From contig NZ_FUWR01000001.1 in NCBI RefSeq assembly GCF_900167465.1, positions 427,269-491,268 of the forward strand: a stretch of 64,000 bases of DNA, written 5' to 3'. Numbering within the stretch: position 1 is the stretch's first letter; each line of letters starts with the position of its first letter. The DNA is from Trichlorobacter thiogenes (GTDB lineage Bacteria; Desulfobacterota; Desulfuromonadia; Geobacterales; Pseudopelobacteraceae). The position numbers and the translations under genes are program-made. Positions 1-64,000 of this stretch are shown piece after piece. Below the pieces are notes generated by a model. The model saw only the letters and a list, made by a program, of their open reading frames with translations. It was not told the origin of the DNA and ran no database searches.

Positions 1-1008
1 GTGGGAATGAAGATCGGGGTGATCGGAGCAGGTAGCTGGGGTACTGCCCTGGCCAATGTGGTTGCTGCAAACGGCCATGAGACAACACTGTGGGCCTATG
101 AGCCGGAACTGGTTGCCGGAATGTCTGCAACCAGAATCAATCATCTCTTTTTACCCGGTATTGAGCTGCACCGCGGCTTACAGTACACCGGCAGCCTTTC
201 AGAGGCGGTACAGGGTGCAGAGCTGGTGCTGCTGGTAACCCCTACCCAGGTCATGCGCGGTGTGCTTGCCAGTCTGCAGACCGAGATTGATTCATCAGCG
301 GTGCTGGCAAGTGCTTCAAAAGGGATTGAGCTGGGCACCCTCTGTACGGTATCCCAGATCTGCAGTCAGGTGCTTGGTGAGGCAGCAGAGCAACGTTTTG
401 TTGCCCTGTCCGGCCCCACCTTTGCCAAAGAGGTGGCGCTGGGGTTGCCTTCCCTGATTGTTGCCGGATCAACCAATCAAGTCGCTGCTCATACGGTTCA
501 GGCTGCCTTCAGTAATCCGGTCTTTCGGGTCTATACCAGTGATGATGCCATCGGAGTTGAGCTAGGGGGTGCAGTTAAGAACGTGATCGCCATTGCAGCC
601 GGTATCAGTGATGGCCTGGGATTTGGTCATAACACCCGGGCAGCCCTGATTACCCGTGGTCTGGCAGAGATGAAACGTCTGGGGCGGGCCATGGGGGCGC
701 AGGATGCAACCTTTGCCGGTCTGGCTGGCATGGGAGATCTGGTGCTGACCTGTACCGGTGATCTCTCCCGAAACCGTACCGTAGGGGTCAAGCTGGGGCA
801 GGGACAGACGCTGGAGGCGATCATGGCAGAAATGCGGATGGTGGCTGAAGGGGTTAAGTCTGCTGAATCAGTTAATGCCCTGGCCCAGCGTCTTGAGGTA
901 GAGATGCCGATTACCCAGAAGGTCTATGAAATCCTTTATGGTAATAAACCGGCCCGGCAGGCTGTGCTGGAGCTGATGTCACGTGATCTGAAACCTGAAC
1001 AGGCCTGA
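1..1008 (+). CDS. gpsA: NAD(P)H-dependent glycerol-3-phosphate dehydrogenase
   Basis: Cytoplasmic enzyme that reduces dihydroxyacetone phosphate to sn-glycerol-3-phosphate for phospholipid synthesis. The N-terminus has the Rossmann dinucleotide motif GAGSWGTALA within the first 20 residues. The family motif SGPTFAKEV lies near residue 137, and GGAVKNVIAIAAG, carrying the catalytic lysine, near residue 188. The C-terminal helical domain contains AGMGDLVLTCT. The length of about 335 residues is normal. The frame is open from the first base with GTG at 1. An in-frame ATG at 7 gives the usual family start MKIGVIGAGSWG and is my preferred start, but its ribosome binding site would lie outside the window. 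Confidence 0.95.
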   Translation: MGMKIGVIGAGSWGTALANVVAANGHETTLWAYEPELVAGMSATRINHLFLPGIELHRGLQYTGSLSEAVQGAELVLLVTPTQVMRGVLASLQTEIDSSAVLASASKGIELGTLCTVSQICSQVLGEAAEQRFVALSGPTFAKEVALGLPSLIVAGSTNQVAAHTVQAAFSNPVFRVYTSDDAIGVELGGAVKNVIAIAAGISDGLGFGHNTRAALITRGLAEMKRLGRAMGAQDATFAGLAGMGDLVLTCTGDLSRNRTVGVKLGQGQTLEAIMAEMRMVAEGVKSAESVNALAQRLEVEMPITQKVYEILYGNKPARQAVLELMSRDLKPEQA

Positions 1009-1136
1009 GTAGCCCGTACTTTGGCCTGTTGTTTGCCTGATTCAGTCAGCAGCCCTGCATCCTGCAGCAGGTCTACAACTGTCCATATCCCACCAGCAAC
1101 TACAATCACCCCACCCATAAAAACCATCGGTTCCAT
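936..1136 (-). CDS. small hydrophobic protein, convergent with gpsA
   Basis: A 66-codon frame whose first 20 residues form one hydrophobic segment (MVFMGGVIVVAGGIWTVV). The ATG is preceded by a strong Shine-Dalgarno sequence, AAAAGGAGG, with about six bases between it and the start. That is the main reason to take the frame seriously. Its last 73 bases run antisense through the 3' end of gpsA, so the C-terminal part may be poorly conserved. I do not recognise a family. It could be a single-pass membrane peptide or a chance frame behind a good ribosome binding site. Confidence 0.4.
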   Translation of the reverse strand: MEPMVFMGGVIVVAGGIWTVVDLLQDAGLLTESGKQQAKVRATQACSGFRSRDISSSTACRAGLLP

Positions 1137-1227
1137 AGTACGCCTCCTTTTGCTTTAGGAGACGATACCATAGGGCTATGACACAATATGTCCTTTTGGG
1201 AATCTACTGATCAGCTTTGCTGCAAAA

Positions 1228-2043
1228 TCAGGGCTCGCCCTGCTCTGCATCGCCTGAAAGCAGCACAATATCTACCCGCCGATTCTTGGCGCGACCTTCA
1301 GCGGTGGTGTTTTCTGTTGTGGGACGGAACTCACCGTACCCGGTGGCAGACAGCTTGCCTGGTTCAACGTCGTAATTTTTCTGCAGGTAGCGTAGCACAT
1401 TGGTGGCGCGGGAGACCGAAAGCTCCCAGTTGGAAGGGAATACAGGGGTACTGATCGGTATATTGTCGGTATGGCCTTCAACCCGTAATGGGTTGGAATA
1501 TTCGGTCATCGCCTCAAGGATCGTGTTTAACAACTGATAGCCGGCCGGCTTGATGACTGCAGAGCCTGAATCAAAAAAACCAGCCTCTTTCAGACTGACT
1601 ACCAGACCGCGCCGGGTAATTCCGATGGTAACCTTGTTTTGGGCGCCATGTTTAATCAGGTAGGCCTCAATGGCTGACTGGATCTCTTTAAACTCTTTTT
1701 CTTCTGCCTTGCCTTTACCGCGCCCTTTATCCATACCGCCCTGTCTGGGGCCAGCGGGAGGCATCTTGTTAATCATCGGGATTACGGCCATTTCAGGCTT
1801 TATGGCAGGTATCGGCTTGATATCCTGAGACTGCAGCACCCCTTTTTGACCAGCAGCAGCCTGGGTGGAATAGCCGAAGGACTCCCGCATGGAAGCTGCC
1901 ACCTCCTCAACCTTTTTCTTATCGGTCTGGGACATGGCATACATGGTGACGAACACGGCAAACAGCAGGGTGATGAAGTCTGCGTAGGAAACCAGCCAGC
2001 GTTCGTGGTTCGCATGCTTTTCAGGTTCTTTTTTCAGCGCCAC
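1228..2043 (-). CDS. motB: flagellar motor stator protein MotB
   Basis: The peptidoglycan-anchored half of the flagellar stator, which couples ion flow to rotation with MotA. The single membrane segment at residues 17-38 carries the proton-accepting aspartate of the SYADFITLLFA motif (Asp22). A basic linker follows, then a C-terminal OmpA-like peptidoglycan-binding domain (VEGHTDNIPIS, then SNWELSVSRA, SATGYGEFRP and NRRVDIVLL). The 271 residues are typical. The start is GTG at 2043 with a TAGGAG ribosome binding site. It lies 11 bases after motA and is surely co-transcribed with it. Confidence 0.95.
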   Translation of the reverse strand: MALKKEPEKHANHERWLVSYADFITLLFAVFVTMYAMSQTDKKKVEEVAASMRESFGYSTQAAAGQKGVLQSQDIKPIPAIKPEMAVIPMINKMPPAGPRQGGMDKGRGKGKAEEKEFKEIQSAIEAYLIKHGAQNKVTIGITRRGLVVSLKEAGFFDSGSAVIKPAGYQLLNTILEAMTEYSNPLRVEGHTDNIPISTPVFPSNWELSVSRATNVLRYLQKNYDVEPGKLSATGYGEFRPTTENTTAEGRAKNRRVDIVLLSGDAEQGEP

Positions 2044-2054
2044 TCAGCAGGCTC

Positions 2055-2804
2055 CTAGTGTTCTTCACCGGCAAAGGCCTTCAGCTTTTGCTCGATAAAG
2101 TGGGGGTTTTCACCGTTTTGGATTGCGATCAGACCCTCAACGATCATAACCCGCCGCAGCACTTCTTCCTTCATCCGGATCTTGATTTTAGAGCCGATCG
2201 GCAGACAGATAATGTTGGCGGTCATCAGGCCGTAGATGGTGGCAACGAAGGCGGCCGCAATACCGGCTCCCAGTTTTGAGGTATCAGACAAGTTACCCAT
2301 AACGTGGATCAGACCGAGCACGGCACCGATAATACCGATGGTGGGGGAGTAACCGCCAGCTGCCTCAAAAAACTCAACCGAGTGTTTTTTATGATCCTCG
2401 TAGGCCATGATTTCGGCCTCAAGGGTTTCACGGAGTTTCTGGGGATCAATACCGTCAACCACCAGTGAGATCCCCTTTTTGATAAAAGGATCTTTGGCGT
2501 TCTGAGCTTCCTGCTCCAGGGATATCAGGCCGTTACGGCGGGCCTTGGTGGCATAGCCGATGATATCTTTGACCACCGCTTCCGGGTCAACCTTTGGGGG
2601 TAGGAAGGCGGTCTTGATGTCCTTGAATCCGTTGATACAGGCTTTAAGCGGAAAAGAGATAAAAACGGCACCAAAGGTACCGCCAAGCACGATCATGGCT
2701 GAGGTGGGAGAGATCAGGGCGCCAATATGCACCCCTTCCAGCACGGCACCACCAAATACAGCACCAAAGCCGAGAATAATACCAATAATTGTTGCTAAAT
2801 CCAT
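2055..2804 (-). CDS. motA: flagellar motor stator protein MotA
   Basis: Four-helix inner-membrane stator subunit that forms the ion channel with MotB and pushes on the rotor protein FliG. Membrane segments are visible at about residues 1-20, 30-50, 150-170 and 180-200. The conserved MotA/TolQ/ExbB segment is GGYSPTIGIIGAVLGLIHVMGNL followed by GAGIAAAFVATIYG. Charged residues needed for rotor contact lie in the cytoplasmic loop. The 249 residues fit the short MotA class (MotP/PomA-like length). The start lies three bases after the flbD stop, which indicates one operon, flbD-motA-motB. Confidence 0.95.
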   Translation of the reverse strand: MDLATIIGIILGFGAVFGGAVLEGVHIGALISPTSAMIVLGGTFGAVFISFPLKACINGFKDIKTAFLPPKVDPEAVVKDIIGYATKARRNGLISLEQEAQNAKDPFIKKGISLVVDGIDPQKLRETLEAEIMAYEDHKKHSVEFFEAAGGYSPTIGIIGAVLGLIHVMGNLSDTSKLGAGIAAAFVATIYGLMTANIICLPIGSKIKIRMKEEVLRRVMIVEGLIAIQNGENPHFIEQKLKAFAGEEH

Positions 2805-2807
2805 AGA

Positions 2808-3125
2808 TCAGGTGTCCTGGCGGTGGAGTGGTTGTAGTGCTGCTTTGGTGTTGGCGTTAAGAAAATGCTCACTCTCGCTACGATGATACTGAGCGTTGCG
2901 CTGCCGCCGCAAGTAGGCACGACCGTTGGGAACTGCAACGGAACGTCGCAGAATCTTGGTTCTAAAGGCGATGATCCGGTTCAAAATAACCTGACAATGT
3001 TCCCTCACCAGAAAATGATGGCCGTTAAACAGGGTAATAACGGTGTCAGGGGTCTCTTCTACACTGACGATATGGTCAGGGTTTAAAAACATTACTTGTC
3101 GGTCAAGGCGGGTGACCAAGATCAT
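2808..3125 (-). CDS. flbD: FlbD-family flagellar protein
   Basis: Small protein of the FlbD family that commonly precedes motAB. The core at residues 1-60 from the chosen start (MILVTRLDRQVMFLNPDHI, then VEETPDTVITLFNGHHFLV) matches the family. I chose the ATG at 3125 rather than the upstream in-frame TTG at 3167 because AAAGGA sits six bases before it and homologues begin MI.VTRL. At about 105 residues it is longer than the usual 60-80. The extra arginine-rich tail may be lineage-specific. The molecular role is not known in detail; the operon position suggests stator or flagellar function. Confidence 0.8.
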   Translation of the reverse strand: MILVTRLDRQVMFLNPDHIVSVEETPDTVITLFNGHHFLVREHCQVILNRIIAFRTKILRRSVAVPNGRAYLRRQRNAQYHRSESEHFLNANTKAALQPLHRQDT

Positions 3126-3219
3126 ATCGATCCTTTGAGTTAATTTTTCGCTAACAATATCAAACAACTGGATCTGGTCAAGCTTTTTCGGCGGATCAAG
3201 CGGCAGGCGTCATAGACAA

Positions 3220-4314
3220 TCAGGTCAGCATGGCGTCTATCGCATCAAAACTTATATACTTTTCGGCAATTGAGTTAATAAGTTCAATCTTTTCCGTATC
3301 GTCAGGCCCTATTTTTGAAACATGCTCTCGCAGGCGGTAATAGACCTGTGAGGTGGTATCTTCGATTCTGATGTACGGTATGTTGCTATCCTCCAGGATT
3401 CGTTGCGTAATGTCGGAGATTGGTGCATGGCCGGCTACAATCAGCCCTGCCAGGCGTTGGCGGAATTCCGGGATATGGTGTAGGGATGAGGCGGTTACGA
3501 TCAGTTCATCACGGGAACTGGTCACAATCAGCAGGGTTGATTCCTCCAGGCTGTCAATCACCCGCTGGGATGAGGCTGCCCCCAGCTGGATCGTGTGACA
3601 GATCCGGCTGCGATCAGTCGGGTCGCCATGCAGTGGTAGCTCAAGCAGTTCACCAACATGCTGCAGGGTCGGGTCAGCCAGAATGGGAGAATAGTCAAAG
3701 GCGCTGCTGACCAGCAGATCCTGGCTTTGAAACGCCTTGGTCAGATAGGCCATTGATCGCTCCCGTTTTTCCGGCACCAGTTTGTTGGCCATGATGACCC
3801 GTACCTTGGCCTGTTCCCGGGCATACAGGGCCAGGTTCAGTTCCACTGCGTCGATCACATTGCCGATCCCGCCGCCGGTTACCATCAGCACCGGAGCGCC
3901 CAGCATGGCAGCCACCTGGGCGTTGTTCACCCCCACCACTGAACCGACACCGCCGTGCCCGGCTCCTTCAATGATCAGAAAATCAAGATGTTGTTCCAGT
4001 TCTGCACAGGCCTTGAGAATCGCCTGACGCGGTGCCTGTGGATCAACCTTGCCATCCAGAAACTGGCGGGTTGAGCCAGGGGTCAGGGTCATGGGGGACA
4101 TCAGATGGGCAAACTCATCCATGCCAAAGACACTGGAAAACATGGCGGCATCCTTGTCCATGGTCAGGCCGCGGTACTGGATACATTTGGGGCCGATCGG
4201 TTTCATAAAACCGACACGACGGTATTTTTGACGGGCCAGATGCATCAAAGAGAGCGAGATGGTGGTCTTACCGCAATGCTGGCCGGTTGCACCGATAAAG
4301 ATTTTTTTACACAT
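3220..4314 (-). CDS. BioD-like ATPase with DRTGG domain (phosphotransacetylase N-terminal type)
   Basis: Soluble P-loop protein. The N-terminal AAA_26/dethiobiotin-synthetase-like domain begins with the nucleotide-binding loop GATGQHCGKTT (residues 7-17) and contains LIIEGAGHGGVGSVVG near residue 115, a typical second-substrate loop. The C-terminal third resembles the DRTGG domain found in the N-terminal half of long phosphate acetyltransferases. The acetyltransferase domain itself is absent, so this is probably a regulatory or nucleotide-sensing relative, not an active Pta. The ATG at 4314 has GGGAGG upstream and is preferred over 4353. It overlaps the end of the PilZ gene by eight bases, so the two are probably coupled. 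Confidence 0.75.
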   Translation of the reverse strand: MCKKIFIGATGQHCGKTTISLSLMHLARQKYRRVGFMKPIGPKCIQYRGLTMDKDAAMFSSVFGMDEFAHLMSPMTLTPGSTRQFLDGKVDPQAPRQAILKACAELEQHLDFLIIEGAGHGGVGSVVGVNNAQVAAMLGAPVLMVTGGGIGNVIDAVELNLALYAREQAKVRVIMANKLVPEKRERSMAYLTKAFQSQDLLVSSAFDYSPILADPTLQHVGELLELPLHGDPTDRSRICHTIQLGAASSQRVIDSLEESTLLIVTSSRDELIVTASSLHHIPEFRQRLAGLIVAGHAPISDITQRILEDSNIPYIRIEDTTSQVYYRLREHVSKIGPDDTEKIELINSIAEKYISFDAIDAMLT

Positions 4315-4669
4315 GCTTGATCCCTCCCGGAGTTGGTGGGTCCTGAAGCTCACACAAATTCATATAGCGGTCACGTCCATTGTGAAAGCGGATAATGCGA
4401 ATGCCCATACCGCTCTTTTTTACCAGATGAAACAGGTTCTGAGGCACCCGCTTGGCCCACATCACCCGTGCATCAAAACTGATCGGCTGCTCATCAAGCA
4501 GCAACTCGACCCTGAGCACGGTATTGGGGTTACAGACATTAGCGGTCTTGATAAACATACCCATAGGTGAAAGATCCTCTGTAAAGGCCCTTCTGCTTCC
4601 TTCAGCATCTGTACCAAAACAAAGGGCAATCCGCTTCCGTTTCCGGGCTGTAATCCGTGTGCCTGCCAT
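4307..4669 (-). CDS. PilZ-domain protein, putative c-di-GMP receptor
   Basis: Single-domain PilZ protein of 120 residues. An N-terminal basic stretch, RKRKRIALCFG, supplies the arginines expected of the RxxxR half of the binding site. TEDLSPMGMFIKT matches the D/NxSxxG half. It therefore probably binds cyclic di-GMP and acts in the cytoplasm through a protein partner. Several cyclases and phosphodiesterases are encoded nearby. It is first in a minus-strand pair with the DRTGG ATPase. Its upstream region is shared divergently with the thiamine operon leader. Confidence 0.85.
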   Translation of the reverse strand: MAGTRITARKRKRIALCFGTDAEGSRRAFTEDLSPMGMFIKTANVCNPNTVLRVELLLDEQPISFDARVMWAKRVPQNLFHLVKKSGMGIRIIRFHNGRDRYMNLCELQDPPTPGGIKHV

Positions 4670-4772
4670 ACGTAGTTATCCTCCGATCTGCTAAGATATT
4701 CATAAGCATACCACAGTATTAAAAAACCGCATCTTTCTCCCCCAGAGTGCTGCTGCACAGGGGAGAATACCG

Positions 4773-4801
4773 TTGACAATTAATGGCTAATCCACTAGGT
4801 T
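4773..4801 (+). promoter_or_regulatory. candidate sigma-70 promoter of the thi operon
   Basis: A perfect -35 hexamer, TTGACA (4773-4778), is followed after 17 bases by TAGGTT, a weak -10 matching 3 of 6. It ends about 30 bases before the TPP aptamer, where a riboswitch transcript should begin. Confidence 0.5.
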
Positions 4802-4832
4802 TGGCCCAGTTCTTTATGATTAACCATCTGAA

Positions 4833-4915
4833 CCGCTAGGGGAGTTTCGACTGAGAGCAGCAACTGGCTGCGACCCTTGGAACCTGATCCGGGTAATTCC
4901 GGCGTAGGGAAGCGG
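4833..4915 (+). ncRNA. TPP riboswitch (THI element)
   Basis: The aptamer has the invariant CTGAGA (4851-4856). A perfect GCAGC/GCTGC hairpin forms the variable P3 extension. ACCCTTGGAACCTGATC and the GGGTAATTCCGGCGTAGGGAA block follow. P1 closes CCGCT (4833-4837) with AGCGG (4911-4915). Known TPP riboswitches of this class turn off thiamine synthesis when thiamine pyrophosphate is plentiful. The intrinsic terminator 33 bases downstream implies transcriptional control of thiSEGH. Confidence 0.95.
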
Positions 4916-4947
4916 ACGATTTTGAGAAGTGTATCAAATTCCGAATC

Positions 4948-4980
4948 GCCGCCCCTGTAGCTACAGAGGCGGCTTTTTTT
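4948..4980 (+). terminator. riboswitch expression-platform terminator
   Basis: A near-perfect 26-base palindrome with arms GCCGCC and GGCGGC and an inner CTGTAG/CTACAG-type stem is followed by seven T. It sits between the TPP aptamer and thiS, so premature termination when ligand is bound is the expected mechanism. Confidence 0.9.
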
Positions 4981-4999
4981 ATTGCAGGAGGAAACGGTT

Positions 5000-5200
5000 A
5001 TGCAGGTGAGTATCAATGGAGAAATACGGCAGCTTGTCGATGGCTGCACCGTCAGGCAGATGCTGGAAGAGTTGCAGATTAAGGCTACACGGGTGGCGGT
5101 AGAGCTGAACCTGGAGATCGTTCCCAAGGCAGATTTCGCCGAGCGGACCCTACAGGATGGGGACAAAATCGAGATAGTCCACTTTGTAGGGGGAGGATAG
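5000..5200 (+). CDS. thiS: sulfur carrier protein ThiS
   Basis: Ubiquitin-fold sulfur carrier of 66 residues. Its C-terminal Gly-Gly tail (HFVGGG) is adenylated and converted to a thiocarboxylate, which delivers sulfur to ThiG for thiazole formation. The ATG at 5000 is chosen because AGGAGG lies eight bases upstream; an in-frame TTG at 4982 overlaps that site and is unlikely. First gene after the TPP riboswitch. The adenylating partner ThiF is not encoded in this operon, so a ThiF or MoeB-like protein elsewhere must charge it. Confidence 0.93.
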   Translation: MQVSINGEIRQLVDGCTVRQMLEELQIKATRVAVELNLEIVPKADFAERTLQDGDKIEIVHFVGGG

Positions 5201-5211
5201 CGAGGCCCATC

Positions 5212-5829
5212 GTGATTGATTTTTCACTCTATCTGATTACTGATCGTAATCAGACCGCAGGCAGACCGCTTTTGGACGTGGTTGAGGCTGCGCTTGAAGG
5301 TGGTGTGCGGGCAGTACAGCTGCGGGAAAAGGATTTGACCCCGGCTGAGTTGTACGAACTGGCCTGGGAAATGAGGGCGCTGACCAGCCGCTATGATGCC
5401 CGTTTGCTGATCAATGAGCGGATTGATATTGCCCTGGCTGTTGAGGCTGATGGTGTCCAGCTGGGGGTCAATTCCCTGCCGGTCACGGCAGCCAGGCGGA
5501 TCGCACCTGATCTGTTGATCGGCTACTCCAGTCACGGGGTAGGTGAGGCTGTAGCAGCCCTGGCCAAGGGGGCAGATTTTGTCACCTTTGGCCCGGTCTT
5601 TCCAACACCTTCCAAGGCCACCTATGGTGAGCCGGTGGGGTTGGGAGAGCTGGGACGGGTTTGTCGGCAGGCGGTCGGTGATCTGGTTTTTGCCCTGGGT
5701 GGGATTAAACGCGAAACTATAGAACAGGTAACCGCTGCCGGCTGTTACCGGGTGGCGTTGATCTCGGATATTCTGGCTGCGCCAGATCCCGCTGCAGCTG
5801 CCGAGGCATTCCGGCGCGGACTGCAATAA
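5212..5829 (+). CDS. thiE: thiamine-phosphate synthase
   Basis: Couples hydroxymethylpyrimidine diphosphate to the thiazole phosphate to give thiamine phosphate. A TIM barrel of 205 residues with the family signatures LITDR (near residue 7), VQLREKD (residue 35), LLINERIDIALAVEADGVQLG (diphosphate/Mg site), FVTFGPVFPTPSK and FALGGI. The start is GTG at 5212 with GAGG six bases upstream. It follows thiS by 11 bases. The gap to thiG is unusually long and holds an inverted-repeat element. Confidence 0.95.
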   Translation: MIDFSLYLITDRNQTAGRPLLDVVEAALEGGVRAVQLREKDLTPAELYELAWEMRALTSRYDARLLINERIDIALAVEADGVQLGVNSLPVTAARRIAPDLLIGYSSHGVGEAVAALAKGADFVTFGPVFPTPSKATYGEPVGLGELGRVCRQAVGDLVFALGGIKRETIEQVTAAGCYRVALISDILAAPDPAAAAEAFRRGLQ

Positions 5830-5840
5830 GTTTAAACTCT

Positions 5841-6014
5841 GGGTAACTATTCAGTAGTAATGCAACAGTTCCAACTACCAAAGACATTTTTACAGGGATA
5901 AAAAGGATGAACAGGATAAAACCATCTAAACCAGGTTCCCTGATCTGATTTTTTGATTGTATCCGCTTGTATCCCTTGTATCCCTGTTACATTGCTTATT
6001 TGCTGAATAGTCAC
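5841..6014. repeat. imperfect inverted-repeat element between thiE and thiG
   Basis: About 170 bases whose ends are inverted copies. GTAACTATTCAG at 5843 pairs with CTGAATAGTCAC at 6003, and TGCAACAG near 5861 pairs with the CTGTTACATTGC block near 5984. Inside, ACAGGGATAAAAAGGATGAA near 5892 opposes the TGTATCCCTTGTATCCCTGT block near 5969. No coding frame is seen. The layout fits a MITE- or REP-like insertion splitting the thi operon; the RNA could fold into one long hairpin. Confidence 0.6.
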
Positions 6015-6052
6015 AACTTTGGGCTCAGAGCCCGCTACTGAAAGGTACAGAT

Positions 6053-6832
6053 ATGGATGAACTTATTATTGCTGGCCGTTCTTTCCGCTCCCGCTTAATG
6101 GTGGGTACCGGGAAATTTTCTTCCAACGCTGAAATGGCCGCCACCATCGCTGCTTCCGGTGCTGAAATCGTGACGGTTGCTCTGCGCCGTGTCAATATTG
6201 ACGACCGCCAGGATGATTTACTCAATCATATTGACCGTACAACATGCCTGCTTCTGCCTAACACCAGTGGTGCCCGTGATGCCGAAGAGGCCATCCGACT
6301 CGCCCGTCTGTCCAAAGCCGCTGGCTGTGATCCCTGGATCAAGTTGGAGGTCACGCCCGATCCTTACTATTTGTTGCCTGATCCTGTCGAAACCTTAAAA
6401 GCAGCAAAAATATTGGTCAAAGAGGGTTTCATCGTGCTGCCCTATATCAACGCTGATCCCGTACTAGCCAAGCACCTGCAAGAGGTAGGCGTTGCTACCG
6501 TCATGCCTCTGGGCGCCCCCATCGGCTCAAATAAAGGACTAAAAACACGGGACAGCATAGCCATAATTATCGAGCAAGCAATCGTGCCGGTGGTTGTTGA
6601 TGCTGGTTTGGGAGCACCATCACATGCCGCCGAAGCAATGGAACTCGGGGCCGACGCCGTAATGGTCAACACGGCCATTTCTGTTGCCGGTAATCCGGCC
6701 CTCATGGCGACTGCCTTTAGCCAGGCTGTTATTGCCGGACGGAATGGGTATCTGGCAGGGCTCGGCAAAGAACAACACAAAGCCGTCGCATCCAGCCCAC
6801 TCACCGGCTTTTTGCGCGAGGAACAATCATGA
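6053..6832 (+). CDS. thiG: thiazole synthase
   Basis: Forms the thiazole phosphate ring from deoxyxylulose phosphate, dehydroglycine and ThiS thiocarboxylate. A TIM barrel of 259 residues with LMVGTGKF near residue 15, VALRRVN (residue 42), the Schiff-base lysine segment WIKLEVTPD near residue 96, [13 protein letters not shown] (phosphate loop) and [23 protein letters not shown]. The start has GAAAGG upstream. Its stop overlaps the thiH start (ATGA), so the two are coupled, as is common for thiGH. Confidence 0.95.
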
Positions 6833-7953
6833 GTTTCGCAGATGAAATAGTACGTTATCCCGTAGAACAGATCCTGGAGCAGATGTCCACGACCACGGCG
6901 AGCCGCGTGGAACAAGTCCTGGCTGCCGAGCGGATAAACGAGCGTGACCTGATCACCCTGTTATCACCAGCCGCTGAACCATATATTGAAGCCATGGCGC
7001 AAAAAGCTCATCAGATAACCAGGCAGCGTTTTGGCAACACCATCCAGCTGTATACGCCGATGTATTTGTCTAACGAGTGCAACAATGGCTGTAAATACTG
7101 TGGGTTTAACGCCAAAAACAACATTCCCCGCGTCACCCTTACCCCAGCCGAGATTGAACAAGAAGCGCTGGCCATCCGTAATTACGGTTTTCGTTCAATT
7201 TTGCTCCTGACTGGTGAGCACCCCAAAAAGGCTGATAACAACTATCTGGCTGCGGCAGTAAAGCAGATAAGGCCACTCTTCAGTTCCATCAGTATTGAGG
7301 TCTACCCCATGGATACTGAAGGCTATCAGCAAATGGTTGCCGCTGGCGTTGATGGATTAACCATCTATCAGGAAACCTATGATCGTGACCTCTATAAACA
7401 GCTTCACCCCTTTGGCAAAAAAAGTGATTATACGTGGCGCATTGAGGCGCCTGACCGTGCCGGGCAAGCAGGCCTGCGGCGCATAGGTGTCGGGGCTTTA
7501 CTGGGGCTTGGCCCCTTTGCAACAGAAGCATTTTACACCGGTTTTCACGCATATTACCTGGCCCGCCACTACTGGCGCAGTCAAGTCAGCATCTCCTTTC
7601 CACGTATTCGCCCTGCCGATGGCGGTTTTGCCCCCATTAACCCGGTCAGCGACAAACAACTGGTGCAGATGGTGTGTGCCATGCGCCTGCTCATCCCTGA
7701 TGCCGGGCTATTCCTCTCCACCCGAGAAAATGCCAAGCTGCGCGACAGTTTAATGCGCCTTGGCATCACCCACATGAGTGCCGGATCGTGCACTGCCCCT
7801 GGTGGCCACGCCAACAAAGGGGAGCATACGGAGCAGTTTGTCATCGATGATGACCGCACACCAGAACAGATGAGTGCTATGATCCGTGCGCAAGGCTATG
7901 AAGCGGTTTGGAAAGACTGGGATAGCGCGTTTTTAAACGCAAGCGCCGTATAA
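6829..7953 (+). CDS. thiH: 2-iminoacetate synthase ThiH (radical SAM)
   Basis: Oxygen-sensitive radical-SAM lyase that cleaves tyrosine to dehydroglycine for ThiG, which fits an anaerobic lifestyle. The iron-sulfur motif CNNGCKYC (Cys84, Cys88, Cys91) is intact. The SAM and barrel strands continue with LLLTGEHP and [12 protein letters not shown]-terminal segment contains the family STREN and [10 protein letters not shown] motifs. The 374 residues match the usual length. It overlaps thiG by four bases. The next 275 bases contain no convincing gene. Confidence 0.95.
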
Positions 7954-8228
7954 CGATGCACAAACAGAGCAGTGGACTTTTTGGAGCGATTGCCCCCCGG
8001 GTCAGTATCCAGCGCCTGTATGGCTTATCATCGCTTGAAATCAGGGTCGCTCCACAATGGGGTTTGAAGAATAATCAAATGTGGTATGCTGTACTGAACG
8101 GATTGAAGTATCGGGGCAGTTGGTAGGGAAGCAGGTGTTATTAGCGACCTCAGGCGATTGAGCGGTAGGAGGCACTATCATGCCCAACTGTTTGCCCCCC
8201 CGGACCTTGTTCAGTAGGGACGTGCCCC

Positions 8229-11200
8229 ATGGTCTTCAGCAGCTTTCGACATAAGCTGATTCTTGCCTTCAGCCTGTTTATTACGGTGCTGCTGGCAGGC
8301 ATTGCCTGGGGAACCTATGCCTGGTTCAAGCATCAGACCCAGCAGATGATTTTTCGAGAACAGAGTGCCATGGTCTCCTCTCTGGCCCGTGGTCTGGATG
8401 ACAAGCTCCTGTCCGCTCATAATGCCTTGATTGCCGTTGCAAAGGTTGCACCTGCTGAATCAGTTACCAGGCATGCGCAGATGCAGGCTTGGCTGGATAA
8501 CCGTACCGGTATCCGTTCCATCTTTAACCACGGCCTGTTTCTGTATGATCTCTCCGGTACACTTTTCGCGAACAGCCCCCGTACTCCTCAGTTAATCGGC
8601 AGTTCCTACGCCTTTCGGCCCTACTTTCAAGATACCATCAAAAGCGGCAAACCGGTTATTGCGCAGCCTTTTATCTCATCGGTCAACGGCTCTGCAGTTA
8701 TCGCCATGACGGCTCCAATCCATGATCGTGAGGGGAGGATTATCGCTGTTATGGCAGGCCTGATTGACCTGCGCAATGACAGCGGCTTTTTCCACGAATT
8801 GAGCCGGGTCAGGGTTGGCAGTTCCGGCTATCTGTATCTGTTTGGGCCTGATCGGACCATTATCCTGCATCCAGATCCCAGTCGGATTATGAAGCGGGAT
8901 GTGCCTAAAGGCTCCAATAAACTGTTCGACCGTGCCATTGACGGGTTTGAAGGTGCTGGCGAGACCGTAAACAGCCGAGGCAGACATTTCCTGGCTGCCT
9001 TCAAGCGCCTTCAGTCAACCAACTGGATTCTTGCTTCCAATTTCCCTATTGAAGAAGCCTACGCACCGATCACCAGTTTCAGGACAATCTACCTCTGGGG
9101 TATGGCAGCGGTTGTGCTGCTAAGCATTGCTGCAGCCTGGTTGCTGGGGCAAACCATTACCCGTGGTATTACCAGTCTGGCCGGGCAGGTGCGTAATCTG
9201 AACACGCAAACTGGAGTGGTTTCGCAGATTGAAATGCCCGGTGATGATGAGCTGAAGCTGCTTGCCGATTCGTTTAATGAGCTGCTGGAAGGGGTTGAAA
9301 AGCGGGAACAGAAGCTGCTGGATTTCTCGGTTACCATGGAGCAGAAGAATGTGGAACTGGGCATGGCACTTGCCATGGCAGAAGAGGCAACCAAGGCCAA
9401 AAGCGCCTTTCTGGCAACCATGAGTCACGAAATCCGTACCCCGATGAACGGAGTGATCGGCATGACCGGCCTGCTGCTGGACACAGAGCTGTCTGAAGAG
9501 CAGCGCAGGTATGCCGAGATTGTGCGCAGAAGTGGTGAGAACCTTCTGGATATCATCAATGATATCCTTGATTTTTCAAAGATTGAGGCGTCCCGTCTTG
9601 AGCTGGAAGAGATGCCGTTTGATCTGCGGATGACCCTGGAAGATACGGTTGAACTGCTTGCACCCCGTATCTTTGACAAGAGAGTTGAGCTGATCTGTCT
9701 GGTTGACCCGGATATTCCCTGGGAGCTGGTGGGTGATCCGGGGCGTTTGCGGCAGATCATTCTGAATCTGGCAGGCAATGCCATTAAATTCACGGAGCAG
9801 GGTGAAATTGATATCAGGGCTGATCTGGAAAGCGCTTCAGCAGATCAGATAACGATCCGTTTTTCAGTACAGGACACCGGTATCGGCATACCAGAGCATC
9901 GGCTGGAAGCGGTCTTTGCCCCCTTTACCCAGGTAGATGGTTCCACTACCCGCAAATTTGGCGGTACCGGACTGGGGTTGGCCATCAGCAGGCAGTTGGT
10001 GGAGCTGATGGGAGGAGAGATCGGGGTTACCAGTCAGGAGGGAAGAGGGTCCTGCTTCTGGTTTACAGCCAGATTGACTGCTGTGGCTGATCCATCTGAT
10101 GTTGCACCACGTTTTGCGGCGATTGATAGCTTGCATCTGCTGGTGGTTGATGACAACGACACAAACCGGCAACTGTTGATAACCCTGCTTTCCGGTTGGG
10201 GCTGTCGCTACGATACCGCCAGCAACGGCTCCACAGCCTTGGGACTGCTGCAGGAATATCATGCCGCAGGTGACCCCTTTCAGGTTGTCTTGATTGACTC
10301 GATCATGCCAGAGATGAATGGAATGGCACTGGCTCAGATGATTCGACAGGGTCCGGCCTTTGCAGAGACCAAGCTGGTCTTGTTAAGCGGGTTGGGGGTC
10401 AGGGGCGAAGCGGCAGAGCTCCACCAGGCCGGTTTTGCAGCATGGTTGACCAAACCGATTCGACAGCAACAGCTCCATGACTGTCTTTCACTGCTTGCGG
10501 GTCGTACCAGTGCCCTCCAGCCGCAGGGTGATGATCTTATCACGCGCCATACGGTCCGGGAGGCGCAACGTCACAACGCCCGTATTCTACTGGCAGAGGA
10601 CAACCCGGTGAATCAGGCGGTGGCCTTGGCCATGCTGCAAAAACTGGGGTATCGCGCTGATGTGGTTGCAAATGGGCAGGAAGCGATTGAGGCGCTGTCA
10701 CGCATCAACTATGATTTGGTGTTGATGGATTGCCAGATGCCTGAACTGGATGGCTTTGAAGCCACCTCGCTGATTCGGAGCAGCACTACTCCTGTGTTGA
10801 ACCATGGCGTGCCGGTTCTTGCCATGACCGCCAACGCCATGGCCGGAGACCGGGAACGCTGCCTCAGGGCCGGTATGGATGATTATCTGTCCAAACCGGT
10901 CAAGCAAAAGGAGCTGGAGCAGGCGCTGGACAGGTGGCTGACCACGTCTGAGAGCAGGCCGATTGTGCTGTTGGATGCCGCGCCAGCCTTGTCACCGCCG
11001 GATGCCGAGGATCAGTTGCAGCTCTTTGACGAACAGGAACTGCTGGATCGACTAGATGACAACCATCCGTTGCTGCTGGAGATCACCAGTATGGCTTGTG
11101 CTGACTTACCAGTGAGGCTGCAACAGATGCAGCAGGCGCTCATCTCAGAAGATCGGGCTGCACTCAGGCAGACTGCCCATACGATCAAGGGAATGGCGGC

Positions 11201-11348
11201 TAACCTGGCTGCATACCGGTTGCAGCGGGTGGCTGGCCAGCTTGAAGACAAGGCTGAAAGCGTTGATGTCCGTCAATTACGGTTGTTGGCAACGCAGGTT
11301 AATGAGCAGGTAGATACTCTGGTGGAGCTACTGCTTAAAAAAGGCTAA
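8229..11348 (+). CDS. membrane hybrid histidine kinase with Cache, HAMP, two receiver and HPt domains
   Basis: A 1039-residue multi-step phosphorelay sensor. Residues 9-32 are the first membrane helix. A periplasmic double-Cache-like sensor follows to about 285, then a second helix near 290-312 and a HAMP linker. The HisKA domain has [11 protein letters not shown] with His400. The ATPase domain shows the N box near [10 protein letters not shown] and the GTGLGLAIS glycine box. Receiver 1 has phosphoacceptor Asp690 ([11 protein letters not shown]) and receiver 2 has Asp834 ([11 protein letters not shown]). The C-terminal HPt has His984 ([11 protein letters not shown]). The output partner and ligand are unknown. 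No response regulator with a DNA-binding domain is adjacent, so the HPt presumably passes phosphate to a distant regulator. Confidence 0.93.
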
Positions 11349-11480
11349 TCGGGTCGCGCTGGCAGTACAGCAGGATGACGTACCTGGATAGATTTCTGTA
11401 ACCGGATCAGTTTTAAACTCTGGAAACAGCGGTTGATAAATGGTATGTTGGCAAAATTTTTAAGGAGTAGCTCATAGACC

Positions 11481-12353
11481 ATGATCCTGCCCCGTTCCAT
11501 GCTTTTACTGGCTGCCTGCCTGTTCTGTTTTCTGCTGTTGTTGGGAAGCGGCCTTTCCCACGCCGCTGAACCGACTAAAAACGAGTATGTACTGGGGGTT
11601 TTTCCATTTCTCCCCTCTGCCAACCTGGAAGGGATTTTTGCCCCGATAGCAGCAGAGTTGTCCAAGGCGTTGGGAAAACCGGTACGGCTGCGTCTGACCA
11701 GCAGCTATGATTCTTTTGTTCAGGCGCTGCAGGACCAGACCTTTGACATAGTCCATATTCACCCCTTTGACTATGTCCAGTTCGGGCGCCAGAAGGGGTA
11801 TCACCCCCTGGTAGCCAGATCTGAAGACCTCTTTGCCCTGTTTTCCGTAAAAAATGGTTCTCCCATTGCAAAACTGTCTGATTTAAAAGGTAAGCGTCTT
11901 GGTACACCGCCAGCAACCGGCGCGGTCACCTATTTGGCGCTTGATGCAGTACACAAGGCTGGTCTTACGCCGGGCAAAGACCTGGCGGTTCGTAATTTCC
12001 CCAATCACCTGGCCTGTCTGCAGCAACTGCAGATCGGTTCGATTGATTCCTGCGCCACCAGCTCTGGTACCTCGAAGACCTTTGAATCCCAGTTTGGCCT
12101 GCCGCTTAAACGGATCGGCCATTCCATCTCTATCCCCCACACCCTGTTTGCGGCACACAAACGGATTCCAGCCACAGACCGGGAGATCATCAAAAAGACC
12201 CTGCTGACCAGCTCCCTTGCCCAGGTTGATCCACACCTGCGCCAGCTGTTTATTGAAACAGGGAGTGCCAGTACAGGAAGCTACTTTAAGGCGGTCAGCG
12301 ACAGGGATTACGAATCAGCCCGACGGATTTTGAAACGGCTGGGCACCCATTGA
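11481..12353 (+). CDS. PhnD-like periplasmic substrate-binding protein
   Basis: A 290-residue protein with an N-terminal signal segment (MLLLAACLFCFLLLLGSGLSHAAEP). A phosphate/phosphite/phosphonate-type binding fold follows: VLGVFPFLPSANL, SYDSFVQALQDQTFDIVHIHPFDYVQ, LSDLKGKRLGTPPATGAVTY and CATSSGTSKTFE. The family normally delivers oxyanions to ABC transporters, but no permease or ATPase gene is nearby. It is instead coupled (overlapping stop and start) to a membrane GGDEF-EAL protein. It may therefore act as the ligand-binding component of a cyclic-di-GMP sensor, which is inference. AAGGAG lies about 13 bases before the ATG, so the start at residue 7 (Met) is also possible. Confidence 0.8.
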   Translation: MILPRSMLLLAACLFCFLLLLGSGLSHAAEPTKNEYVLGVFPFLPSANLEGIFAPIAAELSKALGKPVRLRLTSSYDSFVQALQDQTFDIVHIHPFDYVQFGRQKGYHPLVARSEDLFALFSVKNGSPIAKLSDLKGKRLGTPPATGAVTYLALDAVHKAGLTPGKDLAVRNFPNHLACLQQLQIGSIDSCATSSGTSKTFESQFGLPLKRIGHSISIPHTLFAAHKRIPATDREIIKKTLLTSSLAQVDPHLRQLFIETGSASTGSYFKAVSDRDYESARRILKRLGTH

Positions 12354-14347
12354 TAACCATCTCGCTTAAATACCGGATTGCCCTGGTGGTTTTCATCCTC
12401 CAGATAGCAATTTTTACCCCCCTGCTTTGGTTTACCTTTGCCGCCTACCGTGATTCTGACCTGAAACAGCTACAGACCCGTGAGGATGTCTTTATGGGGC
12501 TGGTTTCGCAACTTGGGCGGAAAGCACTGCTGACAGCAGAACCAACGGACTTCCAGCTTTTTATCGCCCCCTTCAGTACAGCCCCCCATATCAAGCGGAT
12601 CATTCTGTTGAATCAGTCCGGTATCGTGGTTGCCAGTACAGTCCCCTCTGATCTGGGCAACCCGGCGCCTGTGTATACCCACAGCAGGAATATTGTTTGC
12701 AAAACCAGTGAAATAGCCAATGCCGCCGAGAAGCTGGGTTCGATTTCGGTCCATTTTTCACGCATAGAGATGGAACGGAATGTCAGGGCTCTGTTGTTGT
12801 GGGGCGTCCCGATTGCTGTGGCAGGGGTGATCCTGAGTGCCTTGATCGGGTTGGGGCTGGCATCGTTGCTGACCTGTCGCCTAAAGACACTGGAGCAGGC
12901 TAGCCGTCGCATGTCTGAAGGGGAGATGGGGGTCACCGTTGAGATTTCCGGCAACGATGAGGTCGCTCGCCTGGCCCAGGTTTTTAACGAGATGTCCGGC
13001 AGCCTGCTTTCACAGTTTGAAGAGCTGCAGCAGGTTCAGCAGGAGTTGTCTTTTCAGGCCCAGCATGATCCGTTGACTGGGCTACCGAACCGTTTGCTGT
13101 TCGATCTGCGTTGCAGCCAGGCCATTGCAGCTGCCCAGCAGCATCAGCATGCCCTTGCGCTGCTGTTTTTTGACCTGGACCATTTTAAAAATATCAATGA
13201 CAGCTATGGCCACCAGATAGGTGACAGTGTCCTGCGTTCTGTGGCAGCCCGCCTGACCCTGGTCTTGAAAGATCACAACCTGATTGCCCGGTTGGGTGGT
13301 GATGAGTTCTGTGTGCTGATGGAAAAGGTTGAAAAGCAACAGGAAGCAGCCGAAGTTGCCCAGTCAATTCTGGATATGCTGGCAGTACCGCTGGACTGCG
13401 AGCAGCATGAGTTCTTTCTCTCTGCCAGTATCGGCATCTGTCTCTATCCGCGGGATGGTGAGGATGAGGTCAGGCTGCTGCGCAATGCTGATACCGCCAT
13501 GTATCGCGCCAAAACCGCCGGACGGGGGGCCTATCGTTTCTATTCCCATGAACAGACGTCGTCAGTTCGGGAGCGGACCAGTATGGAAAGCCGTCTCCGC
13601 AAAGCGATTGAGCGTGGTGAGCTGCGTCTGAACTATCAGCCCCAGATCTGTCTTGATACGGGCGCCATCATCGGGGTTGAGGCGCTTGCCCGTTGGTCAA
13701 GCCCGGAGTTTGGTCTGGTGGCGCCGGATAAGTTTATTCCGATTGCCGAAGAAAGCGGCCTGATCATTCCGATGGGTGAGTGGATACTGGATGATGCCTG
13801 CCGCCAGATGCAGCAATGGCGCCAGCAGGGCACTGCAATACCACGTGTGGCGGTTAATCTGTCGGCCCTACAGGTCCAGCGTGGCGATGTGACGGCATTA
13901 GTTCGACGTGCACTGGATAGTACCGGTTTACCAGCCAGCTGCCTGGAATTGGAGATAACGGAAGGGTACATCCTGCAGGATGCTGACCGGGCGATTGAGG
14001 TGTTGCAGCAGTTGCGTGATCTGGGGGTGTCCATCGCCATTGATGACTTTGGTACCGGCTTCTCGTCACTTTCCTATCTGCATCGTCTGCCGATCGACCG
14101 GCTCAAAATAGATAAATCCTTTGTACAGGAGATCGGCTCCACCTCACGGGCCGCTCAGGTGGCCCAGGCAGTGGTCCGTCTTGGCAAGACCCTGGGGCTT
14201 TCTATTATTGGTGAAGGGGTTGAGCATCCCCACCACGCCGATGCATTGCGCGAATGGGGCTGTCATGAAGGACAAGGATTTCTGTATGCCCATGCCGTTG
14301 CTCCAGACCAGCTGCATCTGCTGGCACCGTTTAAGAGGAAACCATGA
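12350..14347 (+). CDS. membrane GGDEF-EAL protein with HAMP domain
   Basis: A 665-residue inner-membrane protein: helix at 8-30, short periplasmic domain, helix near 145-172, HAMP to about 225, GGDEF domain with intact GGDEF at 316-320, and EAL domain beginning at Glu444 (EALARW) with [13 protein letters not shown]. Both active-site signatures are intact, so it could make or degrade cyclic di-GMP. The start is a TTG overlapping the TGA of the PhnD-like gene, which implies translational coupling and a functional pair. The stop overlaps dtd (ATGA). The periplasmic domain is small enough to be a docking module for the binding protein. Confidence 0.9.
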
Positions 14348-14781
14348 GAGCGGTGATTCAGCGGGTCAGTTCTGCATCGGTTACGGTGGATGGTCAGGTG
14401 GTGGGCCAGATCGCTCAGGGTATCATGGTGTTGCTGGGGGTTGAAAAAGGGGATACCGAGACTCCGGCAGACTGGCTGGCTGAGAAGATCGTCGGGCTAC
14501 GGATATTTGAAGATGAGGCAGGTAAAATGAACCGCTCGTTGATAGATATTGGCGGAGCAGTGCTGGCGGTTTCCCAGTTTACCCTGGCTGGTAACTGCGA
14601 CAAGGGGCGCCGCCCCTCCTTTGATACCGCAGCGCCTGCAGAAGAGGGCAAGCGGCTGTATGATTATTTTGTCGAGGCATTGAAGCGTCAGAACGTGCCG
14701 GTGCAGACCGGTATCTTTCAGGCAGATATGCAGGTGGCCCTGGTTAATGATGGGCCGGTGACCTTTATTCTGGAGCGTTAA
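14344..14781 (+). CDS. dtd: D-aminoacyl-tRNA deacylase
   Basis: Removes D-amino acids and misattached glycine from tRNA. A 145-residue protein with the typical start [17 protein letters not shown], the SQFTL active-site motif near residue 78 and the cross-subunit Gly-Pro motif NDGPVT near residue 137. It is usually a dimer in the cytoplasm. The ATGA overlap with the preceding GGDEF-EAL gene shows shared translation, though no functional link is evident. Confidence 0.96.
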
Positions 14782-14784
14782 GCA

Positions 14785-15702
14785 ATGTTTTCTCTCTCTT
14801 TAGGATCCAGAATAGATCAGCTGCTGTCCTTGTATGTCATTGACATAATGAATACATTGCTATTTTTGGCAGCCTTGCTGCTCATGATCGCACTCTTGTT
14901 TGTACGCAAACTGGCCAAAGAGCTGCCCAAAGGACGTACCCGTAATTGGTGGAAAATTCTGGGTGGCCTGATTGTCCTGTTTATCTGCGGTTACTTCAGC
15001 TTCTACCTGATGAAATTGGGCACACAGTACAGCAGTTCCGAGATGCTGGTGCCGGTCATTTTCTTTTTTGGTGCCATATTTGTACTGCTGGTCTGCGTAC
15101 TTGCCTACCGCACCACCTGTGAGCTGAAGCGGATCTTTGTGCTGGAGCAGGAGAGCATTACCGACCCGCTGACCGGTATCTTTAACCGTCGCCATCTTGA
15201 CCGGCGCCTGCAGGAAGAAGTCCTGCGTTGCCACCGCTACAACCTCTTGCTGGCGGTATTGCTGGTGGATATCGACCATTTCAAGAAGGTGAATGATACC
15301 TGGGGACATCAGGTTGGTGATCTGGTTTTAAAGCACGTCTCCAGGATATTTGTTGAGGTGCTGCGCCAAACCGATATGGTTGCCCGCTTTGGTGGTGAAG
15401 AATTTGTGATTCTGCTGCCCCACACCCCGGAAACAGAGTCATATAGTCTTGCAGAACGACTGCGGAAAACAGTTGAAAGCACCCCCCTGCAGTTCATGTC
15501 AGACGGTACATTGACAGAGATACGCGTCACGATCAGTATCGGCAGTGCCTGCCTGTTACCTGAAAGTGATTCGGCCTTTGATCTGCTGGAACGTGCTGAT
15601 AAAGCGATGTACCGGGCCAAGCATGATGGCCGCAACCGGGTGGTGCGCTGTCCTGGCCATAGCCCCGTGCAGCCGGGGAGATATCAGCATGAAGGTCGGT
15701 AA
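14785..15702 (+). CDS. membrane diguanylate cyclase (GGDEF)
   Basis: A 305-residue protein with three predicted membrane helices (about 20-42, 55-75 and 88-108) and then a GGDEF domain with LTGIFNRRHLD, DIDHFKKVNDTWGHQ and the active-site GGEEF at 203-207. It should synthesise cyclic di-GMP. A canonical inhibitory RxxD site is not obvious before GGEEF. It starts three bases after dtd and its 3' end overlaps a small membrane-protein gene in another frame. Confidence 0.9.
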   Translation: MFSLSLGSRIDQLLSLYVIDIMNTLLFLAALLLMIALLFVRKLAKELPKGRTRNWWKILGGLIVLFICGYFSFYLMKLGTQYSSSEMLVPVIFFFGAIFVLLVCVLAYRTTCELKRIFVLEQESITDPLTGIFNRRHLDRRLQEEVLRCHRYNLLLAVLLVDIDHFKKVNDTWGHQVGDLVLKHVSRIFVEVLRQTDMVARFGGEEFVILLPHTPETESYSLAERLRKTVESTPLQFMSDGTLTEIRVTISIGSACLLPESDSAFDLLERADKAMYRAKHDGRNRVVRCPGHSPVQPGRYQHEGR

Positions 15703-15973
15703 TCTTCGTGATGCCGCAACAAGCGGCGGTTTCTGGATGGCGTGGCTGTTACTGATAACAGCCGTCCTGATACCGGTTCCCACTGCCAGTTTCTGTCTGG
15801 CCTTTCTGGCGGTCACCTGTGGGGTGTTTCCGTTGGCGTTTGGCTCCCGCAGGCAACGAATTGGTGCCGTTGCTGCCCTCGTCCTGAGTATTCTGTTGGT
15901 CTTTTCACTGGTTGATAAGGCCAAAAACGATCCCTGGTTCAAAAAACACCGCAGCACAAGTTCGCCTGCCTGA
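15689..15973 (+). CDS. small two-helix membrane protein
   Basis: A 94-residue frame starting at ATG 15689, with GGGGAG eight bases upstream. It overlaps the last 14 bases of the GGDEF gene. Two hydrophobic stretches (about 16-38 and 52-70) with basic flanks suggest a hairpin membrane protein. No family recognised. The same frame can be read upstream to 15545, but that part lies inside the GGDEF coding region and is not likely translated. Coupling to the cyclase suggests an accessory role, which is only inference. Confidence 0.6.
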   Translation: MKVGNLRDAATSGGFWMAWLLLITAVLIPVPTASFCLAFLAVTCGVFPLAFGSRRQRIGAVAALVLSILLVFSLVDKAKNDPWFKKHRSTSSPA

Positions 15974-16117
15974 ACAGATCAGCCAACCTGCCACCTACAT
16001 TCAACGCCCTGGCTGTAGACACAAATTGTACAACGCCCCCAATCATCAGCCATCAATTTTAGCTCAATACCTTATATAACCTTGCGATACCTATACATTG
16101 GGTCGTTTGGTGGTATA

Positions 16118-16145
16118 TTGGCATACTATCTGTAATAGCTATAAC
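16118..16145 (+). promoter_or_regulatory. candidate sigma-70 promoter
   Basis: TTGGCA (16118-16123) and TATAAC (16140-16145) are separated by 16 bases, each matching 5 of 6 consensus positions. The start codon of the phosphatase gene lies 27 bases downstream. Confidence 0.55.
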
Positions 16146-16171
16146 GATTCATGAAATGAGGTCCTCAAACT

Positions 16172-16783
16172 ATGCTGCTGCCAACCTATCGCTTTCTGAT
16201 CATTGTAGCCTGTTGCCTGACCATCCTGGCCGGTATTGCCTGGGCAAATGCTCCTGCTGTAGCCACAAAGCCTGCTGCCAATCAAACGGTAGTAATTCGC
16301 TCCTCTGAGCATCTCTACAACCTGCCCGGCCTGGGTAATGCAGGCAGGGTTGCCCCAGGCGTCTATCGCGGCGAACAGCCCGGACCGGGCGGCTATACAA
16401 CCCTGAAGCAGCTGGGGGTCAAGACCGTGATTGATCTGCGTACCAGTGAGAGCGAAAAAGCCCAGGTGGAGGCAGCCGGAATGCGGGCGATTGCCGTACC
16501 GATTGAGATGACCCGCAAGGGACTGAAGGAAAAGGTTGATCAGGTGGTGGCGCTGATGGCTGATCCAGCCAATCAGCCGGTTTACGTTCATTGTCGTCAT
16601 GGACAGGACCGTACCGGCATTGTGGTGGCAGCCTACCGGATGACACTTGACAACTGGAGTCTGAAGGATGTTGAAGCTGAGATGCAATCCTTCGGGTTTA
16701 ATGATGTCTGGGTCAACTTCAAGAAGTTTATCCGCAGTTACAAAGTACCGGCTGGTAAGGCACTGCAGCCTGTTGCCAACTAA
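16172..16783 (+). CDS. secreted dual-specificity/tyrosine-type phosphatase
   Basis: A 203-residue protein with an N-terminal signal sequence ending near IAWANA, so probably periplasmic. The P-loop HCRHGQDRT, with catalytic Cys141 and its arginine, is intact. KTVIDLRTSESEK upstream is the usual DSP beta strand. The substrate is unknown; relatives act on phosphoproteins or phosphoinositide- and phosphatidate-like compounds. It is followed within 30 bases by a lipid glycosyltransferase-like gene. An envelope-lipid role is possible but unproven. Confidence 0.85.
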   Translation: MLLPTYRFLIIVACCLTILAGIAWANAPAVATKPAANQTVVIRSSEHLYNLPGLGNAGRVAPGVYRGEQPGPGGYTTLKQLGVKTVIDLRTSESEKAQVEAAGMRAIAVPIEMTRKGLKEKVDQVVALMADPANQPVYVHCRHGQDRTGIVVAAYRMTLDNWSLKDVEAEMQSFGFNDVWVNFKKFIRSYKVPAGKALQPVAN

Positions 16784-16812
16784 TCAGACCAGCTGTGCAG
16801 AGGAGAACCACC

Positions 16813-17964
16813 ATGAGCAGCCAGACCCCAGCAAAAAAGAAGCTCGTCATATTCAGTGTCTCTGCCGGTGCAGGCCATGTGCGGGCTGCTCAGGCCCTGG
16901 TTGCTGCGGCCAAGCAATCCTATCCTGCTGTTGAGGCGGTGCATGTGGACCTGATGGAGCTGGTGCCGCAACTATTCAGAAAGGTCTATGCCGATTCCTA
17001 CCTGAAGGTGGTGGAAAGGCATCCGGCGCTCTGGGGCTACCTGTACGACAAGAGTGACCATGAAAAGGCCGACTCAGGCCTGAACAAACTTCGGCGGGCC
17101 ATTGAACGGTTGAATACCCGCAAACTGGGTAGCCTGCTGCGGGAAATGCAGCCTGATTACGTGATCTGCACCCATTTTTTACCAGCAGAACTGCTGTCCC
17201 GGAAAATCAGGGCGGGCAAATTCAACGCGCCGGTCTGGGTACAGGTAACCGACTTTGATTTCCATGCGCTCTGGATTCAGCAGCAGATGAGCGGCTACTT
17301 TGCGGCCCATGACGAGGTGGCCTGGCGGATGGCCGAGCGGGGGATTCCTGCGGATACGATCCATGTCACCGGCATTCCGATCATGCCAGCCTTTGATCGT
17401 CAGTATGATCGGGCAACCTGTGCTGCCGAATTTGGTCTTGACCCCAATCGCACCACGTTGCTGATGATGTCCGGCGGCATGGGGGTTGGCGGCATAGAGC
17501 AGCTGGCTGAACGGCTGCTGCATCTGAAAGGAGACTTTCAGATTGTGGCCCTGGCCGGACGCAATGAAAAGCTGCTGACTGACCTTAAAGTGGTGGCCAT
17601 GCAGCACCCCGGGCGCCTGTTTCCCCTGGGGTTCATCAACGTTATTGAGCGGGTCATGGCGGCCAGTGACCTGGCCATTACCAAGCCGGGCGGCCTGACC
17701 ACCTCGGAATGTCTGGCAGTAGGGTTGCCGATGATCGTGGTCTCCCCCATACCAGGCCAGGAGGAACGCAATGCCGATTTCCTGCTGGAAAACGGCGCAG
17801 CCCTCAAGGCCTGCGATGCCGGTGCCCTGGCCTGGCGGGTACAGCATCTGCTGGACAACCCGAAACGCCTCGACAGTCTGCGTAGAAACGCTCTGAACTG
17901 CGGCAGGCCTGATGCAGCCCGCAGGGTGCTGGCAACGGTCCTGGGTGAAGCACCACAGCCATGA
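16813..17964 (+). CDS. MGDG synthase-like family 28 glycosyltransferase
   Basis: A GT-B fold protein of 383 residues resembling monogalactosyl- or monoglucosyl-diacylglycerol synthases. The N-terminal acceptor domain begins VIFSVSAGAGHVRAAQAL (residues 10-27). The donor-binding half contains SGGMGVGGIEQL, TKPGGLTTSECLAVGLP and a PGQEERNADFLLENGAA block. It probably transfers a sugar to a membrane lipid at the inner leaflet. ATG 16813 is chosen because AGAGGAG lies seven bases upstream; the GTG at 16795 overlaps that site. The stop overlaps the next gene (ATGA). Confidence 0.85.
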   Translation: MSSQTPAKKKLVIFSVSAGAGHVRAAQALVAAAKQSYPAVEAVHVDLMELVPQLFRKVYADSYLKVVERHPALWGYLYDKSDHEKADSGLNKLRRAIERLNTRKLGSLLREMQPDYVICTHFLPAELLSRKIRAGKFNAPVWVQVTDFDFHALWIQQQMSGYFAAHDEVAWRMAERGIPADTIHVTGIPIMPAFDRQYDRATCAAEFGLDPNRTTLLMMSGGMGVGGIEQLAERLLHLKGDFQIVALAGRNEKLLTDLKVVAMQHPGRLFPLGFINVIERVMAASDLAITKPGGLTTSECLAVGLPMIVVSPIPGQEERNADFLLENGAALKACDAGALAWRVQHLLDNPKRLDSLRRNALNCGRPDAARRVLATVLGEAPQP

Positions 17965-18452
17965 GTAAGACTCCGCATCGTTGGCCCCATCTGCTGATGC
18001 TGCTCTGCGGTGCTGCAGTGATCGGCTTTTTCTTTGGCATGACCGAGATCCAGATCGAAGGGGGCAATGGCTGGGCCTGCGCCCTGCCCACCTGGCGGAT
18101 TGAATCTCACCCGTTGCTGGATATCTTCTGGGGTGGCAGGCCCATGACCGGCTACCATGCCTGGGTCTTTTCCTTCATGCTGCTGCTGTTTCACTTTCCT
18201 TTGCTGCTGATCTGGCGCTTTAGCTGGCGTCTGGAGGCCCGCTGCATGGGCAGCCTGATGCTGTTCTGGATTATTGAAGACTTTGTCTGGTTTGTGATGA
18301 ATCCCTGCTACGGCCTCAGCAAATTTAAGCCACACTTCATCCCCTGGCATAAACACTGGCTGCTGGGTATGCCCACCGATTACCTGACCTTCAGCCTGGC
18401 CGGACTGCTGCTGATCTGGTGGTCATTTCGAGGAAAAGAGATAACCGCTTGA
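17961..18452 (+). CDS. four-helix membrane protein of unknown function
   Basis: A 163-residue polytopic protein with hydrophobic helices at about 9-27, 64-85, 92-110 and 138-155. Trp, His and Pro residues are prominent (FIPWHKHWLLGMP). No family recognised. Overlap with the glycosyltransferase gene (ATGA) indicates they are made together, so it may assist lipid glycosylation or transport. It ends just before a strong -35 element belonging to the next transcription unit. Confidence 0.7.
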   Translation: MSKTPHRWPHLLMLLCGAAVIGFFFGMTEIQIEGGNGWACALPTWRIESHPLLDIFWGGRPMTGYHAWVFSFMLLLFHFPLLLIWRFSWRLEARCMGSLMLFWIIEDFVWFVMNPCYGLSKFKPHFIPWHKHWLLGMPTDYLTFSLAGLLLIWWSFRGKEITA

Positions 18453-18493
18453 CAGCTAACAGCAGGCTTGCTATGTTCACAAAAAAATGAACA
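18449..18493 (+). promoter_or_regulatory. promoter with overlapping TGTTCA-N8-TGAACA operator
   Basis: TTGACA (18449-18454) is followed after 17 bases by TATGTT (18472-18477). A perfect 6-base inverted repeat, TGTTCA-N8-TGAACA, at 18474-18493 covers the -10 and start region. The regulator starting at 18504 is encoded immediately after it, so autorepression is likely. Confidence 0.75.
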
Positions 18494-18503
18494 AAGGTTT
18501 TGT

Positions 18504-19001
18504 ATGGAACCGGAAGTACTAGACAGGTTTGTTGAATCATGGGGGGCGATGGGCTCACTCTGGGGGGTAAACACCTCGGTTGCCCGTATCCATGGCCTGT
18601 TGATCGCCTCTGACCAGTCCTGGTGCCTGGATGATATCAGCCAGCGCCTTGCCATCAGCAAGAGCAACGTTAGTATGTCACTCAAGGAGTTACGGACCTG
18701 GAATGTTATCCGCAAGGTCTATAAGCCGGGTGATCGCCGTGAGTTCTACGTCTGTGAGCCGGATGCCTGGAAGATGCTGTTTAACATCATGCGGGAACGG
18801 AAACGGCGGGAGTTTGATCCGGTGGTGGCCCATATCAAGGAAACCCTGGAAAGTGCGGCCTCTGCGCCGGATGGCATAGCCCTGGAGCGTCTCAGGCAGA
18901 TGGAACAGATGCTGGCCACCTTTGACAGCCTTGCCAACAAGCTGCTTTCAAGTGAAACACAGGCGCGGGCGGTGATCGGTTTTTTCATGAATAAGATATA
19001 G
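18504..19001 (+). CDS. GbsR/MarR-type transcriptional regulator
   Basis: A 165-residue winged-helix regulator. The recognition region at about residues 35-75 reads LDDISQRLAISKSNVSMSLKELRTWNVIRKVYKPGDRREFY, typical of the GbsR branch of MarR-like proteins. A C-terminal helical dimerisation segment follows. The ATG at 18504 is chosen because homologues start close to this point; the longer frame from 18468 runs through the operator. The palindrome over its promoter recurs before the next gene, which gives a simple two-target regulon. Confidence 0.85.
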   Translation: MEPEVLDRFVESWGAMGSLWGVNTSVARIHGLLIASDQSWCLDDISQRLAISKSNVSMSLKELRTWNVIRKVYKPGDRREFYVCEPDAWKMLFNIMRERKRREFDPVVAHIKETLESAASAPDGIALERLRQMEQMLATFDSLANKLLSSETQARAVIGFFMNKI

Positions 19002-19028
19002 GTGTTGGCTCTTTTTTTTGGGCAGTGT

Positions 19029-19048
19029 TGTTCACAAAATTCTGAACA
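19029..19048 (+). promoter_or_regulatory. second TGTTCA-N8-TGAACA operator
   Basis: The same perfect inverted repeat with the same eight-base spacing as at 18474, and with an A-rich spacer, lies 30 bases before the start of the NAD(P)-binding protein gene. A weak -35-like TTGGCT sits at 19005. Confidence 0.75.
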
Positions 19049-19078
19049 CACAAAAACAAATTAGAAGGGGGACAGGTC

Positions 19079-19993
19079 ATGAAACAGAATGAACTGCATG
19101 TTGTCACCGGGGCATTTGGTTATTCGGGAAAGTACATTGCACAGAGGTTGCTTGAGCAAGGGCATCGCGTGCGTACCATCACCAGTAAGCAACCGGTACT
19201 TGATCCATTTCAGGGACAGGTTGAACACCACCCGCTTGCCTTTGACAATCACAACCAATTGGTGGCCTCCCTGCGCGGCGCATCGGTACTCTATAACACC
19301 TACTGGGTGCGCTTTAATCATGCTAACTTCAAGCATATTGAGGCGGTAGACAATACGATCAGACTGTTTAAGGCTGCCAAAGAAGCTGGAGTGCAGCGGG
19401 TGGTGCATGTCAGCATCACCAATCCATCTGAAGAATCAACTCTGGAATATTTTCACGGCAAGGCAGTTCTGGAGCGGGCATTGCGAGAGTCTGGCATGTC
19501 ATACGCTATTCTGCGTCCCACGGTGCTGTTTGGTAAAGAAGATATCCTGATCAACAATATTGCCTGGGCGCTGCGTAAACTACCGGTGGTGGGGGTCTTT
19601 GGTGATGGCTCGTATCGTCTGCAGCCGATCTATGTAGACGACCTTGCGCAGCTGGCAGTTGAACAGGGAGCAGCAACTGAAAGCAGGACAATCAATGCCA
19701 TTGGCCCGGAGACCTTCAGCTACCGCGAACTGGTGGCAACCATTGGCAGTATTATTGGCAAACATCGGCCGATTATCTCTGTTTCACCAAATCTGGGCTA
19801 TTTGGCCTGCTCAGTGATTGGCAAACTGGTTGGTGATGTCTTTATTACCCGTGAGGAGATTGAAGGACTGATGGCTGATCTGCTGTATGTGGACGCGCCA
19901 CCCACCGGCAGTACTCGGCTGACCGATTGGGCGCGTAAGCATGCAGCTACGTTAGGGGCAGCATATGCCAGTGAACTTGGACGACGTCGCTAA
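19079..19993 (+). CDS. NAD(P)-binding epimerase/NmrA-type protein
   Basis: A 304-residue Rossmann-fold protein of the atypical or extended SDR group. The dinucleotide motif TGAFGYSGKYIAQRLLEQGH is at residues 10-29. VVHVSITNPSEES and LRPTVLFG are typical of the NmrA/NDUFA9-like branch. The canonical YxxxK is not evident (YFHGKAVLE occupies that region), so catalysis is uncertain. AAGGGGG precedes the start. The operator immediately upstream matches that of the GbsR-like regulator gene, so it is the likely regulated target. Confidence 0.8.
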   Translation: MKQNELHVVTGAFGYSGKYIAQRLLEQGHRVRTITSKQPVLDPFQGQVEHHPLAFDNHNQLVASLRGASVLYNTYWVRFNHANFKHIEAVDNTIRLFKAAKEAGVQRVVHVSITNPSEESTLEYFHGKAVLERALRESGMSYAILRPTVLFGKEDILINNIAWALRKLPVVGVFGDGSYRLQPIYVDDLAQLAVEQGAATESRTINAIGPETFSYRELVATIGSIIGKHRPIISVSPNLGYLACSVIGKLVGDVFITREEIEGLMADLLYVDAPPTGSTRLTDWARKHAATLGAAYASELGRRR

Positions 19994-20026
19994 AACAGTA
20001 GGTTGATAAATTCGAAAACAGCAGGT

Positions 20027-20102
20027 ACTCACAAGCCGCGAAGGCGCGGAGTCTGAAATAAACACTTGATGTTCTCCGCGAGCTTCGCGGCTCCGCGTGA
20101 GT
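20027..20102. repeat. palindromic CGCGGAG-type intergenic repeat, copy 1
   Basis: The left arm at 20027-20051 (starting ACTCAC, ending GCGCGGAG) is inverted at 20074-20102 (CTCCGCG, then CGCGGCTCCGCGTGAGT). The right arm shares 25 of 27 bases with the element at 41162-41188. It lies between convergent genes and could act as a bidirectional hairpin. Confidence 0.7.
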
Positions 20103-20138
20103 TATCGCTTTTGTTACGAGGAAGCCCGGCTACAACAG

Positions 20139-21254
20139 TTAATTACCGAACAGATCGAGGTTTTTCAGAGTCGCAAAGGGTTGGTTGCCGAAGCTGTCTT
20201 TGGATGGTTTCGGCTTTTCCTTTTCAGCAGGCGCTGCCGGTTCCGGTGCTGCCTCTGCCAGCGGTTCAGACAGGGCAATCATCTCCTCTTCTCCCTCATC
20301 CTCCATGCCGTTGCCGGTAAAGAAGTAGAGATTATAGAGCCGGTGGTGGCTGGTCCAGCGGTTGCCCTGGGCGGTTTCCTTGGCAATGTGGGAACGGATG
20401 CCATTGATCTTGGAATCCATGTCATCCAGGTAATGCAGGATGGTTGCCTCAACGGTCTTGGGCCGTTTGGGGGAGCCGTAATCATACTGGCCGTGGTGGG
20501 ACAGCAGCAGGTGTTTCAGCAGCATGCCCAGTTCACGGGGGAAGCCGGGAACCGTGGCGATCCGCTCGGTCAGCATTTCTACACCGATGCTGATATGGCC
20601 GATCAGTCGACCTTCGTCGGTGTACTCAAAGGCGCGGTCATAGGACAGTTCTGCCACCTTGCCCAGATCATGCAGCAGGGCACCCACCACCAGCAGGTCA
20701 CGGTTCAGGCCTGGGTAGAGCGGTACTATTGCATCCACCAGCCGCACTACTGACAGGGAATGCTCCAGAAGCCCGCCAATATAGACATGGTGCATCCCCT
20801 TGGCAGCCGGGGCCTTGCAGTAGCCTGCCATGAACTCCGTATCATTGCAAAAGCCATCCATCAGCGCCTTCAGATAGGGGTTGGTCAGTGATGCCACCAC
20901 ACTGGCCAGTTCGGCCCGCATCTCTGCCTGGGGTACGGGCGAGACCGGCACAAAATCCGCCAGATCCACCCCTTCTTCTTCAAGTCGTTTGATCTCTTTG
21001 GCCACCAGTTGCATCTTGCCCATGTAGAGCGAGGCAGTGCCGCGAATCTTGACAAAATCACCCTTCTGAAAGGCCTTGTCCAGCTCGTCCACGTTGTCCC
21101 ACAGTTTGCCGTCAATCTCACCGCTCTTGTCCATGAACTTCAGGTTCATGTACGGCTTGCCGTTCTTGGCCATGGCCATGGTCTTTTCCTTGACCATAAA
21201 CGGTGAATCAACAACATCTCTATCTTTCAGTTCAGCGATAAATTGTTTGGACAT
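20139..21254 (-). CDS. yhaM: YhaM-type 3'-5' exoribonuclease (OB fold plus HD domain)
   Basis: A 371-residue cytoplasmic protein. The N-terminal OB-fold nucleic-acid-binding domain (residues 10-95) contains GKPYMNLKFMDKSGEIDGKLWD. The HD phosphohydrolase domain has the metal ligands His195-Asp196 (ALLHDLGKV) and a preceding HHVYIGGLLEHSLSV. LSHHGQYDYGSPKRPKT is typical of YhaM. The C-terminal tail is Ala/Pro/Glu-rich and probably disordered. The enzyme degrades RNA and single-stranded DNA from the 3' end. It is monocistronic as seen here. Confidence 0.88.
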   Translation of the reverse strand: MSKQFIAELKDRDVVDSPFMVKEKTMAMAKNGKPYMNLKFMDKSGEIDGKLWDNVDELDKAFQKGDFVKIRGTASLYMGKMQLVAKEIKRLEEEGVDLADFVPVSPVPQAEMRAELASVVASLTNPYLKALMDGFCNDTEFMAGYCKAPAAKGMHHVYIGGLLEHSLSVVRLVDAIVPLYPGLNRDLLVVGALLHDLGKVAELSYDRAFEYTDEGRLIGHISIGVEMLTERIATVPGFPRELGMLLKHLLLSHHGQYDYGSPKRPKTVEATILHYLDDMDSKINGIRSHIAKETAQGNRWTSHHRLYNLYFFTGNGMEDEGEEEMIALSEPLAEAAPEPAAPAEKEKPKPSKDSFGNQPFATLKNLDLFGN

Positions 21255-21328
21255 CGGGCTCTTTCAGATCTCGGGAATTGGGTGTCACAGGTAGGACTTA
21301 GCTGGTATCAGCAGATTTTGCAACCATG

Positions 21329-21367
21329 AAAAAACTGCCTGACCGGTTGTGTAGCCGTGTCAGGCAG
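21329..21367 (-). terminator. intrinsic terminator after the secreted-protein gene
   Basis: On the minus strand, CTGCCTGAC and GTCAGGCAG form a perfect nine-base stem with a 15-base loop, followed by six T. It is 16 bases past the stop of the gene at 21383. Confidence 0.9.
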
Positions 21368-21382
21368 CCTGAGCAGACAAAA

Positions 21383-21892
21383 TTACTTCGTTATACAGCT
21401 ATAAAATTCAGGTTCACCGATCACAATCCGCTTGGCGGTGTCGTGGTTGATTCGCAGCTCGCTCTGAACAAAGATCTGTTTGCTGCCACCGGTATCAAAA
21501 GTAACGTCCACCGTCTCGCCCGGCTCAACCGTGACAGATTTCAGTATCTCACCATTGCGGTCTTTGTTTTTAAAGGAAAACTCCATCGGTGCCTTGATGC
21601 CGTCATCAATATAGATTTTAGCGCGGAAACTGGCAAAAGAGCCGGTTGCCTTCATGGTGCCGCCAAAATAGGCCATACTCTGTGGTTTGGGGTTGGTGAT
21701 GCCCCAGCGAAAGCCGTGCAGGATGGATTTGTCACTGGTAACGGCGCTGCCGTAGTAATCCTTGTACAGTTTGCCGGATTTAATCGGTAATGAGCGGGTC
21801 TTGGTGCAGTCTCCTCCCTCAGCAACGGCAACTGCCGTAATCATCAGCAGGCAACAGGACAGCATCAGTGCGATCTGTAACAGTTTCTTCAT
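21383..21892 (-). CDS. secreted protein of unknown function
   Basis: A 169-residue protein with a signal peptide (MKKLLQIALMLSCCLLMITAVAVA). The mature part begins with a cysteine-containing GGDCTKTRSL and ends YSCITK, so a disulfide between the ends is possible. The middle is beta-rich with no family I recognise. The start has AAAGGAG. It is a single-gene unit with its own terminator. Confidence 0.7.
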   Translation of the reverse strand: MKKLLQIALMLSCCLLMITAVAVAEGGDCTKTRSLPIKSGKLYKDYYGSAVTSDKSILHGFRWGITNPKPQSMAYFGGTMKATGSFASFRAKIYIDDGIKAPMEFSFKNKDRNGEILKSVTVEPGETVDVTFDTGGSKQIFVQSELRINHDTAKRIVIGEPEFYSCITK

Positions 21893-21973
21893 GGTTCTCT
21901 TCTCCTTTGTGTAAGACTGGCTACAAATTAAATTCTACCAAAGGACTTGAATTTAGCAATGGCAACAACGCTT

Positions 21974-23332
21974 TTATATGTCAGCCGTGCCGCGCACAAT
22001 CTGTATCTTTCTCCAGTGTCCGGTTCTAAAGCGCAGCAGCCAGACAACTGCCGTACAAAAGACAAAACAGGTTGCCAGGGTCCATTCAGCCACCAGGCCG
22101 GGCATGGTGCGATCAATCAGCCAGAGCAGGGCCACAAAGATGGCCGAAGCCAGGGAAAAGGTGCGGGCAATCCAGCGGGTCTCACCTGCTGAGGCCAACA
22201 CGCAGCCGATCATGACATTGGCCGCATCAAAGATGCAGTAAACAGCCACAAACTTCATCAGCAGCGTGCCGGTTACGACAATTCCGGCAGATTCCGGGCT
22301 GTTGCCGGCAAAGATGGCGTAAAGTGGCCCTGCGGTAGTGGCAAACAGTGTGGCCATCAGCAGCATCCAGACCTCACAGACCGCCAGAGATTGCCAGGCA
22401 ATGGCTGGCACCTCATCATCCCTGCCAGCGCCACGGGCGTGTCCCACCAGAACACCGGCAGCCTGCCCCAACCCCAGGGCAGGAAAAAAGGCGATGCCGT
22501 TAATCCTGAAGGCGATACTTGATGCTGCCAGCTCAACAATGCCGAGCCGTCCCACCACCACCAGAAACAGGGTCCAGGCGGCCAGCTCGCCACTGATCCG
22601 CAGCCCCATTGGTGCAGCCAGCGATAGAAAACGGCGAAACTCCACCCGGTTCAGGCAGCGGGCAGCAGAATTCCTGAATCCGCCTGATCGTGCAAACAGG
22701 AAGGCGTACAACAGTGCCGCAATCAGCTGGGCTGTCACGGTTGCAAGGGCGGCACCGGCAATCCCCATCCGGGGCAGACCCCATTCTCCCAGCACCAGCC
22801 CCCATGCCAAAAGTGCATTAACAACAAGGGAGATAAAGGTAACAGCCGTGACCAGCGCAGGTCGGCCGATGCCGGAAAGCCAGCCAGCCAGGGCGCTGCC
22901 AAAGACAGGAAAGAATGAACCGGCCATGCAGATCCAGAAATAGGTCTGTTCATCCCGGGCCACCTGTGGTGCATGGCCGGTCAGCAGAAACAGCTGCGCC
23001 AACGGCCAGGCAGCCAGCAAGGCGACTATTCCTGAGGCCAGGGCGGTGTATATACCGAGCCAGGCTGATGATACCACCCCCTGGGGGTTACCATGGCCAT
23101 GGTTGTGAGCCACAAAGGTACCGGCATACCCGGCAGTGCCAAACAGAAATCCCTGAAACAGGATCACCGCCATACTGGATGGACCGATTGCCGCAAGGGC
23201 CTGACTGGAATCATAGGAGAGCACGATGGTGTCAATGATCTGCATCATCGTGATTGCTGAAGTTGAAAGGATCATCGGGCCTGCCAGCTTCAGCAGGCGG
23301 GGGATATGATTAAACCTGAGGCGTTGTTTCAT
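21974..23332 (-). CDS. MATE-family multidrug/sodium antiporter
   Basis: A 452-residue inner-membrane exporter with twelve hydrophobic segments in two similar halves. The N-terminal signature LLKLAGPMILSTSAITMMQIIDTIVLS and the second-half LSLAAPMGLRISGELAAWTLFLVVVG are typical of MATE transporters, which extrude cationic compounds in exchange for Na+ or H+. The substrate cannot be read from sequence. No strong ribosome binding site precedes the ATG at 23332. The upstream repeat at 23407 separates it from the CHAT protease gene. Confidence 0.85.
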   Translation of the reverse strand: MKQRLRFNHIPRLLKLAGPMILSTSAITMMQIIDTIVLSYDSSQALAAIGPSSMAVILFQGFLFGTAGYAGTFVAHNHGHGNPQGVVSSAWLGIYTALASGIVALLAAWPLAQLFLLTGHAPQVARDEQTYFWICMAGSFFPVFGSALAGWLSGIGRPALVTAVTFISLVVNALLAWGLVLGEWGLPRMGIAGAALATVTAQLIAALLYAFLFARSGGFRNSAARCLNRVEFRRFLSLAAPMGLRISGELAAWTLFLVVVGRLGIVELAASSIAFRINGIAFFPALGLGQAAGVLVGHARGAGRDDEVPAIAWQSLAVCEVWMLLMATLFATTAGPLYAIFAGNSPESAGIVVTGTLLMKFVAVYCIFDAANVMIGCVLASAGETRWIARTFSLASAIFVALLWLIDRTMPGLVAEWTLATCFVFCTAVVWLLRFRTGHWRKIQIVRGTADI

Positions 23333-23406
23333 GGTCTGTTATTAGCATGCTCTACAGGCTGCTGTCGAAGCCTTATCAGTTATGGTACGGCGTAACAGCT
23401 AAAATC

Positions 23407-23480
23407 AACCCCCCTCAATCCCCCCTTATCAGGGGGGAAGCCTTTAAGTCTCCCCTGATAAGGGGAGGTTGGAGGGGTTT
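23407..23480. repeat. C/G-rich inverted repeat between CHAT and MATE genes
   Basis: Left arm AACCCCCCTCAATCCCCCCT (continuing to TTATCAGGGG) and right arm CCCCTGATAAGGGGAGGTTG (continuing to GAGGGGTTT) pair over about 29 bases with few mismatches. This resembles a widespread class of intergenic palindromes. It may also end the minus-strand CHAT transcript. Confidence 0.75.
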
Positions 23481-23517
23481 GGTGCGAAACAATAGATGTT
23501 CAAGCGTTCCAGAGTCA

Positions 23518-26436
23518 TTAGTCAGGGCTGCCCACCAGCTGGAATGCCCCCCAGTAGAAGGGGTGGGGATATTTCTTCAGCATGGTCCGTTGTGCCTGCC
23601 GCAGCGCAGCTGCCTTGGGGGTTCCAGCGGCCATCAGACGATAGAATTCAGTCATCAGTTCGGTGGTCTCCCGGCTTGGTACTGACCAGAGGCTTAAGAC
23701 CACGGTTTTGGCGCCAGCCAGAATAAAGGCCCGTTTCAGGCCGAAGACCCCTTCACCGGCCTTGATATCCCCCACCCCGGTTTCACAGGCTGAAAGGGTG
23801 ACCAAATCAGTCCCCAACAGGCGCATCCCCAGAATCTTTTCAGCCGTCACCAGACCATTGTCCTGCCCCTGTGCCAAAGAGCGGTTTACCCCTGCCAGTG
23901 CAATCCCGGAACGGAGCATCGGGTTGGTCAGCTTGGTTTGGGCTGCCCCACTAGCTGGTTTCACCAGTTGTACAGCCTTAAGACCTCGGGTCTCACTGCC
24001 ACCGGGTAGCTCGTCCTGCAGGAAAAACCCGTGGGTTGCCAGGTGCAGTATCCTGGGCTGTGATTGGGCAAGCAGGGTGGATTCAAGCGCCTGGCGACCA
24101 ACAAGATTTTGTACTTTGAACGGTGTCCCCTGCCTGAGCAGTCCGGCAATGGCATCGGTCTCCACCTTGGTATCGGGTAGCCTGTTGAACTGCAGGGAGG
24201 TAAGCTGAGCAAGCAGTGTATCCTGGTTGCGACCTGCTTCACCCGCAGGTAAGGTCAGATCGTAATCAGGATCAGCAAACAGCAACGCCTTTCCCGAGCT
24301 GGCTACAAAGCTGCCAAAGCGGGCCATATCCCGACCTGAGCCAACATAGCTGATGGCATACTGTTCCAGCAGGTAGGGCTGACCTTTACCACGCAGAATT
24401 TCAAACGGCAGCAGGTGCAGACCGGCATCAGGGCTGATGATAAGCGATGAAACCCCTTGTAGGTAGGGGAGCAAGGGTGCCACTAGCTTGCTGTGGAGTT
24501 CGACAGCCACAGCAGCAAGTCGGGCTGGATCAGCTTTGCCGGCACCGGCCTGTGCAGCAATCTGGCGACGGTAGTCAGTAGTCGCCTGGTTAATGCTGTT
24601 TGCAGGCCCCAGGTCCAGCAGCTGTGCCGCTGCACCCGGCTGATTGCTGACAATAAAGGCAAGGTAGCGCAGGCCGCGCAGTTCCAACGGCTGGTACTGC
24701 CAATCCTCAACCAGCGCAAAATCAATATAGGCCGCACCCTTTGGCAGCAGCCTGCGCAGCTCTGTGCTGGTAAATCGCTGAGATGAACCGGCCTTGGCAT
24801 AGACAGCGCTGCGTTTGGTCAGATCTGCCTCCAGATGTTCTTTGCGATACTCAAGCAGCTCGATTCTGGCAGCGTGGCTCTGGGCTGAACCGGGATTAGG
24901 CTGAATCAGCTGCAGACCAGCCAATTCTCTGCGGACAGCGATCAACTCATCAAATTGTCGCTTCAAGGCAGGGTCATCGGTCCTGTAGAGGGCATCCAGA
25001 TAGCGCCCCTGGGACTCCATCACAATCCCCTTCCAGCGCAGCCAGGTATCCAGTGCAGCACTCGCAGCACCAGGATCCTGTGCCAGCACCTGGCGGGTAT
25101 GGGCCAGATACTGCCTGACAAACGCCATCTCGTCCCGTAAGTAGGACAGCTTCTGCTGCTCGGTCAGCAGCAGGAACAGGTCATCACGCTTCCGCTCACT
25201 GATCCTGAGCGCCTCCCCCTGCAGCCGGTGGGCCTCCAGGTGCTTGCCCTGCAGCCGCAGGGCATCTGCCAGATTGGTCATCCGTGTAGCAACTTCGGGG
25301 TGATGCGAACCGGCGGAACCTGACCTGCTGTCTGCCAGCAGTGCCCGCAACTGCAGCTCAGCATCTGCATAACGATCCTGCAGCAGATAGTTAACGGCAA
25401 GGTTGTTCCGCTGCATCAAGGTGTTGGGATGGGTGCTGCCCAGCGCCTGTTGGCTGATGAACACAGCCTCTCGCTGCAACTGCTCAGCCTGCTGGTAGCT
25501 CTCCCGTCGCTGATACAGCAGTGCCAGGTTATCCAGATAGATGGCCAACTCTGGATGTTGGTTGCCATAGACTTTGCGGGCAGACTCCACGGCCTGACGC
25601 AGTAACGGTTCTGCCTCTTTCTCACGGCCATTGTCACGGTAGATCATCCCCAGATTGTTCATCTCACGCATCACTCTGGGATCATCAGGCGTAAGGGTCT
25701 GGAGTTTGACCTCCAGCGCTGCCGCAGTCAGTTCCATCGCCTCACCAGCCCGCCGCATCTTCAGGTACAGGCCGGCCAGATTAGACATCCGCTCTGCCAG
25801 AAACAGGCGTTTATTGTCCATGGAGAGGTTCATCCGTATTGCAAGGGAATCTGGCTGAGCCTGCTTTAACGCCCACTGGTACTCGGCCTTTAAGATCGGC
25901 TCTGCCTCTGCATAACGGCCCTGATCCTGATAGAGCATGGCGAGGTTGCCGGAGATTGACAGCAGTGCCTCATCATCCTTTGGCTCTATCTGTTTCAGGG
26001 TGGCAATCGCTTCCTGGTAGAGCTGCTCAGATTCCCGATACCGACCGGTCTCGCGGTACAGGCCGGCCAAGTTTTGCAGGGCCGCTGCATAATCGTGAGG
26101 TTGTTCCCGCTGTAGCTTGCGGCTTATCTGCAGTGCCTGCATAAAATACTGTTCAGATTCACCAAATCGTCCCATCTTGCGTAAAATAGAAGCAATCGTA
26201 TCCAGGCTCATGGATATTTCACGATGATCTGTACCAAAAAGTTTCCGGGAGGTTGCCAGCACCCGCTGTGCCTGCTTCAATGCCTCATCATAACGCCCTG
26301 ATGCCTGCAGTTTCTGGGCATAGCGACGCTCCATGAGCAGGTCACTGGCCTCTTCATAACTGGCAGCCAGGGCAGAGATCGGGCAGGTCAGCATGGTCAT
26401 TAGCAGCAGCAGAAGCATGGAGCGCATTGTTTTCAC
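23518..26436 (-). CDS. secreted TPR-CHAT caspase-like protease
   Basis: A 972-residue protein with a signal peptide (residues 1-24). About ten tetratricopeptide repeats of the Kinesin-light-chain type follow (GRYDEALKQAQRVL, GRYRESEQLYQEAI, GREKEAEPLLRQAV), up to about residue 420. Then come a helical linker and a C-terminal CHAT peptidase domain. The catalytic pair is intact: His802 in HLATHGFF and Cys884 in LSACETG. The TPR array probably selects partners or holds the protease inactive. Export to the periplasm is unusual compared with the cytoplasmic CHAT proteases of defence systems. It is divergent from a small secreted-protein gene and has no gasdermin-like neighbour. Confidence 0.9.
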   Translation of the reverse strand: MKTMRSMLLLLLMTMLTCPISALAASYEEASDLLMERRYAQKLQASGRYDEALKQAQRVLATSRKLFGTDHREISMSLDTIASILRKMGRFGESEQYFMQALQISRKLQREQPHDYAAALQNLAGLYRETGRYRESEQLYQEAIATLKQIEPKDDEALLSISGNLAMLYQDQGRYAEAEPILKAEYQWALKQAQPDSLAIRMNLSMDNKRLFLAERMSNLAGLYLKMRRAGEAMELTAAALEVKLQTLTPDDPRVMREMNNLGMIYRDNGREKEAEPLLRQAVESARKVYGNQHPELAIYLDNLALLYQRRESYQQAEQLQREAVFISQQALGSTHPNTLMQRNNLAVNYLLQDRYADAELQLRALLADSRSGSAGSHHPEVATRMTNLADALRLQGKHLEAHRLQGEALRISERKRDDLFLLLTEQQKLSYLRDEMAFVRQYLAHTRQVLAQDPGAASAALDTWLRWKGIVMESQGRYLDALYRTDDPALKRQFDELIAVRRELAGLQLIQPNPGSAQSHAARIELLEYRKEHLEADLTKRSAVYAKAGSSQRFTSTELRRLLPKGAAYIDFALVEDWQYQPLELRGLRYLAFIVSNQPGAAAQLLDLGPANSINQATTDYRRQIAAQAGAGKADPARLAAVAVELHSKLVAPLLPYLQGVSSLIISPDAGLHLLPFEILRGKGQPYLLEQYAISYVGSGRDMARFGSFVASSGKALLFADPDYDLTLPAGEAGRNQDTLLAQLTSLQFNRLPDTKVETDAIAGLLRQGTPFKVQNLVGRQALESTLLAQSQPRILHLATHGFFLQDELPGGSETRGLKAVQLVKPASGAAQTKLTNPMLRSGIALAGVNRSLAQGQDNGLVTAEKILGMRLLGTDLVTLSACETGVGDIKAGEGVFGLKRAFILAGAKTVVLSLWSVPSRETTELMTEFYRLMAAGTPKAAALRQAQRTMLKKYPHPFYWGAFQLVGSPD

Positions 26437-26505
26437 CTCTTGCTTTTCATTGGTGCAGGATGTGGTACAGTTGAAACGTCTATAATCCTATTGTGGAGGT
26501 ATGCC

Positions 26506-27000
26506 ATGAAACGTTTGGCCTGCTGGTTTGCAACTGTCGTGATTGCCCTGTTGGTTCTGCTGCCAGCTCTGGTATCTGCTGACCCAACCGACGATATCAA
26601 CAATAGCCGCCGCTCAAGGATGCTCCGTCGTGGGGTTCCTGCTGCAACAGCTCCGGCAGAACGGCCAGCAGTCACAGAACCAACAGCAGAAACCCCTCAA
26701 AACGTCTCAGATGATGCCACCTTTGGCTACACCAAAGAAAACCCGATCAAAATGGGCGGTGCTGATCTGTCTGAAGGGATTGCCGGTTCAAAATATTACC
26801 TGCGTTCTCTGCGGGACAAGAACAACAAGCCGTTTAACGTCAATCGGATCGGCAATGTAGGGCCGGGAGAAGACGGGCATATTGTTGACCTCTACCAGTT
26901 GGTTGATTCAGAGGGGACCACGTTCAAGCTGTACATTGATGCGTATCACCCGGAAATTCACCCTAAAGAGGCCAAAACACCCAAAGGGATGACCAGATAG
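26506..27000 (+). CDS. small secreted protein of unknown function
   Basis: A 164-residue protein with a signal peptide (MKRLACWFATVVIALLVLLPALVSA). A Pro/Ala/Thr-rich linker leads to a C-terminal domain (ENPIKMGGADLSEGIAGSKYYLRSLRD, then GEDGHIVDLYQL) that I do not recognise. ATG 26506 is chosen because GTGGAGG lies just upstream and the signal peptide begins there. A perfect TATAAT (26481-26486) lies 25 bases before the start, though its -35 partner is weak. Divergent from the CHAT protease gene, with about 70 bases between starts. Confidence 0.7.
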   Translation: MKRLACWFATVVIALLVLLPALVSADPTDDINNSRRSRMLRRGVPAATAPAERPAVTEPTAETPQNVSDDATFGYTKENPIKMGGADLSEGIAGSKYYLRSLRDKNNKPFNVNRIGNVGPGEDGHIVDLYQLVDSEGTTFKLYIDAYHPEIHPKEAKTPKGMTR

Positions 27001-27005
27001 CTGTC

Positions 27006-28241
27006 TTATTCCCCGGCAGGGCAGTTGCGGGCAAACAGAAACAGCAGGCTGGTCAGCAGCAGGCCTGCCACCGGAAGGCTGAAGGCTGCCCGAAATCCCT
27101 CCGGCGTGTAACCGCCGTAATGGGCAATCACCACACCCATCCCCTGCTGGGCAACAGCCGCCCCCAGCAGCACAAAGAAATTCAGCGAGGTCAGGCCGGT
27201 CCCCACCATGCTGACCGGCACCATGGCCCGGATGATCGGATAGATCATCACGCCGGTTGAGACCGTCAGGCCGATGCCCAGAAAATAGATTGGCAGCGCC
27301 CAGAGTGGTAGCAGTGTCAGCCAGCCCAGAAAACCGGACATGAGCGCAGCAAGACAGAGCTGGCCGACCAGCAGGGTACGGCTGTAGGAGCGAAAGATTC
27401 TCTGCGCGATCCGGTCAGTCAGCATGGAACCGATGATAAAGCCGACCGAGGTCCACATCAGCATCTTGCCTGCCCCTTCCCGAGTCAGGCCGATCAGATG
27501 CATCAAAAACGGCCCGCCCCATAGCCCCTGCACCGCCAGATAGTTGCCGTACCAGCAAAAGGCGATGGCAGCCAGCAGCCAGAAAGAGCGGTCACGGGCG
27601 ATGATTCCCCAGGCTGCCAGCATGCCCGGTTTTTCCTGATGTTCAGGGGGAGCTGTTCCAGGCGGATAGGTTGGGCGGTCCTGTACCTTCAGAAAGATCA
27701 GCACGGTTACCAGGCCCTGCAGCAGGGCAATTATCAGGAATGATGAACGCCATCCCATGTAGCCTACGGCAAAGGCCAGCGGAGCGGTTCCGGCCAGATT
27801 GCCCAGGTTACCGGCAGCCACCATCAGACCGGATGCCTTGCCGAACTCCTGCCTGGTGTACCAGTGGCTGAAGATGGTGAAAGTGGCCATCAACACCGCG
27901 GCGGTGCCGATGCCGATTAATACCCGGCCAGCCATGGCGGTTGCCAGAGAACCAGCCTGGGAAAACAGCAGCCCTCCCAGGGTGGTTAACAGGCCACAGC
28001 CGGAGATCACCAGACGGGGCCCAACCCGGTCAATCAGCGGCCCCAACGGAATTTGGGCCACGGCATAGACGTAAAACAGGATGCCAGCCAGACTGCCCAA
28101 CTGTTCCGGTGTCAGGGCCAGATCACGGCTGACATCAGCCGACACCACGGCCAGTGAAACCCGGTAGAAATAGACCAGGATGTAGATCAGGGCCAGGGTA
28201 AAAAACAGGCGCCAGCGTAGTGTCGTAAAGGATGGTGACAT
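27006..28241 (-). CDS. major facilitator superfamily transporter
   Basis: A 411-residue inner-membrane protein with twelve hydrophobic segments. The MFS loop motif is GPLIDRVGPRLVISG (residues 66-80). YFYRVSLAVVSADVSRDL in the first helix resembles nitrate- or sugar-phosphate-type antiporters. The substrate is not inferable. It starts in overlap with the stop of the HD-GYP gene (TAATG on the minus strand), so the two are co-translated. Confidence 0.85.
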   Translation of the reverse strand: MSPSFTTLRWRLFFTLALIYILVYFYRVSLAVVSADVSRDLALTPEQLGSLAGILFYVYAVAQIPLGPLIDRVGPRLVISGCGLLTTLGGLLFSQAGSLATAMAGRVLIGIGTAAVLMATFTIFSHWYTRQEFGKASGLMVAAGNLGNLAGTAPLAFAVGYMGWRSSFLIIALLQGLVTVLIFLKVQDRPTYPPGTAPPEHQEKPGMLAAWGIIARDRSFWLLAAIAFCWYGNYLAVQGLWGGPFLMHLIGLTREGAGKMLMWTSVGFIIGSMLTDRIAQRIFRSYSRTLLVGQLCLAALMSGFLGWLTLLPLWALPIYFLGIGLTVSTGVMIYPIIRAMVPVSMVGTGLTSLNFFVLLGAAVAQQGMGVVIAHYGGYTPEGFRAAFSLPVAGLLLTSLLFLFARNCPAGE

Positions 28242-29194
28242 TAAGATTCTTCAGGCAAGACAACGGCCTTGAATTTTTCCAGCAGGCGGGGGCTGAAGAC
28301 ATCCTTGCCAACACTCTCCATCAATGCCAGTGCCTCGTCCTTTGTCATTGCTTTCTTGTAGGCCCGGTTTGAGGTCAGGGCGCTGAACACATCGCAGATT
28401 GCAGTCACCTGGGCAGTACGGGGGATCTCGTCACCTGCCAGCTGGAAGGGATAGCCTTCGCCGTTATTTCGTTCATGGTGGTAGCGGACCGCTGCCAGGG
28501 TGATCTCGCTGAAGCCCCCCAAATCACGCAGGCATTCGTACCCCCGCTCCGCATGTTTTTTGATCAGGTTGTATTCAAAATTGGTTAGAATATCGGTCTT
28601 TTCAAGGATGCCGCTGGGCACGAAGATCATTCCCACATCATGCAGGATGCCGCCAATCCCCACATCCTCAAGCTCATCGGCTGTCAGCCCAAATACCTCG
28701 GCATGCACCAGCAGTGAAAGTGAGGCAACATGCACGCTATGGGCAAAGGTATAAAAATCATGGCTAACAATGGAGTGCAAGGCATCCAGCGGATTCGGAT
28801 TGCCGGCAATATACTGCAGCAACTGGCGGACCAGATTCCGACAACGATCCAGGTTTGAGAGCTTGTCCGGCATCTCAAAGACATCCATCACATAGTTCAT
28901 GGCCACCTGGGAAAGCAGCTGCCCCTTGACCGGTCCAGAGATGTCACTGTCTGCTAGGATGTCTGAAATACTATCCTCAAGAAAATCGCAAACTTCCCGG
29001 ATGCTTCCAGAACCAACATACAGCTGCTCTACCTGATTGTTGTTCAAGCGCTGCAGGTCAGCCTTGCTGATAGGGCGATCTGCCGGCTTATACAGCACCA
29101 GATTGGTGCCGCTTTGCATGTAGAGGGCAACCTGCGGAAATTTGTCAGGATTGATACAGGCGACATGTACCGGACGGTATTTTTGATCAACCAT
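28241..29194 (-). CDS. HD-GYP cyclic-di-GMP phosphodiesterase
   Basis: A 317-residue cytoplasmic protein. The C-terminal HD-GYP domain has His185-Asp186 (GGILHDVGM), a downstream KKHAERGYECL, and the loop YHHERNNGEGYPF in place of the strict HHExxDGxGYP. NRAYKKAMTKDEAL closes the domain. It should hydrolyse cyclic di-GMP to GMP or pGpG. The N-terminal 120 residues are a variable regulatory region without a clear family. GGAG lies before the ATG. It heads a two-gene unit with the MFS transporter. Confidence 0.88.
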   Translation of the reverse strand: MVDQKYRPVHVACINPDKFPQVALYMQSGTNLVLYKPADRPISKADLQRLNNNQVEQLYVGSGSIREVCDFLEDSISDILADSDISGPVKGQLLSQVAMNYVMDVFEMPDKLSNLDRCRNLVRQLLQYIAGNPNPLDALHSIVSHDFYTFAHSVHVASLSLLVHAEVFGLTADELEDVGIGGILHDVGMIFVPSGILEKTDILTNFEYNLIKKHAERGYECLRDLGGFSEITLAAVRYHHERNNGEGYPFQLAGDEIPRTAQVTAICDVFSALTSNRAYKKAMTKDEALALMESVGKDVFSPRLLEKFKAVVLPEES

Positions 29195-29296
29195 GGGAGC
29201 TGCTCCAGGGATGCTTGGGATACACTCAGCGCGACTAGGCAGGTATCATTTTACCTGAAACAGAGCGGTTGTAATGAAAAATATGGCTGGTTCAGG

Positions 29297-29881
29297 TTAT
29301 TTGTTTTGTAGCTCCTGCCAGCGGAAACAATCAACCGTGTGGTCATTTACCATCCCTACGGCCTGCATCATGGCATAGCAGATGGTGCTGCCTACAAAGC
29401 GAAAGCCGCGTTTTTTCAGGTCGCGACTGAGGGCGTCGGACACCGGCGTACTGGCCGGTATCTCTTTGATACTGCGCCAGGCATTCTGGATCGGCCTGCC
29501 ATCCACAAAACGCCACAGATAGGCATCAAAGGAACCGAACTGTTCCTGCACCTGCAAAAAGGCCTGGGCATTGGTGATGGTTGAGGCCACCTTAAGGCGG
29601 TTACGGATAATACCTGGGTTCGCCAGCAGTTCCACCTGTTTTGCCTCGTCAAAACAAGCCACCAGAGCCGGATCAAAGTTCTCAAAAGCAGCACGGTAGG
29701 ACTCGCGCTTACGCAGCACCGTAATCCAGGATAGGCCGGCCTGCGCCCCTTCAAGGGTCAGGAACTCAAACAGCAGACGGTCATCGTGGACAGGTACGCC
29801 CCACTCGCGGTCGTGGTAGTCGCGATAGAGCTGGTCATCACTGACCCAGGCGCAGCGGATTGGGTGGTCGTTATGTCTCAT
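29297..29881 (-). CDS. tag: 3-methyladenine DNA glycosylase I
   Basis: Base-excision repair enzyme that removes 3-methyladenine from alkylated DNA. A 194-residue helix-hairpin-helix protein with CAWVSDDQLYRDYHDREWGVPVHDD at the N-terminus, LLFEFLTLEGAQAGLSWITVLRKR, and the C-terminal FRFVGSTICYAMMQAVGMVNDH. Cys and His zinc ligands are visible at both ends. ATG 29881 has CAGGAG upstream and matches homologues; the longer frame to 29950 lies within the previous gene. It overlaps the transglutaminase-like gene by 11 bases. Confidence 0.93.
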   Translation of the reverse strand: MRHNDHPIRCAWVSDDQLYRDYHDREWGVPVHDDRLLFEFLTLEGAQAGLSWITVLRKRESYRAAFENFDPALVACFDEAKQVELLANPGIIRNRLKVASTITNAQAFLQVQEQFGSFDAYLWRFVDGRPIQNAWRSIKEIPASTPVSDALSRDLKKRGFRFVGSTICYAMMQAVGMVNDHTVDCFRWQELQNK

Positions 29882-30473
29882 ATCTACTCCTGATTTTTGG
29901 CAGTACCTCAATATCCGGCAGATTGTTGTAGACCTCTTCCACTGTAGCACAGGCGGTCAGTACCTGCACCACCACCGCTAGCGGCTCAGGCCAGATCTCC
30001 GGCAGGTCAACCTCATCCGGCACATGCAGTTGAAAGGCCAGCCGTTCCATTGGTGGACAGAATTGGGCATCCACCCCCGGCTTGTTACCCCGTGGATCAA
30101 TCCGGTACCAGCCGTAGCCTTCCAGCCAGACCGCATTCAGACCATGCAGGCAATAGGGCGGACCACTGTCACCAGCCGACAGGCGCTGGTAGCACAATCC
30201 GGCCGCGATACCATTGGCCCGCAGCAGCGCTGCCAGCAGATGGCTCTTGGCATAGCAGTAACCGGTTCCCTGCTCCAGCACATCCGAGGCAGTGCAGGTA
30301 ACCGGGTTCTGGCGGTAATCCCAGCTATGCCTGATTTGGTCCCTCACAAACTCGAAACAGCGCCGGGCAATTTCGGTCTTGTCGTTTAATCCTGCAGCCA
30401 GCTCCCTGGCCTTGGCCAGCACAGCAGGGTGCTGCCAGTTGATGATCTCGGATGCTTGGAGATACTGTTGCAT
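29871..30473 (-). CDS. transglutaminase-like cysteine protease family protein
   Basis: A 200-residue cytoplasmic protein with the transglutaminase-like triad. The Cys is in GTGYCYAKSHLLAALLRANGI, the His in CLHGLNAVWLEGYGWYRIDPRG, and the Asp in the same block. RCFEFVRDQIRHSWDY is the family entry motif. It may cleave or cross-link peptides; the substrate is unknown. ATG 30473 with GGAGG nine bases upstream is chosen over 30536, whose extension overlaps the argD end. Sits between argD-like and tag genes. Confidence 0.85.
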   Translation of the reverse strand: MQQYLQASEIINWQHPAVLAKARELAAGLNDKTEIARRCFEFVRDQIRHSWDYRQNPVTCTASDVLEQGTGYCYAKSHLLAALLRANGIAAGLCYQRLSAGDSGPPYCLHGLNAVWLEGYGWYRIDPRGNKPGVDAQFCPPMERLAFQLHVPDEVDLPEIWPEPLAVVVQVLTACATVEEVYNNLPDIEVLPKIRSRYET

Positions 30474-30519
30474 GGGCTGTGTCCTCCGTCTGATCAGTAT
30501 ACCTGCAACTGATTGCCGG

Positions 30520-31695
30520 TCATACTGATTGTGCAAAAATCTGATCCAACAGGCTCAGGCAGAGCGCCACCTCATCCTTCGTTACATTCAGGGCCGGCAT
30601 GAAGCGCAGGGTATCAGGCCGAGCCGCGTTGACCAACAGACCCTGCTCACGGGCCACCTCGGCAATGGTGTCTCCGTTGCCTGCTGGCAGCTCAAGTGCC
30701 AGCAGCAGCCCGCTGCCCCGCACCTCACCCAGTCCATACTTGATGGAGAGCCTCCGCAATCCCTCTGCCAGTTGCGCCCCCCTGTCACAGACCTGTTCCA
30801 GAAAGCCTGGCTGCAGCATGGTTTCCAGCACAGCGCAGCCAACCGCAGCCATCAGCGGATTACCGTTGTAGGTGCCCCCCTGATCACCCGCATCAAAACA
30901 ACAGACCGCCTCTTTGGCCAGCAGGGCAGCCAGGGGCACTCCGCCGCCGATCCCCTTGCCCAGGGTCATGATATCCGGCTCTATCCCGGCCTGCTGATAG
31001 GCAAACAGAGAACCGAGCCGCCCCATGCCGGTCTGCACCTCATCAAAGATCAGCAGCAGTTGATGGTCGTCAGCCAGCTGCCGTAAACCCCGCAAAAATG
31101 CCTGGCTGGCTGGAATCACTCCGGCCTCACCCTGGATCGGCTCCAGCATGATCGCCACGGTGCGTTCAGTAATGGCCGCCCGCACCGCATCCAGATCATT
31201 CAGTGCTACTTTGACAAAACCGGGCACCTTGGGTTCAAACAGCCCCTGCCAGTGCGGTTTGCCCGAGGCAGACATGGTTGCCAGGGTACGGCCATGGAAG
31301 CCGTTGATCATGGTAATGATCTCATAGGCCCCCTGCTTGTGCAGGCTGCCCCACTTACGCGCCAGTTTGATAGCCCCTTCATTGGCCTCTGCCCCGCTGT
31401 TGGCGAAGAAGCCCCGTCCAAAGCAACTGTTTGTGGTCAGCAGATCAGCCAGACGAATGGCCTGCTGGTTGTAAAAAGCCGGACTGGGGCTGATCAGCCG
31501 GGCTGCTTGGTTGCTGATGGCTTGGCTGATCACGGTTGGCGCATGTCCCAGGCTGTTGACTGCCCAGCCCTGGATAAAATCAAGGTAACGCTTGCCGCTG
31601 CTGTCTGTCAGCCATGAGCCCTGGCCCTCCACCATCACAATCGGTGGCCGCTTGGTAATGGTCATTAACGAATCAAATGCGCTGCTTTTGGACAT
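30520..31695 (-). CDS. argD: acetylornithine aminotransferase-type class III transaminase
   Basis: PLP enzyme of 391 residues that converts N-acetylglutamate semialdehyde to N-acetylornithine in arginine synthesis. Motifs: [15 protein letters not shown] (PLP phosphate), [26 protein letters not shown] (the Asp under the pyridine ring), and the Schiff-base lysine in [13 protein letters not shown] very strong ribosome binding site, AAGGAGGAGG, precedes the ATG. Related succinylornithine or GABA transaminases cannot be fully excluded. An intrinsic terminator lies 36 bases before the start, so expression may be attenuated. Confidence 0.88.
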
Positions 31696-31730
31696 GGTTC
31701 CTCCTCCTTGGTACGCCGTCTGCGGAGGGG

Positions 31731-31765
31731 AAAATAAAAAAGCCCGCCTCCATGGGAGACGGGCT
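31731..31765 (-). terminator. intrinsic terminator immediately upstream of argD
   Basis: On the minus strand, AGCCCGTCTCCCATGGAG and GCGGGCT form a stem with AGCCCG/CGGGCT at its base, followed by TTTTTTATTTT. No T tract is present on the plus strand. It either ends transcripts from the HEPN-like gene or is an attenuator for argD. Confidence 0.85.
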
Positions 31766-32012
31766 TGGGGTAATTGGTTGTGATGATTCTAAATTGAACG
31801 TACCTTACTCCATTGCACCGTGCATGGTGACACCTGCTTGCGCTATGAAGAATTTACGTCGGATCATGGTGAGGAGCTTGCCTGAAAATTTGCGGGCTTG
31901 TCAATTATTTTCAGGGTAGAGAGGGGCACTTTCCTTTTTCTGTTAACTAACGGCTGAGGGGTGCAGTAATGCGTCAGCGTCTGTGTGCCGTCATCTGGTT
32001 AAGCATATAGAA
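31766..32012. other. intergenic region between argD and the HEPN-like gene
   Basis: With its flanks this is a gap of more than 300 bases without a firm gene. It contains an attC-like site (31942-32004) and, on the minus strand at 31805-31867, a 20-codon frame (MIRRKFFIAQ...) without a clear ribosome binding site or promoter. I see no tRNA or other known RNA. Confidence 0.5.
31942..32004 (-). repeat. attC-like site downstream of the HEPN-like gene
   Basis: On the minus strand it begins with GCTTAAC, which fits the attC R'' box RYYYAAC, eight bases after the HEPN gene stop. It ends CACCCCTCAGCCGTTAG, nearly the same as the 3' half of the site at 42723. Partial internal complementarity is visible. 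The cassette test used for the other sites (a matching TTAAGC before the gene) fails here. Confidence 0.4.
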
Positions 32013-32684
32013 TTATGCAGGATTTCTTGTGATAAAATCTCGAATGCCAGAAATCATTATAATTACTTGCTCTTGCTTGTATTCCTCATATTTTCCATGT
32101 GCTGCCTTATTTCTAAGGTCAAGCCATGCCGTTACGCTTTTTTGATCGAGCTTCGTATATGTGCCTACTGCAACTAGATCAGTATTCATGCTTTCGGCCT
32201 TCTTCGGGGCTACATCACCATTAGATTTTGTTGTCTCAACTTCAACTCCAGCTTTATGGCATAATTCTCGAAGGTGACTCTCCAAAGTTGATCCTGCAAT
32301 AACTGCTGCAGCGTCTTTGTAGCCGGAATCACACAAATGCAAGGCCATTTCCAAAAAGTCAGCAAAAATGTCGCTATGCACAATTTCAACAAGTGAACGT
32401 GTATAGCCAGATTTTAAGTCCTCCAGAAGAGCTTTTGCAACGCCAATAATGGATGTCGTGTGTAGATGCAGGCTTTGCATGGATTCAAGCAAACGAGTAA
32501 CTTCTTTTGCGTATGTTGATTCGTTTCCAGTGATGCGATTGATTGCCGCAATTGTGCGGGTAATGAGCGCCTGCCGAGTGTCCTTGGGTAAATCACTCAA
32601 ATCGTCATGTTGGGATTGCTGTTTTAGTGAATTAAATTCATTTATTATTGTCTGAAGTTGTCCCTCAAAAATTGCAGTATTCAT
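32013..32684 (-). CDS. HEPN-like protein of unknown function
   Basis: A 223-residue soluble helical protein, visibly more AT-rich than its neighbours and so probably acquired. The C-terminal part contains WLDLRNKAAHGKYEEY, where R-N-K-A-A-H fits the R-x4-H active-site motif of HEPN RNases. The preceding region, KDAAAVIAGSTLESHLRELCHKAG, is typical of HEPN-type helices with a hydrophobic core. Such proteins can be toxins, defence nucleases or non-catalytic partners. No antitoxin nucleotidyltransferase is adjacent. The start has AAAGGATG. An attC-like site follows its stop. Confidence 0.7.
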   Translation of the reverse strand: MNTAIFEGQLQTIINEFNSLKQQSQHDDLSDLPKDTRQALITRTIAAINRITGNESTYAKEVTRLLESMQSLHLHTTSIIGVAKALLEDLKSGYTRSLVEIVHSDIFADFLEMALHLCDSGYKDAAAVIAGSTLESHLRELCHKAGVEVETTKSNGDVAPKKAESMNTDLVAVGTYTKLDQKSVTAWLDLRNKAAHGKYEEYKQEQVIIMISGIRDFITRNPA

Positions 32685-32819
32685 GATTCATCCTTTTTTC
32701 AGCCTATTCAGTATTGGCCGGTTCACTCTTATGCGCACGTGAACCGTTGATGCCCTCAAACGGAACATTTATCCAACTATAGCCCAATATCCCGCTGTTG
32801 CAACCACTCGCTACTTTTC

Positions 32820-34040
32820 TTACCTTTTATCCAACCGATCAACCTGCGCCAGTTGTGGAAACAGTCGTATCCAGAGCCCCACCACCAGCAGGGTGCCGAT
32901 ACCGCCGATCAGTACCGATGGTACCGTGCCAAACAGGGCCGCCGTAGCGCCGGATTCAAATTCCCCCAGTTGGTTGGAGGTGCCGATAAACAGAGAATTA
33001 ACCGCACTGACCCGGCCGCGCATCTCATCCGGGGTTTCTATCTGCACCAGGGAAGAACGGATCACCACGCTGATCACATCCGCTGCCCCCAGCACCACCA
33101 GCGCAGCCATCGAAAGCCAGAACTCCTGAGAAACCGCAAACACAAGGGTGGCAACACCAAACAGGGCAACAGAGCGGAACATGGTGCGTCCCACACGGCG
33201 TTTCAGCGGCCTGCGGGCCAGCCAGAGCGACATAGCCAGGGCGCCGATGGCCGGTGCCGAGCGTAACAGCCCCAAGCCCCAGGGGCCGGTGATCAGGATA
33301 TCGCGGGCATAGATCGGTAAGAGCGCGGTGGCGCCACCCAGCAGCACGGCAAACAGATCAAGCGAGATGGCCCCCAGCACTACCGGGTGCTGTTTGATAA
33401 AGGAGATACCGGCAAACAGGGAACGGTCTGTAACGGCTTCCGGCCTGGTGCTTTCTGATGCGGGTTGGATGCAGGAGATCAGGATACAGGCTGCCAGAAA
33501 CAGCAGGCCAATGGTGCTGTAGACCGTGGTCACCCCGGCAGCATAAAGGATGCCGCCCACTGCCGGGCCCACAATGGTGGCGGTCTGGTTGGCCGAGGCA
33601 GACAGAGCCAGGGCGCGGGGCAGCTGTTCACGCGGTACCAGACGCGGCACCAGGGCATGCATGGTGGGGTATTCAAAGGCCCGTGCGCTGCCGATGATAA
33701 CCATGATGGCCAGCAGTACCTCTTTGCCAAGCAGGTTGTAGTACCCGCCAACTGCCAGCGCTACAGCTGCCAACGCCTCAATAAACTGGCAGGTGCGGGC
33801 AATGGTGCGGCGGTCATAGCGGTCAGCAATCTGGCCTGCCAGCAGGGTCAGCAGTACCATCGGCAGAAACTGGGCCAGCCCCACCAGGCCCAGGTACCAG
33901 GCGCTGCCGGTAATGGCGTACATCTGCCAGCCCACCGCCACCCCCAGCATCTGAAAGGCGATTGAAGAGGACATCCGGCCAAACAGGAACAGGACCAGTG
34001 GTTTGGAGTGCGGATTTTCAGGTGTGTGAGCAGGAGTCAT
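32820..34040 (-). CDS. MFS transporter of the EntS/multidrug type
   Basis: A 406-residue inner-membrane transporter with about eleven or twelve helices. LAGQIADRYDRRTIART at residues 67-83 is the MFS loop-2/3 motif. QMLGVAVGWQMYAITGSAWYLGLVGLAQFLPM in the first helices resembles the enterobactin-exporter/DUF894 branch. It may export siderophores or drugs. The ribosome binding site is weak. Single gene on the minus strand. Confidence 0.85.
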   Translation of the reverse strand: MTPAHTPENPHSKPLVLFLFGRMSSSIAFQMLGVAVGWQMYAITGSAWYLGLVGLAQFLPMVLLTLLAGQIADRYDRRTIARTCQFIEALAAVALAVGGYYNLLGKEVLLAIMVIIGSARAFEYPTMHALVPRLVPREQLPRALALSASANQTATIVGPAVGGILYAAGVTTVYSTIGLLFLAACILISCIQPASESTRPEAVTDRSLFAGISFIKQHPVVLGAISLDLFAVLLGGATALLPIYARDILITGPWGLGLLRSAPAIGALAMSLWLARRPLKRRVGRTMFRSVALFGVATLVFAVSQEFWLSMAALVVLGAADVISVVIRSSLVQIETPDEMRGRVSAVNSLFIGTSNQLGEFESGATAALFGTVPSVLIGGIGTLLVVGLWIRLFPQLAQVDRLDKR

Positions 34041-34098
34041 AAAAGTCGGGATTGTGCGGAGCAGGCTGCTGCGGCCTGCTCCGCTTCCCGGATAGTAG

Positions 34099-35265
34099 TT
34101 AGTGCAGGAACAACCGCACGCCGGTATGGAGCATGGTCATGCCGTACTGTTGTGCTGCCTCGGTTACTTCTTCGTCACGCAGGGAGCTGCCTGCATGGGC
34201 CACAAACTGCACATTACTGCGGTTTGCCCGGTCAATGTTGTCTCGGAACGGGATATAGGCGTCAGAAGAGAGGCAGATCCCCTGGAACTGCTGCATCCAT
34301 GCCATCCGCTCCTGGCTGGTGACCGGTTCAGGCGCCTGAGTCAGACCGGAGAGCATCTGGGCACGCTCAGGCTCGGAAAGCTGATCCCAGAGCAGAAACT
34401 GATCCACGATATTGGCCTTTTCAGGTTTTTTAAGACCATCTTTAAAGGCCAGCCCCAATACCTTGGGATGCTGTTGCAGCAGCCATTTTTCTGCCTTGTC
34501 ACAGGCCAGCCGGGTGCAGTGGACGCGGGATTGCTGGCCAGCCCCCATGCCGATTACCTGACCTTCCAGGGCAAGACAGACCGAGTTGGATTGCGTATAT
34601 TTCAGGGCAATCGTGGCAACGATCAACGTCTCCAGCACCTCAGGTGTCAGCGGCTTGCCGGTGGTCACGGCCTGCTGGAACAGTTCAGCGGAGATCTTTG
34701 CTGTATTGCGCTGCTGGCGCAGACCAAAGCCGAACAGCTCACGGGATTCGATCCCTTCAGCCTCATAGGAAGGATCAATCTGGAAGATCAGGTACGAGCC
34801 ACCCTTTTTGGCTTTCAGGATCTCCAGTGCTTCCGGTTCAAAACCAGGGGCGATGATCAGATCAGACACCTCTGTCTTCAGTACCTTGGCCAACGAGACA
34901 TCCACCACGTCACTGACCGCAGCCACATCACCAAAAGAACACATCCGGTCGCCGCCCCTGGCCCTGATATAGGCATTGGCAACCGGCGACAGCTCACCCA
35001 CGGTAAGGAACTGCGAGGCGCAGTAGGTCTCGGAAAGCGGTCCGCTAATGGCAGCCCCTGCCGGACTGGTATGCTTGAACGAGGCAGCACCCGGCTTACC
35101 GGTGGCAATTTTCAGTTCACGGGCAAGTTGCCAGGCACCAAGGGCATCAAGAATATTGATGTAGCTGGGAGTGCCGTTTAAGACCTTAAAGCCGGAGTTC
35201 TCCGGCACCACGATGCTGGCAGGGACCTGGTGGGGGTTACAGCCATACTTGAGTTCAATGTTCAT
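34099..35265 (-). CDS. standalone AICAR transformylase-like protein (PurH C-terminal type)
   Basis: A 388-residue protein related to the formyltransferase half of PurH. It begins directly with LKYGCNPHQVPA, the usual start of the transformylase domain. It carries the catalytic FKHTSPAGAA (Lys-His) motif, ARGGDRMCSFGD, and NSVCLALEGQVIGMGAGQQSRVHCTRLACDKA. The N-terminal IMP cyclohydrolase domain is absent. It should transfer a formyl group to AICAR; IMP closure would need another protein. Shorter homologues occur beside a full purH in some bacteria, so this may be a second, specialised copy. Confidence 0.85.
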   Translation of the reverse strand: MNIELKYGCNPHQVPASIVVPENSGFKVLNGTPSYINILDALGAWQLARELKIATGKPGAASFKHTSPAGAAISGPLSETYCASQFLTVGELSPVANAYIRARGGDRMCSFGDVAAVSDVVDVSLAKVLKTEVSDLIIAPGFEPEALEILKAKKGGSYLIFQIDPSYEAEGIESRELFGFGLRQQRNTAKISAELFQQAVTTGKPLTPEVLETLIVATIALKYTQSNSVCLALEGQVIGMGAGQQSRVHCTRLACDKAEKWLLQQHPKVLGLAFKDGLKKPEKANIVDQFLLWDQLSEPERAQMLSGLTQAPEPVTSQERMAWMQQFQGICLSSDAYIPFRDNIDRANRSNVQFVAHAGSSLRDEEVTEAAQQYGMTMLHTGVRLFLH

Positions 35266-35380
35266 TCGTGCATCCTTTCAATCGGGTTCTGATTTAACCG
35301 TTTAAGCATGCTGTTACAATATCTGCAACATGAATTGCGGTAGTATTTAGAAGCGGAATGACGTGGGCCTGTTCCGGCAG

Positions 35381-35770
35381 CTACAGCTCTACCTTGTAGG
35401 TAAGCGTCAACTCATCACCGCACATGCCGCGAATGCCCCAGTTTTCTTTGGGGGTCTCAACGAGGGTTATCTCAATGTCCTGCGCTACGATGCCGCAGGT
35501 CTGCTCAATATTTTTGAAGATCATCCTGATCAGGGCTTTCTTGACCTCAATGGAGCGCCCTGCAAACAGTGAAATCTCAATGATAATGTAGTTACTGCTG
35601 CGGTCTGCCGGAAATATAAAGTCGTCCGGCTCCAGCTGAATAAAACGCTGAAATTTTTTGTCTGGAGGGAGATTTAACGCAGCAACCGCAGCGTTATGAA
35701 GTGCCTTAGAGAGTAGCGTGCGATGGTGTTCAATTGTGGTACGCAGTCCATAGATTTTGATCTGGGCCAT
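35381..35770 (-). CDS. tautomerase-superfamily protein lacking Pro1
   Basis: A 129-residue protein of the tautomerase fold with two beta-alpha-beta units: residues 1-60 (MAQIKIYGLRTTIEHHRTLL...) and 65-115 (NYIIIEISLFAGRSIEVKKALIRMI). Active tautomerases need an N-terminal proline exposed after Met removal. Here residue 2 is alanine and residue 3 glutamine, so classic tautomerase chemistry is unlikely. The ribosome binding site is weak and no nearby alternative start would give a proline. Confidence 0.75.
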   Translation of the reverse strand: MAQIKIYGLRTTIEHHRTLLSKALHNAAVAALNLPPDKKFQRFIQLEPDDFIFPADRSSNYIIIEISLFAGRSIEVKKALIRMIFKNIEQTCGIVAQDIEITLVETPKENWGIRGMCGDELTLTYKVEL

Positions 35771-35877
35771 TGTCAGTTTTCATCCGTTCGAGAATACCTG
35801 TGGACAGGGCACAGAGCAGGTTATTATCAGCGCGCAACGTTGTAGCGGGGCTCTGGAACAGCTTTTCAATACCCTGG

Positions 35878-36324
35878 TTACAGACTTAGCCGCAACGGTA
35901 CCATCTCCGACAACCGGAAGCCATGGCGTTCATAAAATTTGATGGCACCGCTGTTGACCCGATCCGTGAGCAGGGTGATACGTCGGCATCCCTGTTGCTT
36001 TGCAAATGCAATGGCTCCGTTTAAAAGGGCTGATCCACTGCCGCTGCCGCGTTGGGCAGGATCAACCACCATATCTTCCAGGATAGCCACCTGCTCGCCC
36101 AGGGCCGTACTGACAGTATAGAGCAGGTTGACCATGCCGGTGATGGTCGCACTGTCCCGAAGCACCAGAATATGACCCACAGCGGGATTTTCAATAATAC
36201 GTCGCAATCCTTCGGCCTGCCGTGACGGATCAGGCGTAAAGTCAGCTTCCTGAGAGAACAGGATCGTTAGAAGCTCGGTCAGACGCGGGATGTCGTCACA
36301 TGTGGCAATAGTGATGGTGCTCAT
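35878..36324 (-). CDS. GNAT-family N-acetyltransferase
   Basis: A 148-residue acetyl-CoA-dependent transferase. The acetyl-CoA loop is EDMVVDPAQRGSGSGSALL, with the family V-x-P-x-x-R-G-x-G-x-G/A pattern. ITLLTDRVNSGAIKFYERHGF is the usual C-terminal strand-helix. The acceptor is unknown. ATG 36324 has AGAGGA six bases upstream and is preferred over 36363. Confidence 0.88.
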   Translation of the reverse strand: MSTITIATCDDIPRLTELLTILFSQEADFTPDPSRQAEGLRRIIENPAVGHILVLRDSATITGMVNLLYTVSTALGEQVAILEDMVVDPAQRGSGSGSALLNGAIAFAKQQGCRRITLLTDRVNSGAIKFYERHGFRLSEMVPLRLSL

Positions 36325-36380
36325 GGCAATCCTCTTTTGGGATGGTTGCGTGGTTTTCTGCAACTGGTGCGGTCTGGTTC

Positions 36381-37088
36381 TTACTCGGCATCAACAACCT
36401 TGCCATCCACAAAGATCACCTTCAGATCAGCATCACAGTAGAGAAAGATGGTCTTTGTCCCCAGCAGGATCTGCTTTTGCGGGGCTCCAAAGGTTGTAGT
36501 CACTTCCGCCAAGGTCTGGCCAAGTTTGATGGTACGGGTTGGGTTGACAGCCTTGCGCGGTTTTGTGGCAGGCCGGGTCTCTTCTTCCGTATCAAACCAC
36601 TCATTAATGTCATCAAGCAGTTGATTGGTGGTCAGACCGGCCAGCCCACCCTCATACTGGAAACGGACAGATGCCTGCAGTGCCTGCGGCCCCCGCATGC
36701 CGGGCACACTATAGGTGGCAACGGTGTACAGATCGAGCTGCAGGTAGTTGTCGCCGGTGCTAACGCCGTACAGATAGAGTCGTTCACCCGGCTTCAGCGT
36801 GGCGTTGTGAACATCGCCAAGGGATAAGTCACCACCACCGGCCATGACCAGTTGCCGGTTTTTTACCAGGTTTGGTTTAAACATCTTGCTGGGCCGGTTT
36901 ACCCCTAACCCTGCCCGGCGTGGGGTCAGCACATTGCCAATCGCCTTGAAATCACCAAAAAATCCGGGAATGGTGATCCGGTAGTTGCTGGTTACCGCCG
37001 TGGACAGCTCGTCAGGAGTGGCAGCCGATGCCAGGGAAGCCACAGACAACAGCAGCAGGATAGTCATAAAGCGGATCTGAAAATACAT
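36381..37088 (-). CDS. secreted protein with C-terminal SmpA/OmlA-like segment
   Basis: A 235-residue exported protein with a signal peptide ending SLASAA near residue 22. The middle is beta-rich (RLYLYGVSTGDNYLQLDLYTV). The end reads TIKLGQTLAEVTTTFGAPQKQILLGTKTIFLY, which resembles the SmpA/OmlA (BamE-like) pattern in which a short sequence recognises a partner. Function unknown. It lies upstream of the GNAT gene on the same strand with about 56 bases between. The start has AAAAGGA. Confidence 0.7.
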   Translation of the reverse strand: MYFQIRFMTILLLLSVASLASAATPDELSTAVTSNYRITIPGFFGDFKAIGNVLTPRRAGLGVNRPSKMFKPNLVKNRQLVMAGGGDLSLGDVHNATLKPGERLYLYGVSTGDNYLQLDLYTVATYSVPGMRGPQALQASVRFQYEGGLAGLTTNQLLDDINEWFDTEEETRPATKPRKAVNPTRTIKLGQTLAEVTTTFGAPQKQILLGTKTIFLYCDADLKVIFVDGKVVDAE

Positions 37089-37115
37089 AGGTGGTCCTTT
37101 TCTGTGTAGAGGGGA

Positions 37116-37439
37116 TTAACCGTGTCCTTGTCCCAGCAGAATACCGGCGGCCAGGGCACAGATCACCACCAGGCAGAAGCAGGCAAAGCGCCAGTCCTTT
37201 TCCCGCACAAAGATCAGGCCTGCGGTAATCACCCGCATGATCGGTGTGGCCAGCAGCGCCAGCAGACCGGCAGTAATCAGGCGGGTGGCAACCGCCTCGT
37301 TGCCCAGCAGCATAACGCCGATACCGGCTGCAATCAGTACAGCGGCAATAAACGAGCCGATCCGCAGCAGCCGGGCCAGGCTCAGTTCAATCGGTTCATG
37401 GGCTGAAGTGGTGGTGCTATCCGGCTTGTGTGGTGTCAT
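37116..37439 (-). CDS. DUF1634 small membrane protein
   Basis: A 107-residue protein with three hydrophobic helices (about 26-46, 54-76 and 84-103) and a charged N-terminus. DUF1634 genes usually follow a TauE/SafE-type transporter. Here the start overlaps the transporter stop (ATGA), which supports joint assembly. The role is presumed accessory to anion export. Confidence 0.8.
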   Translation of the reverse strand: MTPHKPDSTTTSAHEPIELSLARLLRIGSFIAAVLIAAGIGVMLLGNEAVATRLITAGLLALLATPIMRVITAGLIFVREKDWRFACFCLVVICALAAGILLGQGHG

Positions 37440-38266
37440 TTCAGCCCCCGGTAGATCATTTCAAAGGCGGTGTAGATGATGATCGGAATAAACAGCTTGC
37501 GGATGGTGGATGATTTGAGCCTGACCATCAGCTTGGCACCCAGGATCGCCCCCAGCAAGACTCCCAGCACCACCGGCCCGGTGATCATCGGCTTGACATC
37601 GCCACGGGCAAAGTAGACCACCGCGCCGGAGGCGGCAGTCACGCCGATCATAAAGTTTGAGGTGGCGGTGGAGGCCTTAAACGGTATCCGCATGATCTGA
37701 TCCATGGCCGGAACCTTGAAGATGCCGGCTCCAATCCCCAGCAGACCAGCTGCAATGCCAGAAAAGTACATGACGATCAGCCCTGGAATGGTGCCGGTTA
37801 CCTGATAGTCGATCCTTTCCCCTAATTGGCGGTCAGTGTAGGAGCCCTGCAGTTGCAGTTTTTGGGAGAGCCGGTCCGGCACCACCCCTTCCGGCAGTTC
37901 ATTTTTGCAGGTCTTGAACATGTTGTAGCCAGAATAGGCCAACAGCAGCCCAAACAGGATGTACAGAAAACGCTGGTTAAGGTAGCCAGCAATCAGTGCG
38001 CCGGTAAGTGCGCCGGTGGCGGTCCCCATCTCTAGCCAGATGGCAACGCGGGTGTTGGTCAGGCGATCCTGCAGAAAGGCCACTGCCGCGCCGGTGGAGG
38101 TGGCGATGATCGAGACCGTTGAGGCGGCAACTGCTGTCCGCATCGGAACCCCGAACAGCAGCGTCAGGACCGGCACAATGATAATGCCACCCCCCAGCCC
38201 CAGCATGGAACCGAACACCCCGGCGGTAATGGCAATCAGAAATATTTCAAGCGTCTGTACAAGCAT
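37436..38266 (-). CDS. TauE/SafE-family (sulfite/organosulfonate-type) transporter
   Basis: A 276-residue inner-membrane protein with about eight helices. The glycine-rich first repeat is AGVFGSMLGLGGGIIIVPVLTLLFGVPMRTAVAAS, and the second repeat, GIAAGLLGIGAGIFKVPAMDQIMRIPFKASTATSNFMIGVTAASG, is diagnostic. It may export sulfite, sulfoacetate or related anions. AGAGGAG precedes the ATG. Forms an operon with the DUF1634 gene. Confidence 0.9.
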   Translation of the reverse strand: MLVQTLEIFLIAITAGVFGSMLGLGGGIIIVPVLTLLFGVPMRTAVAASTVSIIATSTGAAVAFLQDRLTNTRVAIWLEMGTATGALTGALIAGYLNQRFLYILFGLLLAYSGYNMFKTCKNELPEGVVPDRLSQKLQLQGSYTDRQLGERIDYQVTGTIPGLIVMYFSGIAAGLLGIGAGIFKVPAMDQIMRIPFKASTATSNFMIGVTAASGAVVYFARGDVKPMITGPVVLGVLLGAILGAKLMVRLKSSTIRKLFIPIIIYTAFEMIYRGLK

Positions 38267-38381
38267 GCAGCTCCTCTGCCCCAGATTCGGGTGGTGGCAT
38301 CAGTGTTTCTTTTCCTGTTCAATAGCAGGCAGACAAACGGGTTAACTACACTCTTCTGGTTGTGTAATGTCAGAGCTGGTT

Positions 38382-38648
38382 TTACTCATAGTGCGTCCAC
38401 ATTCTGAGAACCTTAACGGTCTTGATGTCGTCCAATACTTGGTAAACGATTCGATGTTGAATATTGATTCGCCTTGAATAGGCACCGGACAGGTCGCCTA
38501 CAAGCTTTTCATAGGGCGGAGGGTTCTGAAAAGGGTTCTCTTTCAGGATTTCAAGGATCTTTTCAGCGTGTGATTTGAGATTTGAGCGTAAAAGCTTTTG
38601 CGCATCTTTTTGAGCCTGCTTCGTGTAAACAAGCTTCCAGCCTACCAT
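38382..38648 (-). CDS. YoeB-like type II toxin (mRNA interferase)
   Basis: An 88-residue RelE/YoeB-fold protein. The N-terminal WKLVYTKQAQKDAQKL, the FQNPPPYEKLVGDLSGAYSRRINIQHRIVYQV block and the final RMWTHYE match Txe/YoeB toxins, which cleave mRNA at the ribosome. The terminal His-Tyr and the central arginines expected for catalysis are intact. ATG 38648 is chosen; it overlaps the antitoxin stop by seven bases, the usual coupling. Confidence 0.92.
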   Translation of the reverse strand: MVGWKLVYTKQAQKDAQKLLRSNLKSHAEKILEILKENPFQNPPPYEKLVGDLSGAYSRRINIQHRIVYQVLDDIKTVKVLRMWTHYE

Positions 38649-38884
38649 GCCAGCTCCTCGCTGCATTCTTCGATTGGAGCACTAAGGCCCTTCTGGATGG
38701 ATTCGCGCATGCCAGGAATGGAAGTTAAGAAAAGAGTTTCCTGGATTGCACGCCAATCATCTTCTGAGACAAGAACCGCTGAATGACGTTTGCCAACTAT
38801 TTGTATTGGATCGTGGGACAGGGCGACATCGTCTACAAGGTTGTAGAGACTCTTTCTTGCTGCAGTGGCTGTTACTGTTGTCAT
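38642..38884 (-). CDS. YefM/Phd-type antitoxin
   Basis: An 80-residue DNA-binding antitoxin. The N-terminal Phd/YefM fold begins MTTVTATAARKSLYNLVDDVALSHDPIQIVGKRHSAVLVSEDDW. The C-terminal tail would wrap the toxin. ATG 38884 has GGAGG eight bases upstream; the GTG-type extension to 38899 is not needed. A palindromic CGTACG pair just upstream is the likely autoregulatory operator. Confidence 0.92.
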   Translation of the reverse strand: MTTVTATAARKSLYNLVDDVALSHDPIQIVGKRHSAVLVSEDDWRAIQETLFLTSIPGMRESIQKGLSAPIEECSEELAW

Positions 38885-38903
38885 TGGGGTAACCTCCATT
38901 TGT

Positions 38904-38921
38904 CGTACGTATAATCGTACG
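38904..38921 (-). promoter_or_regulatory. putative operator of the YefM/YoeB-like pair
   Basis: Two identical palindromes, CGTACG, at 38904-38909 and 38916-38921 are 12 bases apart centre to centre, about one helical turn, with a TATAAT-like core between them. They lie 20 bases before the antitoxin start, where Phd/YefM repressors bind. Confidence 0.65.
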
Positions 38922-39106
38922 ATATGGTGTGGCTAAAGTCAAGTTTGCGTCATGCGGAATATCTTGGTTCTAATTCGCTATTAACCGGTTGGAAAAGGTG
39001 ACTATCATTGTCTTTGCTTGGAATAGATAGCCAGAGGTAGTAAGACGGGGACTTTTCTGTTGTGTCAAGAGAGGGTTGTTCTTGAGTTTCTTAGCTCAAA
39101 AGATTG

Positions 39107-39481
39107 CTAGGGATCAGTTTGTTCCATCTTTTCAAGCAGGCCTGGCCTGTTGTAGTCAAAGACCTCTTTTGACCATACTGCAGACCATTTTCCCAGCGGC
39201 AAGATGATGGTGCGCAGTTCATTGCCTCGCGGCGTCAGTACGTAACCATCAAGGGTCTTTTCCACCAGATCGGCCTCACGCAGATCTTTGATGCGGCTAT
39301 TCAGGATGGAAGGGGAGATATCACCGCAAAGTTCCTGCAGGTTGCGGAATGTACAGGGGCCTTTTTCCAGGTTCCAGAGAATACCAAGCGCCCAGCGACG
39401 GCCCAAGAGGTCAAACAGGGCGTTGATCGGCGTACCGGAGAGAGAACCACGTACCTTGTTTCCGGGGCTTGGAATGGACAT
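39107..39481 (-). CDS. HxlR-family transcriptional regulator
   Basis: A 124-residue winged-helix regulator. LFDLLGRRWALGILWNLEKGPCTFRNLQELCGDISPSILNSRIKDL is the HxlR recognition core, followed by the wing LVEKTLDGYVLTPRG. Members usually respond to electrophiles, aldehydes or redox signals. It follows the small tautomerase gene by 84 bases on the same strand, and the strong palindrome before that gene is its likely operator. The AAGGAG upstream lies about 13 bases from the ATG, longer than usual. Confidence 0.88.
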   Translation of the reverse strand: MSIPSPGNKVRGSLSGTPINALFDLLGRRWALGILWNLEKGPCTFRNLQELCGDISPSILNSRIKDLREADLVEKTLDGYVLTPRGNELRTIILPLGKWSAVWSKEVFDYNRPGLLEKMEQTDP

Positions 39482-39565
39482 CGGAAGCGATTATCTCCTT
39501 GGGGTTGTAGATGAACAGACACTGATTCGGCTGCCGCGGACAACGAAATCAGTGTCTGGTGTGAA

Positions 39566-39766
39566 TTAACGAGCCTGAGCCGCTTTGATTTCGGCGAGCG
39601 TCAGGCCTCCAATTCCGATGTTGGTGCTGTCAAGTTCGTTAATGAAAACAATGAACTTCTCAGCGGGGATATTTGTGACGTCTACAGCGGTCTTTGTCAA
39701 GTTTTTGATCAAAGCCTGCTTGGTTTCAGTATCTACGCTGTGCATCTCAATGTTAATAACCGGCAT
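39566..39766 (-). CDS. 4-oxalocrotonate tautomerase-like protein
   Basis: A 66-residue protein starting MPVINIEMHSVDTETKQALI, with the catalytic Pro2 (Pro1 after Met removal) intact. The beta-alpha-beta 4-OT fold fits the length, and residues IPAEKFIVFINEL match the second strand. It may isomerise enol/keto acids or detoxify unsaturated aldehydes. ATG 39766 has AAGGAG upstream; the longer frame to 39805 would hide the proline and overlap the operator. Co-transcribed with the HxlR regulator. Confidence 0.88.
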   Translation of the reverse strand: MPVINIEMHSVDTETKQALIKNLTKTAVDVTNIPAEKFIVFINELDSTNIGIGGLTLAEIKAAQAR

Positions 39767-39783
39767 GATAATCTCCTTGTCAT

Positions 39784-39826
39784 TTTTTAGTAGCGCGCTA
39801 CACATTTAATAGCATGCTACTAAAAA
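39784..39826. promoter_or_regulatory. large palindromic operator before the tautomerase-hxlR unit
   Basis: Outer arms TTTTTAGTAGC (39784-39794) and GCTACTAAAAA (39816-39826) are perfect inverted repeats. Each arm also holds a ten-base palindrome, TAGCGCGCTA at 39791 and TAGCATGCTA at 39810, so two dimers could bind side by side. It begins 18 bases before the tautomerase start. Confidence 0.75.
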
Positions 39827-39843
39827 CGAAGCAAGAGTTTATA

Positions 39844-40136
39844 TCACGATGCGGCCTTGCACGTTTCCAGTAGCTCTGGTAGCCGCCTAAAATAATCATC
39901 CAGCGTAACCGCCGTAACCTCTCGATTCAGCGGTCGGGTAGTGTCGCTCAGCGACAGCAGCAGCCCGGTGCCGGGCCAAGCTCTGCAAACAGCTCGCGGA
40001 AGCTGGTAAGCGTGCGGGCCTGCTGTGGCGTCCGGGTTTTGGTCAGTTTAATCTCTACGGGAACCATCTGCCCGGCTGATGGTTCAATCAGCAGATCCAC
40101 CTCCAGTCCGTTTCCGGTCCGCATGCGCGATTTCAA
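39844..40136 (-). pseudogene. C-terminal remnant of a DUF4143 AAA ATPase, frameshifted
   Basis: The minus strand reads NGLEVDLLIEPSAGQMVPVEIKLTKT then TSFRELFAELGPAPG. This is the nuclease-like C-terminus of the DUF4143 ATPase family, which usually ends about 400 residues after a P-loop. Near 39960 a one-base shift breaks the frame. The adjacent frame continues LLLSLSDTTRPLNREVTAVTLDDYF and stops at 39844. The ATPase N-terminus is absent, and homology ends at the perfect inverted repeat at 40135. A decayed fragment, not a gene. Confidence 0.8.
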
Positions 40137-40169
40137 TGCAAATTTAAAGTGGCATTTTAAATTTGCATT
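40135..40169. repeat. perfect 14-base inverted repeat
   Basis: AATGCAAATTTAAA (40135-40148) and TTTAAATTTGCATT (40156-40169) are exact inverted copies separated by seven bases. It is AT-rich unlike its surroundings and marks the exact edge of the DUF4143 remnant. It could be an operator or the scar of a rearrangement. Confidence 0.8.
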
Positions 40170-40302
40170 GGCTGTGATGAGGCATTTTCAGCCTGACTGG
40201 TTGGGAATTGGGTGTTCCCGCCGTTGATTTCTCTCTTTTTGTAAATTGTGTAGTTTTGACACCAATTGCCTCACTTCCTCTTTCCCCTGCAGCTTCCTGA
40301 TG

Positions 40303-40998
40303 CTACCTCTTGACTTTTTTATCCCTGAAATAATCTTTTGAAACCTTCAAGACAGCTCCCAGAGTCCGGCAGCTGCTCGCGTTGCATTTTTTATATAACT
40401 GTCTGTCTATCAGTTGCTGAAGCTTTTCGTCGAGTGTCCAGGAACCGTCTGCCGCAGGCAGATATACGGCGAAAACATCGAACGGCTCCGTACCGGTCGG
40501 TCCGATACCTGTAATGGCCGCTACGTCTATGACGATGGCTCGTTGGCCATTTCCCTGGACATCGCGAAAGGCAACCGATTCGATATGATCAAAGGACCAT
40601 TCCATTGCCGGATGAGTTGGCAGAGGCCGGATTTCCCCATTCTTCCGGTCGATGATCAAGAAAGAAACGGATTGAGACCAGGTCCTGGCCGCCTTTGTAC
40701 CCTGTTCATAATCGGCCTGGACAGGAACGAAATAGACGTCTTCCAGCCCCTTTTGTTCAGAGGCTATCCTGAAAGACTGCTTTTGCAGGTCATCTTGCCA
40801 ATAAAGTCCCGGATACTTTGAAAGCTCTTGCTGGGGGACCCATTTTGATTCGAGCGGCTTGAAAATCCGTTGGAGTTTGGTTTTATCTCCGGCATCAATC
40901 GGCTGCACAAGAAACTTACTTTCAGCTGCCGCTAAACTGCCTGATGCCCCTAAAATCAAGCAAAGCATGAAAACAAGCGAGATTTTTGAATAGAACAT
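40303..40998 (-). CDS. secreted protein of unknown function
   Basis: A 231-residue exported protein with a signal peptide ending SLAAAES near residue 26. The mature part contains SVAFRDVQGNGQRAIVIDVAAITG, an FG-GAP/VCBS-like strand pattern, and Cys residues near the C-terminus (KKCNASSCRTL) that could pair. No family confidently recognised. CAGGAGA precedes the ATG. Single gene. Confidence 0.7.
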   Translation of the reverse strand: MFYSKISLVFMLCLILGASGSLAAAESKFLVQPIDAGDKTKLQRIFKPLESKWVPQQELSKYPGLYWQDDLQKQSFRIASEQKGLEDVYFVPVQADYEQGTKAARTWSQSVSFLIIDRKNGEIRPLPTHPAMEWSFDHIESVAFRDVQGNGQRAIVIDVAAITGIGPTGTEPFDVFAVYLPAADGSWTLDEKLQQLIDRQLYKKCNASSCRTLGAVLKVSKDYFRDKKVKR

Positions 40999-41304
40999 AT
41001 TCTCTCCTGCTGTTTCTATCGGATTGCTGCGGATACTGGAGGCGCCTCAAGGCGGACCAGGTATCTACACTAGAGAAATCAGTTTCACGCGGAGTCACGG
41101 AGGCGAGAAGAGTGAAATCAGCTGGTTACGCCATCTTGCAGTACAAATTGCTTGATTATATCCGCGAGCCTCTCGGCTCCGCGTGAGTAACTGCCGTTTT
41201 CAGGTCTACATCCTGCTCAACGGTTTGGTAGAACCGCTGGCCCTTTACCAATACCAATAAATATTATAAGGTAAAAGTGTATCAGCATCAATGGAGGTGA
41301 TCTC
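40999..41304. other. intergenic region with repeat and parDE control region
   Basis: A gap of 306 bases with no gene. It contains the second CGCGGAG-type repeat (41084-41189) and, closer to parD, a direct ATACCAAT-like AT-rich stretch near 41255-41285 that may hold the parDE promoter. No -35/-10 pair stands out. Confidence 0.5.
41084..41189. repeat. palindromic CGCGGAG-type intergenic repeat, copy 2
   Basis: The left part, TTCACGCGGAGTCACGGAGG at 41084, opposes the right part, CCGCGAGCCTCTCGGCTCCG (then CGTGAGT), at 41162-41188. The right arm differs from copy 1 (20076-20102) at only two positions. The centre is longer than in copy 1. Confidence 0.7.
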
Positions 41305-41547
41305 ATGCAAAAAAACACCAGTGTTACCCTTGGCAAACACTACGAAAATTTCATTTCCCAGCAGGTTGTCCAAGGCCGTTTTGGTTCTGCAAGTGAGACA
41401 ATCCGTGCCGGTCTACGACTTTTGGAAGAACGGGAGACCAAGCTGTCCCTGCTACGCCGTGCGCTTGTTGAGGGTGAGGAAAGCGGCACTGCTGATTACT
41501 CGCTCAAGAGCTTACTCGCAGAGCTTGACGGTGAAGGTTTTAACTGA
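41305..41547 (+). CDS. parD: ParD-type antitoxin
   Basis: An 80-residue ribbon-helix-helix antitoxin: MQKNTSVTLGKHYENFISQQV at the N-terminus (DNA-binding beta strand), then GRFGSASETIRAGLRLLEERE. The C-terminal helix would neutralise ParE. An ideal GGAGGTGAT ribosome binding site precedes it. The stop TGA overlaps the parE ATG. Confidence 0.92.
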   Translation: MQKNTSVTLGKHYENFISQQVVQGRFGSASETIRAGLRLLEERETKLSLLRRALVEGEESGTADYSLKSLLAELDGEGFN

Positions 41548-41849
41548 TGCCCGCTTTTACCCTCACAAACATGGCAAAGGCAGATATGAAAGAAATTGCC
41601 ACGTTCACACAAAACCGATGGGGGCGCGAACAGCGCAACTTGTACCTGCAAATGCTTGATGTTTCATTTCATCAGTTGGCCGCCAACCCGCTAAAAGGAA
41701 AGGATTGCAGTGATATTCGAATTGGCTATCGGAAATTTAATGCGGGTAGTCATGTAATCTTTTACCGCCAAACTTGTGCCGACATGATCGAGATTGTCCG
41801 TGTTCTGCACGGGCATATGGACATTGAAACGCGACTTTCTGAGCGATAA
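41547..41849 (+). CDS. parE: ParE-type toxin
   Basis: A 100-residue RelE/ParE-fold toxin whose family poisons DNA gyrase. MPAFTLTNMAKADMKEIATFTQNRWGREQRN is typical, as are LAANPLKGKDCSDIRIGYRKFNAGSHVIFYR and the C-terminal EIVRVLHGHMDIETRL. Translated from TGATG overlap with parD. The 3' end meets a truncated histidine-phosphatase gene on the other strand. Confidence 0.92.
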   Translation: MPAFTLTNMAKADMKEIATFTQNRWGREQRNLYLQMLDVSFHQLAANPLKGKDCSDIRIGYRKFNAGSHVIFYRQTCADMIEIVRVLHGHMDIETRLSER

Positions 41850-41879
41850 TACGGGAAGTATCCCTAATTATTCCTATAA

Positions 41880-42141
41880 ATAAATCTGTCACCTTTGTTT
41901 TGTTTGAAATACAAACATGCCCTGCCTTTAACATCTCCCCCGACTCAATCGACCGCTTTAAATCGCTGCAAACTAACGCATTGCATTGGTCAGCCTTTTC
42001 AAGGGCACCGGTTGGCGGGAGCTCTTTTCGATCTACGCCAGCCAGGTTGTAGGATTCGATCCAGGCATGCATCTCAGATGCTTTCAGCCTTCCTGAAGCA
42101 GGCATAGAAGGTTTGCCATGTCTTATGATGACTATTTTCAT
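41880..42141 (-). pseudogene. truncated histidine phosphatase (N-terminal part only)
   Basis: Begins MKIVIIRHGKPSMPASGRLK with the RHG phosphohistidine motif of the phosphoglycerate-mutase-like family. LVCSDLKRSIESGEMLKAGH is the normal next block. Homology stops near residue 80. The remaining frame (to 41737) is antisense to parE and unlike the family, so the second catalytic histidine is lost. It follows the cassette boundary at 42163 and may itself have been a cassette cut short at the parDE junction. Confidence 0.7.
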
Positions 42142-42156
42142 TTTCTCAGTCTTTGT

Positions 42157-42209
42157 AGATAACGACGTGGAGACTCACCAGTGCCTATGGCCCGCCACCT
42201 GATTAAGAG
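42157..42209 (-). repeat. attC-like site of cassette 2
   Basis: On the minus strand CTCTTAA (42209-42203), containing the TAA stop of the upstream gene, is the R'' box. The site runs through GGTGGCGGGCC and CTCCACGTC to G^TTATCT, with the putative crossover at 42163. The R'' box is complementary to the first bases of the same cassette, TTAAGAG at 42729-42723. Stem pairing inside is weak. Confidence 0.5.
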
Positions 42210-42718
42210 CTAATTCTATATATTGCGCAAACTTGACACTCTTGGGCATGGTGATCTTCTGGGAATTGCGTGCGTAGGATGTCTCTAATTCTGAATGCTT
42301 CTGCCAAATCGCACAATAATCCATTTTCCATAATCAGATGAGAAAAAATCCCTTCTTCATCAGTTCCCCAATTTGTAAGCATTGAAATATCTAAATGCGA
42401 GTCAAGCAGATCAAACCCTAGCAATTCTGGGCTCGCTTCATAGCAAATTTCTTCTGGGAAATCGATCCCAACTATTTCCGCATTTTCATACTGTTTTTGA
42501 ACTTTTTTTGCATATTCAAAATTTGTGATCAGTGAGATCTTGAAGTCTTCCTGAACGCAGTTCTGCCAGTCCTCGTTGGATTTCGGCTCAAAGAGGTCAC
42601 CTCTCATAACTCCGTCCACCGACTCAAATCTGGTTAGGTGGAGCCCTCTCCATTTGAGATAGTCACTCCATCTTTCGCCATCTTCCGGCCCAAATTTTTC
42701 GATTACTTTGTAGTACAT
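42203..42718 (-). CDS. cassette-like protein of unknown function
   Basis: A 171-residue acidic soluble protein starting MYYKVIEKFGPEDGERWSDYLKWRG, with no family recognised. The ATG at 42718 is chosen because the longer frame to 42916 crosses an attC-like site and the previous gene. AT-rich relative to its neighbours. It starts five bases after the cassette boundary TTAAGAG, has only a weak ribosome binding site and no promoter, and its TAA stop lies inside the next R'' box. These are all habits of integron cassette genes. Confidence 0.6.
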   Translation of the reverse strand: MYYKVIEKFGPEDGERWSDYLKWRGLHLTRFESVDGVMRGDLFEPKSNEDWQNCVQEDFKISLITNFEYAKKVQKQYENAEIVGIDFPEEICYEASPELLGFDLLDSHLDISMLTNWGTDEEGIFSHLIMENGLLCDLAEAFRIRDILRTQFPEDHHAQECQVCAIYRISS

Positions 42719-42722
42719 AATT

Positions 42723-42777
42723 CTCTTAACGGGCTGAGGGTGTGCGAGGGGGCACCGCACTACCCGATGGTTAAGGC
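42723..42777 (-). repeat. attC-like site of cassette 1
   Basis: On the minus strand: R'' GCCTTAAC (42777-42770), L'' side GGGTAGTGCG, loop, L' side CGCACACCC, then CAGCCCG^TTAAGAG. The inner stem GGGT(A)GTGCG/CGCACACCC pairs with one extrahelical base, as attC hairpins do. The TAA stop of the DUF4288 gene lies inside R''. Confidence 0.6.
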
Positions 42778-43190
42778 TCATTACTGTCCCCAATTGCTGG
42801 GGTGTCGTCAAACACCTCCAGTTCGTGCTTTTCCCTAACCCATGACCGGATTTTTCTGACAGTTCTGTTTTTGTATTCTTCCCAAAGAATCTCAGTTCCA
42901 TCCTCGAGCTCACCATAGATTGGAAGAAGACTCGTCAAGCCGTCTACGACCCAATGTCCTGTCCTTTTGCCTTTTTCATCTTGAAAGGTCGAGGAACTCT
43001 GTGCGAGCTGCAATACCTTCTCATATGCGGCGTCTCGGTCTGGGGCTTTAAGAATTATAGTGTTTTCCCAGGCGTCAGTCCTGCTATTCGGGGAAGGGTT
43101 CGGATCATCATCCCAGACAGGACGCTCAATGTATGAGGCTATCCACCATCCGTATGGTGAGTGATTTCGGTGTGGTATTTTCTCTGTCAT
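42771..43190 (-). CDS. DUF4288-domain protein (cassette-like)
   Basis: A 139-residue protein. GWWIASYIERPVWDDD followed by NTIILKAPDRDAAYEKVLQLAQ is typical of DUF4288, small proteins of unknown role often found in variable regions. It has no clear Shine-Dalgarno sequence or promoter. It starts eight bases after the boundary TTAAGGC and stops within an attC-like R'' box. The preceding DUF2461 gene is normal chromosomal sequence, so the insertion edge is close to 43205. Confidence 0.7.
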   Translation of the reverse strand: MTEKIPHRNHSPYGWWIASYIERPVWDDDPNPSPNSRTDAWENTIILKAPDRDAAYEKVLQLAQSSSTFQDEKGKRTGHWVVDGLTSLLPIYGELEDGTEILWEEYKNRTVRKIRSWVREKHELEVFDDTPAIGDSNEP

Positions 43191-43197
43191 TTTAATT

Positions 43198-43205
43198 GCC
43201 TTAAC
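43198..43205 (-). other. 5' boundary of cassette 1
   Basis: On the minus strand GTTAAGGC, with the crossover expected between G and TT. It is the exact complement of the R'' box GCCTTAAC at the far end of the same cassette, so a circular form would have a fully paired attC. Confidence 0.5.
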
Positions 43206-43233
43206 TCACTATTGACCGGACCAAGCGATGTCA

Positions 43234-43920
43234 TCACCCCTGCTGTACCATCTGCCAGAACAGTTCATACAGCGGTTGCAACTGCCGGAAGCCTGCGGCC
43301 AGATCATCACCGATAGCCTGGCTGAAGAGCCGACCGTCAAGCTCACGGTTGCAGACCAGGTAAATGTTCTTGCGGCAGTGCCAGCTCTGCAGGTCATCCG
43401 GCAGGGTCGGGTTCAGGGGGCGCTTGTAGCAGTCGCCTTCCAGGGCAAAGGCATCCTGTTGGGCAAGCCAGGCCACGGTTGCGCGGAAGCGGGCCGGCTT
43501 GGTCTCGATCAGGCGGCGCAGGTTGTCCATGGTCTGCCGTGAGGCACTGTAAAAGCCCATGCCGTAGCGGTAGCTGTCGGCGGTGATCTCAAAGAAGAAA
43601 CAGGGGGCGGTCTTCCAGTCGGGGCTGTAACGTTTGAAGGTGATCCAGAGGCAGGTCTTGTAGGGCGATTTGTTATGGGAAAAGCGGGTGTCGCGGTAGA
43701 TGCGGGAGATGGTCTTGTCCACTGCCGGGATAGTGATTAGATCGGGATCAAGGGCCAGCATGCTGTCAGCCAGTTCACAGACCAGCAGCTTGAGGGGGGC
43801 CAGCAGTAGTTTCTGATACTCGTCGCGATGGGCTTCAAACCAGGCCTTGTTGTTATTGACCGCCAGCTGCTCGAAAAATCCCGGTGCCAGCGGTGAAAAT
43901 CCGTTAAACCGGTCAGCCAT
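43234..43920 (-). CDS. DUF2461 (TIGR02453 family) protein
   Basis: A 228-residue cytoplasmic protein: FNGFSPLAPGFFEQLAVNNNKAWFEAHRDEY at the N-terminus, then ISRIYRDTRFSHNKSPYKTCLWITF and MGFYSASRQTMDNLRRLI. The family is conserved but its activity is not established. GGAGG precedes the ATG. It is the first ordinary gene beside the cassette-like insertion and ends 28 bases before it. Confidence 0.88.
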   Translation of the reverse strand: MADRFNGFSPLAPGFFEQLAVNNNKAWFEAHRDEYQKLLLAPLKLLVCELADSMLALDPDLITIPAVDKTISRIYRDTRFSHNKSPYKTCLWITFKRYSPDWKTAPCFFFEITADSYRYGMGFYSASRQTMDNLRRLIETKPARFRATVAWLAQQDAFALEGDCYKRPLNPTLPDDLQSWHCRKNIYLVCNRELDGRLFSQAIGDDLAAGFRQLQPLYELFWQMVQQG

Positions 43921-43952
43921 CCAAACCTCCAGACAGGTTCTGCACGGACCGG

Positions 43953-44729
43953 TCAGAAATGCCGGACATATCCGGCTGGCTTAAAGGGAGGCACCGGACC
44001 GGTACCACGTTCAATACTGCTGTTGTGGCGCTGCATTACCTTCAGATGCTGGGTGACTTCGCCGGGTAGCAGAATTTTTTCTTTAACAAAGTACTCGCCC
44101 AGCCGTGGCTGGCTGTGGTGCTGGTGCCTGACCAGAAAGGCAGCCTGTTTTGGAGACAACATGCCCAGAGCAACCGCCTTTTCACCAAACACGCCGGGAA
44201 TATCGGTGGCGGCGCGGACAATCTGGATATCCTTATCCGTCAACCAGCCCCAGGCCTTGGCAATTTCGCCGTAGGGTGGGCGCTGGTCACGCTGCCAGCG
44301 CATGCCGCGCACCAGATCCTGCCAGGAGATTTCAGCGGCAAAATACAGAAATTGGCCGAATTTAAGCTTGTAGGTGGGGAAGACGCCGCTGTAGTACCGC
44401 TCGTGTTCTTTTTTTTGCAGTTTCTCCACAACCGGACGCACCGGCTTGACAATCGTTGGCCGGGCATAGCTGCTGAAGGGGTTTGAAGATTTAGCTGTTG
44501 TTGGTCCGGTAGCCTTTTTCTGGGCTGACTCAAGGTGTTCAATCAGGATATCCCGTGCCGACACCAGGGAACTGACCGCCTCACCGCAGTGTTGCGCCAC
44601 GCTCTGGGAAGAATCCGGGTGAAATATGCGTACCCGGCGCCGGAATGCCGATTTTACTTCGGCAGCGGTAACCCGCCGCAGATCAGTGGCTTCGCCAAAC
44701 AAAATCTTTACTGCGTCTGATGGATGCAT
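43953..44729 (-). CDS. J-domain protein
   Basis: A 258-residue soluble protein with a degenerate-looking but recognisable J domain at residues 1-65; the HPD loop in RRVRIFHPDSSQS is intact, so it should stimulate a DnaK-type ATPase. No zinc-finger or CTD of classical DnaJ follows. Instead there is a basic linker and a C-terminal region with two repeats, the second MLSPKQAAFLVRHQHHSQPRLGEYFVKEKIL, resembling a segment of type II secretion/pilus ATPase-associated proteins. Client unknown. GAGGAG lies about 13 bases before the start. Confidence 0.8.
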   Translation of the reverse strand: MHPSDAVKILFGEATDLRRVTAAEVKSAFRRRVRIFHPDSSQSVAQHCGEAVSSLVSARDILIEHLESAQKKATGPTTAKSSNPFSSYARPTIVKPVRPVVEKLQKKEHERYYSGVFPTYKLKFGQFLYFAAEISWQDLVRGMRWQRDQRPPYGEIAKAWGWLTDKDIQIVRAATDIPGVFGEKAVALGMLSPKQAAFLVRHQHHSQPRLGEYFVKEKILLPGEVTQHLKVMQRHNSSIERGTGPVPPFKPAGYVRHF

Positions 44730-44858
44730 GGGTGATCGTTACTCCTCATCAGCAGAATTCAGACAGCTTCCCCGGTGCTATTTTCGACCACCTATTTGTA
44801 CTCTGGTATCAGGCTGCTGACAATAGCTGACATCATTTTTTCGTTCAATCAGGAGCCG

Positions 44859-45209
44859 TTAGCCCAGCGCCTCCCGTTCTGCCTTGCGCAATCCCTTAAC
44901 CACCAGCCGGTAGGATGCCTCAATCATGGTCAGCAGCAGCTCCTGCGGCACTGATCCATCCAGCGTCACCGTGTTCCAGTGGTTCTTGTTCATGTAGTAG
45001 CCCGGCTGGATGGCACTGAAGATACGGCGCAGTTCATCCGCCTCCCCTGGATCAGATTTCAGGGTGATCCGCAGCGGCTCTTCCTGCCAGGCCACCAGCG
45101 CAAACATCTTGCCTGCCACCTTGAACACCGCCGCATCAGGGCCAAAGGGATACTCCAGCACCGCCCCTTTTTTGCCCAGCAGCAGGCCTTCCAACGCTTT
45201 GTAGTCCAT
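44859..45209 (-). CDS. MmcQ/YjbR-family protein
   Basis: A 116-residue protein with the YjbR double-wing fold: PFGPDAAVFKVAGKMFALVAWQ near residue 20, LKSDPGEADELRRIF, and the PGYYMNKNHWNTVTLDG block ending ELLLTMIEASYRLVVKGL. Family members bind DNA loosely, but the function is unknown. The ribosome binding site AAGGAGG is strong. Confidence 0.88.
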   Translation of the reverse strand: MDYKALEGLLLGKKGAVLEYPFGPDAAVFKVAGKMFALVAWQEEPLRITLKSDPGEADELRRIFSAIQPGYYMNKNHWNTVTLDGSVPQELLLTMIEASYRLVVKGLRKAEREALG

Positions 45210-45248
45210 ATGCCTGTAAACCTCCTTGTGCGATGTACAGCGCCGGGT

Positions 45249-45704
45249 CTATTCCCGGCCTTCCGGTTTTTGACGCCACGGAACCTGGGCTGTCCAGCCC
45301 GGGTTTGCATCTGGAATGGCATCGTATTGGGGAATGTACGGCTTGATGTCCAAAAGCGGTGTCTCATTCAGCATATCAACACCTTCAACCATAAGCGCTG
45401 AACCATCTCTACCGAGCAGCCTGACAATGGAAAGCCCGATGTTGTTTGGCCTGCACGGGTGCCGGGATGCGTAAATGCCGTGCGGGGTCTCATCCAAAAA
45501 GGTAGGCCGGGCCAGTATGATCTCACCTGAGCGGTCAAACAGGTAGAGCAGATAGATATGGGAGAAGGTCTCAATATCTTTCAACCCCTCGGCATACTGC
45601 GCTAACAGCTCTACCCGGCCTGCGGCGTTGGTAGCATACTGTGGTTGGATCGGGCAGTCCTGCTTGGTGAGATACGGTGTATAGATCGTGCCGATGGCGT
45701 GCAT
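45249..45704 (-). CDS. tRNA (N6-threonylcarbamoyladenosine37-N6)-methyltransferase family protein (TrmO/TsaA)
   Basis: A 151-residue protein of the UPF0066/TrmO beta-barrel family, which uses SAM to methylate t6A37 in tRNA. Signatures: IGTIYTPYLTKQDCPIQP, FSHIYLLYLFDRSGE, HGIYASRHPCRPNNIGLSIVRL (the core motif) and GVDMLNETPLLDIKPYIP. The C-terminal domain of the longer E. coli TrmO is absent, so it may be one of the shorter paralogues with another substrate. ATG 45704 is chosen on family start and an AAAGG upstream. Confidence 0.8.
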   Translation of the reverse strand: MHAIGTIYTPYLTKQDCPIQPQYATNAAGRVELLAQYAEGLKDIETFSHIYLLYLFDRSGEIILARPTFLDETPHGIYASRHPCRPNNIGLSIVRLLGRDGSALMVEGVDMLNETPLLDIKPYIPQYDAIPDANPGWTAQVPWRQKPEGRE

Positions 45705-45728
45705 GGTCTCGCCTTTCTGAAACACTGA

Positions 45729-46628
45729 CTACTTTTTACCCGAATAGCGTGCCTTCACGTTATGACCAACCATCCACTCGGCCTGAGTCCGTTTTGGCAG
45801 TTGTTTCAACAGTTCCGTAGTAATGACATCCGTAGTGGCCCCTTTGGCAGCCATCTCCCGTGCCGTTGTATCAAAGGTGATCAGATACGCCTTCATCTCC
45901 TGCAGATCTTTCTTGGTGGAAAGCGGGCCGTGGCCGGGAATAATCCGTTCAACATCCAGGGTCAACAGGCTATCAATGGTTTTGCCCCAGCCGGATAGGT
46001 CACCATCGGCCAGAAAGGGGTGGAAGTCGGTAAAAAGGATGTCTCCGCTGAACATAATTTTCTGTTTGGGCAGGTAAACTACCAGGCTGCCCTCGGTGTG
46101 GGATGGAGCCACCCGTATCAACTCCACGGTCTCGCCTCCCAGATCAATGGTCAACCGGTCGTTGAAGTACAAGGATGGCAAAACAATTCCAGTTCCAGCC
46201 ATATCTTCCGGCTTCAGGCCGAAGTTGCCAGCATTCTTCAAGGTATCTGCTCCCACCTTCGCCAACAGTATCTGATCCGCACTGTGGGAGATGATGATTG
46301 CACCAAGTTCTGCAAAGACGCAGTTGCCAAAGGCGTGGTCAAGGTGGGTGTGGGTGTTGACCACATACTTGATCGGCTTCTTGGTGATCTTGCGGATATC
46401 AGCCAGAAAACGCTCCCCTTCCTTGGCAGAGATCAGGGTGTCCACCACCAGCACCCCGTCCCGCCCGATTACGATTCCGGCGTTAGCAGCGAAACTGTGG
46501 GCAGGGGAGGCATCCTTCTCTCCCAAGTATGAATAGACGTTGTCAGACAACTTGATCAGGTCAGCAAAGGCGGCCTGGGTGGTCAGTAACAGCAAGGCAA
46601 CAAGCGGCAGCAGCAGTCTCATGTTCAT
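45729..46628 (-). CDS. secreted MBL-fold metallohydrolase
   Basis: A 299-residue protein with a signal peptide (MNMRLLLPLVALLLLTTQAAFA). The metal site HTHLDH is near residue 95; the distal ligands lie in APSHTEGSLVVYLP and in PGHGPL. The length and the QYL-type insertion resemble the SoxH/quinoprotein relay-associated branch of metallo-beta-lactamase proteins. The substrate is unknown. The start overlaps the tautomerase stop by four bases, completing an isochorismatase-tautomerase-MBL operon. Confidence 0.88.
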   Translation of the reverse strand: MNMRLLLPLVALLLLTTQAAFADLIKLSDNVYSYLGEKDASPAHSFAANAGIVIGRDGVLVVDTLISAKEGERFLADIRKITKKPIKYVVNTHTHLDHAFGNCVFAELGAIIISHSADQILLAKVGADTLKNAGNFGLKPEDMAGTGIVLPSLYFNDRLTIDLGGETVELIRVAPSHTEGSLVVYLPKQKIMFSGDILFTDFHPFLADGDLSGWGKTIDSLLTLDVERIIPGHGPLSTKKDLQEMKAYLITFDTTAREMAAKGATTDVITTELLKQLPKRTQAEWMVGHNVKARYSGKK

Positions 46629-47041
46629 AGTTTTCCTCCGACAGAATTAGATGCGGCAATAAAGCGGTATTCCTGCGTCATCCCCTGATAGCCCCACGCA
46701 TCAGCGTTGACCTCATGGATGACAATGTAGCTGGCTTCGTCCTGTTTTCCCAACAGCCCTTCCATTGCAGAAAAAATGGCACGAATATACTCCGCTTTTT
46801 GCTGTTTCGTATTGGTACCACAGGTGATCTTGATTTCAAGGTAAAAGCTGCTGGTATCTTTGCTGGCAAGTGAGGCACCACCAATAAACCAGCGGCCTAC
46901 CGGAACTGATTCCACAACCACGGCGGTCAATTCCGGCTTCTTGCCCAACAGCTCTGCCGTAAGACTGGTCAGTGTCCTGGCTACATCTTCACAGATCGCC
47001 TGCGATGGTTCTCCTGAAACTTTGATGTTGAGATAGGGCAT
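46625..47041 (-). CDS. tautomerase/MIF-like protein
   Basis: A 138-residue protein starting MPYLNIKVSGEPSQA, with the catalytic proline in place. Two beta-alpha-beta units, the second near YLEIKITCGTNTKQQKAEYIRAI, and ASYIVIHEVNADAWGYQG. ATG 47041 has AAGGAG upstream; the frame from 47128 reads through the previous gene's end and would bury the proline. Two bases separate it from the isochorismatase-like gene. Likely part of a small detoxification or aromatic-compound operon. Confidence 0.88.
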   Translation of the reverse strand: MPYLNIKVSGEPSQAICEDVARTLTSLTAELLGKKPELTAVVVESVPVGRWFIGGASLASKDTSSFYLEIKITCGTNTKQQKAEYIRAIFSAMEGLLGKQDEASYIVIHEVNADAWGYQGMTQEYRFIAASNSVGGKL

Positions 47042-47043
47042 GA

Positions 47044-47670
47044 TCAAACTCCTTTTATGGCACGTTGGTGAGAGGCAAAGATGGTGTCCCGCTCTGGTTC
47101 TGCTCCGCTGGCAATACTCTGAAGCCATTCTTCAGTGGTCATCACCGCTGCAAAGCGAGCCTGCAGCACCACCGTCGTTACCCGGTGAATCTCTTCGGCA
47201 GTGGCGCTACCAGCCTTGTTTGCATAGGGTAGTGATCCGCTTGCGTCGGACAGGAACTCCACCTGAAAACCCCGGTGCAGGGCAGCAATGGCAGTGGAGA
47301 GATCACAGTTGTGGGTTATGTAACCGACAATGGCCAGTGTGGTTATCTGGCGTTCCTTGAGCCAGGCCTCCAGATCAGTCTTGCAGAAAGCCACCGGCAT
47401 ATCTTTTTGCACATAATGGTCCCATCCCCGTGAAGTCACCACCGGGTGCAGCTCAGCACCTGTAGTCCCTTCAGCCATGAATGGCGCCGATGCAGGCAGG
47501 ATGTTCTGCACCGCCACAACCGGAATCCCGGCAGCCTTGGCTGCATCCATGGCCCGGCCAATATTGGCTAGTGATTGTTCCACCGGCGGCCAGGTGATCG
47601 GCAGGTTACCGCCAATGTAGTCGTTCTGCACGTCAATCACGATCAAGGCTCTGCGAATAGTGGTTTGCAT
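47044..47670 (-). CDS. isochorismatase-family cysteine hydrolase
   Basis: A 208-residue enzyme of the isochorismatase-like superfamily with the triad Asp (VIDVQNDY), Lys (AFCKTDLEAWL) and Cys (GYITHNCDLST) all intact, so it is probably an amide- or imide-hydrolase. It is first in a three-gene minus-strand operon, divergent from a GlxA-type AraC regulator that probably controls it. Confidence 0.88.
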   Translation of the reverse strand: MQTTIRRALIVIDVQNDYIGGNLPITWPPVEQSLANIGRAMDAAKAAGIPVVAVQNILPASAPFMAEGTTGAELHPVVTSRGWDHYVQKDMPVAFCKTDLEAWLKERQITTLAIVGYITHNCDLSTAIAALHRGFQVEFLSDASGSLPYANKAGSATAEEIHRVTTVVLQARFAAVMTTEEWLQSIASGAEPERDTIFASHQRAIKGV

Positions 47671-47793
47671 GCGGTACTCCTTGTAAGTGAACTGTGTATC
47701 ATGGCTTGAGTATCTGCCAACACCTCACATAAAACCAGTGGCCTGATTGACATAATTTGCTATTATCGGGCCATATTTAGCCGGGAGACCTTT

Positions 47794-48762
47794 ATGCAGG
47801 CCGAAACCATTGCCGTGATCGCCTTTGACCAGATCAGCCCGTTCCTGCTTGCCATGCCCTGTACCGTGTTCAGGGATGACCCAACCAGGCCGGATGGGCC
47901 ACGCTTCAAGCTGCTGGTCTGTTCTGCGGAAAAGCGCACAATGCAGAGCAGCGCCGGTTTTGCCATACAGACCCGGCATACCCTGAAGGATGCAGAACAG
48001 GCTGATATCGTAATCGTACCCAGTTGGCGTGATCCACAGGAGTTGCCGCCGCAACGGCTGTTGGATTGCCTGCAGGCCGCCCATAAACGGGGGGCGCTGG
48101 TGGTGGGATTATGTTTGGGAACCTACGTGCTGGCTGCAGCCGGGTTATTGAATGGACGCCCGGCAACCACCCACTGGGGCTGGACAGAGGATCTGAGGCA
48201 GCGCTATCCGCAGATAACACTGAAGCCGGATGTGCTGTATGTGGATGATGGGGATATTGTTACGTCGGCTGGGGTGGCGGCGGGGATTGATTGCTGCCTG
48301 CATCTGTTGCGCCGCTTGCATGGTGCTGAAACTGCCGCCCATGTGGCCCGGCGGATGGTGGTGCCGCCCCACCGCCAGGGGGGGCAGGCCCAGTTCATTG
48401 AGCTGCCGGTTACCAGGAGTGCGGCAGAGGACCGTTTTGGACAAAATCTGGAATGGCTGCAGCTCAACCTTGATCAGTCACACTCACTGGATAGCCTTGC
48501 GGAACGGTTCATGATGAGCCGTCGTACCTTTACCCGCCGTTTCCGTCAGGTGGCCAGTTGCACGGTGGGGGCCTGGCTGCTGAACCAACGCCTGGCACTG
48601 GCTCAGCGTCTGTTGGAAACCACGGCAAAACCGATTGATCTGATTGCACAGGAGGCGGGCTTTGGTTCAGAGGCAGCCCTGCGGCAGCAGTTCAGCAAGG
48701 TGCTCAAGACCTCGCCAGCCCGCTACCGCAGGGAGTTTCGGGGGAGTCGTACAACACAATAG
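47794..48762 (+). CDS. GlxA-family AraC-type regulator (DJ-1/PfpI plus HTH)
   Basis: A 322-residue regulator. The N-terminal DJ-1/PfpI-like domain (residues 1-190) contains ALVVGLCLGTYVLAAAGLLNGRPATTHW, whose nucleophile-elbow Cys is present (GLCLG). The C-terminal AraC HTH has SLAERFMMSRRTFTRRFRQV and QEAGFGSEAALRQQFSKVLKTSPARYRREF. Such regulators sense small metabolites. Divergent from the hydrolase operon. Convergent with and eight bases from the symporter pseudogene. Confidence 0.92.
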   Translation: MQAETIAVIAFDQISPFLLAMPCTVFRDDPTRPDGPRFKLLVCSAEKRTMQSSAGFAIQTRHTLKDAEQADIVIVPSWRDPQELPPQRLLDCLQAAHKRGALVVGLCLGTYVLAAAGLLNGRPATTHWGWTEDLRQRYPQITLKPDVLYVDDGDIVTSAGVAAGIDCCLHLLRRLHGAETAAHVARRMVVPPHRQGGQAQFIELPVTRSAAEDRFGQNLEWLQLNLDQSHSLDSLAERFMMSRRTFTRRFRQVASCTVGAWLLNQRLALAQRLLETTAKPIDLIAQEAGFGSEAALRQQFSKVLKTSPARYRREFRGSRTTQ

Positions 48763-48769
48763 CCAAATG

Positions 48770-50097
48770 TCAGGGCTTCCACTTAAAGTAGCGATAGGTC
48801 TCTTCCTTAACGACCTTTGAAAGTATCAGCAGGCCAATGGTGTTGGGGATGATCATCATGCCGTTCATCAGATCAGAGAAGTTCCAGACAAACTCAAGTT
48901 TCATCATCGAACCCACCAGCACGACACAGACAAAGACCACCCGGTACGGCTTGATGGATTTTGGTCCCAGCAGATATTCAATCGCCTTTTCACCGTAGTA
49001 GTTCCAGCCGATCAGGGTTGAACCGGCAAACAGTGCAGTTGCGATGGCTACCAGTATCACGCCGGACTGGCCCAGTACGGCGCCAAAGCTGACGCTGGTC
49101 AACTGGCCTGCTGGCACTTTTTCAAGCCAGGCAGTGCCGGTTAAAATGACCAGTGCGGTCATGCTGCAGACCACCAGGGTATCAATAAAGGTCTGGGTCA
49201 TACTGACCAGAGCCTGCTTGACTGGATCATGGGTGCGGGCCGCAGCTGCGGCTATGGGTGCTGAACCCATACCGGATTCGTTGGAGAACACACCTCGGGC
49301 AATACCAAAACGCATGGCAGCCGCAATGGTGGAACCGGCAAGTCCGCCCCCTGCTGCTGCAGGGCTGAAGGCACCCTGAAAAATCAGGCCCAGGGCATGG
49401 GGGATCTTGTCCAGACTCAGCGCCAGTACCACCAGTCCACCGACTACATAGCCGACGATCATGAACGGCACCAGTATTGAGGTGGCCTTGCCAATGGATT
49501 TGATCCCGCCCAGAATTACCAGCCCGGTCATCAGCATCAGCACCACGCCGGTGACCCAGGTCTCTACATTAAAGGTGGATTTGAAGATGGTGGCCACGGC
49601 ATTGGCCTGGGTCATGTTGCCGATGCCGAAGGTGGCCAGGGCGGTAAAGACCGCAAACAGCCAGCCCAAGCGGGGGAGGTTGGCCCCTTTTGCCAGATAG
49701 TACATCGGACCGCCCCGCATGCCGTGGGGCCCTTTTTCGCGGTATTTAACCGCCAGCACCGCTTCGGCGTATTTTGTTGCCATCCCCACCAGGCCGGTCA
49801 TCCACATCCAGAACACCGCCCCTGGCCCCCCAGCGATATGGCGGTTGCCACACCAACGATATTGCCGATTCCCACCGTTGCTGCCAGGGCTGTCATCAAG
49901 GCTGCAAAGTGGCTGATGTCACCGTCAGCGGCATGCTCCTTGTGCCAGATCAGCCGAAAGGCGTGGGGTAGTGCGGTAAACTGGACACCACGCAGGATAA
50001 CCGTTAGATACAGTCCGGTGCCAACCAGCAGAGCCAATATCGGCGGTCCCCAGACAAAATTGGACAACGTGGCTATCAGGGCTTCAATGGTCTGCAT
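48770..50097 (-). pseudogene. alanine/sodium symporter (AGCS family) with frameshift
   Basis: The reading frame is in two parts. Residues 1-90 are in the frame starting at 50097 ([20 protein letters not shown], ending [14 protein letters not shown]). The remainder is in the frame 48770-49816 ([26 protein letters not shown] to the end). The break is in a run of C on the plus strand near 49825-49831, where one base appears missing from the conserved [11 protein letters not shown] region. All the remaining motifs (GMRGGPMYYL, NESGMGSAPIAAAAA) are intact. Either a true recent pseudogene or a sequencing/assembly error in a homopolymer; programmed frameshifting is less likely. Confidence 0.85.
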
Positions 50098-50273
50098 CGG
50101 GTCTCCCTGCGCGTTGTGGATTGCCCGCTTGTTGGCCGGGCTGGTTGCAGCGCGGCGCTACGGTACCGTAAATGACTTAAAAAATCAGGTAAAAATTGGT
50201 GTATTGGATGAATAAGGGAGAATATTTTCTGCATTTTTACGGAATTAAACAGGTGTCAGGATGGATATCGGGG

Positions 50274-51053
50274 TTATCCCTTGATGCTGACACCAGCCTC
50301 TCTAATGGCTTCTGCGGCTGCTTGATATGCCTGCATCTGCAATGCGGTTTGGGTGGCGGGATCGTTGGGTTTCTGCAGTTTACGCTCAAGCATCTGTTTT
50401 ACGGATTGAAACAGTTGCTTCAGTTTTTCAAGTTCTTCTTTTTCCGCACGATCAGCAGCGTTCTCACTCTTGATTTGATTGGCCTGCTCAACGGCGTCGT
50501 TTTTCGTAGCGGCAGCATCTGTATCCGTTGCTTCGGCAGACTCTCCGTCTGATTTAGACTGCTGTTCAGTATCGCTGTTTTCCGCTGCAGCTTCAGCAGT
50601 TGTTTCCACCGAGGCAGCTTCGGTCTGCGTTGCAGAATCAGTGGCAGTACCGGAGGTGGCGCTTGTGGTGGCAGTGGCTTCAACAGCACTACCTGAACTG
50701 GAAAAGCCGTCGCTTCCGCTGCTGTCACTAAGCGAAGCTATCTGCGCTGCAATCTGTTTTAGCTCTGCCTTAAGGGATTTTGCAGCTGAGGCGCTCATAA
50801 ACGGGATCATCTGCTTCAGCATCTTCAGCCGTTCTTTCAGCATCTTTGCTTTTTCAGCCTTGCTTTGCCGATCAGATGTTTTTTTATCCGGTAAACTTTT
50901 CAGGGCTTCCCGTGTCTCTGCCAACCGCCTGACCTGCTGTTCGTAATATTCGTCACTACGGGAGGTGCCACCGGACTTCAAGCCACTGAAGAACGCCCGC
51001 TCAGAACTGGTAAGCGGTACGTTGTACTGTGTAAGCAGGGATGAGAGTTCCAT
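50274..51053 (-). CDS. low-complexity Ser/Thr/Ala/Glu-rich protein of unknown function
   Basis: A 259-residue soluble protein. Residues 1-105 include a coiled-coil-prone KAEKAKMLKERLKMLKQMI segment. Then comes a roughly 90-residue disordered Ser/Thr/Ala/Glu/Asp stretch without Cys, Trp or Pro, and a C-terminal helical region (KEELEKLKQLFQSVKQMLERKL). No signal peptide and no family recognised. ATG 51053 with GGAGG eight bases upstream is chosen over 51086. It is divergent from the tetR gene at 51203. Confidence 0.65.
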   Translation of the reverse strand: MELSSLLTQYNVPLTSSERAFFSGLKSGGTSRSDEYYEQQVRRLAETREALKSLPDKKTSDRQSKAEKAKMLKERLKMLKQMIPFMSASAAKSLKAELKQIAAQIASLSDSSGSDGFSSSGSAVEATATTSATSGTATDSATQTEAASVETTAEAAAENSDTEQQSKSDGESAEATDTDAAATKNDAVEQANQIKSENAADRAEKEELEKLKQLFQSVKQMLERKLQKPNDPATQTALQMQAYQAAAEAIREAGVSIKG

Positions 51054-51166
51054 GCAGCCAACCTCCAGTTGCTCGATACAGTACATATATCGGCAGGAGA
51101 GAAGGTTGGCTGAATAGTAGTGGCGATAACGCGCAGACTCCCTGTGCCGCAGGCCACAAAAACAGG

Positions 51167-51195
51167 TTGACAGACTAGACCGATCAGTCTATTTT
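51167..51195 (+). promoter_or_regulatory. promoter with operator 1 of the TetR-like regulon
   Basis: TTGACA (51167-51172), a 17-base spacer, then TATTTT (51190-51195). The palindrome TAGACCGATCAGTCTA (51176-51191) fills the spacer, the classic position for TetR repression. It precedes its own regulator gene. Confidence 0.75.
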
Positions 51196-51202
51196 GCACC
51201 CC

Positions 51203-51784
51203 ATGGAAAAGAAAGATACCCGCAGTGACATCATCAAAGTAGGTACAGAACTGATCTCCCGTCAGGGCTACAACGCCACCGGCATTGATATGGTGTTGAA
51301 GGAGGCCGGAGTTCCCAAGGGCTCGTTCTATCACTACTTCAAGAGCAAGGAAGAGTTTGGTCTGGCGGTGATGGACGTTTTTGCCGACTACTACAGCCAG
51401 CGGATGACCGCGTTGCTGCAGGATACAGCCCTGTCTCCATTGTCCCGTATCCAAAAATTACTGGAAGGTTCGCTGCAACGTTTTAGCAATAACCAGTGCA
51501 GCAAGGGCTGCCTGATCGGCAATCTGGGCCAGGAAATGGCTGACCAGAACGAGCGGTTCCGTGCCCGGCTGGATGAGATCTTTGACGATTGGCGCAGGCT
51601 GTTTGCTGTTTGTCTGTCTGAAGCTCAGGCCGTTAAAGAGTTGGACAGTCGCCTTGATGTTGAGGCATTGGCTTCCTTTGTCCTGTCCGGCTGGGAAGGC
51701 TCTATTCTGCGAGCCAAGGTAATGAAATCACCGCAACCGTTGCAGGATTTCATTGAAGTGCTGTTTAAAGTAACGCTGCGCTAA
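51203..51784 (+). CDS. TetR/AcrR-family repressor 1
   Basis: A 193-residue repressor. The HTH at residues 10-50 reads IIKVGTELISRQGYNATGIDMVLKEAGVPKGSFYHYFKSKEEF. The C-terminal ligand domain, typical of the YcdC/TetR_C type, has NNQCSKGCLIGNLGQEMADQ. It is paralogous to the repressor at 55621 (GFNATGVETILKQANIPKGSFYNFF, and DCSKGCLLGNLGLEMSD). Start ATG 51203 is preferred over TTG 51194. An operator palindrome covers its own promoter. Confidence 0.92.
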   Translation: MEKKDTRSDIIKVGTELISRQGYNATGIDMVLKEAGVPKGSFYHYFKSKEEFGLAVMDVFADYYSQRMTALLQDTALSPLSRIQKLLEGSLQRFSNNQCSKGCLIGNLGQEMADQNERFRARLDEIFDDWRRLFAVCLSEAQAVKELDSRLDVEALASFVLSGWEGSILRAKVMKSPQPLQDFIEVLFKVTLR

Positions 51785-51802
51785 AAAAATTTAGCCAATG
51801 GC

Positions 51803-51817
51803 TAGACGACCGGTCTA
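51803..51817 (+). promoter_or_regulatory. operator 2 of the TetR-like regulon
   Basis: TAGACGACCGGTCTA, containing the core palindrome GACCGGTC, lies 28 bases before the quinone-oxidoreductase-like gene and shortly after tetR 1. No clear -35/-10 pair is seen around it. Confidence 0.65.
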
Positions 51818-51844
51818 GTTTTTGATGACAAAGGAGAGAACACT

Positions 51845-52846
51845 ATGGATTCGCACACGACATTCAAGGCCCTGGTGGTGACAAAAGGCGAAGATAAGCA
51901 GTTCACACGGACTATTCAGGAGCGGACGATTGATGCATTGCCACCGGGCGATCTGCTGGTGCGGGTCCGTTATTCGTCGCTCAACTACAAGGACGCCCTG
52001 TCAGCAACCGGTCACCCTGGCGTAACCCGCCAGTTTCCTCACACACCGGGCATTGATGCGGCCGGTGAGGTTGTCAGCTGCCCACGCGGCAGATTTTCTC
52101 CGGGCCAGCAGGTGTTAATCACCGGTTATGATCTGGGGATGGAGACCGACGGCGGCTGGGGCGGTTTTATCCGTATTCCCGCTGAATGGGCGGTAGCATT
52201 GCCGAGCGGCCTTGACCTGCGGGAGAGCATGGTGATCGGCACTGCAGGATTCACTGCAGCGCTTTCGGTGCTGAAGCTGGAGCAAGCCGGTGTCAGGCCC
52301 AGTGATGGAGATATTCTGGTCACCGGCGCCACCGGCGGGGTGGGCAGCATTGCGGTTGCCATCCTTGCCAAGGCCGGTTACCGGGTGGTGGCTGCCACCG
52401 GCAAGAGCAGCGATGAACCATTCCTGCGAACACTGGGCGCGGCAGAGGTGATCAGTCGCGAGCAGCTTACCGAAGGGCTGGAACGTCCCATGCTGAAAGA
52501 ACGCTGGGCCGGTGTGGTGGATGTGGTGGGTGGCCAGATGCTGGTTGCGGCGCTTAAATCAACCCGCTATGGCGGCGCTGTTACCTGTTGCGGACTGGTG
52601 GGATCAACCGATCTGGCCATGAACATCTATCCTTTTATTTTGCGCGGGGTCAGCCTGATTGGGATTGATTCGGTCAACTGCCCAATGGAACCACGCCTGC
52701 AGGTCTGGGAACGGCTTGCCGGTGCCTGGCGGCCGGAACATCTGGCGGCAATCGCCCATGAGGTTACCCTTGAAGAACTGGAAGGGCAGATACAGACCAT
52801 CCTGCAGGGCAACATGCGGGGCCGGGTGGTTGTCTCACTACCATAA
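51845..52846 (+). CDS. YhdH/AcuI-type medium-chain quinone oxidoreductase-like enzyme
   Basis: A 333-residue NADPH-dependent MDR protein without structural zinc. SSLNYKDALSATGHPGVTRQFPHTPGIDAAGEV is the catalytic-domain signature. GATGGVGSIAVAILAKAGYRVVAATGK is the NADPH-binding Rossmann motif. GSTDLAMNIYPFILRGVSLIGIDS is typical of acryloyl-CoA reductase/YhdH proteins, which protect against electrophiles such as acrylyl-CoA. AAGGAGAG precedes the start. First enzyme of a likely operon reaching the cupin gene, under a TetR operator. Confidence 0.88.
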   Translation: MDSHTTFKALVVTKGEDKQFTRTIQERTIDALPPGDLLVRVRYSSLNYKDALSATGHPGVTRQFPHTPGIDAAGEVVSCPRGRFSPGQQVLITGYDLGMETDGGWGGFIRIPAEWAVALPSGLDLRESMVIGTAGFTAALSVLKLEQAGVRPSDGDILVTGATGGVGSIAVAILAKAGYRVVAATGKSSDEPFLRTLGAAEVISREQLTEGLERPMLKERWAGVVDVVGGQMLVAALKSTRYGGAVTCCGLVGSTDLAMNIYPFILRGVSLIGIDSVNCPMEPRLQVWERLAGAWRPEHLAAIAHEVTLEELEGQIQTILQGNMRGRVVVSLP

Positions 52847-52901
52847 CACCCTGTAATCTCTGATTGTCAAAAAACTACTTAACACGTACTGGAGGAACAC
52901 C

Positions 52902-53471
52902 ATGAAGATTGTCAGCCTGCTGGGAAGTCCCAGAAGCAACGGAAACAGCGCCACCATTGCCAATCACCTGATGAAAACAGCTGCCAACCTGGGCGCAGAT
53001 ACCCAGAGCTTTGAACTGAACCGCCTGACCTATCGCGGCTGCCAGGCTTGTTACGCCTGTAAAAAAGGGCGCGAAGATTGCGTGTTAAATGATGGCCTGA
53101 CGGAGGTTTTATCAGCAGTGGCTGCGGCTGATGTGGTGGTGCTGGCAACGCCGGTCTATTATGGTGACCTCACCATGCAGCTCAAGGGGTTCATAGACCG
53201 AAGTTATTCCTATCTGGTGCCGGACTACATCACCAATCCGCAGCCCAGTCGGCTTTCACCCAAAAAACTGGTTTTCATTCAGACCCAGGGCCAACCGGAA
53301 GAGAGCATGTTTGCCGATGTCTTTCCGCGCTATGACTTTTTCCTGAAGTGGATGGGCTTTACTGAGTCCAGCCTGATCCGGGTCTGCGGTATCGGGCCAG
53401 CCTCTGTGGATGCCGTGCCTGACCATATCCTGCAGCAGGCCGAAAAGGTCGCACAGCAGCTGGTGTCTTGA
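52902..53471 (+). CDS. flavodoxin-like NADPH-dependent FMN reductase 1
   Basis: A 189-residue flavodoxin-fold protein with the FMN phosphate loop GSPRSNGNSATIANHL at residues 8-23, and the cysteine-containing insert CQACYACKKGREDCVLNDGL common in iron-sulfur-associated or WrbA-like quinone reductases. VVLATPVYYGDLTMQLKGFIDR is the second FMN motif. It probably reduces quinones, nitro compounds or flavin. CTGGAGGA precedes the start. Shares the operon with its paralogue at 53495. Confidence 0.88.
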   Translation: MKIVSLLGSPRSNGNSATIANHLMKTAANLGADTQSFELNRLTYRGCQACYACKKGREDCVLNDGLTEVLSAVAAADVVVLATPVYYGDLTMQLKGFIDRSYSYLVPDYITNPQPSRLSPKKLVFIQTQGQPEESMFADVFPRYDFFLKWMGFTESSLIRVCGIGPASVDAVPDHILQQAEKVAQQLVS

Positions 53472-53494
53472 CCTGACAAAAGGAGATACGACAG

Positions 53495-54139
53495 ATGAAG
53501 ATCATCGCTATTAATGGGAGTCCGAGAAAAAAGTGGAACACGGCTACCCTGCTGAGCAAGGCCTTGGAAGGCGCTGCCGCCCAAGGTGCGGAGACAGAGC
53601 TTATCCACCTGTATGATCTTGATTTCAAGGGTTGTGCGAGCTGTCTTGCTTGCAAAACCAGAGGAGGCAGCAGCTATGGCCGCTGCGTACTTAAAGATGA
53701 TCTGGCGCCGATTCTGGACCGTATCGCCGCGGCAGATGCCCTGCTCATTGGTTCGCCGGTCTATTTTGGCTCGGTTACCGGCGAGACCCGCAGCTTTATG
53801 GAGCGGCTGTTGTTTCAGTATCTGACCTATACCGTTCCTTACGGGACCCTGTTCCCCAAAAGGATCAAGGTTGGTTTCATTTACACCATGAACGTCACGG
53901 AAGAGCGCAGCAAGGAGTTCGGCTACGAGTACTTCATCAAATCCAATGAGCGTTACACCCAGCTGTTGCTCGGTCCGGCCGAGACCCTCTGCAGCTTTGA
54001 CACCTGCCAGACCGAGGATTACAGCAAGGTGGTGATCGAGAGCTTTGACCCGGTCCACAAGCACCAGCGTCAGCAAGAGGTCTTTCCGCAGGACTGTGAC
54101 AAGGCCTATCATCTGGGGGGGCGCCTGGTAACGCCGTAA
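53495..54139 (+). CDS. flavodoxin-like NADPH-dependent FMN reductase 2
   Basis: A 214-residue paralogue of the preceding protein, with INGSPRKKWNTATLLSKAL at residues 5-23, the CASCLACKTRGGSSYGRCVLKDDL insert and LIGSPVYFGSVTGETRSFMERL. The C-terminal half is longer and contains NVTEERSKEFGYEY. GGAGA lies seven bases upstream. Two adjacent FMN reductases suggest electron delivery to the nearby iron-sulfur proteins or direct reduction of quinone-like compounds. Confidence 0.88.
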   Translation: MKIIAINGSPRKKWNTATLLSKALEGAAAQGAETELIHLYDLDFKGCASCLACKTRGGSSYGRCVLKDDLAPILDRIAAADALLIGSPVYFGSVTGETRSFMERLLFQYLTYTVPYGTLFPKRIKVGFIYTMNVTEERSKEFGYEYFIKSNERYTQLLLGPAETLCSFDTCQTEDYSKVVIESFDPVHKHQRQQEVFPQDCDKAYHLGGRLVTP

Positions 54140-54221
54140 GAGCAGCGACAAGACCAGTCTGGCATGAGATAGCTACGTGATTGTCTTGTTTTCACGGTCA
54201 GACAGATGGTGAGAGGGACGT

Positions 54222-55079
54222 ATGGATTCAGTCACACAGATTGAGGAGATCATCCGCAGCTTCTGGGCCTCTGACCCCAGCAACAGCTTGCAGCTTGCAA
54301 CCAATGAAAAGGCCTGGCTAGAACCACAGGTTGCGATAGCGCGGGGAGACGATCCCCTGTTTCTTCGCTTAAAAGAGCTGATCGGCCCCTTCCTCTGGAC
54401 ACCGCAAGAGGCCTATGACCTGGCATTTCCAGAAGCGCCGGCAGCTGCAGAAGAGCTGCGGGTGATCAGCTATCTGCTGCCGCAGACACCGGAAACCCGC
54501 GCTGATCAGCGCCAGGAAACCACCGTGCCAGCCGAACGCTGGGCCCGTTCACGCTTTCACGGCGAAGAGTTCAACTGTGCATTGCGGCTGCACCTGGCAG
54601 ACAGACTGACACAGGCCGGGTATCCTGCAGTGGCGCCGGAACGGTTGCCCGGTTTTGCCTACCAAAAGTCAGAACGTTTCGGTCTGGCCTCCAACTGGTC
54701 AGAGCGGCATGTTGCTTTTGTTGCCGGACACGGCACCTTTGGCCTTTCAGATGCCCTGATCACCCGCTGGGGCAAGGCTGTGCGCTTTGGCTCGGTGGTT
54801 GCGCGCATCAACCTGCCGGTCACACCGCGAGTGTACGGTGATGACCATCATGCCTGGTGTCTCTGGTATGCCAAAGGCACCTGCGGCGCTTGCGCCAGAC
54901 GCTGCCCGGTTGATGCCATTACCACAGACACGGGGCATGATAAACAGGCCTGTTTTAGCTATATCCGTGAGACAACAGCACCGTATGCAACCGCAACCTA
55001 CGGCACCGGAGCCACCCCCTGCGGACTGTGTCAGGTCAAGATCCCCTGTGAGGCGAGAGTACCGGCTGCACTGCTTTAA
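54222..55079 (+). CDS. QueG-like 4Fe-4S protein
   Basis: A 285-residue protein related to the C-terminal part of epoxyqueuosine reductase/reductive-dehalogenase-like iron-sulfur proteins. Two cluster motifs are visible: CGACARRCPVDAITTD (CxxCxxxCP) and CGLCQVKIPCE. An upstream segment, RFGLASNWSERHVAFVAGHGTFGLSDALITRWGKAVRFGSVV, is the QueG-type cofactor-loop region. It is shorter than QueG, and the cobalamin-binding part may be incomplete. Probably an electron carrier or reductase in the operon. The GAGAGGG ribosome binding site supports the ATG at 54222. Confidence 0.8.
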   Translation: MDSVTQIEEIIRSFWASDPSNSLQLATNEKAWLEPQVAIARGDDPLFLRLKELIGPFLWTPQEAYDLAFPEAPAAAEELRVISYLLPQTPETRADQRQETTVPAERWARSRFHGEEFNCALRLHLADRLTQAGYPAVAPERLPGFAYQKSERFGLASNWSERHVAFVAGHGTFGLSDALITRWGKAVRFGSVVARINLPVTPRVYGDDHHAWCLWYAKGTCGACARRCPVDAITTDTGHDKQACFSYIRETTAPYATATYGTGATPCGLCQVKIPCEARVPAALL

Positions 55080-55106
55080 CCAATCCGCAGAAGAAAGGAA
55101 CATGCG

Positions 55107-55532
55107 ATGACAACCAAGGCTAAAAACTACAGCGCAGAACATATCGGGCCGTTTGAGGAGTTGCTCAACAAGGATTTTATGGGCTTTCACGGCAAATACT
55201 TCATCGGCAAAGAACTGGGCCTGACCGGTTGTGAGGTCTCCCTCAACCGCCTGCCGGCAGGCAAATTCATGCCGTTTATCCACAGCCATAAAAAGAACGA
55301 AGAGCTGTACATCGTGCTGCGGGGCAGCGGTATGTTCTATGTGGATGGCGATGAATTTCCGATCCAGGAAGGCAGTTTGGTCCGGGTTGCACCGGAGGGT
55401 GAGCGCGGCTGGAAGGCCGGTGATGAAGACCTGTACTTTATCTGTATTCAGTCCGAGGCTGGCAGTCTGACGCAGGCCACTCTTGAGGATGGCAAGCGGC
55501 TGGAAAGCAAGGCATCGTGGATGAAGAAGTAG
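55107..55532 (+). CDS. cupin-fold protein
   Basis: A 141-residue beta-barrel protein. The metal motif 1 is FIHSHKKNEELYIVLRGSGMFYVDGDEFPI (two His, Glu), and motif 2 is LVRVAPEGERGWKAG, without the usual His, so the metal site may be partial. Cupins of this size bind small ligands. Last gene of the operon starting at 51845; AAAGGAACA precedes it. Confidence 0.85.
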   Translation: MTTKAKNYSAEHIGPFEELLNKDFMGFHGKYFIGKELGLTGCEVSLNRLPAGKFMPFIHSHKKNEELYIVLRGSGMFYVDGDEFPIQEGSLVRVAPEGERGWKAGDEDLYFICIQSEAGSLTQATLEDGKRLESKASWMKK

Positions 55533-55592
55533 AACGTTCTTGGATAAAATCAAAACTCAGGTTCGCTGTATTTAACGTTTCAATAAAAGTGG

Positions 55593-55621
55593 TTGACACA
55601 TTGGACTGGTCGGTCTAATAA
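55593..55621 (+). promoter_or_regulatory. promoter with operator 3 of the TetR-like regulon
   Basis: TTGACA (55593-55598) is followed after 17 bases by TAATAA. TGGACTGGTCGGTCTA (55602-55617) overlaps the spacer and -10, with the same layout and spacing as operator 1. It stands directly before tetR 2. Confidence 0.7.
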
Positions 55622-56226
55622 TGGTAACCATGAAACGGATTCATAACAAAGAAGATATCGTTCAGATTGGGCTCGACCTCGTGTTAAGCAAAGGTTTTAA
55701 CGCTACCGGAGTCGAGACAATTCTGAAGCAGGCAAACATTCCTAAGGGGTCATTTTATAACTTTTTCTCCAGTAAGGAAGAATTTGCTCTTGCGATAATC
55801 GACAGATATGTTGCTGACAGGAATGAACTTTTTTTCCCCATCATCAGTGATGAATCGGTGTCGCCGCTAGAACGCGTCAAAAAGAGTTTTGAAAAGCTAA
55901 TCGCTATTTTTGAAGATTATGACTGCTCCAAGGGCTGCTTACTTGGCAACTTGGGCCTGGAAATGTCGGATCATTCTGAAAACGTCCGGCAATGTCTTGA
56001 GCAGGCTTTAGAAGGCTGGACTACAGGATTGTCTGGGTTGCTTCTCCAGGCTCAGCAGGAACAGGCGATCCCTGCGAATTTAGACGTGGAAATGCTGGCG
56101 GAAAACTTGATCTCGTCATTCCAGGGAGCATTGCTTCGCTCTAAAATCAAAAAGTCACCAGAACCGTTACGGAATTTCATTCATTTTTATTTCGATATAT
56201 TTCTTGTTGGGAAAGAAGAGCAGTAG
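55621..56226 (+). CDS. TetR/AcrR-family repressor 2
   Basis: A 201-residue paralogue of repressor 1. The HTH is IVQIGLDLVLSKGFNATGVETILKQANIPKGSFYNFFSSKEEF and the C-terminal domain has DYDCSKGCLLGNLGLEMSDHSENV. More AT-rich codons than repressor 1. The start could be ATG 55621 or ATG 55630; neither has a Shine-Dalgarno sequence and 55621 would be almost leaderless. It faces two enzyme units downstream that carry related operators. Confidence 0.9.
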   Translation: MVTMKRIHNKEDIVQIGLDLVLSKGFNATGVETILKQANIPKGSFYNFFSSKEEFALAIIDRYVADRNELFFPIISDESVSPLERVKKSFEKLIAIFEDYDCSKGCLLGNLGLEMSDHSENVRQCLEQALEGWTTGLSGLLLQAQQEQAIPANLDVEMLAENLISSFQGALLRSKIKKSPEPLRNFIHFYFDIFLVGKEEQ

Positions 56227-56252
56227 TCCGTATTTTTTTGACCGGTATTACA

Positions 56253-56264
56253 TAGACCGGTCTA
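56253..56264 (+). promoter_or_regulatory. operator 4 of the TetR-like regulon
   Basis: TAGACCGGTCTA, a perfect 12-base palindrome, lies 42 bases before the next gene and 27 bases after tetR 2. No clear hexamer pair is seen. Confidence 0.7.
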
Positions 56265-56306
56265 GGCGAATATCTGAATAAGACATACAATTGGAGATTG
56301 TTATTT

Positions 56307-57647
56307 ATGGAGCTGAATCAGCACCCCACGGTAATCCGCTATCATGAGAAAATCGCGGCAAGGGCATCACGTATAACAGCGCAAAAGCTGAATGCCAAGG
56401 AACTGCGCGAGATCTGCCTTGAAACAGGGGTGGATGATGTGGGGTTTGTGGAGATCAACAACGCACTACTGGCCGATCAAAAAGCGGATATTTTGCAGAT
56501 GTTCCCCTGGGCCAAAACGCTCATCAGTTTCGTTGGGCGGATTAACAGGGAAAATCTGCGAAGTCCCGCACGTTCAATTGCCAGCCTCGAACTGCACCAG
56601 GTCGAGGAACGGTTGACCCATGCTGCCAATGCTTTGGCAGCGGCACTCGAACGCAAGGGCATCCGCGCCGCAACGCCAGCTGGCGGGTTTCCCATGGAAG
56701 CGGACAATTGGTTGCGCGGCAAAATGCAGGTGATATCGCACAAACCGATTGCTGTAGCTGCCGGGCTTGGCAAAATGGGGCTTCATCGCAATGTCATCCA
56801 CCCCGTATTCGGCAGTTTCGTGCTTCTCGGCACCGTGCTGATTGAAGCCGAATTGGACGAATACAGCACTCCATTGGACTATAACCCGTGTATTGATTGC
56901 AAACTCTGTGTTGCTGCCTGTCCTACAGGTGCCATCGGTCCAGACGGATTTTTTAACCCGGTAAACTGCATGACTCATACCTATCGTGAACTGCTTGGTG
57001 GTTTCACCGATTGGGTTGAAAATATCGCGGATAGCAAGAACTCAATCGATTACCGAGGCAAGGTAAGTGACGCTGAAACCGTATCGATGTGGCAGACCCT
57101 GGTGTGCGGACCTTGCTACAAGTCAGTGTATTGCTTGGCCGTCTGTCCAGCAGGCGACGAGGTGATTCCGCAGTATCTGGATGACAGGAAAGCGTTCGTC
57201 AATGACGTGGTCAAACCGCTGCAACAAAAGACAGAGCCGGTGTATGTCCTGCCCGGTTCGGATGCAGAGCATCATGTTCTCAACAAGTTCCCCCATAAGA
57301 AGATAAGGCGCGTGGGGAATGGTGTACGACCGCCGACAATAGCGGCTTTCCTTACATCCATGCCGATTGCCTTCCAACGGCACAAGTCTGAAAGATTGAA
57401 TGCCACCTATCATTTCACGTTTAGTGGCATTGAGAGGGCTGAGGCAACGGTCGTTATCAAAGACAAGACGCTCAAAATTGAGCAAGGACATGTAGGCGTT
57501 GCGGACGTTAGCGTACGTGCAGATGCAAGAACCTGGCTGCGCGTGCTGCATAAGGAAACATCGATGATCAAGCAAATTGTCCTGAGAAGAATTCGCGTCA
57601 AAGGCCCGTTGAATCTGTTTAAGGCGTTCGGGAAATGCTTTGCCTAG
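56307..57647 (+). CDS. QueG-like 4Fe-4S protein with C-terminal SCP2-type domain
   Basis: A 446-residue cytoplasmic protein. Residues 25-170 resemble the QueG/reductive-dehalogenase catalytic region (FPWAKTLISFVGRI and GLGKMGLHRNVIHPVFGSFV). The ferredoxin clusters are CIDCKLCVAACPTGAIGPDG near 195 and CGPCYKSVYCLAVCPAGDE near 273. The end (KSERLNATYHFTFSGIERAEATVVIKDKTLKIEQ, then KGPLNLFKAFGK) resembles a sterol-carrier SCP2 domain, an unusual fusion that could present a lipid or hydrophobic substrate. ATG 56307 is chosen over the upstream TTG. A short tetR remnant follows immediately. Confidence 0.85.
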   Translation: MELNQHPTVIRYHEKIAARASRITAQKLNAKELREICLETGVDDVGFVEINNALLADQKADILQMFPWAKTLISFVGRINRENLRSPARSIASLELHQVEERLTHAANALAAALERKGIRAATPAGGFPMEADNWLRGKMQVISHKPIAVAAGLGKMGLHRNVIHPVFGSFVLLGTVLIEAELDEYSTPLDYNPCIDCKLCVAACPTGAIGPDGFFNPVNCMTHTYRELLGGFTDWVENIADSKNSIDYRGKVSDAETVSMWQTLVCGPCYKSVYCLAVCPAGDEVIPQYLDDRKAFVNDVVKPLQQKTEPVYVLPGSDAEHHVLNKFPHKKIRRVGNGVRPPTIAAFLTSMPIAFQRHKSERLNATYHFTFSGIERAEATVVIKDKTLKIEQGHVGVADVSVRADARTWLRVLHKETSMIKQIVLRRIRVKGPLNLFKAFGKCFA

Positions 57648-57723
57648 AGGTTTCAATGCCACCGGGGTTGAGATGTTTCTAAAACAGGCAAAATTAGGCA
57701 AAACCTTGCCCATTATTACGTAG
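57646..57723 (+). pseudogene. remnant of a tetR gene
   Basis: Read from 57646 the sequence gives RGFNATGVEMFLKQAKLGK, closely matching KGFNATGVETILKQANIPKG in the HTH of repressor 2. The frame then runs into a stop inside operator 5. Only about 18 codons of homology survive. The DNA after it repeats the spacer and operator that follow tetR 2, so it is the scar of a duplicated tetR-operator module. Confidence 0.75.
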
Positions 57724-57732
57724 ACTGGTCTA
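57721..57732 (+). promoter_or_regulatory. operator 5 of the TetR-like regulon
   Basis: TAGACTGGTCTA, 12 bases, differs from operator 4 at one base. Flanking bases (ATTAC before, GG(C)AAATA after) also match those around operator 4. It lies 29 bases before the SDR gene. Confidence 0.7.
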
Positions 57733-57761
57733 GGCAAATACTTGGAAATTGAGGTACCAAA

Positions 57762-58547
57762 ATGACGACAAAAGACAATTCATGGGTTCTCATCACCGGC
57801 GCATCGAGTGGCTTCGGTGAAGAGTTTGCCCGTCAATATGCCGAGCAAGGGCATCCACTGGTCCTGGTGGCGCGCCGCTTGGATCGGCTTCAAACACTGG
57901 CCGAGGAGTTGCGCCGATCATTCCAGGCTGAGGTCATTGTAGAGCAGGTCGATCTTTCTGATATTGAGGCAATAACCGGACTGCATGAACTGCTCCGCGA
58001 GCAAGGAGTTGTCGTTGAGATCCTGATCAACAACGCCGGCCACGGGCTGCAAGGCCCGTTCCTTGATAGCCAGCTGGATGCAGTCCTGGCAATAGTGCAG
58101 CTGGATGTGGCGTGCCTGACTGCAGTGACCCATGTCTTTGCGCAGGATATGCGCAAACGCGGGCATGGAAAGATACTGCTCGTCGCCAGTTTATTGTCCT
58201 ACCTGGGCGTGCAAAATTTCGCCGTGTATGCGGCCGCAAAGGCCTATGTATTGCGGCTTGGTGAGGCGCTACATCGAGAGCTAAAGAGCGACGGCATAAC
58301 AGTGACAACGCTCTGCCCGGGCATGTCCGACACCGGATTCGCTGCAGCGGCGCACCAGAAGCTTACACCCGCGTTGAAACAGTTGATGATGCAGCCGGCA
58401 CCCGTAGTAGCCGCTGGAATCCGCGCATTGCAGGCCGGACGTATCAGCGTCGTACCGGGCTGGATCAACAAGGCCAACGTGATCTTTACCTGGGCAACGC
58501 CACGCTGGCTGCATCAGGCTATTTTTTCTCAGATCATGAACGCATAG
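57762..58547 (+). CDS. short-chain dehydrogenase/reductase
   Basis: A 261-residue classical SDR. The cofactor motif TGASSGFGEEFARQYAEQGH is at residues 13-32. Arg after the second strand (VARRLDRL) suggests NADPH preference. NNAGHG is near 88, and the catalytic Tyr-Lys pair is in VYAAAKAYVL with the Ser in LLVASLLSY. The substrate is unknown. It starts the unit that continues into the RND efflux genes, 34 bases apart, and is probably under operator 5. Confidence 0.92.
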   Translation: MTTKDNSWVLITGASSGFGEEFARQYAEQGHPLVLVARRLDRLQTLAEELRRSFQAEVIVEQVDLSDIEAITGLHELLREQGVVVEILINNAGHGLQGPFLDSQLDAVLAIVQLDVACLTAVTHVFAQDMRKRGHGKILLVASLLSYLGVQNFAVYAAAKAYVLRLGEALHRELKSDGITVTTLCPGMSDTGFAAAAHQKLTPALKQLMMQPAPVVAAGIRALQAGRISVVPGWINKANVIFTWATPRWLHQAIFSQIMNA

Positions 58548-58581
58548 CAACGCGGCTAACCATCCGGGTGAGGATTTATAT

Positions 58582-59724
58582 ATGAAAATAGCAGCATTAA
58601 AGGACGTTGGTGGATTGGCGCTCAGGTATCGCATGGCGTTTGTTATGGGAGTAGTGATCATCATTGTCGGTGGCGTTGTTTTGGCGAAAGACAAAAAGAA
58701 GTCTGTCGAGTCAGCAACCCATCGTCTGGTTCGTTCGTATACCGTCCTTTCCGCGCAGGGCAGTGCAGCGGAATATACCGGTACGATTCATGCCCGCACG
58801 GAAAGCAATCTCGGCTTTCGGGTGCCTGGAAAAATCATTGAGAGAATCGTTAAAGCAGGGGATCACGTCAAGCGCGGCCAAGTCTTAATGCGTCTTGATC
58901 CGACAGACCTGCGACTTGCCGCCACTGCAGCCCAGGCAGCAGTGGAAGCGGCACGGGCGCAGAATAAACGCGCTCTTGCTGATGAACTGCGTCAGCGTGA
59001 TCTGGTTGCCAAAAAAGCCGTGTCTGTACAGGAATACGAACAGGCCAAATCTTTGGCAGACGCTACCACCGCACAGCTCAACTCCGCCGTTGCGTACTCC
59101 AGGCAAGTGGAAAATCAGGAAGGGTATGCCGTTCTTAAGGCCGATGCAGATGGCGTCATTATGGAAATTCCGGCAGAGGTTGGACAGGTGGTGGCTGCGG
59201 GCAGCGTGGTGATTCGGCTCGCCCATAATGGCGCCCGCGAAGCCGTGGTCAACCTTCCTGAAGGGTATGTAAAGAGTGCAAACTCCACAGCAACCGGCTG
59301 CTTGTATGCAGAGCCGGGACGGAGATTCCCGGCAAAGTTACGTGAATTATCCGCCATGGCCGACCCTCTTACCCGAACCTATCAGGCGCGCTACAGCCTG
59401 GGGGACGTAGGCGCACATGCTCCTCTCGGCGCCACTGTAACGATTCATCTGGATGGAGAACGCACACAGAGCGCGGTCCAGCAGTATGAAATTCCGGTCG
59501 GCGCACTGTACGACGGTGGTACTGGCACCAGTGTGTGGGTAGTAAATCCTGCAACTTCATCCGTATCCCGCCGAATGGTCGTCGTTGCCAAGCTCGGCAG
59601 CGAGACAGCCCTGATCAGTAAAGGGCTTAAGGCCGGTGAACAGATTCTTGCGCTGGGCGCTCACCTTGTCAAGGAAGGGGAAAAAGTCAAGATCCTCTCC
59701 AGCCCTGCGAAGGAGCAAAAATAA
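58582..59724 (+). CDS. RND efflux periplasmic adaptor (membrane-fusion protein)
   Basis: A 380-residue protein with an N-terminal membrane anchor (residues 18-36) in place of a lipoprotein site. Domains follow in order: lipoyl (NLGFRVPGKIIERIVKAGDHVKRGQVLMRLD), coiled-coil hairpin (AAQAAVEAARAQNKRALADEL), second lipoyl half (VLKADADGVIMEIPAEVGQVVAAGS), beta barrel and membrane-proximal domain. It links the inner-membrane pump to the outer-membrane channel. It overlaps the pump gene (TAATG). Confidence 0.93.
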   Translation: MKIAALKDVGGLALRYRMAFVMGVVIIIVGGVVLAKDKKKSVESATHRLVRSYTVLSAQGSAAEYTGTIHARTESNLGFRVPGKIIERIVKAGDHVKRGQVLMRLDPTDLRLAATAAQAAVEAARAQNKRALADELRQRDLVAKKAVSVQEYEQAKSLADATTAQLNSAVAYSRQVENQEGYAVLKADADGVIMEIPAEVGQVVAAGSVVIRLAHNGAREAVVNLPEGYVKSANSTATGCLYAEPGRRFPAKLRELSAMADPLTRTYQARYSLGDVGAHAPLGATVTIHLDGERTQSAVQQYEIPVGALYDGGTGTSVWVVNPATSSVSRRMVVVAKLGSETALISKGLKAGEQILALGAHLVKEGEKVKILSSPAKEQK

Positions 59725-62700
59725 TGACCGGCTTCAATCTCTCCGCTTTTGCGGTTCGCGAACGGGCCATTACCCTGTTTATGATTATTGCCATTATGCT
59801 GGCCGGGGCATATGCCTTTCTGCATCTGGGACGCGCAGAAGACCCGAAATTCACCGTTAAGACCATGACCGTAACAGCAATATGGCCGGGAGCCACTGCA
59901 AAGGAAATGCAGGAACAGGTGGCTGATCGACTGGAAAAGCGCCTCCAGGAACTTAAGTTTTATGACCGGGTGGAAACCGCCGCATCCCCCGGCATGATCT
60001 TGATGAAGCTCTACCTGAAAGACGCCACGGCTCCTAAAGATGTGCCGGATGAATTCTATCAGGCCCGAAAAAAGCTGAGTGATGAGAAGATCCATCTACC
60101 CCAGGGGGTGATTGGCCCACTGATGAATGATGAGTTTTCTGATGTGTATTTCGCCATGTATTCCGTGGAGGCAAAGGGGCTGCCCCACCGGAGCCTTGTG
60201 CTGGAGGCAGAGGCGCTTCGTCAGCGTTTTTCCCGGATCGACGGTGTGGAGAAAGTCACTATTCTCGGCGAGCAGGATCCAAAAATATACGTGGAGATTT
60301 CCTATAAGCGTCTGGCAACGCTTGGCGTAAAGGCGACCGATCTGTTTCGTGCCTTGCAGACCCAAAATGATGTGACCCCTTCGGGCTTTGTGGATACGGC
60401 TGGACCGCGGGTCTATCTGCGGCTCGACGGTGCCATCAACGGCATTGAGACCGTCAAGGCGATTCCGGTGGCAAGCGGAGGGAAACTCTTGAAAATCGGC
60501 GACGTAGCCGAGGTCATCCGTGGCTACGAAGATCCGGCAACCAAGCAGATCCGTAATCAGGGAGAGCCTGCGCTCATCCTGGCGTTGGTGATGAAAAAAG
60601 GCTTCAACGGCCTGACCTTGGGCAAGCTGCTGAAAGCCGAAGAGACGGCAATTCGCAAGGAGCTGCCCGTTGGCCTGACGCTGTCAAAGGTATCGGATCA
60701 GTCCCACGTCATTTCCGAGGCCATCGGCGAATTCATGCTCAAATTCGTGGTTGCCCTTGCTGTTGTGATTGTGGTGAGTCTGGCAACGCTGGGATTTCGG
60801 GTCGGGATCGTCGTGGCTGCTGCGGTGCCGCTTACCCTTGCTGCCGTGTTCGTCATCATGCTGATTACCGGAAGGTATTTTGACCGGATTACCCTGGGAG
60901 CGCTGATTATTTCCTTGGGGCTGCTGGTGGACGACGCCATCATCGCCATTGAGATGATGGTGGTTAAAATGGAAGAGGGATTTGACCGGATACAGGCAGC
61001 GACGTTTGCCTGGACATCCACGGCCGGCCCGATGCTTTCCGGTACGCTGGTTACCATCGTCGGCTTCCTGCCGGTTGGTTTTGCCAAATCAACGGCAGGC
61101 GAATATGCGGGCAACATATTCTGGGTAGTGGCCTTCGCGTTGATCACCTCGTGGTTTGTTGCTGTCCTCTTCACCCCCTATCTGGGCGTCAAACTCCTGC
61201 CTGATATCACGCCGGTTTCCGGAGGGCATGATGCCATTTATGCCACGCCGAACTACCAGCGGTTTCGTGCCATGGTGCGGCAGGTAGTCGATCACAAATG
61301 GCTGGCCGCAGGGGTTACCATTGCGCTTTTTACGTTGTCTGTGGTCGGCATGAAGTTTGTGGAAAAACAGTTTTTTCCCAACTCGGATCGCCCGGAATTA
61401 ACGGTTGAGGTCAACCTTCCGCCTGGGTCTGCCTTTGCCGCCACCGATAGAACGGTCAAAAATATCGAAAAAACGATTATGGCCGAACCGGAGGCCAGTC
61501 TGGTTACCAGTTATATCGGCCAGGGTATGCCGCGCTTCATACTGCCGACCAATCCGGAATTGCCCAACCCGGCGTATGCTCAAATCGTCATTCTCACCAA
61601 AGGTTCTGCGGCACGTAACGCACTTAAGAAAAAACTGCGCAATCAGATTGCCCAGGGTGCGTTCCCGGAAGCACGTGTGCGGGTGAAACAGTTTGTATTC
61701 GGCCCGCCCGTACCATTTCCGGTGCTCTTTCGCGTCATGGGGCCGGACCCCAACGAACTGCGCCGGATTGCACGTGAGGCGAGAGCTATTATGCTGGAGA
61801 ATCCGAACCTGCGTGATCTGCATCTGGATTGGGGTGAACTGACGCCAAGTCAGCGCCTGGTGCTTGATCAGGATCGCCTGCGCCTGCTCGGCCTTACTCC
61901 CCAGGAAACCGGGCTGCAGTTACAGGCTATTTTGAACGGCGCACCCACCACGCAGATGCGTGACGGCATCCGCTCGGTTGATCTGGTGGTTCGCGCACCA
62001 GGTTCCGAACGTCACAGCCTGGAAAATCTTGGCAATGTCTCCCTGACAACCACGGACGGGCGCTCGATCCCGCTATCACAATTGGCGCATTTTGAATCCC
62101 GCATGGAAGACCCCCTGTTGAAGCGCTACAACCGGGAGCCGTACATTTCTGTTCAGGGCGACGTTGTTGATGGGGTCCAGCCGCCGGATGTAACGGCTCA
62201 GATTCTTCCCAAACTGGAAAAACTGAAAGCGGCACTACCGGCTGGATACCGTATAGAAACCGGTGGTTCTGTAGAGGAAAGCAAGAAGGCCGATACGGCG
62301 CTCGGCAAGCTGTTCCCGCTGATGGTACTGCTGATGCTGGTAATCATCATGGTTCAGGTCCGGTCGTTTGCCGCCATGTTCCTGGTGTTTGCCACAGCGC
62401 CCCTTGGGTTGGTCGGGGCAGTGCCAACCATGCTCATATTCCATCAGCCGTTCGGATTTAATGCAATTCTGGGATTGATCGGACTGGCGGGAATTATTAT
62501 GCGCAACACGCTGATTCTTGTGGATCAGATCAAACAAGACCAGAAAGCCGGACTGGCCGATTACGACGCGATCGTAGAATCAACCGTACGCCGGGCTCGG
62601 CCGGTCGTTCTGACTGCCGTAGCGGCCATGCTGGCCTTTATCCCGCTGACGTTTTCCAGTTTCTGGGGCTCGATGGCCTATGTTCTGATCGGCGGAGTCG

Positions 62701-62804
62701 GCGTCGGAACAATCCTGACGCTACTCTTCCTGCCTGCCCTCTACGCAATCTGGTTCAAGGTGAAACGTCCTCAGAGCGTCACTGAAGGAGAGGCACGACC
62801 ATGA
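59724..62804 (+). CDS. RND-family efflux permease
   Basis: A 1026-residue inner-membrane proton-driven pump. It starts FNLSAFAVRERAITLFMIIAIMLAGAYAFLHLGRAEDP, the AcrB/MexF-type first helix, followed by the porter domain. The proton-relay helix 4 contains LGLLVDDAIIAIEMMVVKMEEGF with the Asp pair, and helix 10 has GLIGLAGIIMRNTLILVDQI. Substrates cannot be assigned, but drugs, solvents or heterocycles are usual. The stop overlaps the outer-membrane gene (ATGA). Confidence 0.95.
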   Translation: MTGFNLSAFAVRERAITLFMIIAIMLAGAYAFLHLGRAEDPKFTVKTMTVTAIWPGATAKEMQEQVADRLEKRLQELKFYDRVETAASPGMILMKLYLKDATAPKDVPDEFYQARKKLSDEKIHLPQGVIGPLMNDEFSDVYFAMYSVEAKGLPHRSLVLEAEALRQRFSRIDGVEKVTILGEQDPKIYVEISYKRLATLGVKATDLFRALQTQNDVTPSGFVDTAGPRVYLRLDGAINGIETVKAIPVASGGKLLKIGDVAEVIRGYEDPATKQIRNQGEPALILALVMKKGFNGLTLGKLLKAEETAIRKELPVGLTLSKVSDQSHVISEAIGEFMLKFVVALAVVIVVSLATLGFRVGIVVAAAVPLTLAAVFVIMLITGRYFDRITLGALIISLGLLVDDAIIAIEMMVVKMEEGFDRIQAATFAWTSTAGPMLSGTLVTIVGFLPVGFAKSTAGEYAGNIFWVVAFALITSWFVAVLFTPYLGVKLLPDITPVSGGHDAIYATPNYQRFRAMVRQVVDHKWLAAGVTIALFTLSVVGMKFVEKQFFPNSDRPELTVEVNLPPGSAFAATDRTVKNIEKTIMAEPEASLVTSYIGQGMPRFILPTNPELPNPAYAQIVILTKGSAARNALKKKLRNQIAQGAFPEARVRVKQFVFGPPVPFPVLFRVMGPDPNELRRIAREARAIMLENPNLRDLHLDWGELTPSQRLVLDQDRLRLLGLTPQETGLQLQAILNGAPTTQMRDGIRSVDLVVRAPGSERHSLENLGNVSLTTTDGRSIPLSQLAHFESRMEDPLLKRYNREPYISVQGDVVDGVQPPDVTAQILPKLEKLKAALPAGYRIETGGSVEESKKADTALGKLFPLMVLLMLVIIMVQVRSFAAMFLVFATAPLGLVGAVPTMLIFHQPFGFNAILGLIGLAGIIMRNTLILVDQIKQDQKAGLADYDAIVESTVRRARPVVLTAVAAMLAFIPLTFSSFWGSMAYVLIGGVGVGTILTLLFLPALYAIWFKVKRPQSVTEGEARP

Positions 62805-64000
62805 TCCGCAGCATTGTAACCGCACATATCGTTCTCATCTGTCTGGCTGGTTGCAGCATGAAGCCGGACTATGTCCGGCCTGAAGCGCCAATTTCCGTTG
62901 CCTGGCCCACCGGTCCGGCCTACAAGAGCAACTCCCCGCAGACGGAAGATTTGACCGTTGCCTACAAGCTGAAATGGAATGAGTTTTATGTTCATCCGCA
63001 GCTCCAGAAATTGATCGCCCTGGCACTGGCAAACAATCGTGATCTGCGGGTGGCCTCGCTGAACGTAGAAAAGTCACGTGCCCAGTACAGGATTCGGCGC
63101 GCTGATCTCGTACCGACTATCGCTGCTAGCGGCAGCGGCACGGTGCAACGACTTCCGGCGGATGTTTCTCCAAGCGGGCAAGCCATGATTGCCCGCAACT
63201 ACAATCTGAGTCTTGGTCTTAGCAGCTATGAAATCGATCTATTCGGCCGGGTCCAGAGCCTGAAGGATCAGGTGCTGGAACAGTATCTTGCCACTGAACA
63301 GGCGCGTCATAGCGTTCAGATCAGCCTGATTGCGGAGGTGGCCAACAACTATCTGACACTGGCCGCCGACAAGGAACGGCTGAAACTGGCCCGTGAGACC
63401 CTTGCAAGCCAACAGGCTTCCTATCAGTTGATTCAGAGCCGTTTCATGGCTGGTGCCTCCTCAGAGTTAGATCTGCACCAGGCCCAGACCAGTGTAGATG
63501 CGGCCAGGGTGGATGTAGCCCGCTACACCAGCCTGGTGGCTCAGGATGAAAACCTGCTGACCTTGGTTGTTGGTACCCAGCTAGCGGCGGAACTTTTGCC
63601 AACCGGGTTCAGTAGCGTGGGAACCCTGCGGGAACTGCCACCCGGAGTACCGTCCGAGGTACTTCAGCGCCGCCCGGATGTGATGCAGGCCGAACTGCTG
63701 CTCAAGGCAGCCAATGCCAACATCGGTGCCGCCCGGGCCGCCTTCTTTCCGCGTATCACCCTCAACACCAGCATCGGCACTTCCAGTGACCAACTGACCG
63801 GACTGTTCTCGCCCGGCTCCCTTGCCTGGGGCTTTGCCCCGCAGTTCACCCTGCCTATCTTTGATTACGGCAGGAACATGGCCGGACTGACCGTTGCCGA
63901 GCGTGATCGGGATATCTATCTGGCTCAGTATGACAAAACGATTCAGAGCGCCTTCAGGGAAGTAGCCGATGCTTTAGCCCAAAACGGTACTGTATCTGAG
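62801..64000 (+). CDS. outer-membrane efflux lipoprotein of the NodT/TolC type (partial)
   Basis: Open to the window end (400 codons seen, C-terminus missing). A lipoprotein signal ends LAGC (Cys19). The TolC-like coiled hairpins follow: LALANNRDLRVASLNVEKSRAQYRIRRADLVPTI, IDLFGRVQSLKDQ, and the second repeat RRPDVMQAELLLKAANANIGAARAAFFP. It forms the outer-membrane exit of the pump encoded just upstream. Start ATG 62801 overlaps the pump stop (ATGA) and has GAAGGAG upstream. Confidence 0.92.
   Translation, partial: MIRSIVTAHIVLICLAGCSMKPDYVRPEAPISVAWPTGPAYKSNSPQTEDLTVAYKLKWNEFYVHPQLQKLIALALANNRDLRVASLNVEKSRAQYRIRRADLVPTIAASGSGTVQRLPADVSPSGQAMIARNYNLSLGLSSYEIDLFGRVQSLKDQVLEQYLATEQARHSVQISLIAEVANNYLTLAADKERLKLARETLASQQASYQLIQSRFMAGASSELDLHQAQTSVDAARVDVARYTSLVAQDENLLTLVVGTQLAAELLPTGFSSVGTLRELPPGVPSEVLQRRPDVMQAELLLKAANANIGAARAAFFPRITLNTSIGTSSDQLTGLFSPGSLAWGFAPQFTLPIFDYGRNMAGLTVAERDRDIYLAQYDKTIQSAFREVADALAQNGTVSE

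Follow-up and report, generated by a model that had tools for sequence, protein, structure and literature searches.

Two neighbouring minus-strand genes in a 64,000-nucleotide stretch of the Trichlorobacter thiogenes genome (the window), together with the truncated histidine phosphatase gene that follows them, are very probably integron cassettes that lie outside of any integron, beside a DUF2461 gene, where an integron integrase (IntI) would have inserted them and where they now seem to be decaying. A sequence-only reading of this DNA had proposed that the two genes (genes 1 and 2) are integron cassettes with no integrase close by. That proposal was right, as shown by homologues in other cassettes and by the match between the two ends of cassette 1. 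Because homologues of these genes lie in other cassettes, and because the closest good relative (G005) has the same flank without them, we conclude that genes 1 and 2 are cassettes and that the truncated phosphatase gene is a third.

Reading along the minus strand, the order is DUF2461, G^TT, gene 1, a hairpin, G^TT, gene 2, G^TT, and the start of the phosphatase gene. The DUF2461 gene (43234 to 43920, with its stop at 43234; 180.9 bits) is the conserved backbone flank. All three junctions have the form G^TT (G43205^TTAAGGC, G42730^TTAAGAG, and G42163^TTATCTA), with cuts at 43205/43204, 42730/42729, and 42163/42162. Cassette 1 (42730 to 43204, 475 bp) starts with TTAAGGC and ends with the G that opens the following G^TT, and its gene (42771 to 43190) encodes a DUF4288 protein of 139 amino acids (PF14119; Pfam 37.6 bits). 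Cassette 2 (42163 to 42729, 567 bp) has a degenerate 3' end, and its gene (42203 to 42718) encodes 171 amino acids with no match in Pfam or NCBIfam. Both cassettes thus consist of one gene, a G^TT at each end, and little non-coding DNA. The remaining 5' part of cassette 3 (41902 to 42162) contains the start of the histidine phosphatase gene, with its ATG at 42141. As had been noticed from the sequence, genes 1 and 2 lack promoters and have weak or absent ribosome binding sites: their leaders are 12–15 nt long with no evident Shine-Dalgarno sequence, and there is no promoter-like sequence in the window between 42.0 and 44.0 kb. Both genes had also been described as AT-rich, which is true of cassette 2 (GC 0.42) but not clearly of cassette 1 (0.49, versus 0.54 for the window). 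The predicted folds are poor (AlphaFold pLDDT of 58.7 for gene 1 and 35 for gene 2), and Foldseek gave no significant match. Neither gene has homologues on plasmids or in viral contigs.

The ends of cassette 1 are as expected for a cassette that was once a circle with a single attC. G^TTAAGGC stands shortly before gene 1, and GCCTTAAC at its end; next comes a 55-nt hairpin with the anatomy of an attC (site 1, 42777 to 42723 on the minus strand). GCCTTAAC is the R'' box of this site (42777 to 42770) and is the perfect 8-nt complement of the cassette's own 5' box, GTTAAGGC, just as had been claimed. In both genes, as also reported, the TAA stop lies inside the proposed R'' box. Site 1 folds into an outer R stem (R' is at 42730 to 42723), unpaired spacers, and an inner stem, GGGT(A)GTGCG/CGCACACCC, with the one extrahelical base that had been described. 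Site 1 therefore has both the R''/R' and the L''/L' stems of an attC, with the extrahelical base on the L'' side. This base is the ninth after AAC, which is its place in aligned class 1 sites as well.

To ask how often such agreement arises, we searched for open reading frames (ORFs) whose 5' box has an 8-nt complement in their 3' box, either exactly or with at most one mismatch (the own-end rule). In its loose form, the rule picks out 27 of the 1539 ORFs in the loci that we examined, and most of these are in known integron arrays. With tight windows, and among the 811 ORFs in loci outside of known arrays, five fit with at most one mismatch, including gene 1; gene 1 is the only one with an exact complement. 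attC-like stems are not sufficient evidence by themselves because a simple scan finds others. We rejected a home-made scan for R and L boxes as a way to rank sites because it was too noisy.

The same genes are found in cassettes in other bacteria, with other attC sites (loci L068 and L069 and genomes G056, G014, and G012). Gene 1 has homologues in textbook cassettes from two unrelated bacteria, Candidatus Contendobacter and UBA5122 (L068 and L069). The Contendobacter homologue (69% identical) lies between G^TTAGGTGCC and GGCACCTAAC and is followed by an attC that is recognised by R1, a small general covariance model for attC that was trained on class 1 and cyanobacterial cassettes. In UBA5122, the homologue (50%) is preceded by G^TTAGGCG, and CGCCTAAC marks its end, with a long attC. 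The only homologue of gene 2 that we found (80% identical) is in G056, from another family of the order, where it heads a row of four cassettes whose attC sites are of the GTTGGC type; the DNA similarity runs from ATTATG, 8 nt inside the window's cassette, to 9 nt past the stop. Genes 1 and 2 are almost absent from the rest of the phylum (none found in the other genomes of a 395-genome sample).

No IntI is encoded in the window, and no intI or attI is adjacent to the cassettes. The absence of an integrase that had been reported is therefore correct for the window but not for the genome, which encodes a full IntI (477 bits) on another contig (C13:2903-3847), with an array of a different attC type. 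The sites of this resident integron are 134 nt long (CCTCTAAC...GTTAGAGG) and are unlike site 1. Because contig C29 extends for 469 kb on one side of the cassettes and for 214 kb on the other, the IntI is at least 214 kb away. When we looked for further attC sites in the same genome, R1 gave nothing convincing, and BLAST with site 1 found a single copy. Integron integrases are known in Geobacter (PMC2426708). In congeners, the arrays L050 (G008 C1:15001-35000) and L046 (G002) are mixed: sites of the resident type are accompanied by attC sites that resemble those of class 1, to which R1 gives up to 39.9 and 45.8 bits.

Comparison with relatives shows that cassettes have come and gone at this locus. 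G005 has a DUF2461 protein that is 90% identical, and its DNA similarity to the window ends about 12 nt past the DUF2461 stop, where a different gene follows. In the window, the variable island that is absent from G005 runs from 38281 to 43221 (the alignment breaks at 38280 and 43222). A clean DUF2461 flank without genes 1 and 2 had been named as something to look for, and G005 has it. In a congener (G014, contig C51), the same locus is decayed: a remnant of a resident-type attC joins a Phd/YefM-YoeB toxin-antitoxin pair to the phosphatase gene, and neither gene 1 nor gene 2 is there. The relatives do not simply carry the same genes in place, which would have counted against the cassette reading; instead, each gene is independently present and absent.

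G014 also helps to explain the phosphatase gene. The G014 copy shares 96% DNA identity with the window's and is complete. Immediately before it come the 3' half of an attC of the resident type and then G^TTATCCGC; the window has G^TTATCTAC at this position. In another congener (G012), a homologue (46%) forms a cassette, GTTATGTT...AACATAAC, after a resident-type attC. The suggestion that the truncated phosphatase gene is a third cassette is thus borne out by two congeners. The window's copy is interrupted around codon 80 (41902); a ParDE toxin-antitoxin pair (41305-41849, plus strand) ends close by and abuts the break. The window has its own Phd/YefM-YoeB pair (38382-38899, within the stretch 38368 to 38990, minus strand) with 97% DNA identity to G014 C51, where the pair adjoins the attC remnant and the phosphatase cassette; judging from this arrangement, the pair may be a relic cassette. 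Gene fragments at 39852-40207 (minus strand) recur in G014 C51, where they lie upstream of that pair; the window has genes for a tautomerase and an HxlR regulator in between.

How might these cassettes have arrived? Each would have come as an excised circle, and the bottom strand of its folded attC would have been recombined by an integron integrase, either the resident IntI or a visiting one. The target would have been a G^TT in the ordinary chromosome (an attG-like site) or a site beside cassettes that were already there. Through later deletions, cassette 2 would have lost its attC and cassette 3 its 3' half, which would leave the cluster largely fixed, with cassette 1 alone keeping both of the ends that are needed for excision. 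Because the cassette genes lack promoters of their own, they are probably transcribed, if at all, by read-through from the DUF2461 side.

Alternatively, a piece of a normal array could have been moved beside DUF2461 by rearrangement or transposition, instead of the cassettes being inserted one by one at attG-like sites. This is possible, although we think it somewhat improbable. It would fit the same locus in G014, where the YoeB pair and the phosphatase gene are joined by a remnant of the resident attC type, and the island also contains genes that are not cassettes. But where cassette 1 meets the DUF2461 flank on its left, the junction is also a G^TT, and no half of an attC or attI precedes it; site 1 is not of the resident type; and the island contains no IntI or mobile element. 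We found no precise empty site (GGTCAATAGTGAG^TT) in the relatives, including G005, which lacks the genes but diverges about 12 nt past the DUF2461 stop, so the preference for attG-like insertion over relocation is something that we infer. The phosphatase cassettes in G014 and G012 follow the attC type of the resident chromosomal integron, whereas site 1 belongs to another, shorter attC family.

The proposed attC of cassette 2 (site 2, 42163 to 42213, minus strand) is a different matter. The 5' end of cassette 2 had been described as complementary to its own 3' box, but only 7 of 8 positions agree (CTCTTAAT versus GTTAAGAG), a level that four other ORFs of the 811 also reach, and it is doubtful that this box is a real R''. 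In the alignment with G056, CTCTTAAT corresponds to CTCCTAAT, which is sequence from the end of the gene, and the true R'' of G056 is further downstream; the proposed box is thus part of ancestral gene sequence. In its genomic form, site 2 folds no better than shuffled sequences (z of +0.9 and +0.4), and we found no attC-like or otherwise convincing homologue of it. Neither R1 nor R2 (a model of the site 1 family, described below) matches it. The claim that site 2 is an attC is therefore not supported, although the junction that follows it (42163/42162) is a real cassette boundary. We read site 2 as a lost attC: from GGTGGC up to the 42163 boundary, the 3' flank of gene 2 appears to have been lost or exchanged for other sequence. 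It seems unlikely to us that site 2 is a real, if weak, attC and that cassette 2 is intact as first proposed, even though CTCTTAA complements the cassette's own TTAAGAG, a circular form could pair the R boxes and GTGG/CCAC, and the next junction is a true boundary; a box that aligns with gene sequence in G056 instead of its R'' speaks against it, as does the lack of a significant genomic fold, homologue, or model match. A 22-nt match between junction 2 and the 3' end of a gene from G009 is taken as a coincidence because its right half derives from the phosphatase gene.

Finally, it is very improbable that these are ordinary accessory genes whose boxes and hairpin arose by chance (for instance, as a terminator), because, although accessory genes are often AT-richer and chance alone produces many attC-like stems, gene 1 is the only one of the 811 ORFs that fits the own-end rule exactly, all three genes are cassettes elsewhere, and site 1 has no run of T after it and recurs at the ends of other cassettes.

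Site 1 belongs to a family of short attC sites. Of 141 genomes of the order, 24 gave a BLAST match to site 1 at E <= 0.01. Once partial matches, which are probably due to chance, are set aside, there remain 24 full copies, including the window's; they are spread over 20 of the 141 genomes, each of which has one or two. The pattern (C/T)AAC-CATCGGGTRGTGCGG-N4-8-CCGCACACCCTCAGCCCC-GTT is common to the copies with few departures, and the sequence outside of AAC and GTT differs throughout. Their outer boxes carry the signature of attC, with pyrimidines in the two positions before AAC (41 of 42) and purines in the two after GTT (31 of 34). ORFs that fit the own-end rule lie against or beside several copies (L140 8486-9064, L142 9396-9950, L132 9469-10240, and L082 8017-9151). 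We take the recurrent element to be an attC on the strength of its box signature and fold, of flanks that change from copy to copy, and of these neighbours. Covariation within the family was uninformative because the stem hardly varies and R' is part of the following cassette.

We also built a covariance model (R2) from 23 copies of the family, without the window's. R2 finds site 1 at 42723-42780 with 56.6 bits (E 3e-15), and the next match in the window has 13.3 bits; as the copies were recruited by their similarity to site 1, the E-value shows only that site 1 belongs to a recurrent element. With R1, site 1 scores just 3.5 bits and site 2 is not seen either. The lack of any attC model match at either site would have counted against the cassette reading, but site 1 is matched by the leave-window-out model; R1 sees neither site, and site 2 is seen by neither model. 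Since R1 is blind to both, a general tool may miss them; R1 also misses the resident attC array and the sites in G056. Site 1 resembles the attC sites of class 1 cassettes (aadA1 and others) in its R''/R' boxes and in the position of its extrahelical base, but its L stem and box sequence differ, and its score with the class 1-trained model is low. A model for attC sites from Deltaproteobacteria exists (Ghaly et al. 2021, PMC8352920).

Members of the short family are also present in G023, G044, and G053, three genomes in which no IntI scored above the family cut-off. We tentatively suggest that cassettes with the short Geobacterales attC (about 45 nt from AAC to GTT) may sit mostly alone at attG-like sites and not in arrays, including in genomes without an IntI above the cut-off, and that the window is one landing place. 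If so, attC x attG insertion would have left a natural record across the order. A short attC family that is scattered singly, including in such genomes, may be new. It points to dispersed cassettes that are missed by a general attC model, as well as to two cargo families that are still uncharacterised. In the complete chromosome of G447 (a single contig), two copies (L132 and L133) are 2.4 Mb apart, each alone in its 20-kb stretch.

Cassette insertion outside of integrons has been measured in the laboratory, and Loot et al. in 2024 reportedly described insertion at secondary sites by attC x attG recombination. Clusters of cassettes without an adjacent integrase, and insertion at secondary sites, are already known. 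For secondary-site insertion there is an earlier account (PMC2426708), and attC x attG insertion is credited to Loot et al. 2024 in PMC12901181 and PMC11023631. Our locus is similar in that a cassette lies at a G^TT in the ordinary chromosome, with a left flank that is not an att site; it differs in that there are several cassettes, which are natural and decayed. Clusters of attC sites lacking integrases (CALINs) are another point of comparison; by default, the current IntegronFinder needs two attC sites (PMC9024848). Here there are cassettes with an attC and no integrase nearby, but only one attC can be demonstrated because site 2 is unrecognisable, and the genome encodes an IntI elsewhere. 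With no IntI in the window, one recognisable attC, and three cassette junctions, the locus is, as far as its sequence indicates, a small CALIN-type cluster. Aged natural examples of insertion outside of integrons, which can be checked gene by gene against relatives, should be useful: a complete relative without the genes, and other relatives that hold each of them in another array, illustrate how cassettes can become ordinary chromosomal genes. Elsewhere in the window, there is a TPP riboswitch at 4828-4927 on the plus strand (Rfam 74.2 bits).
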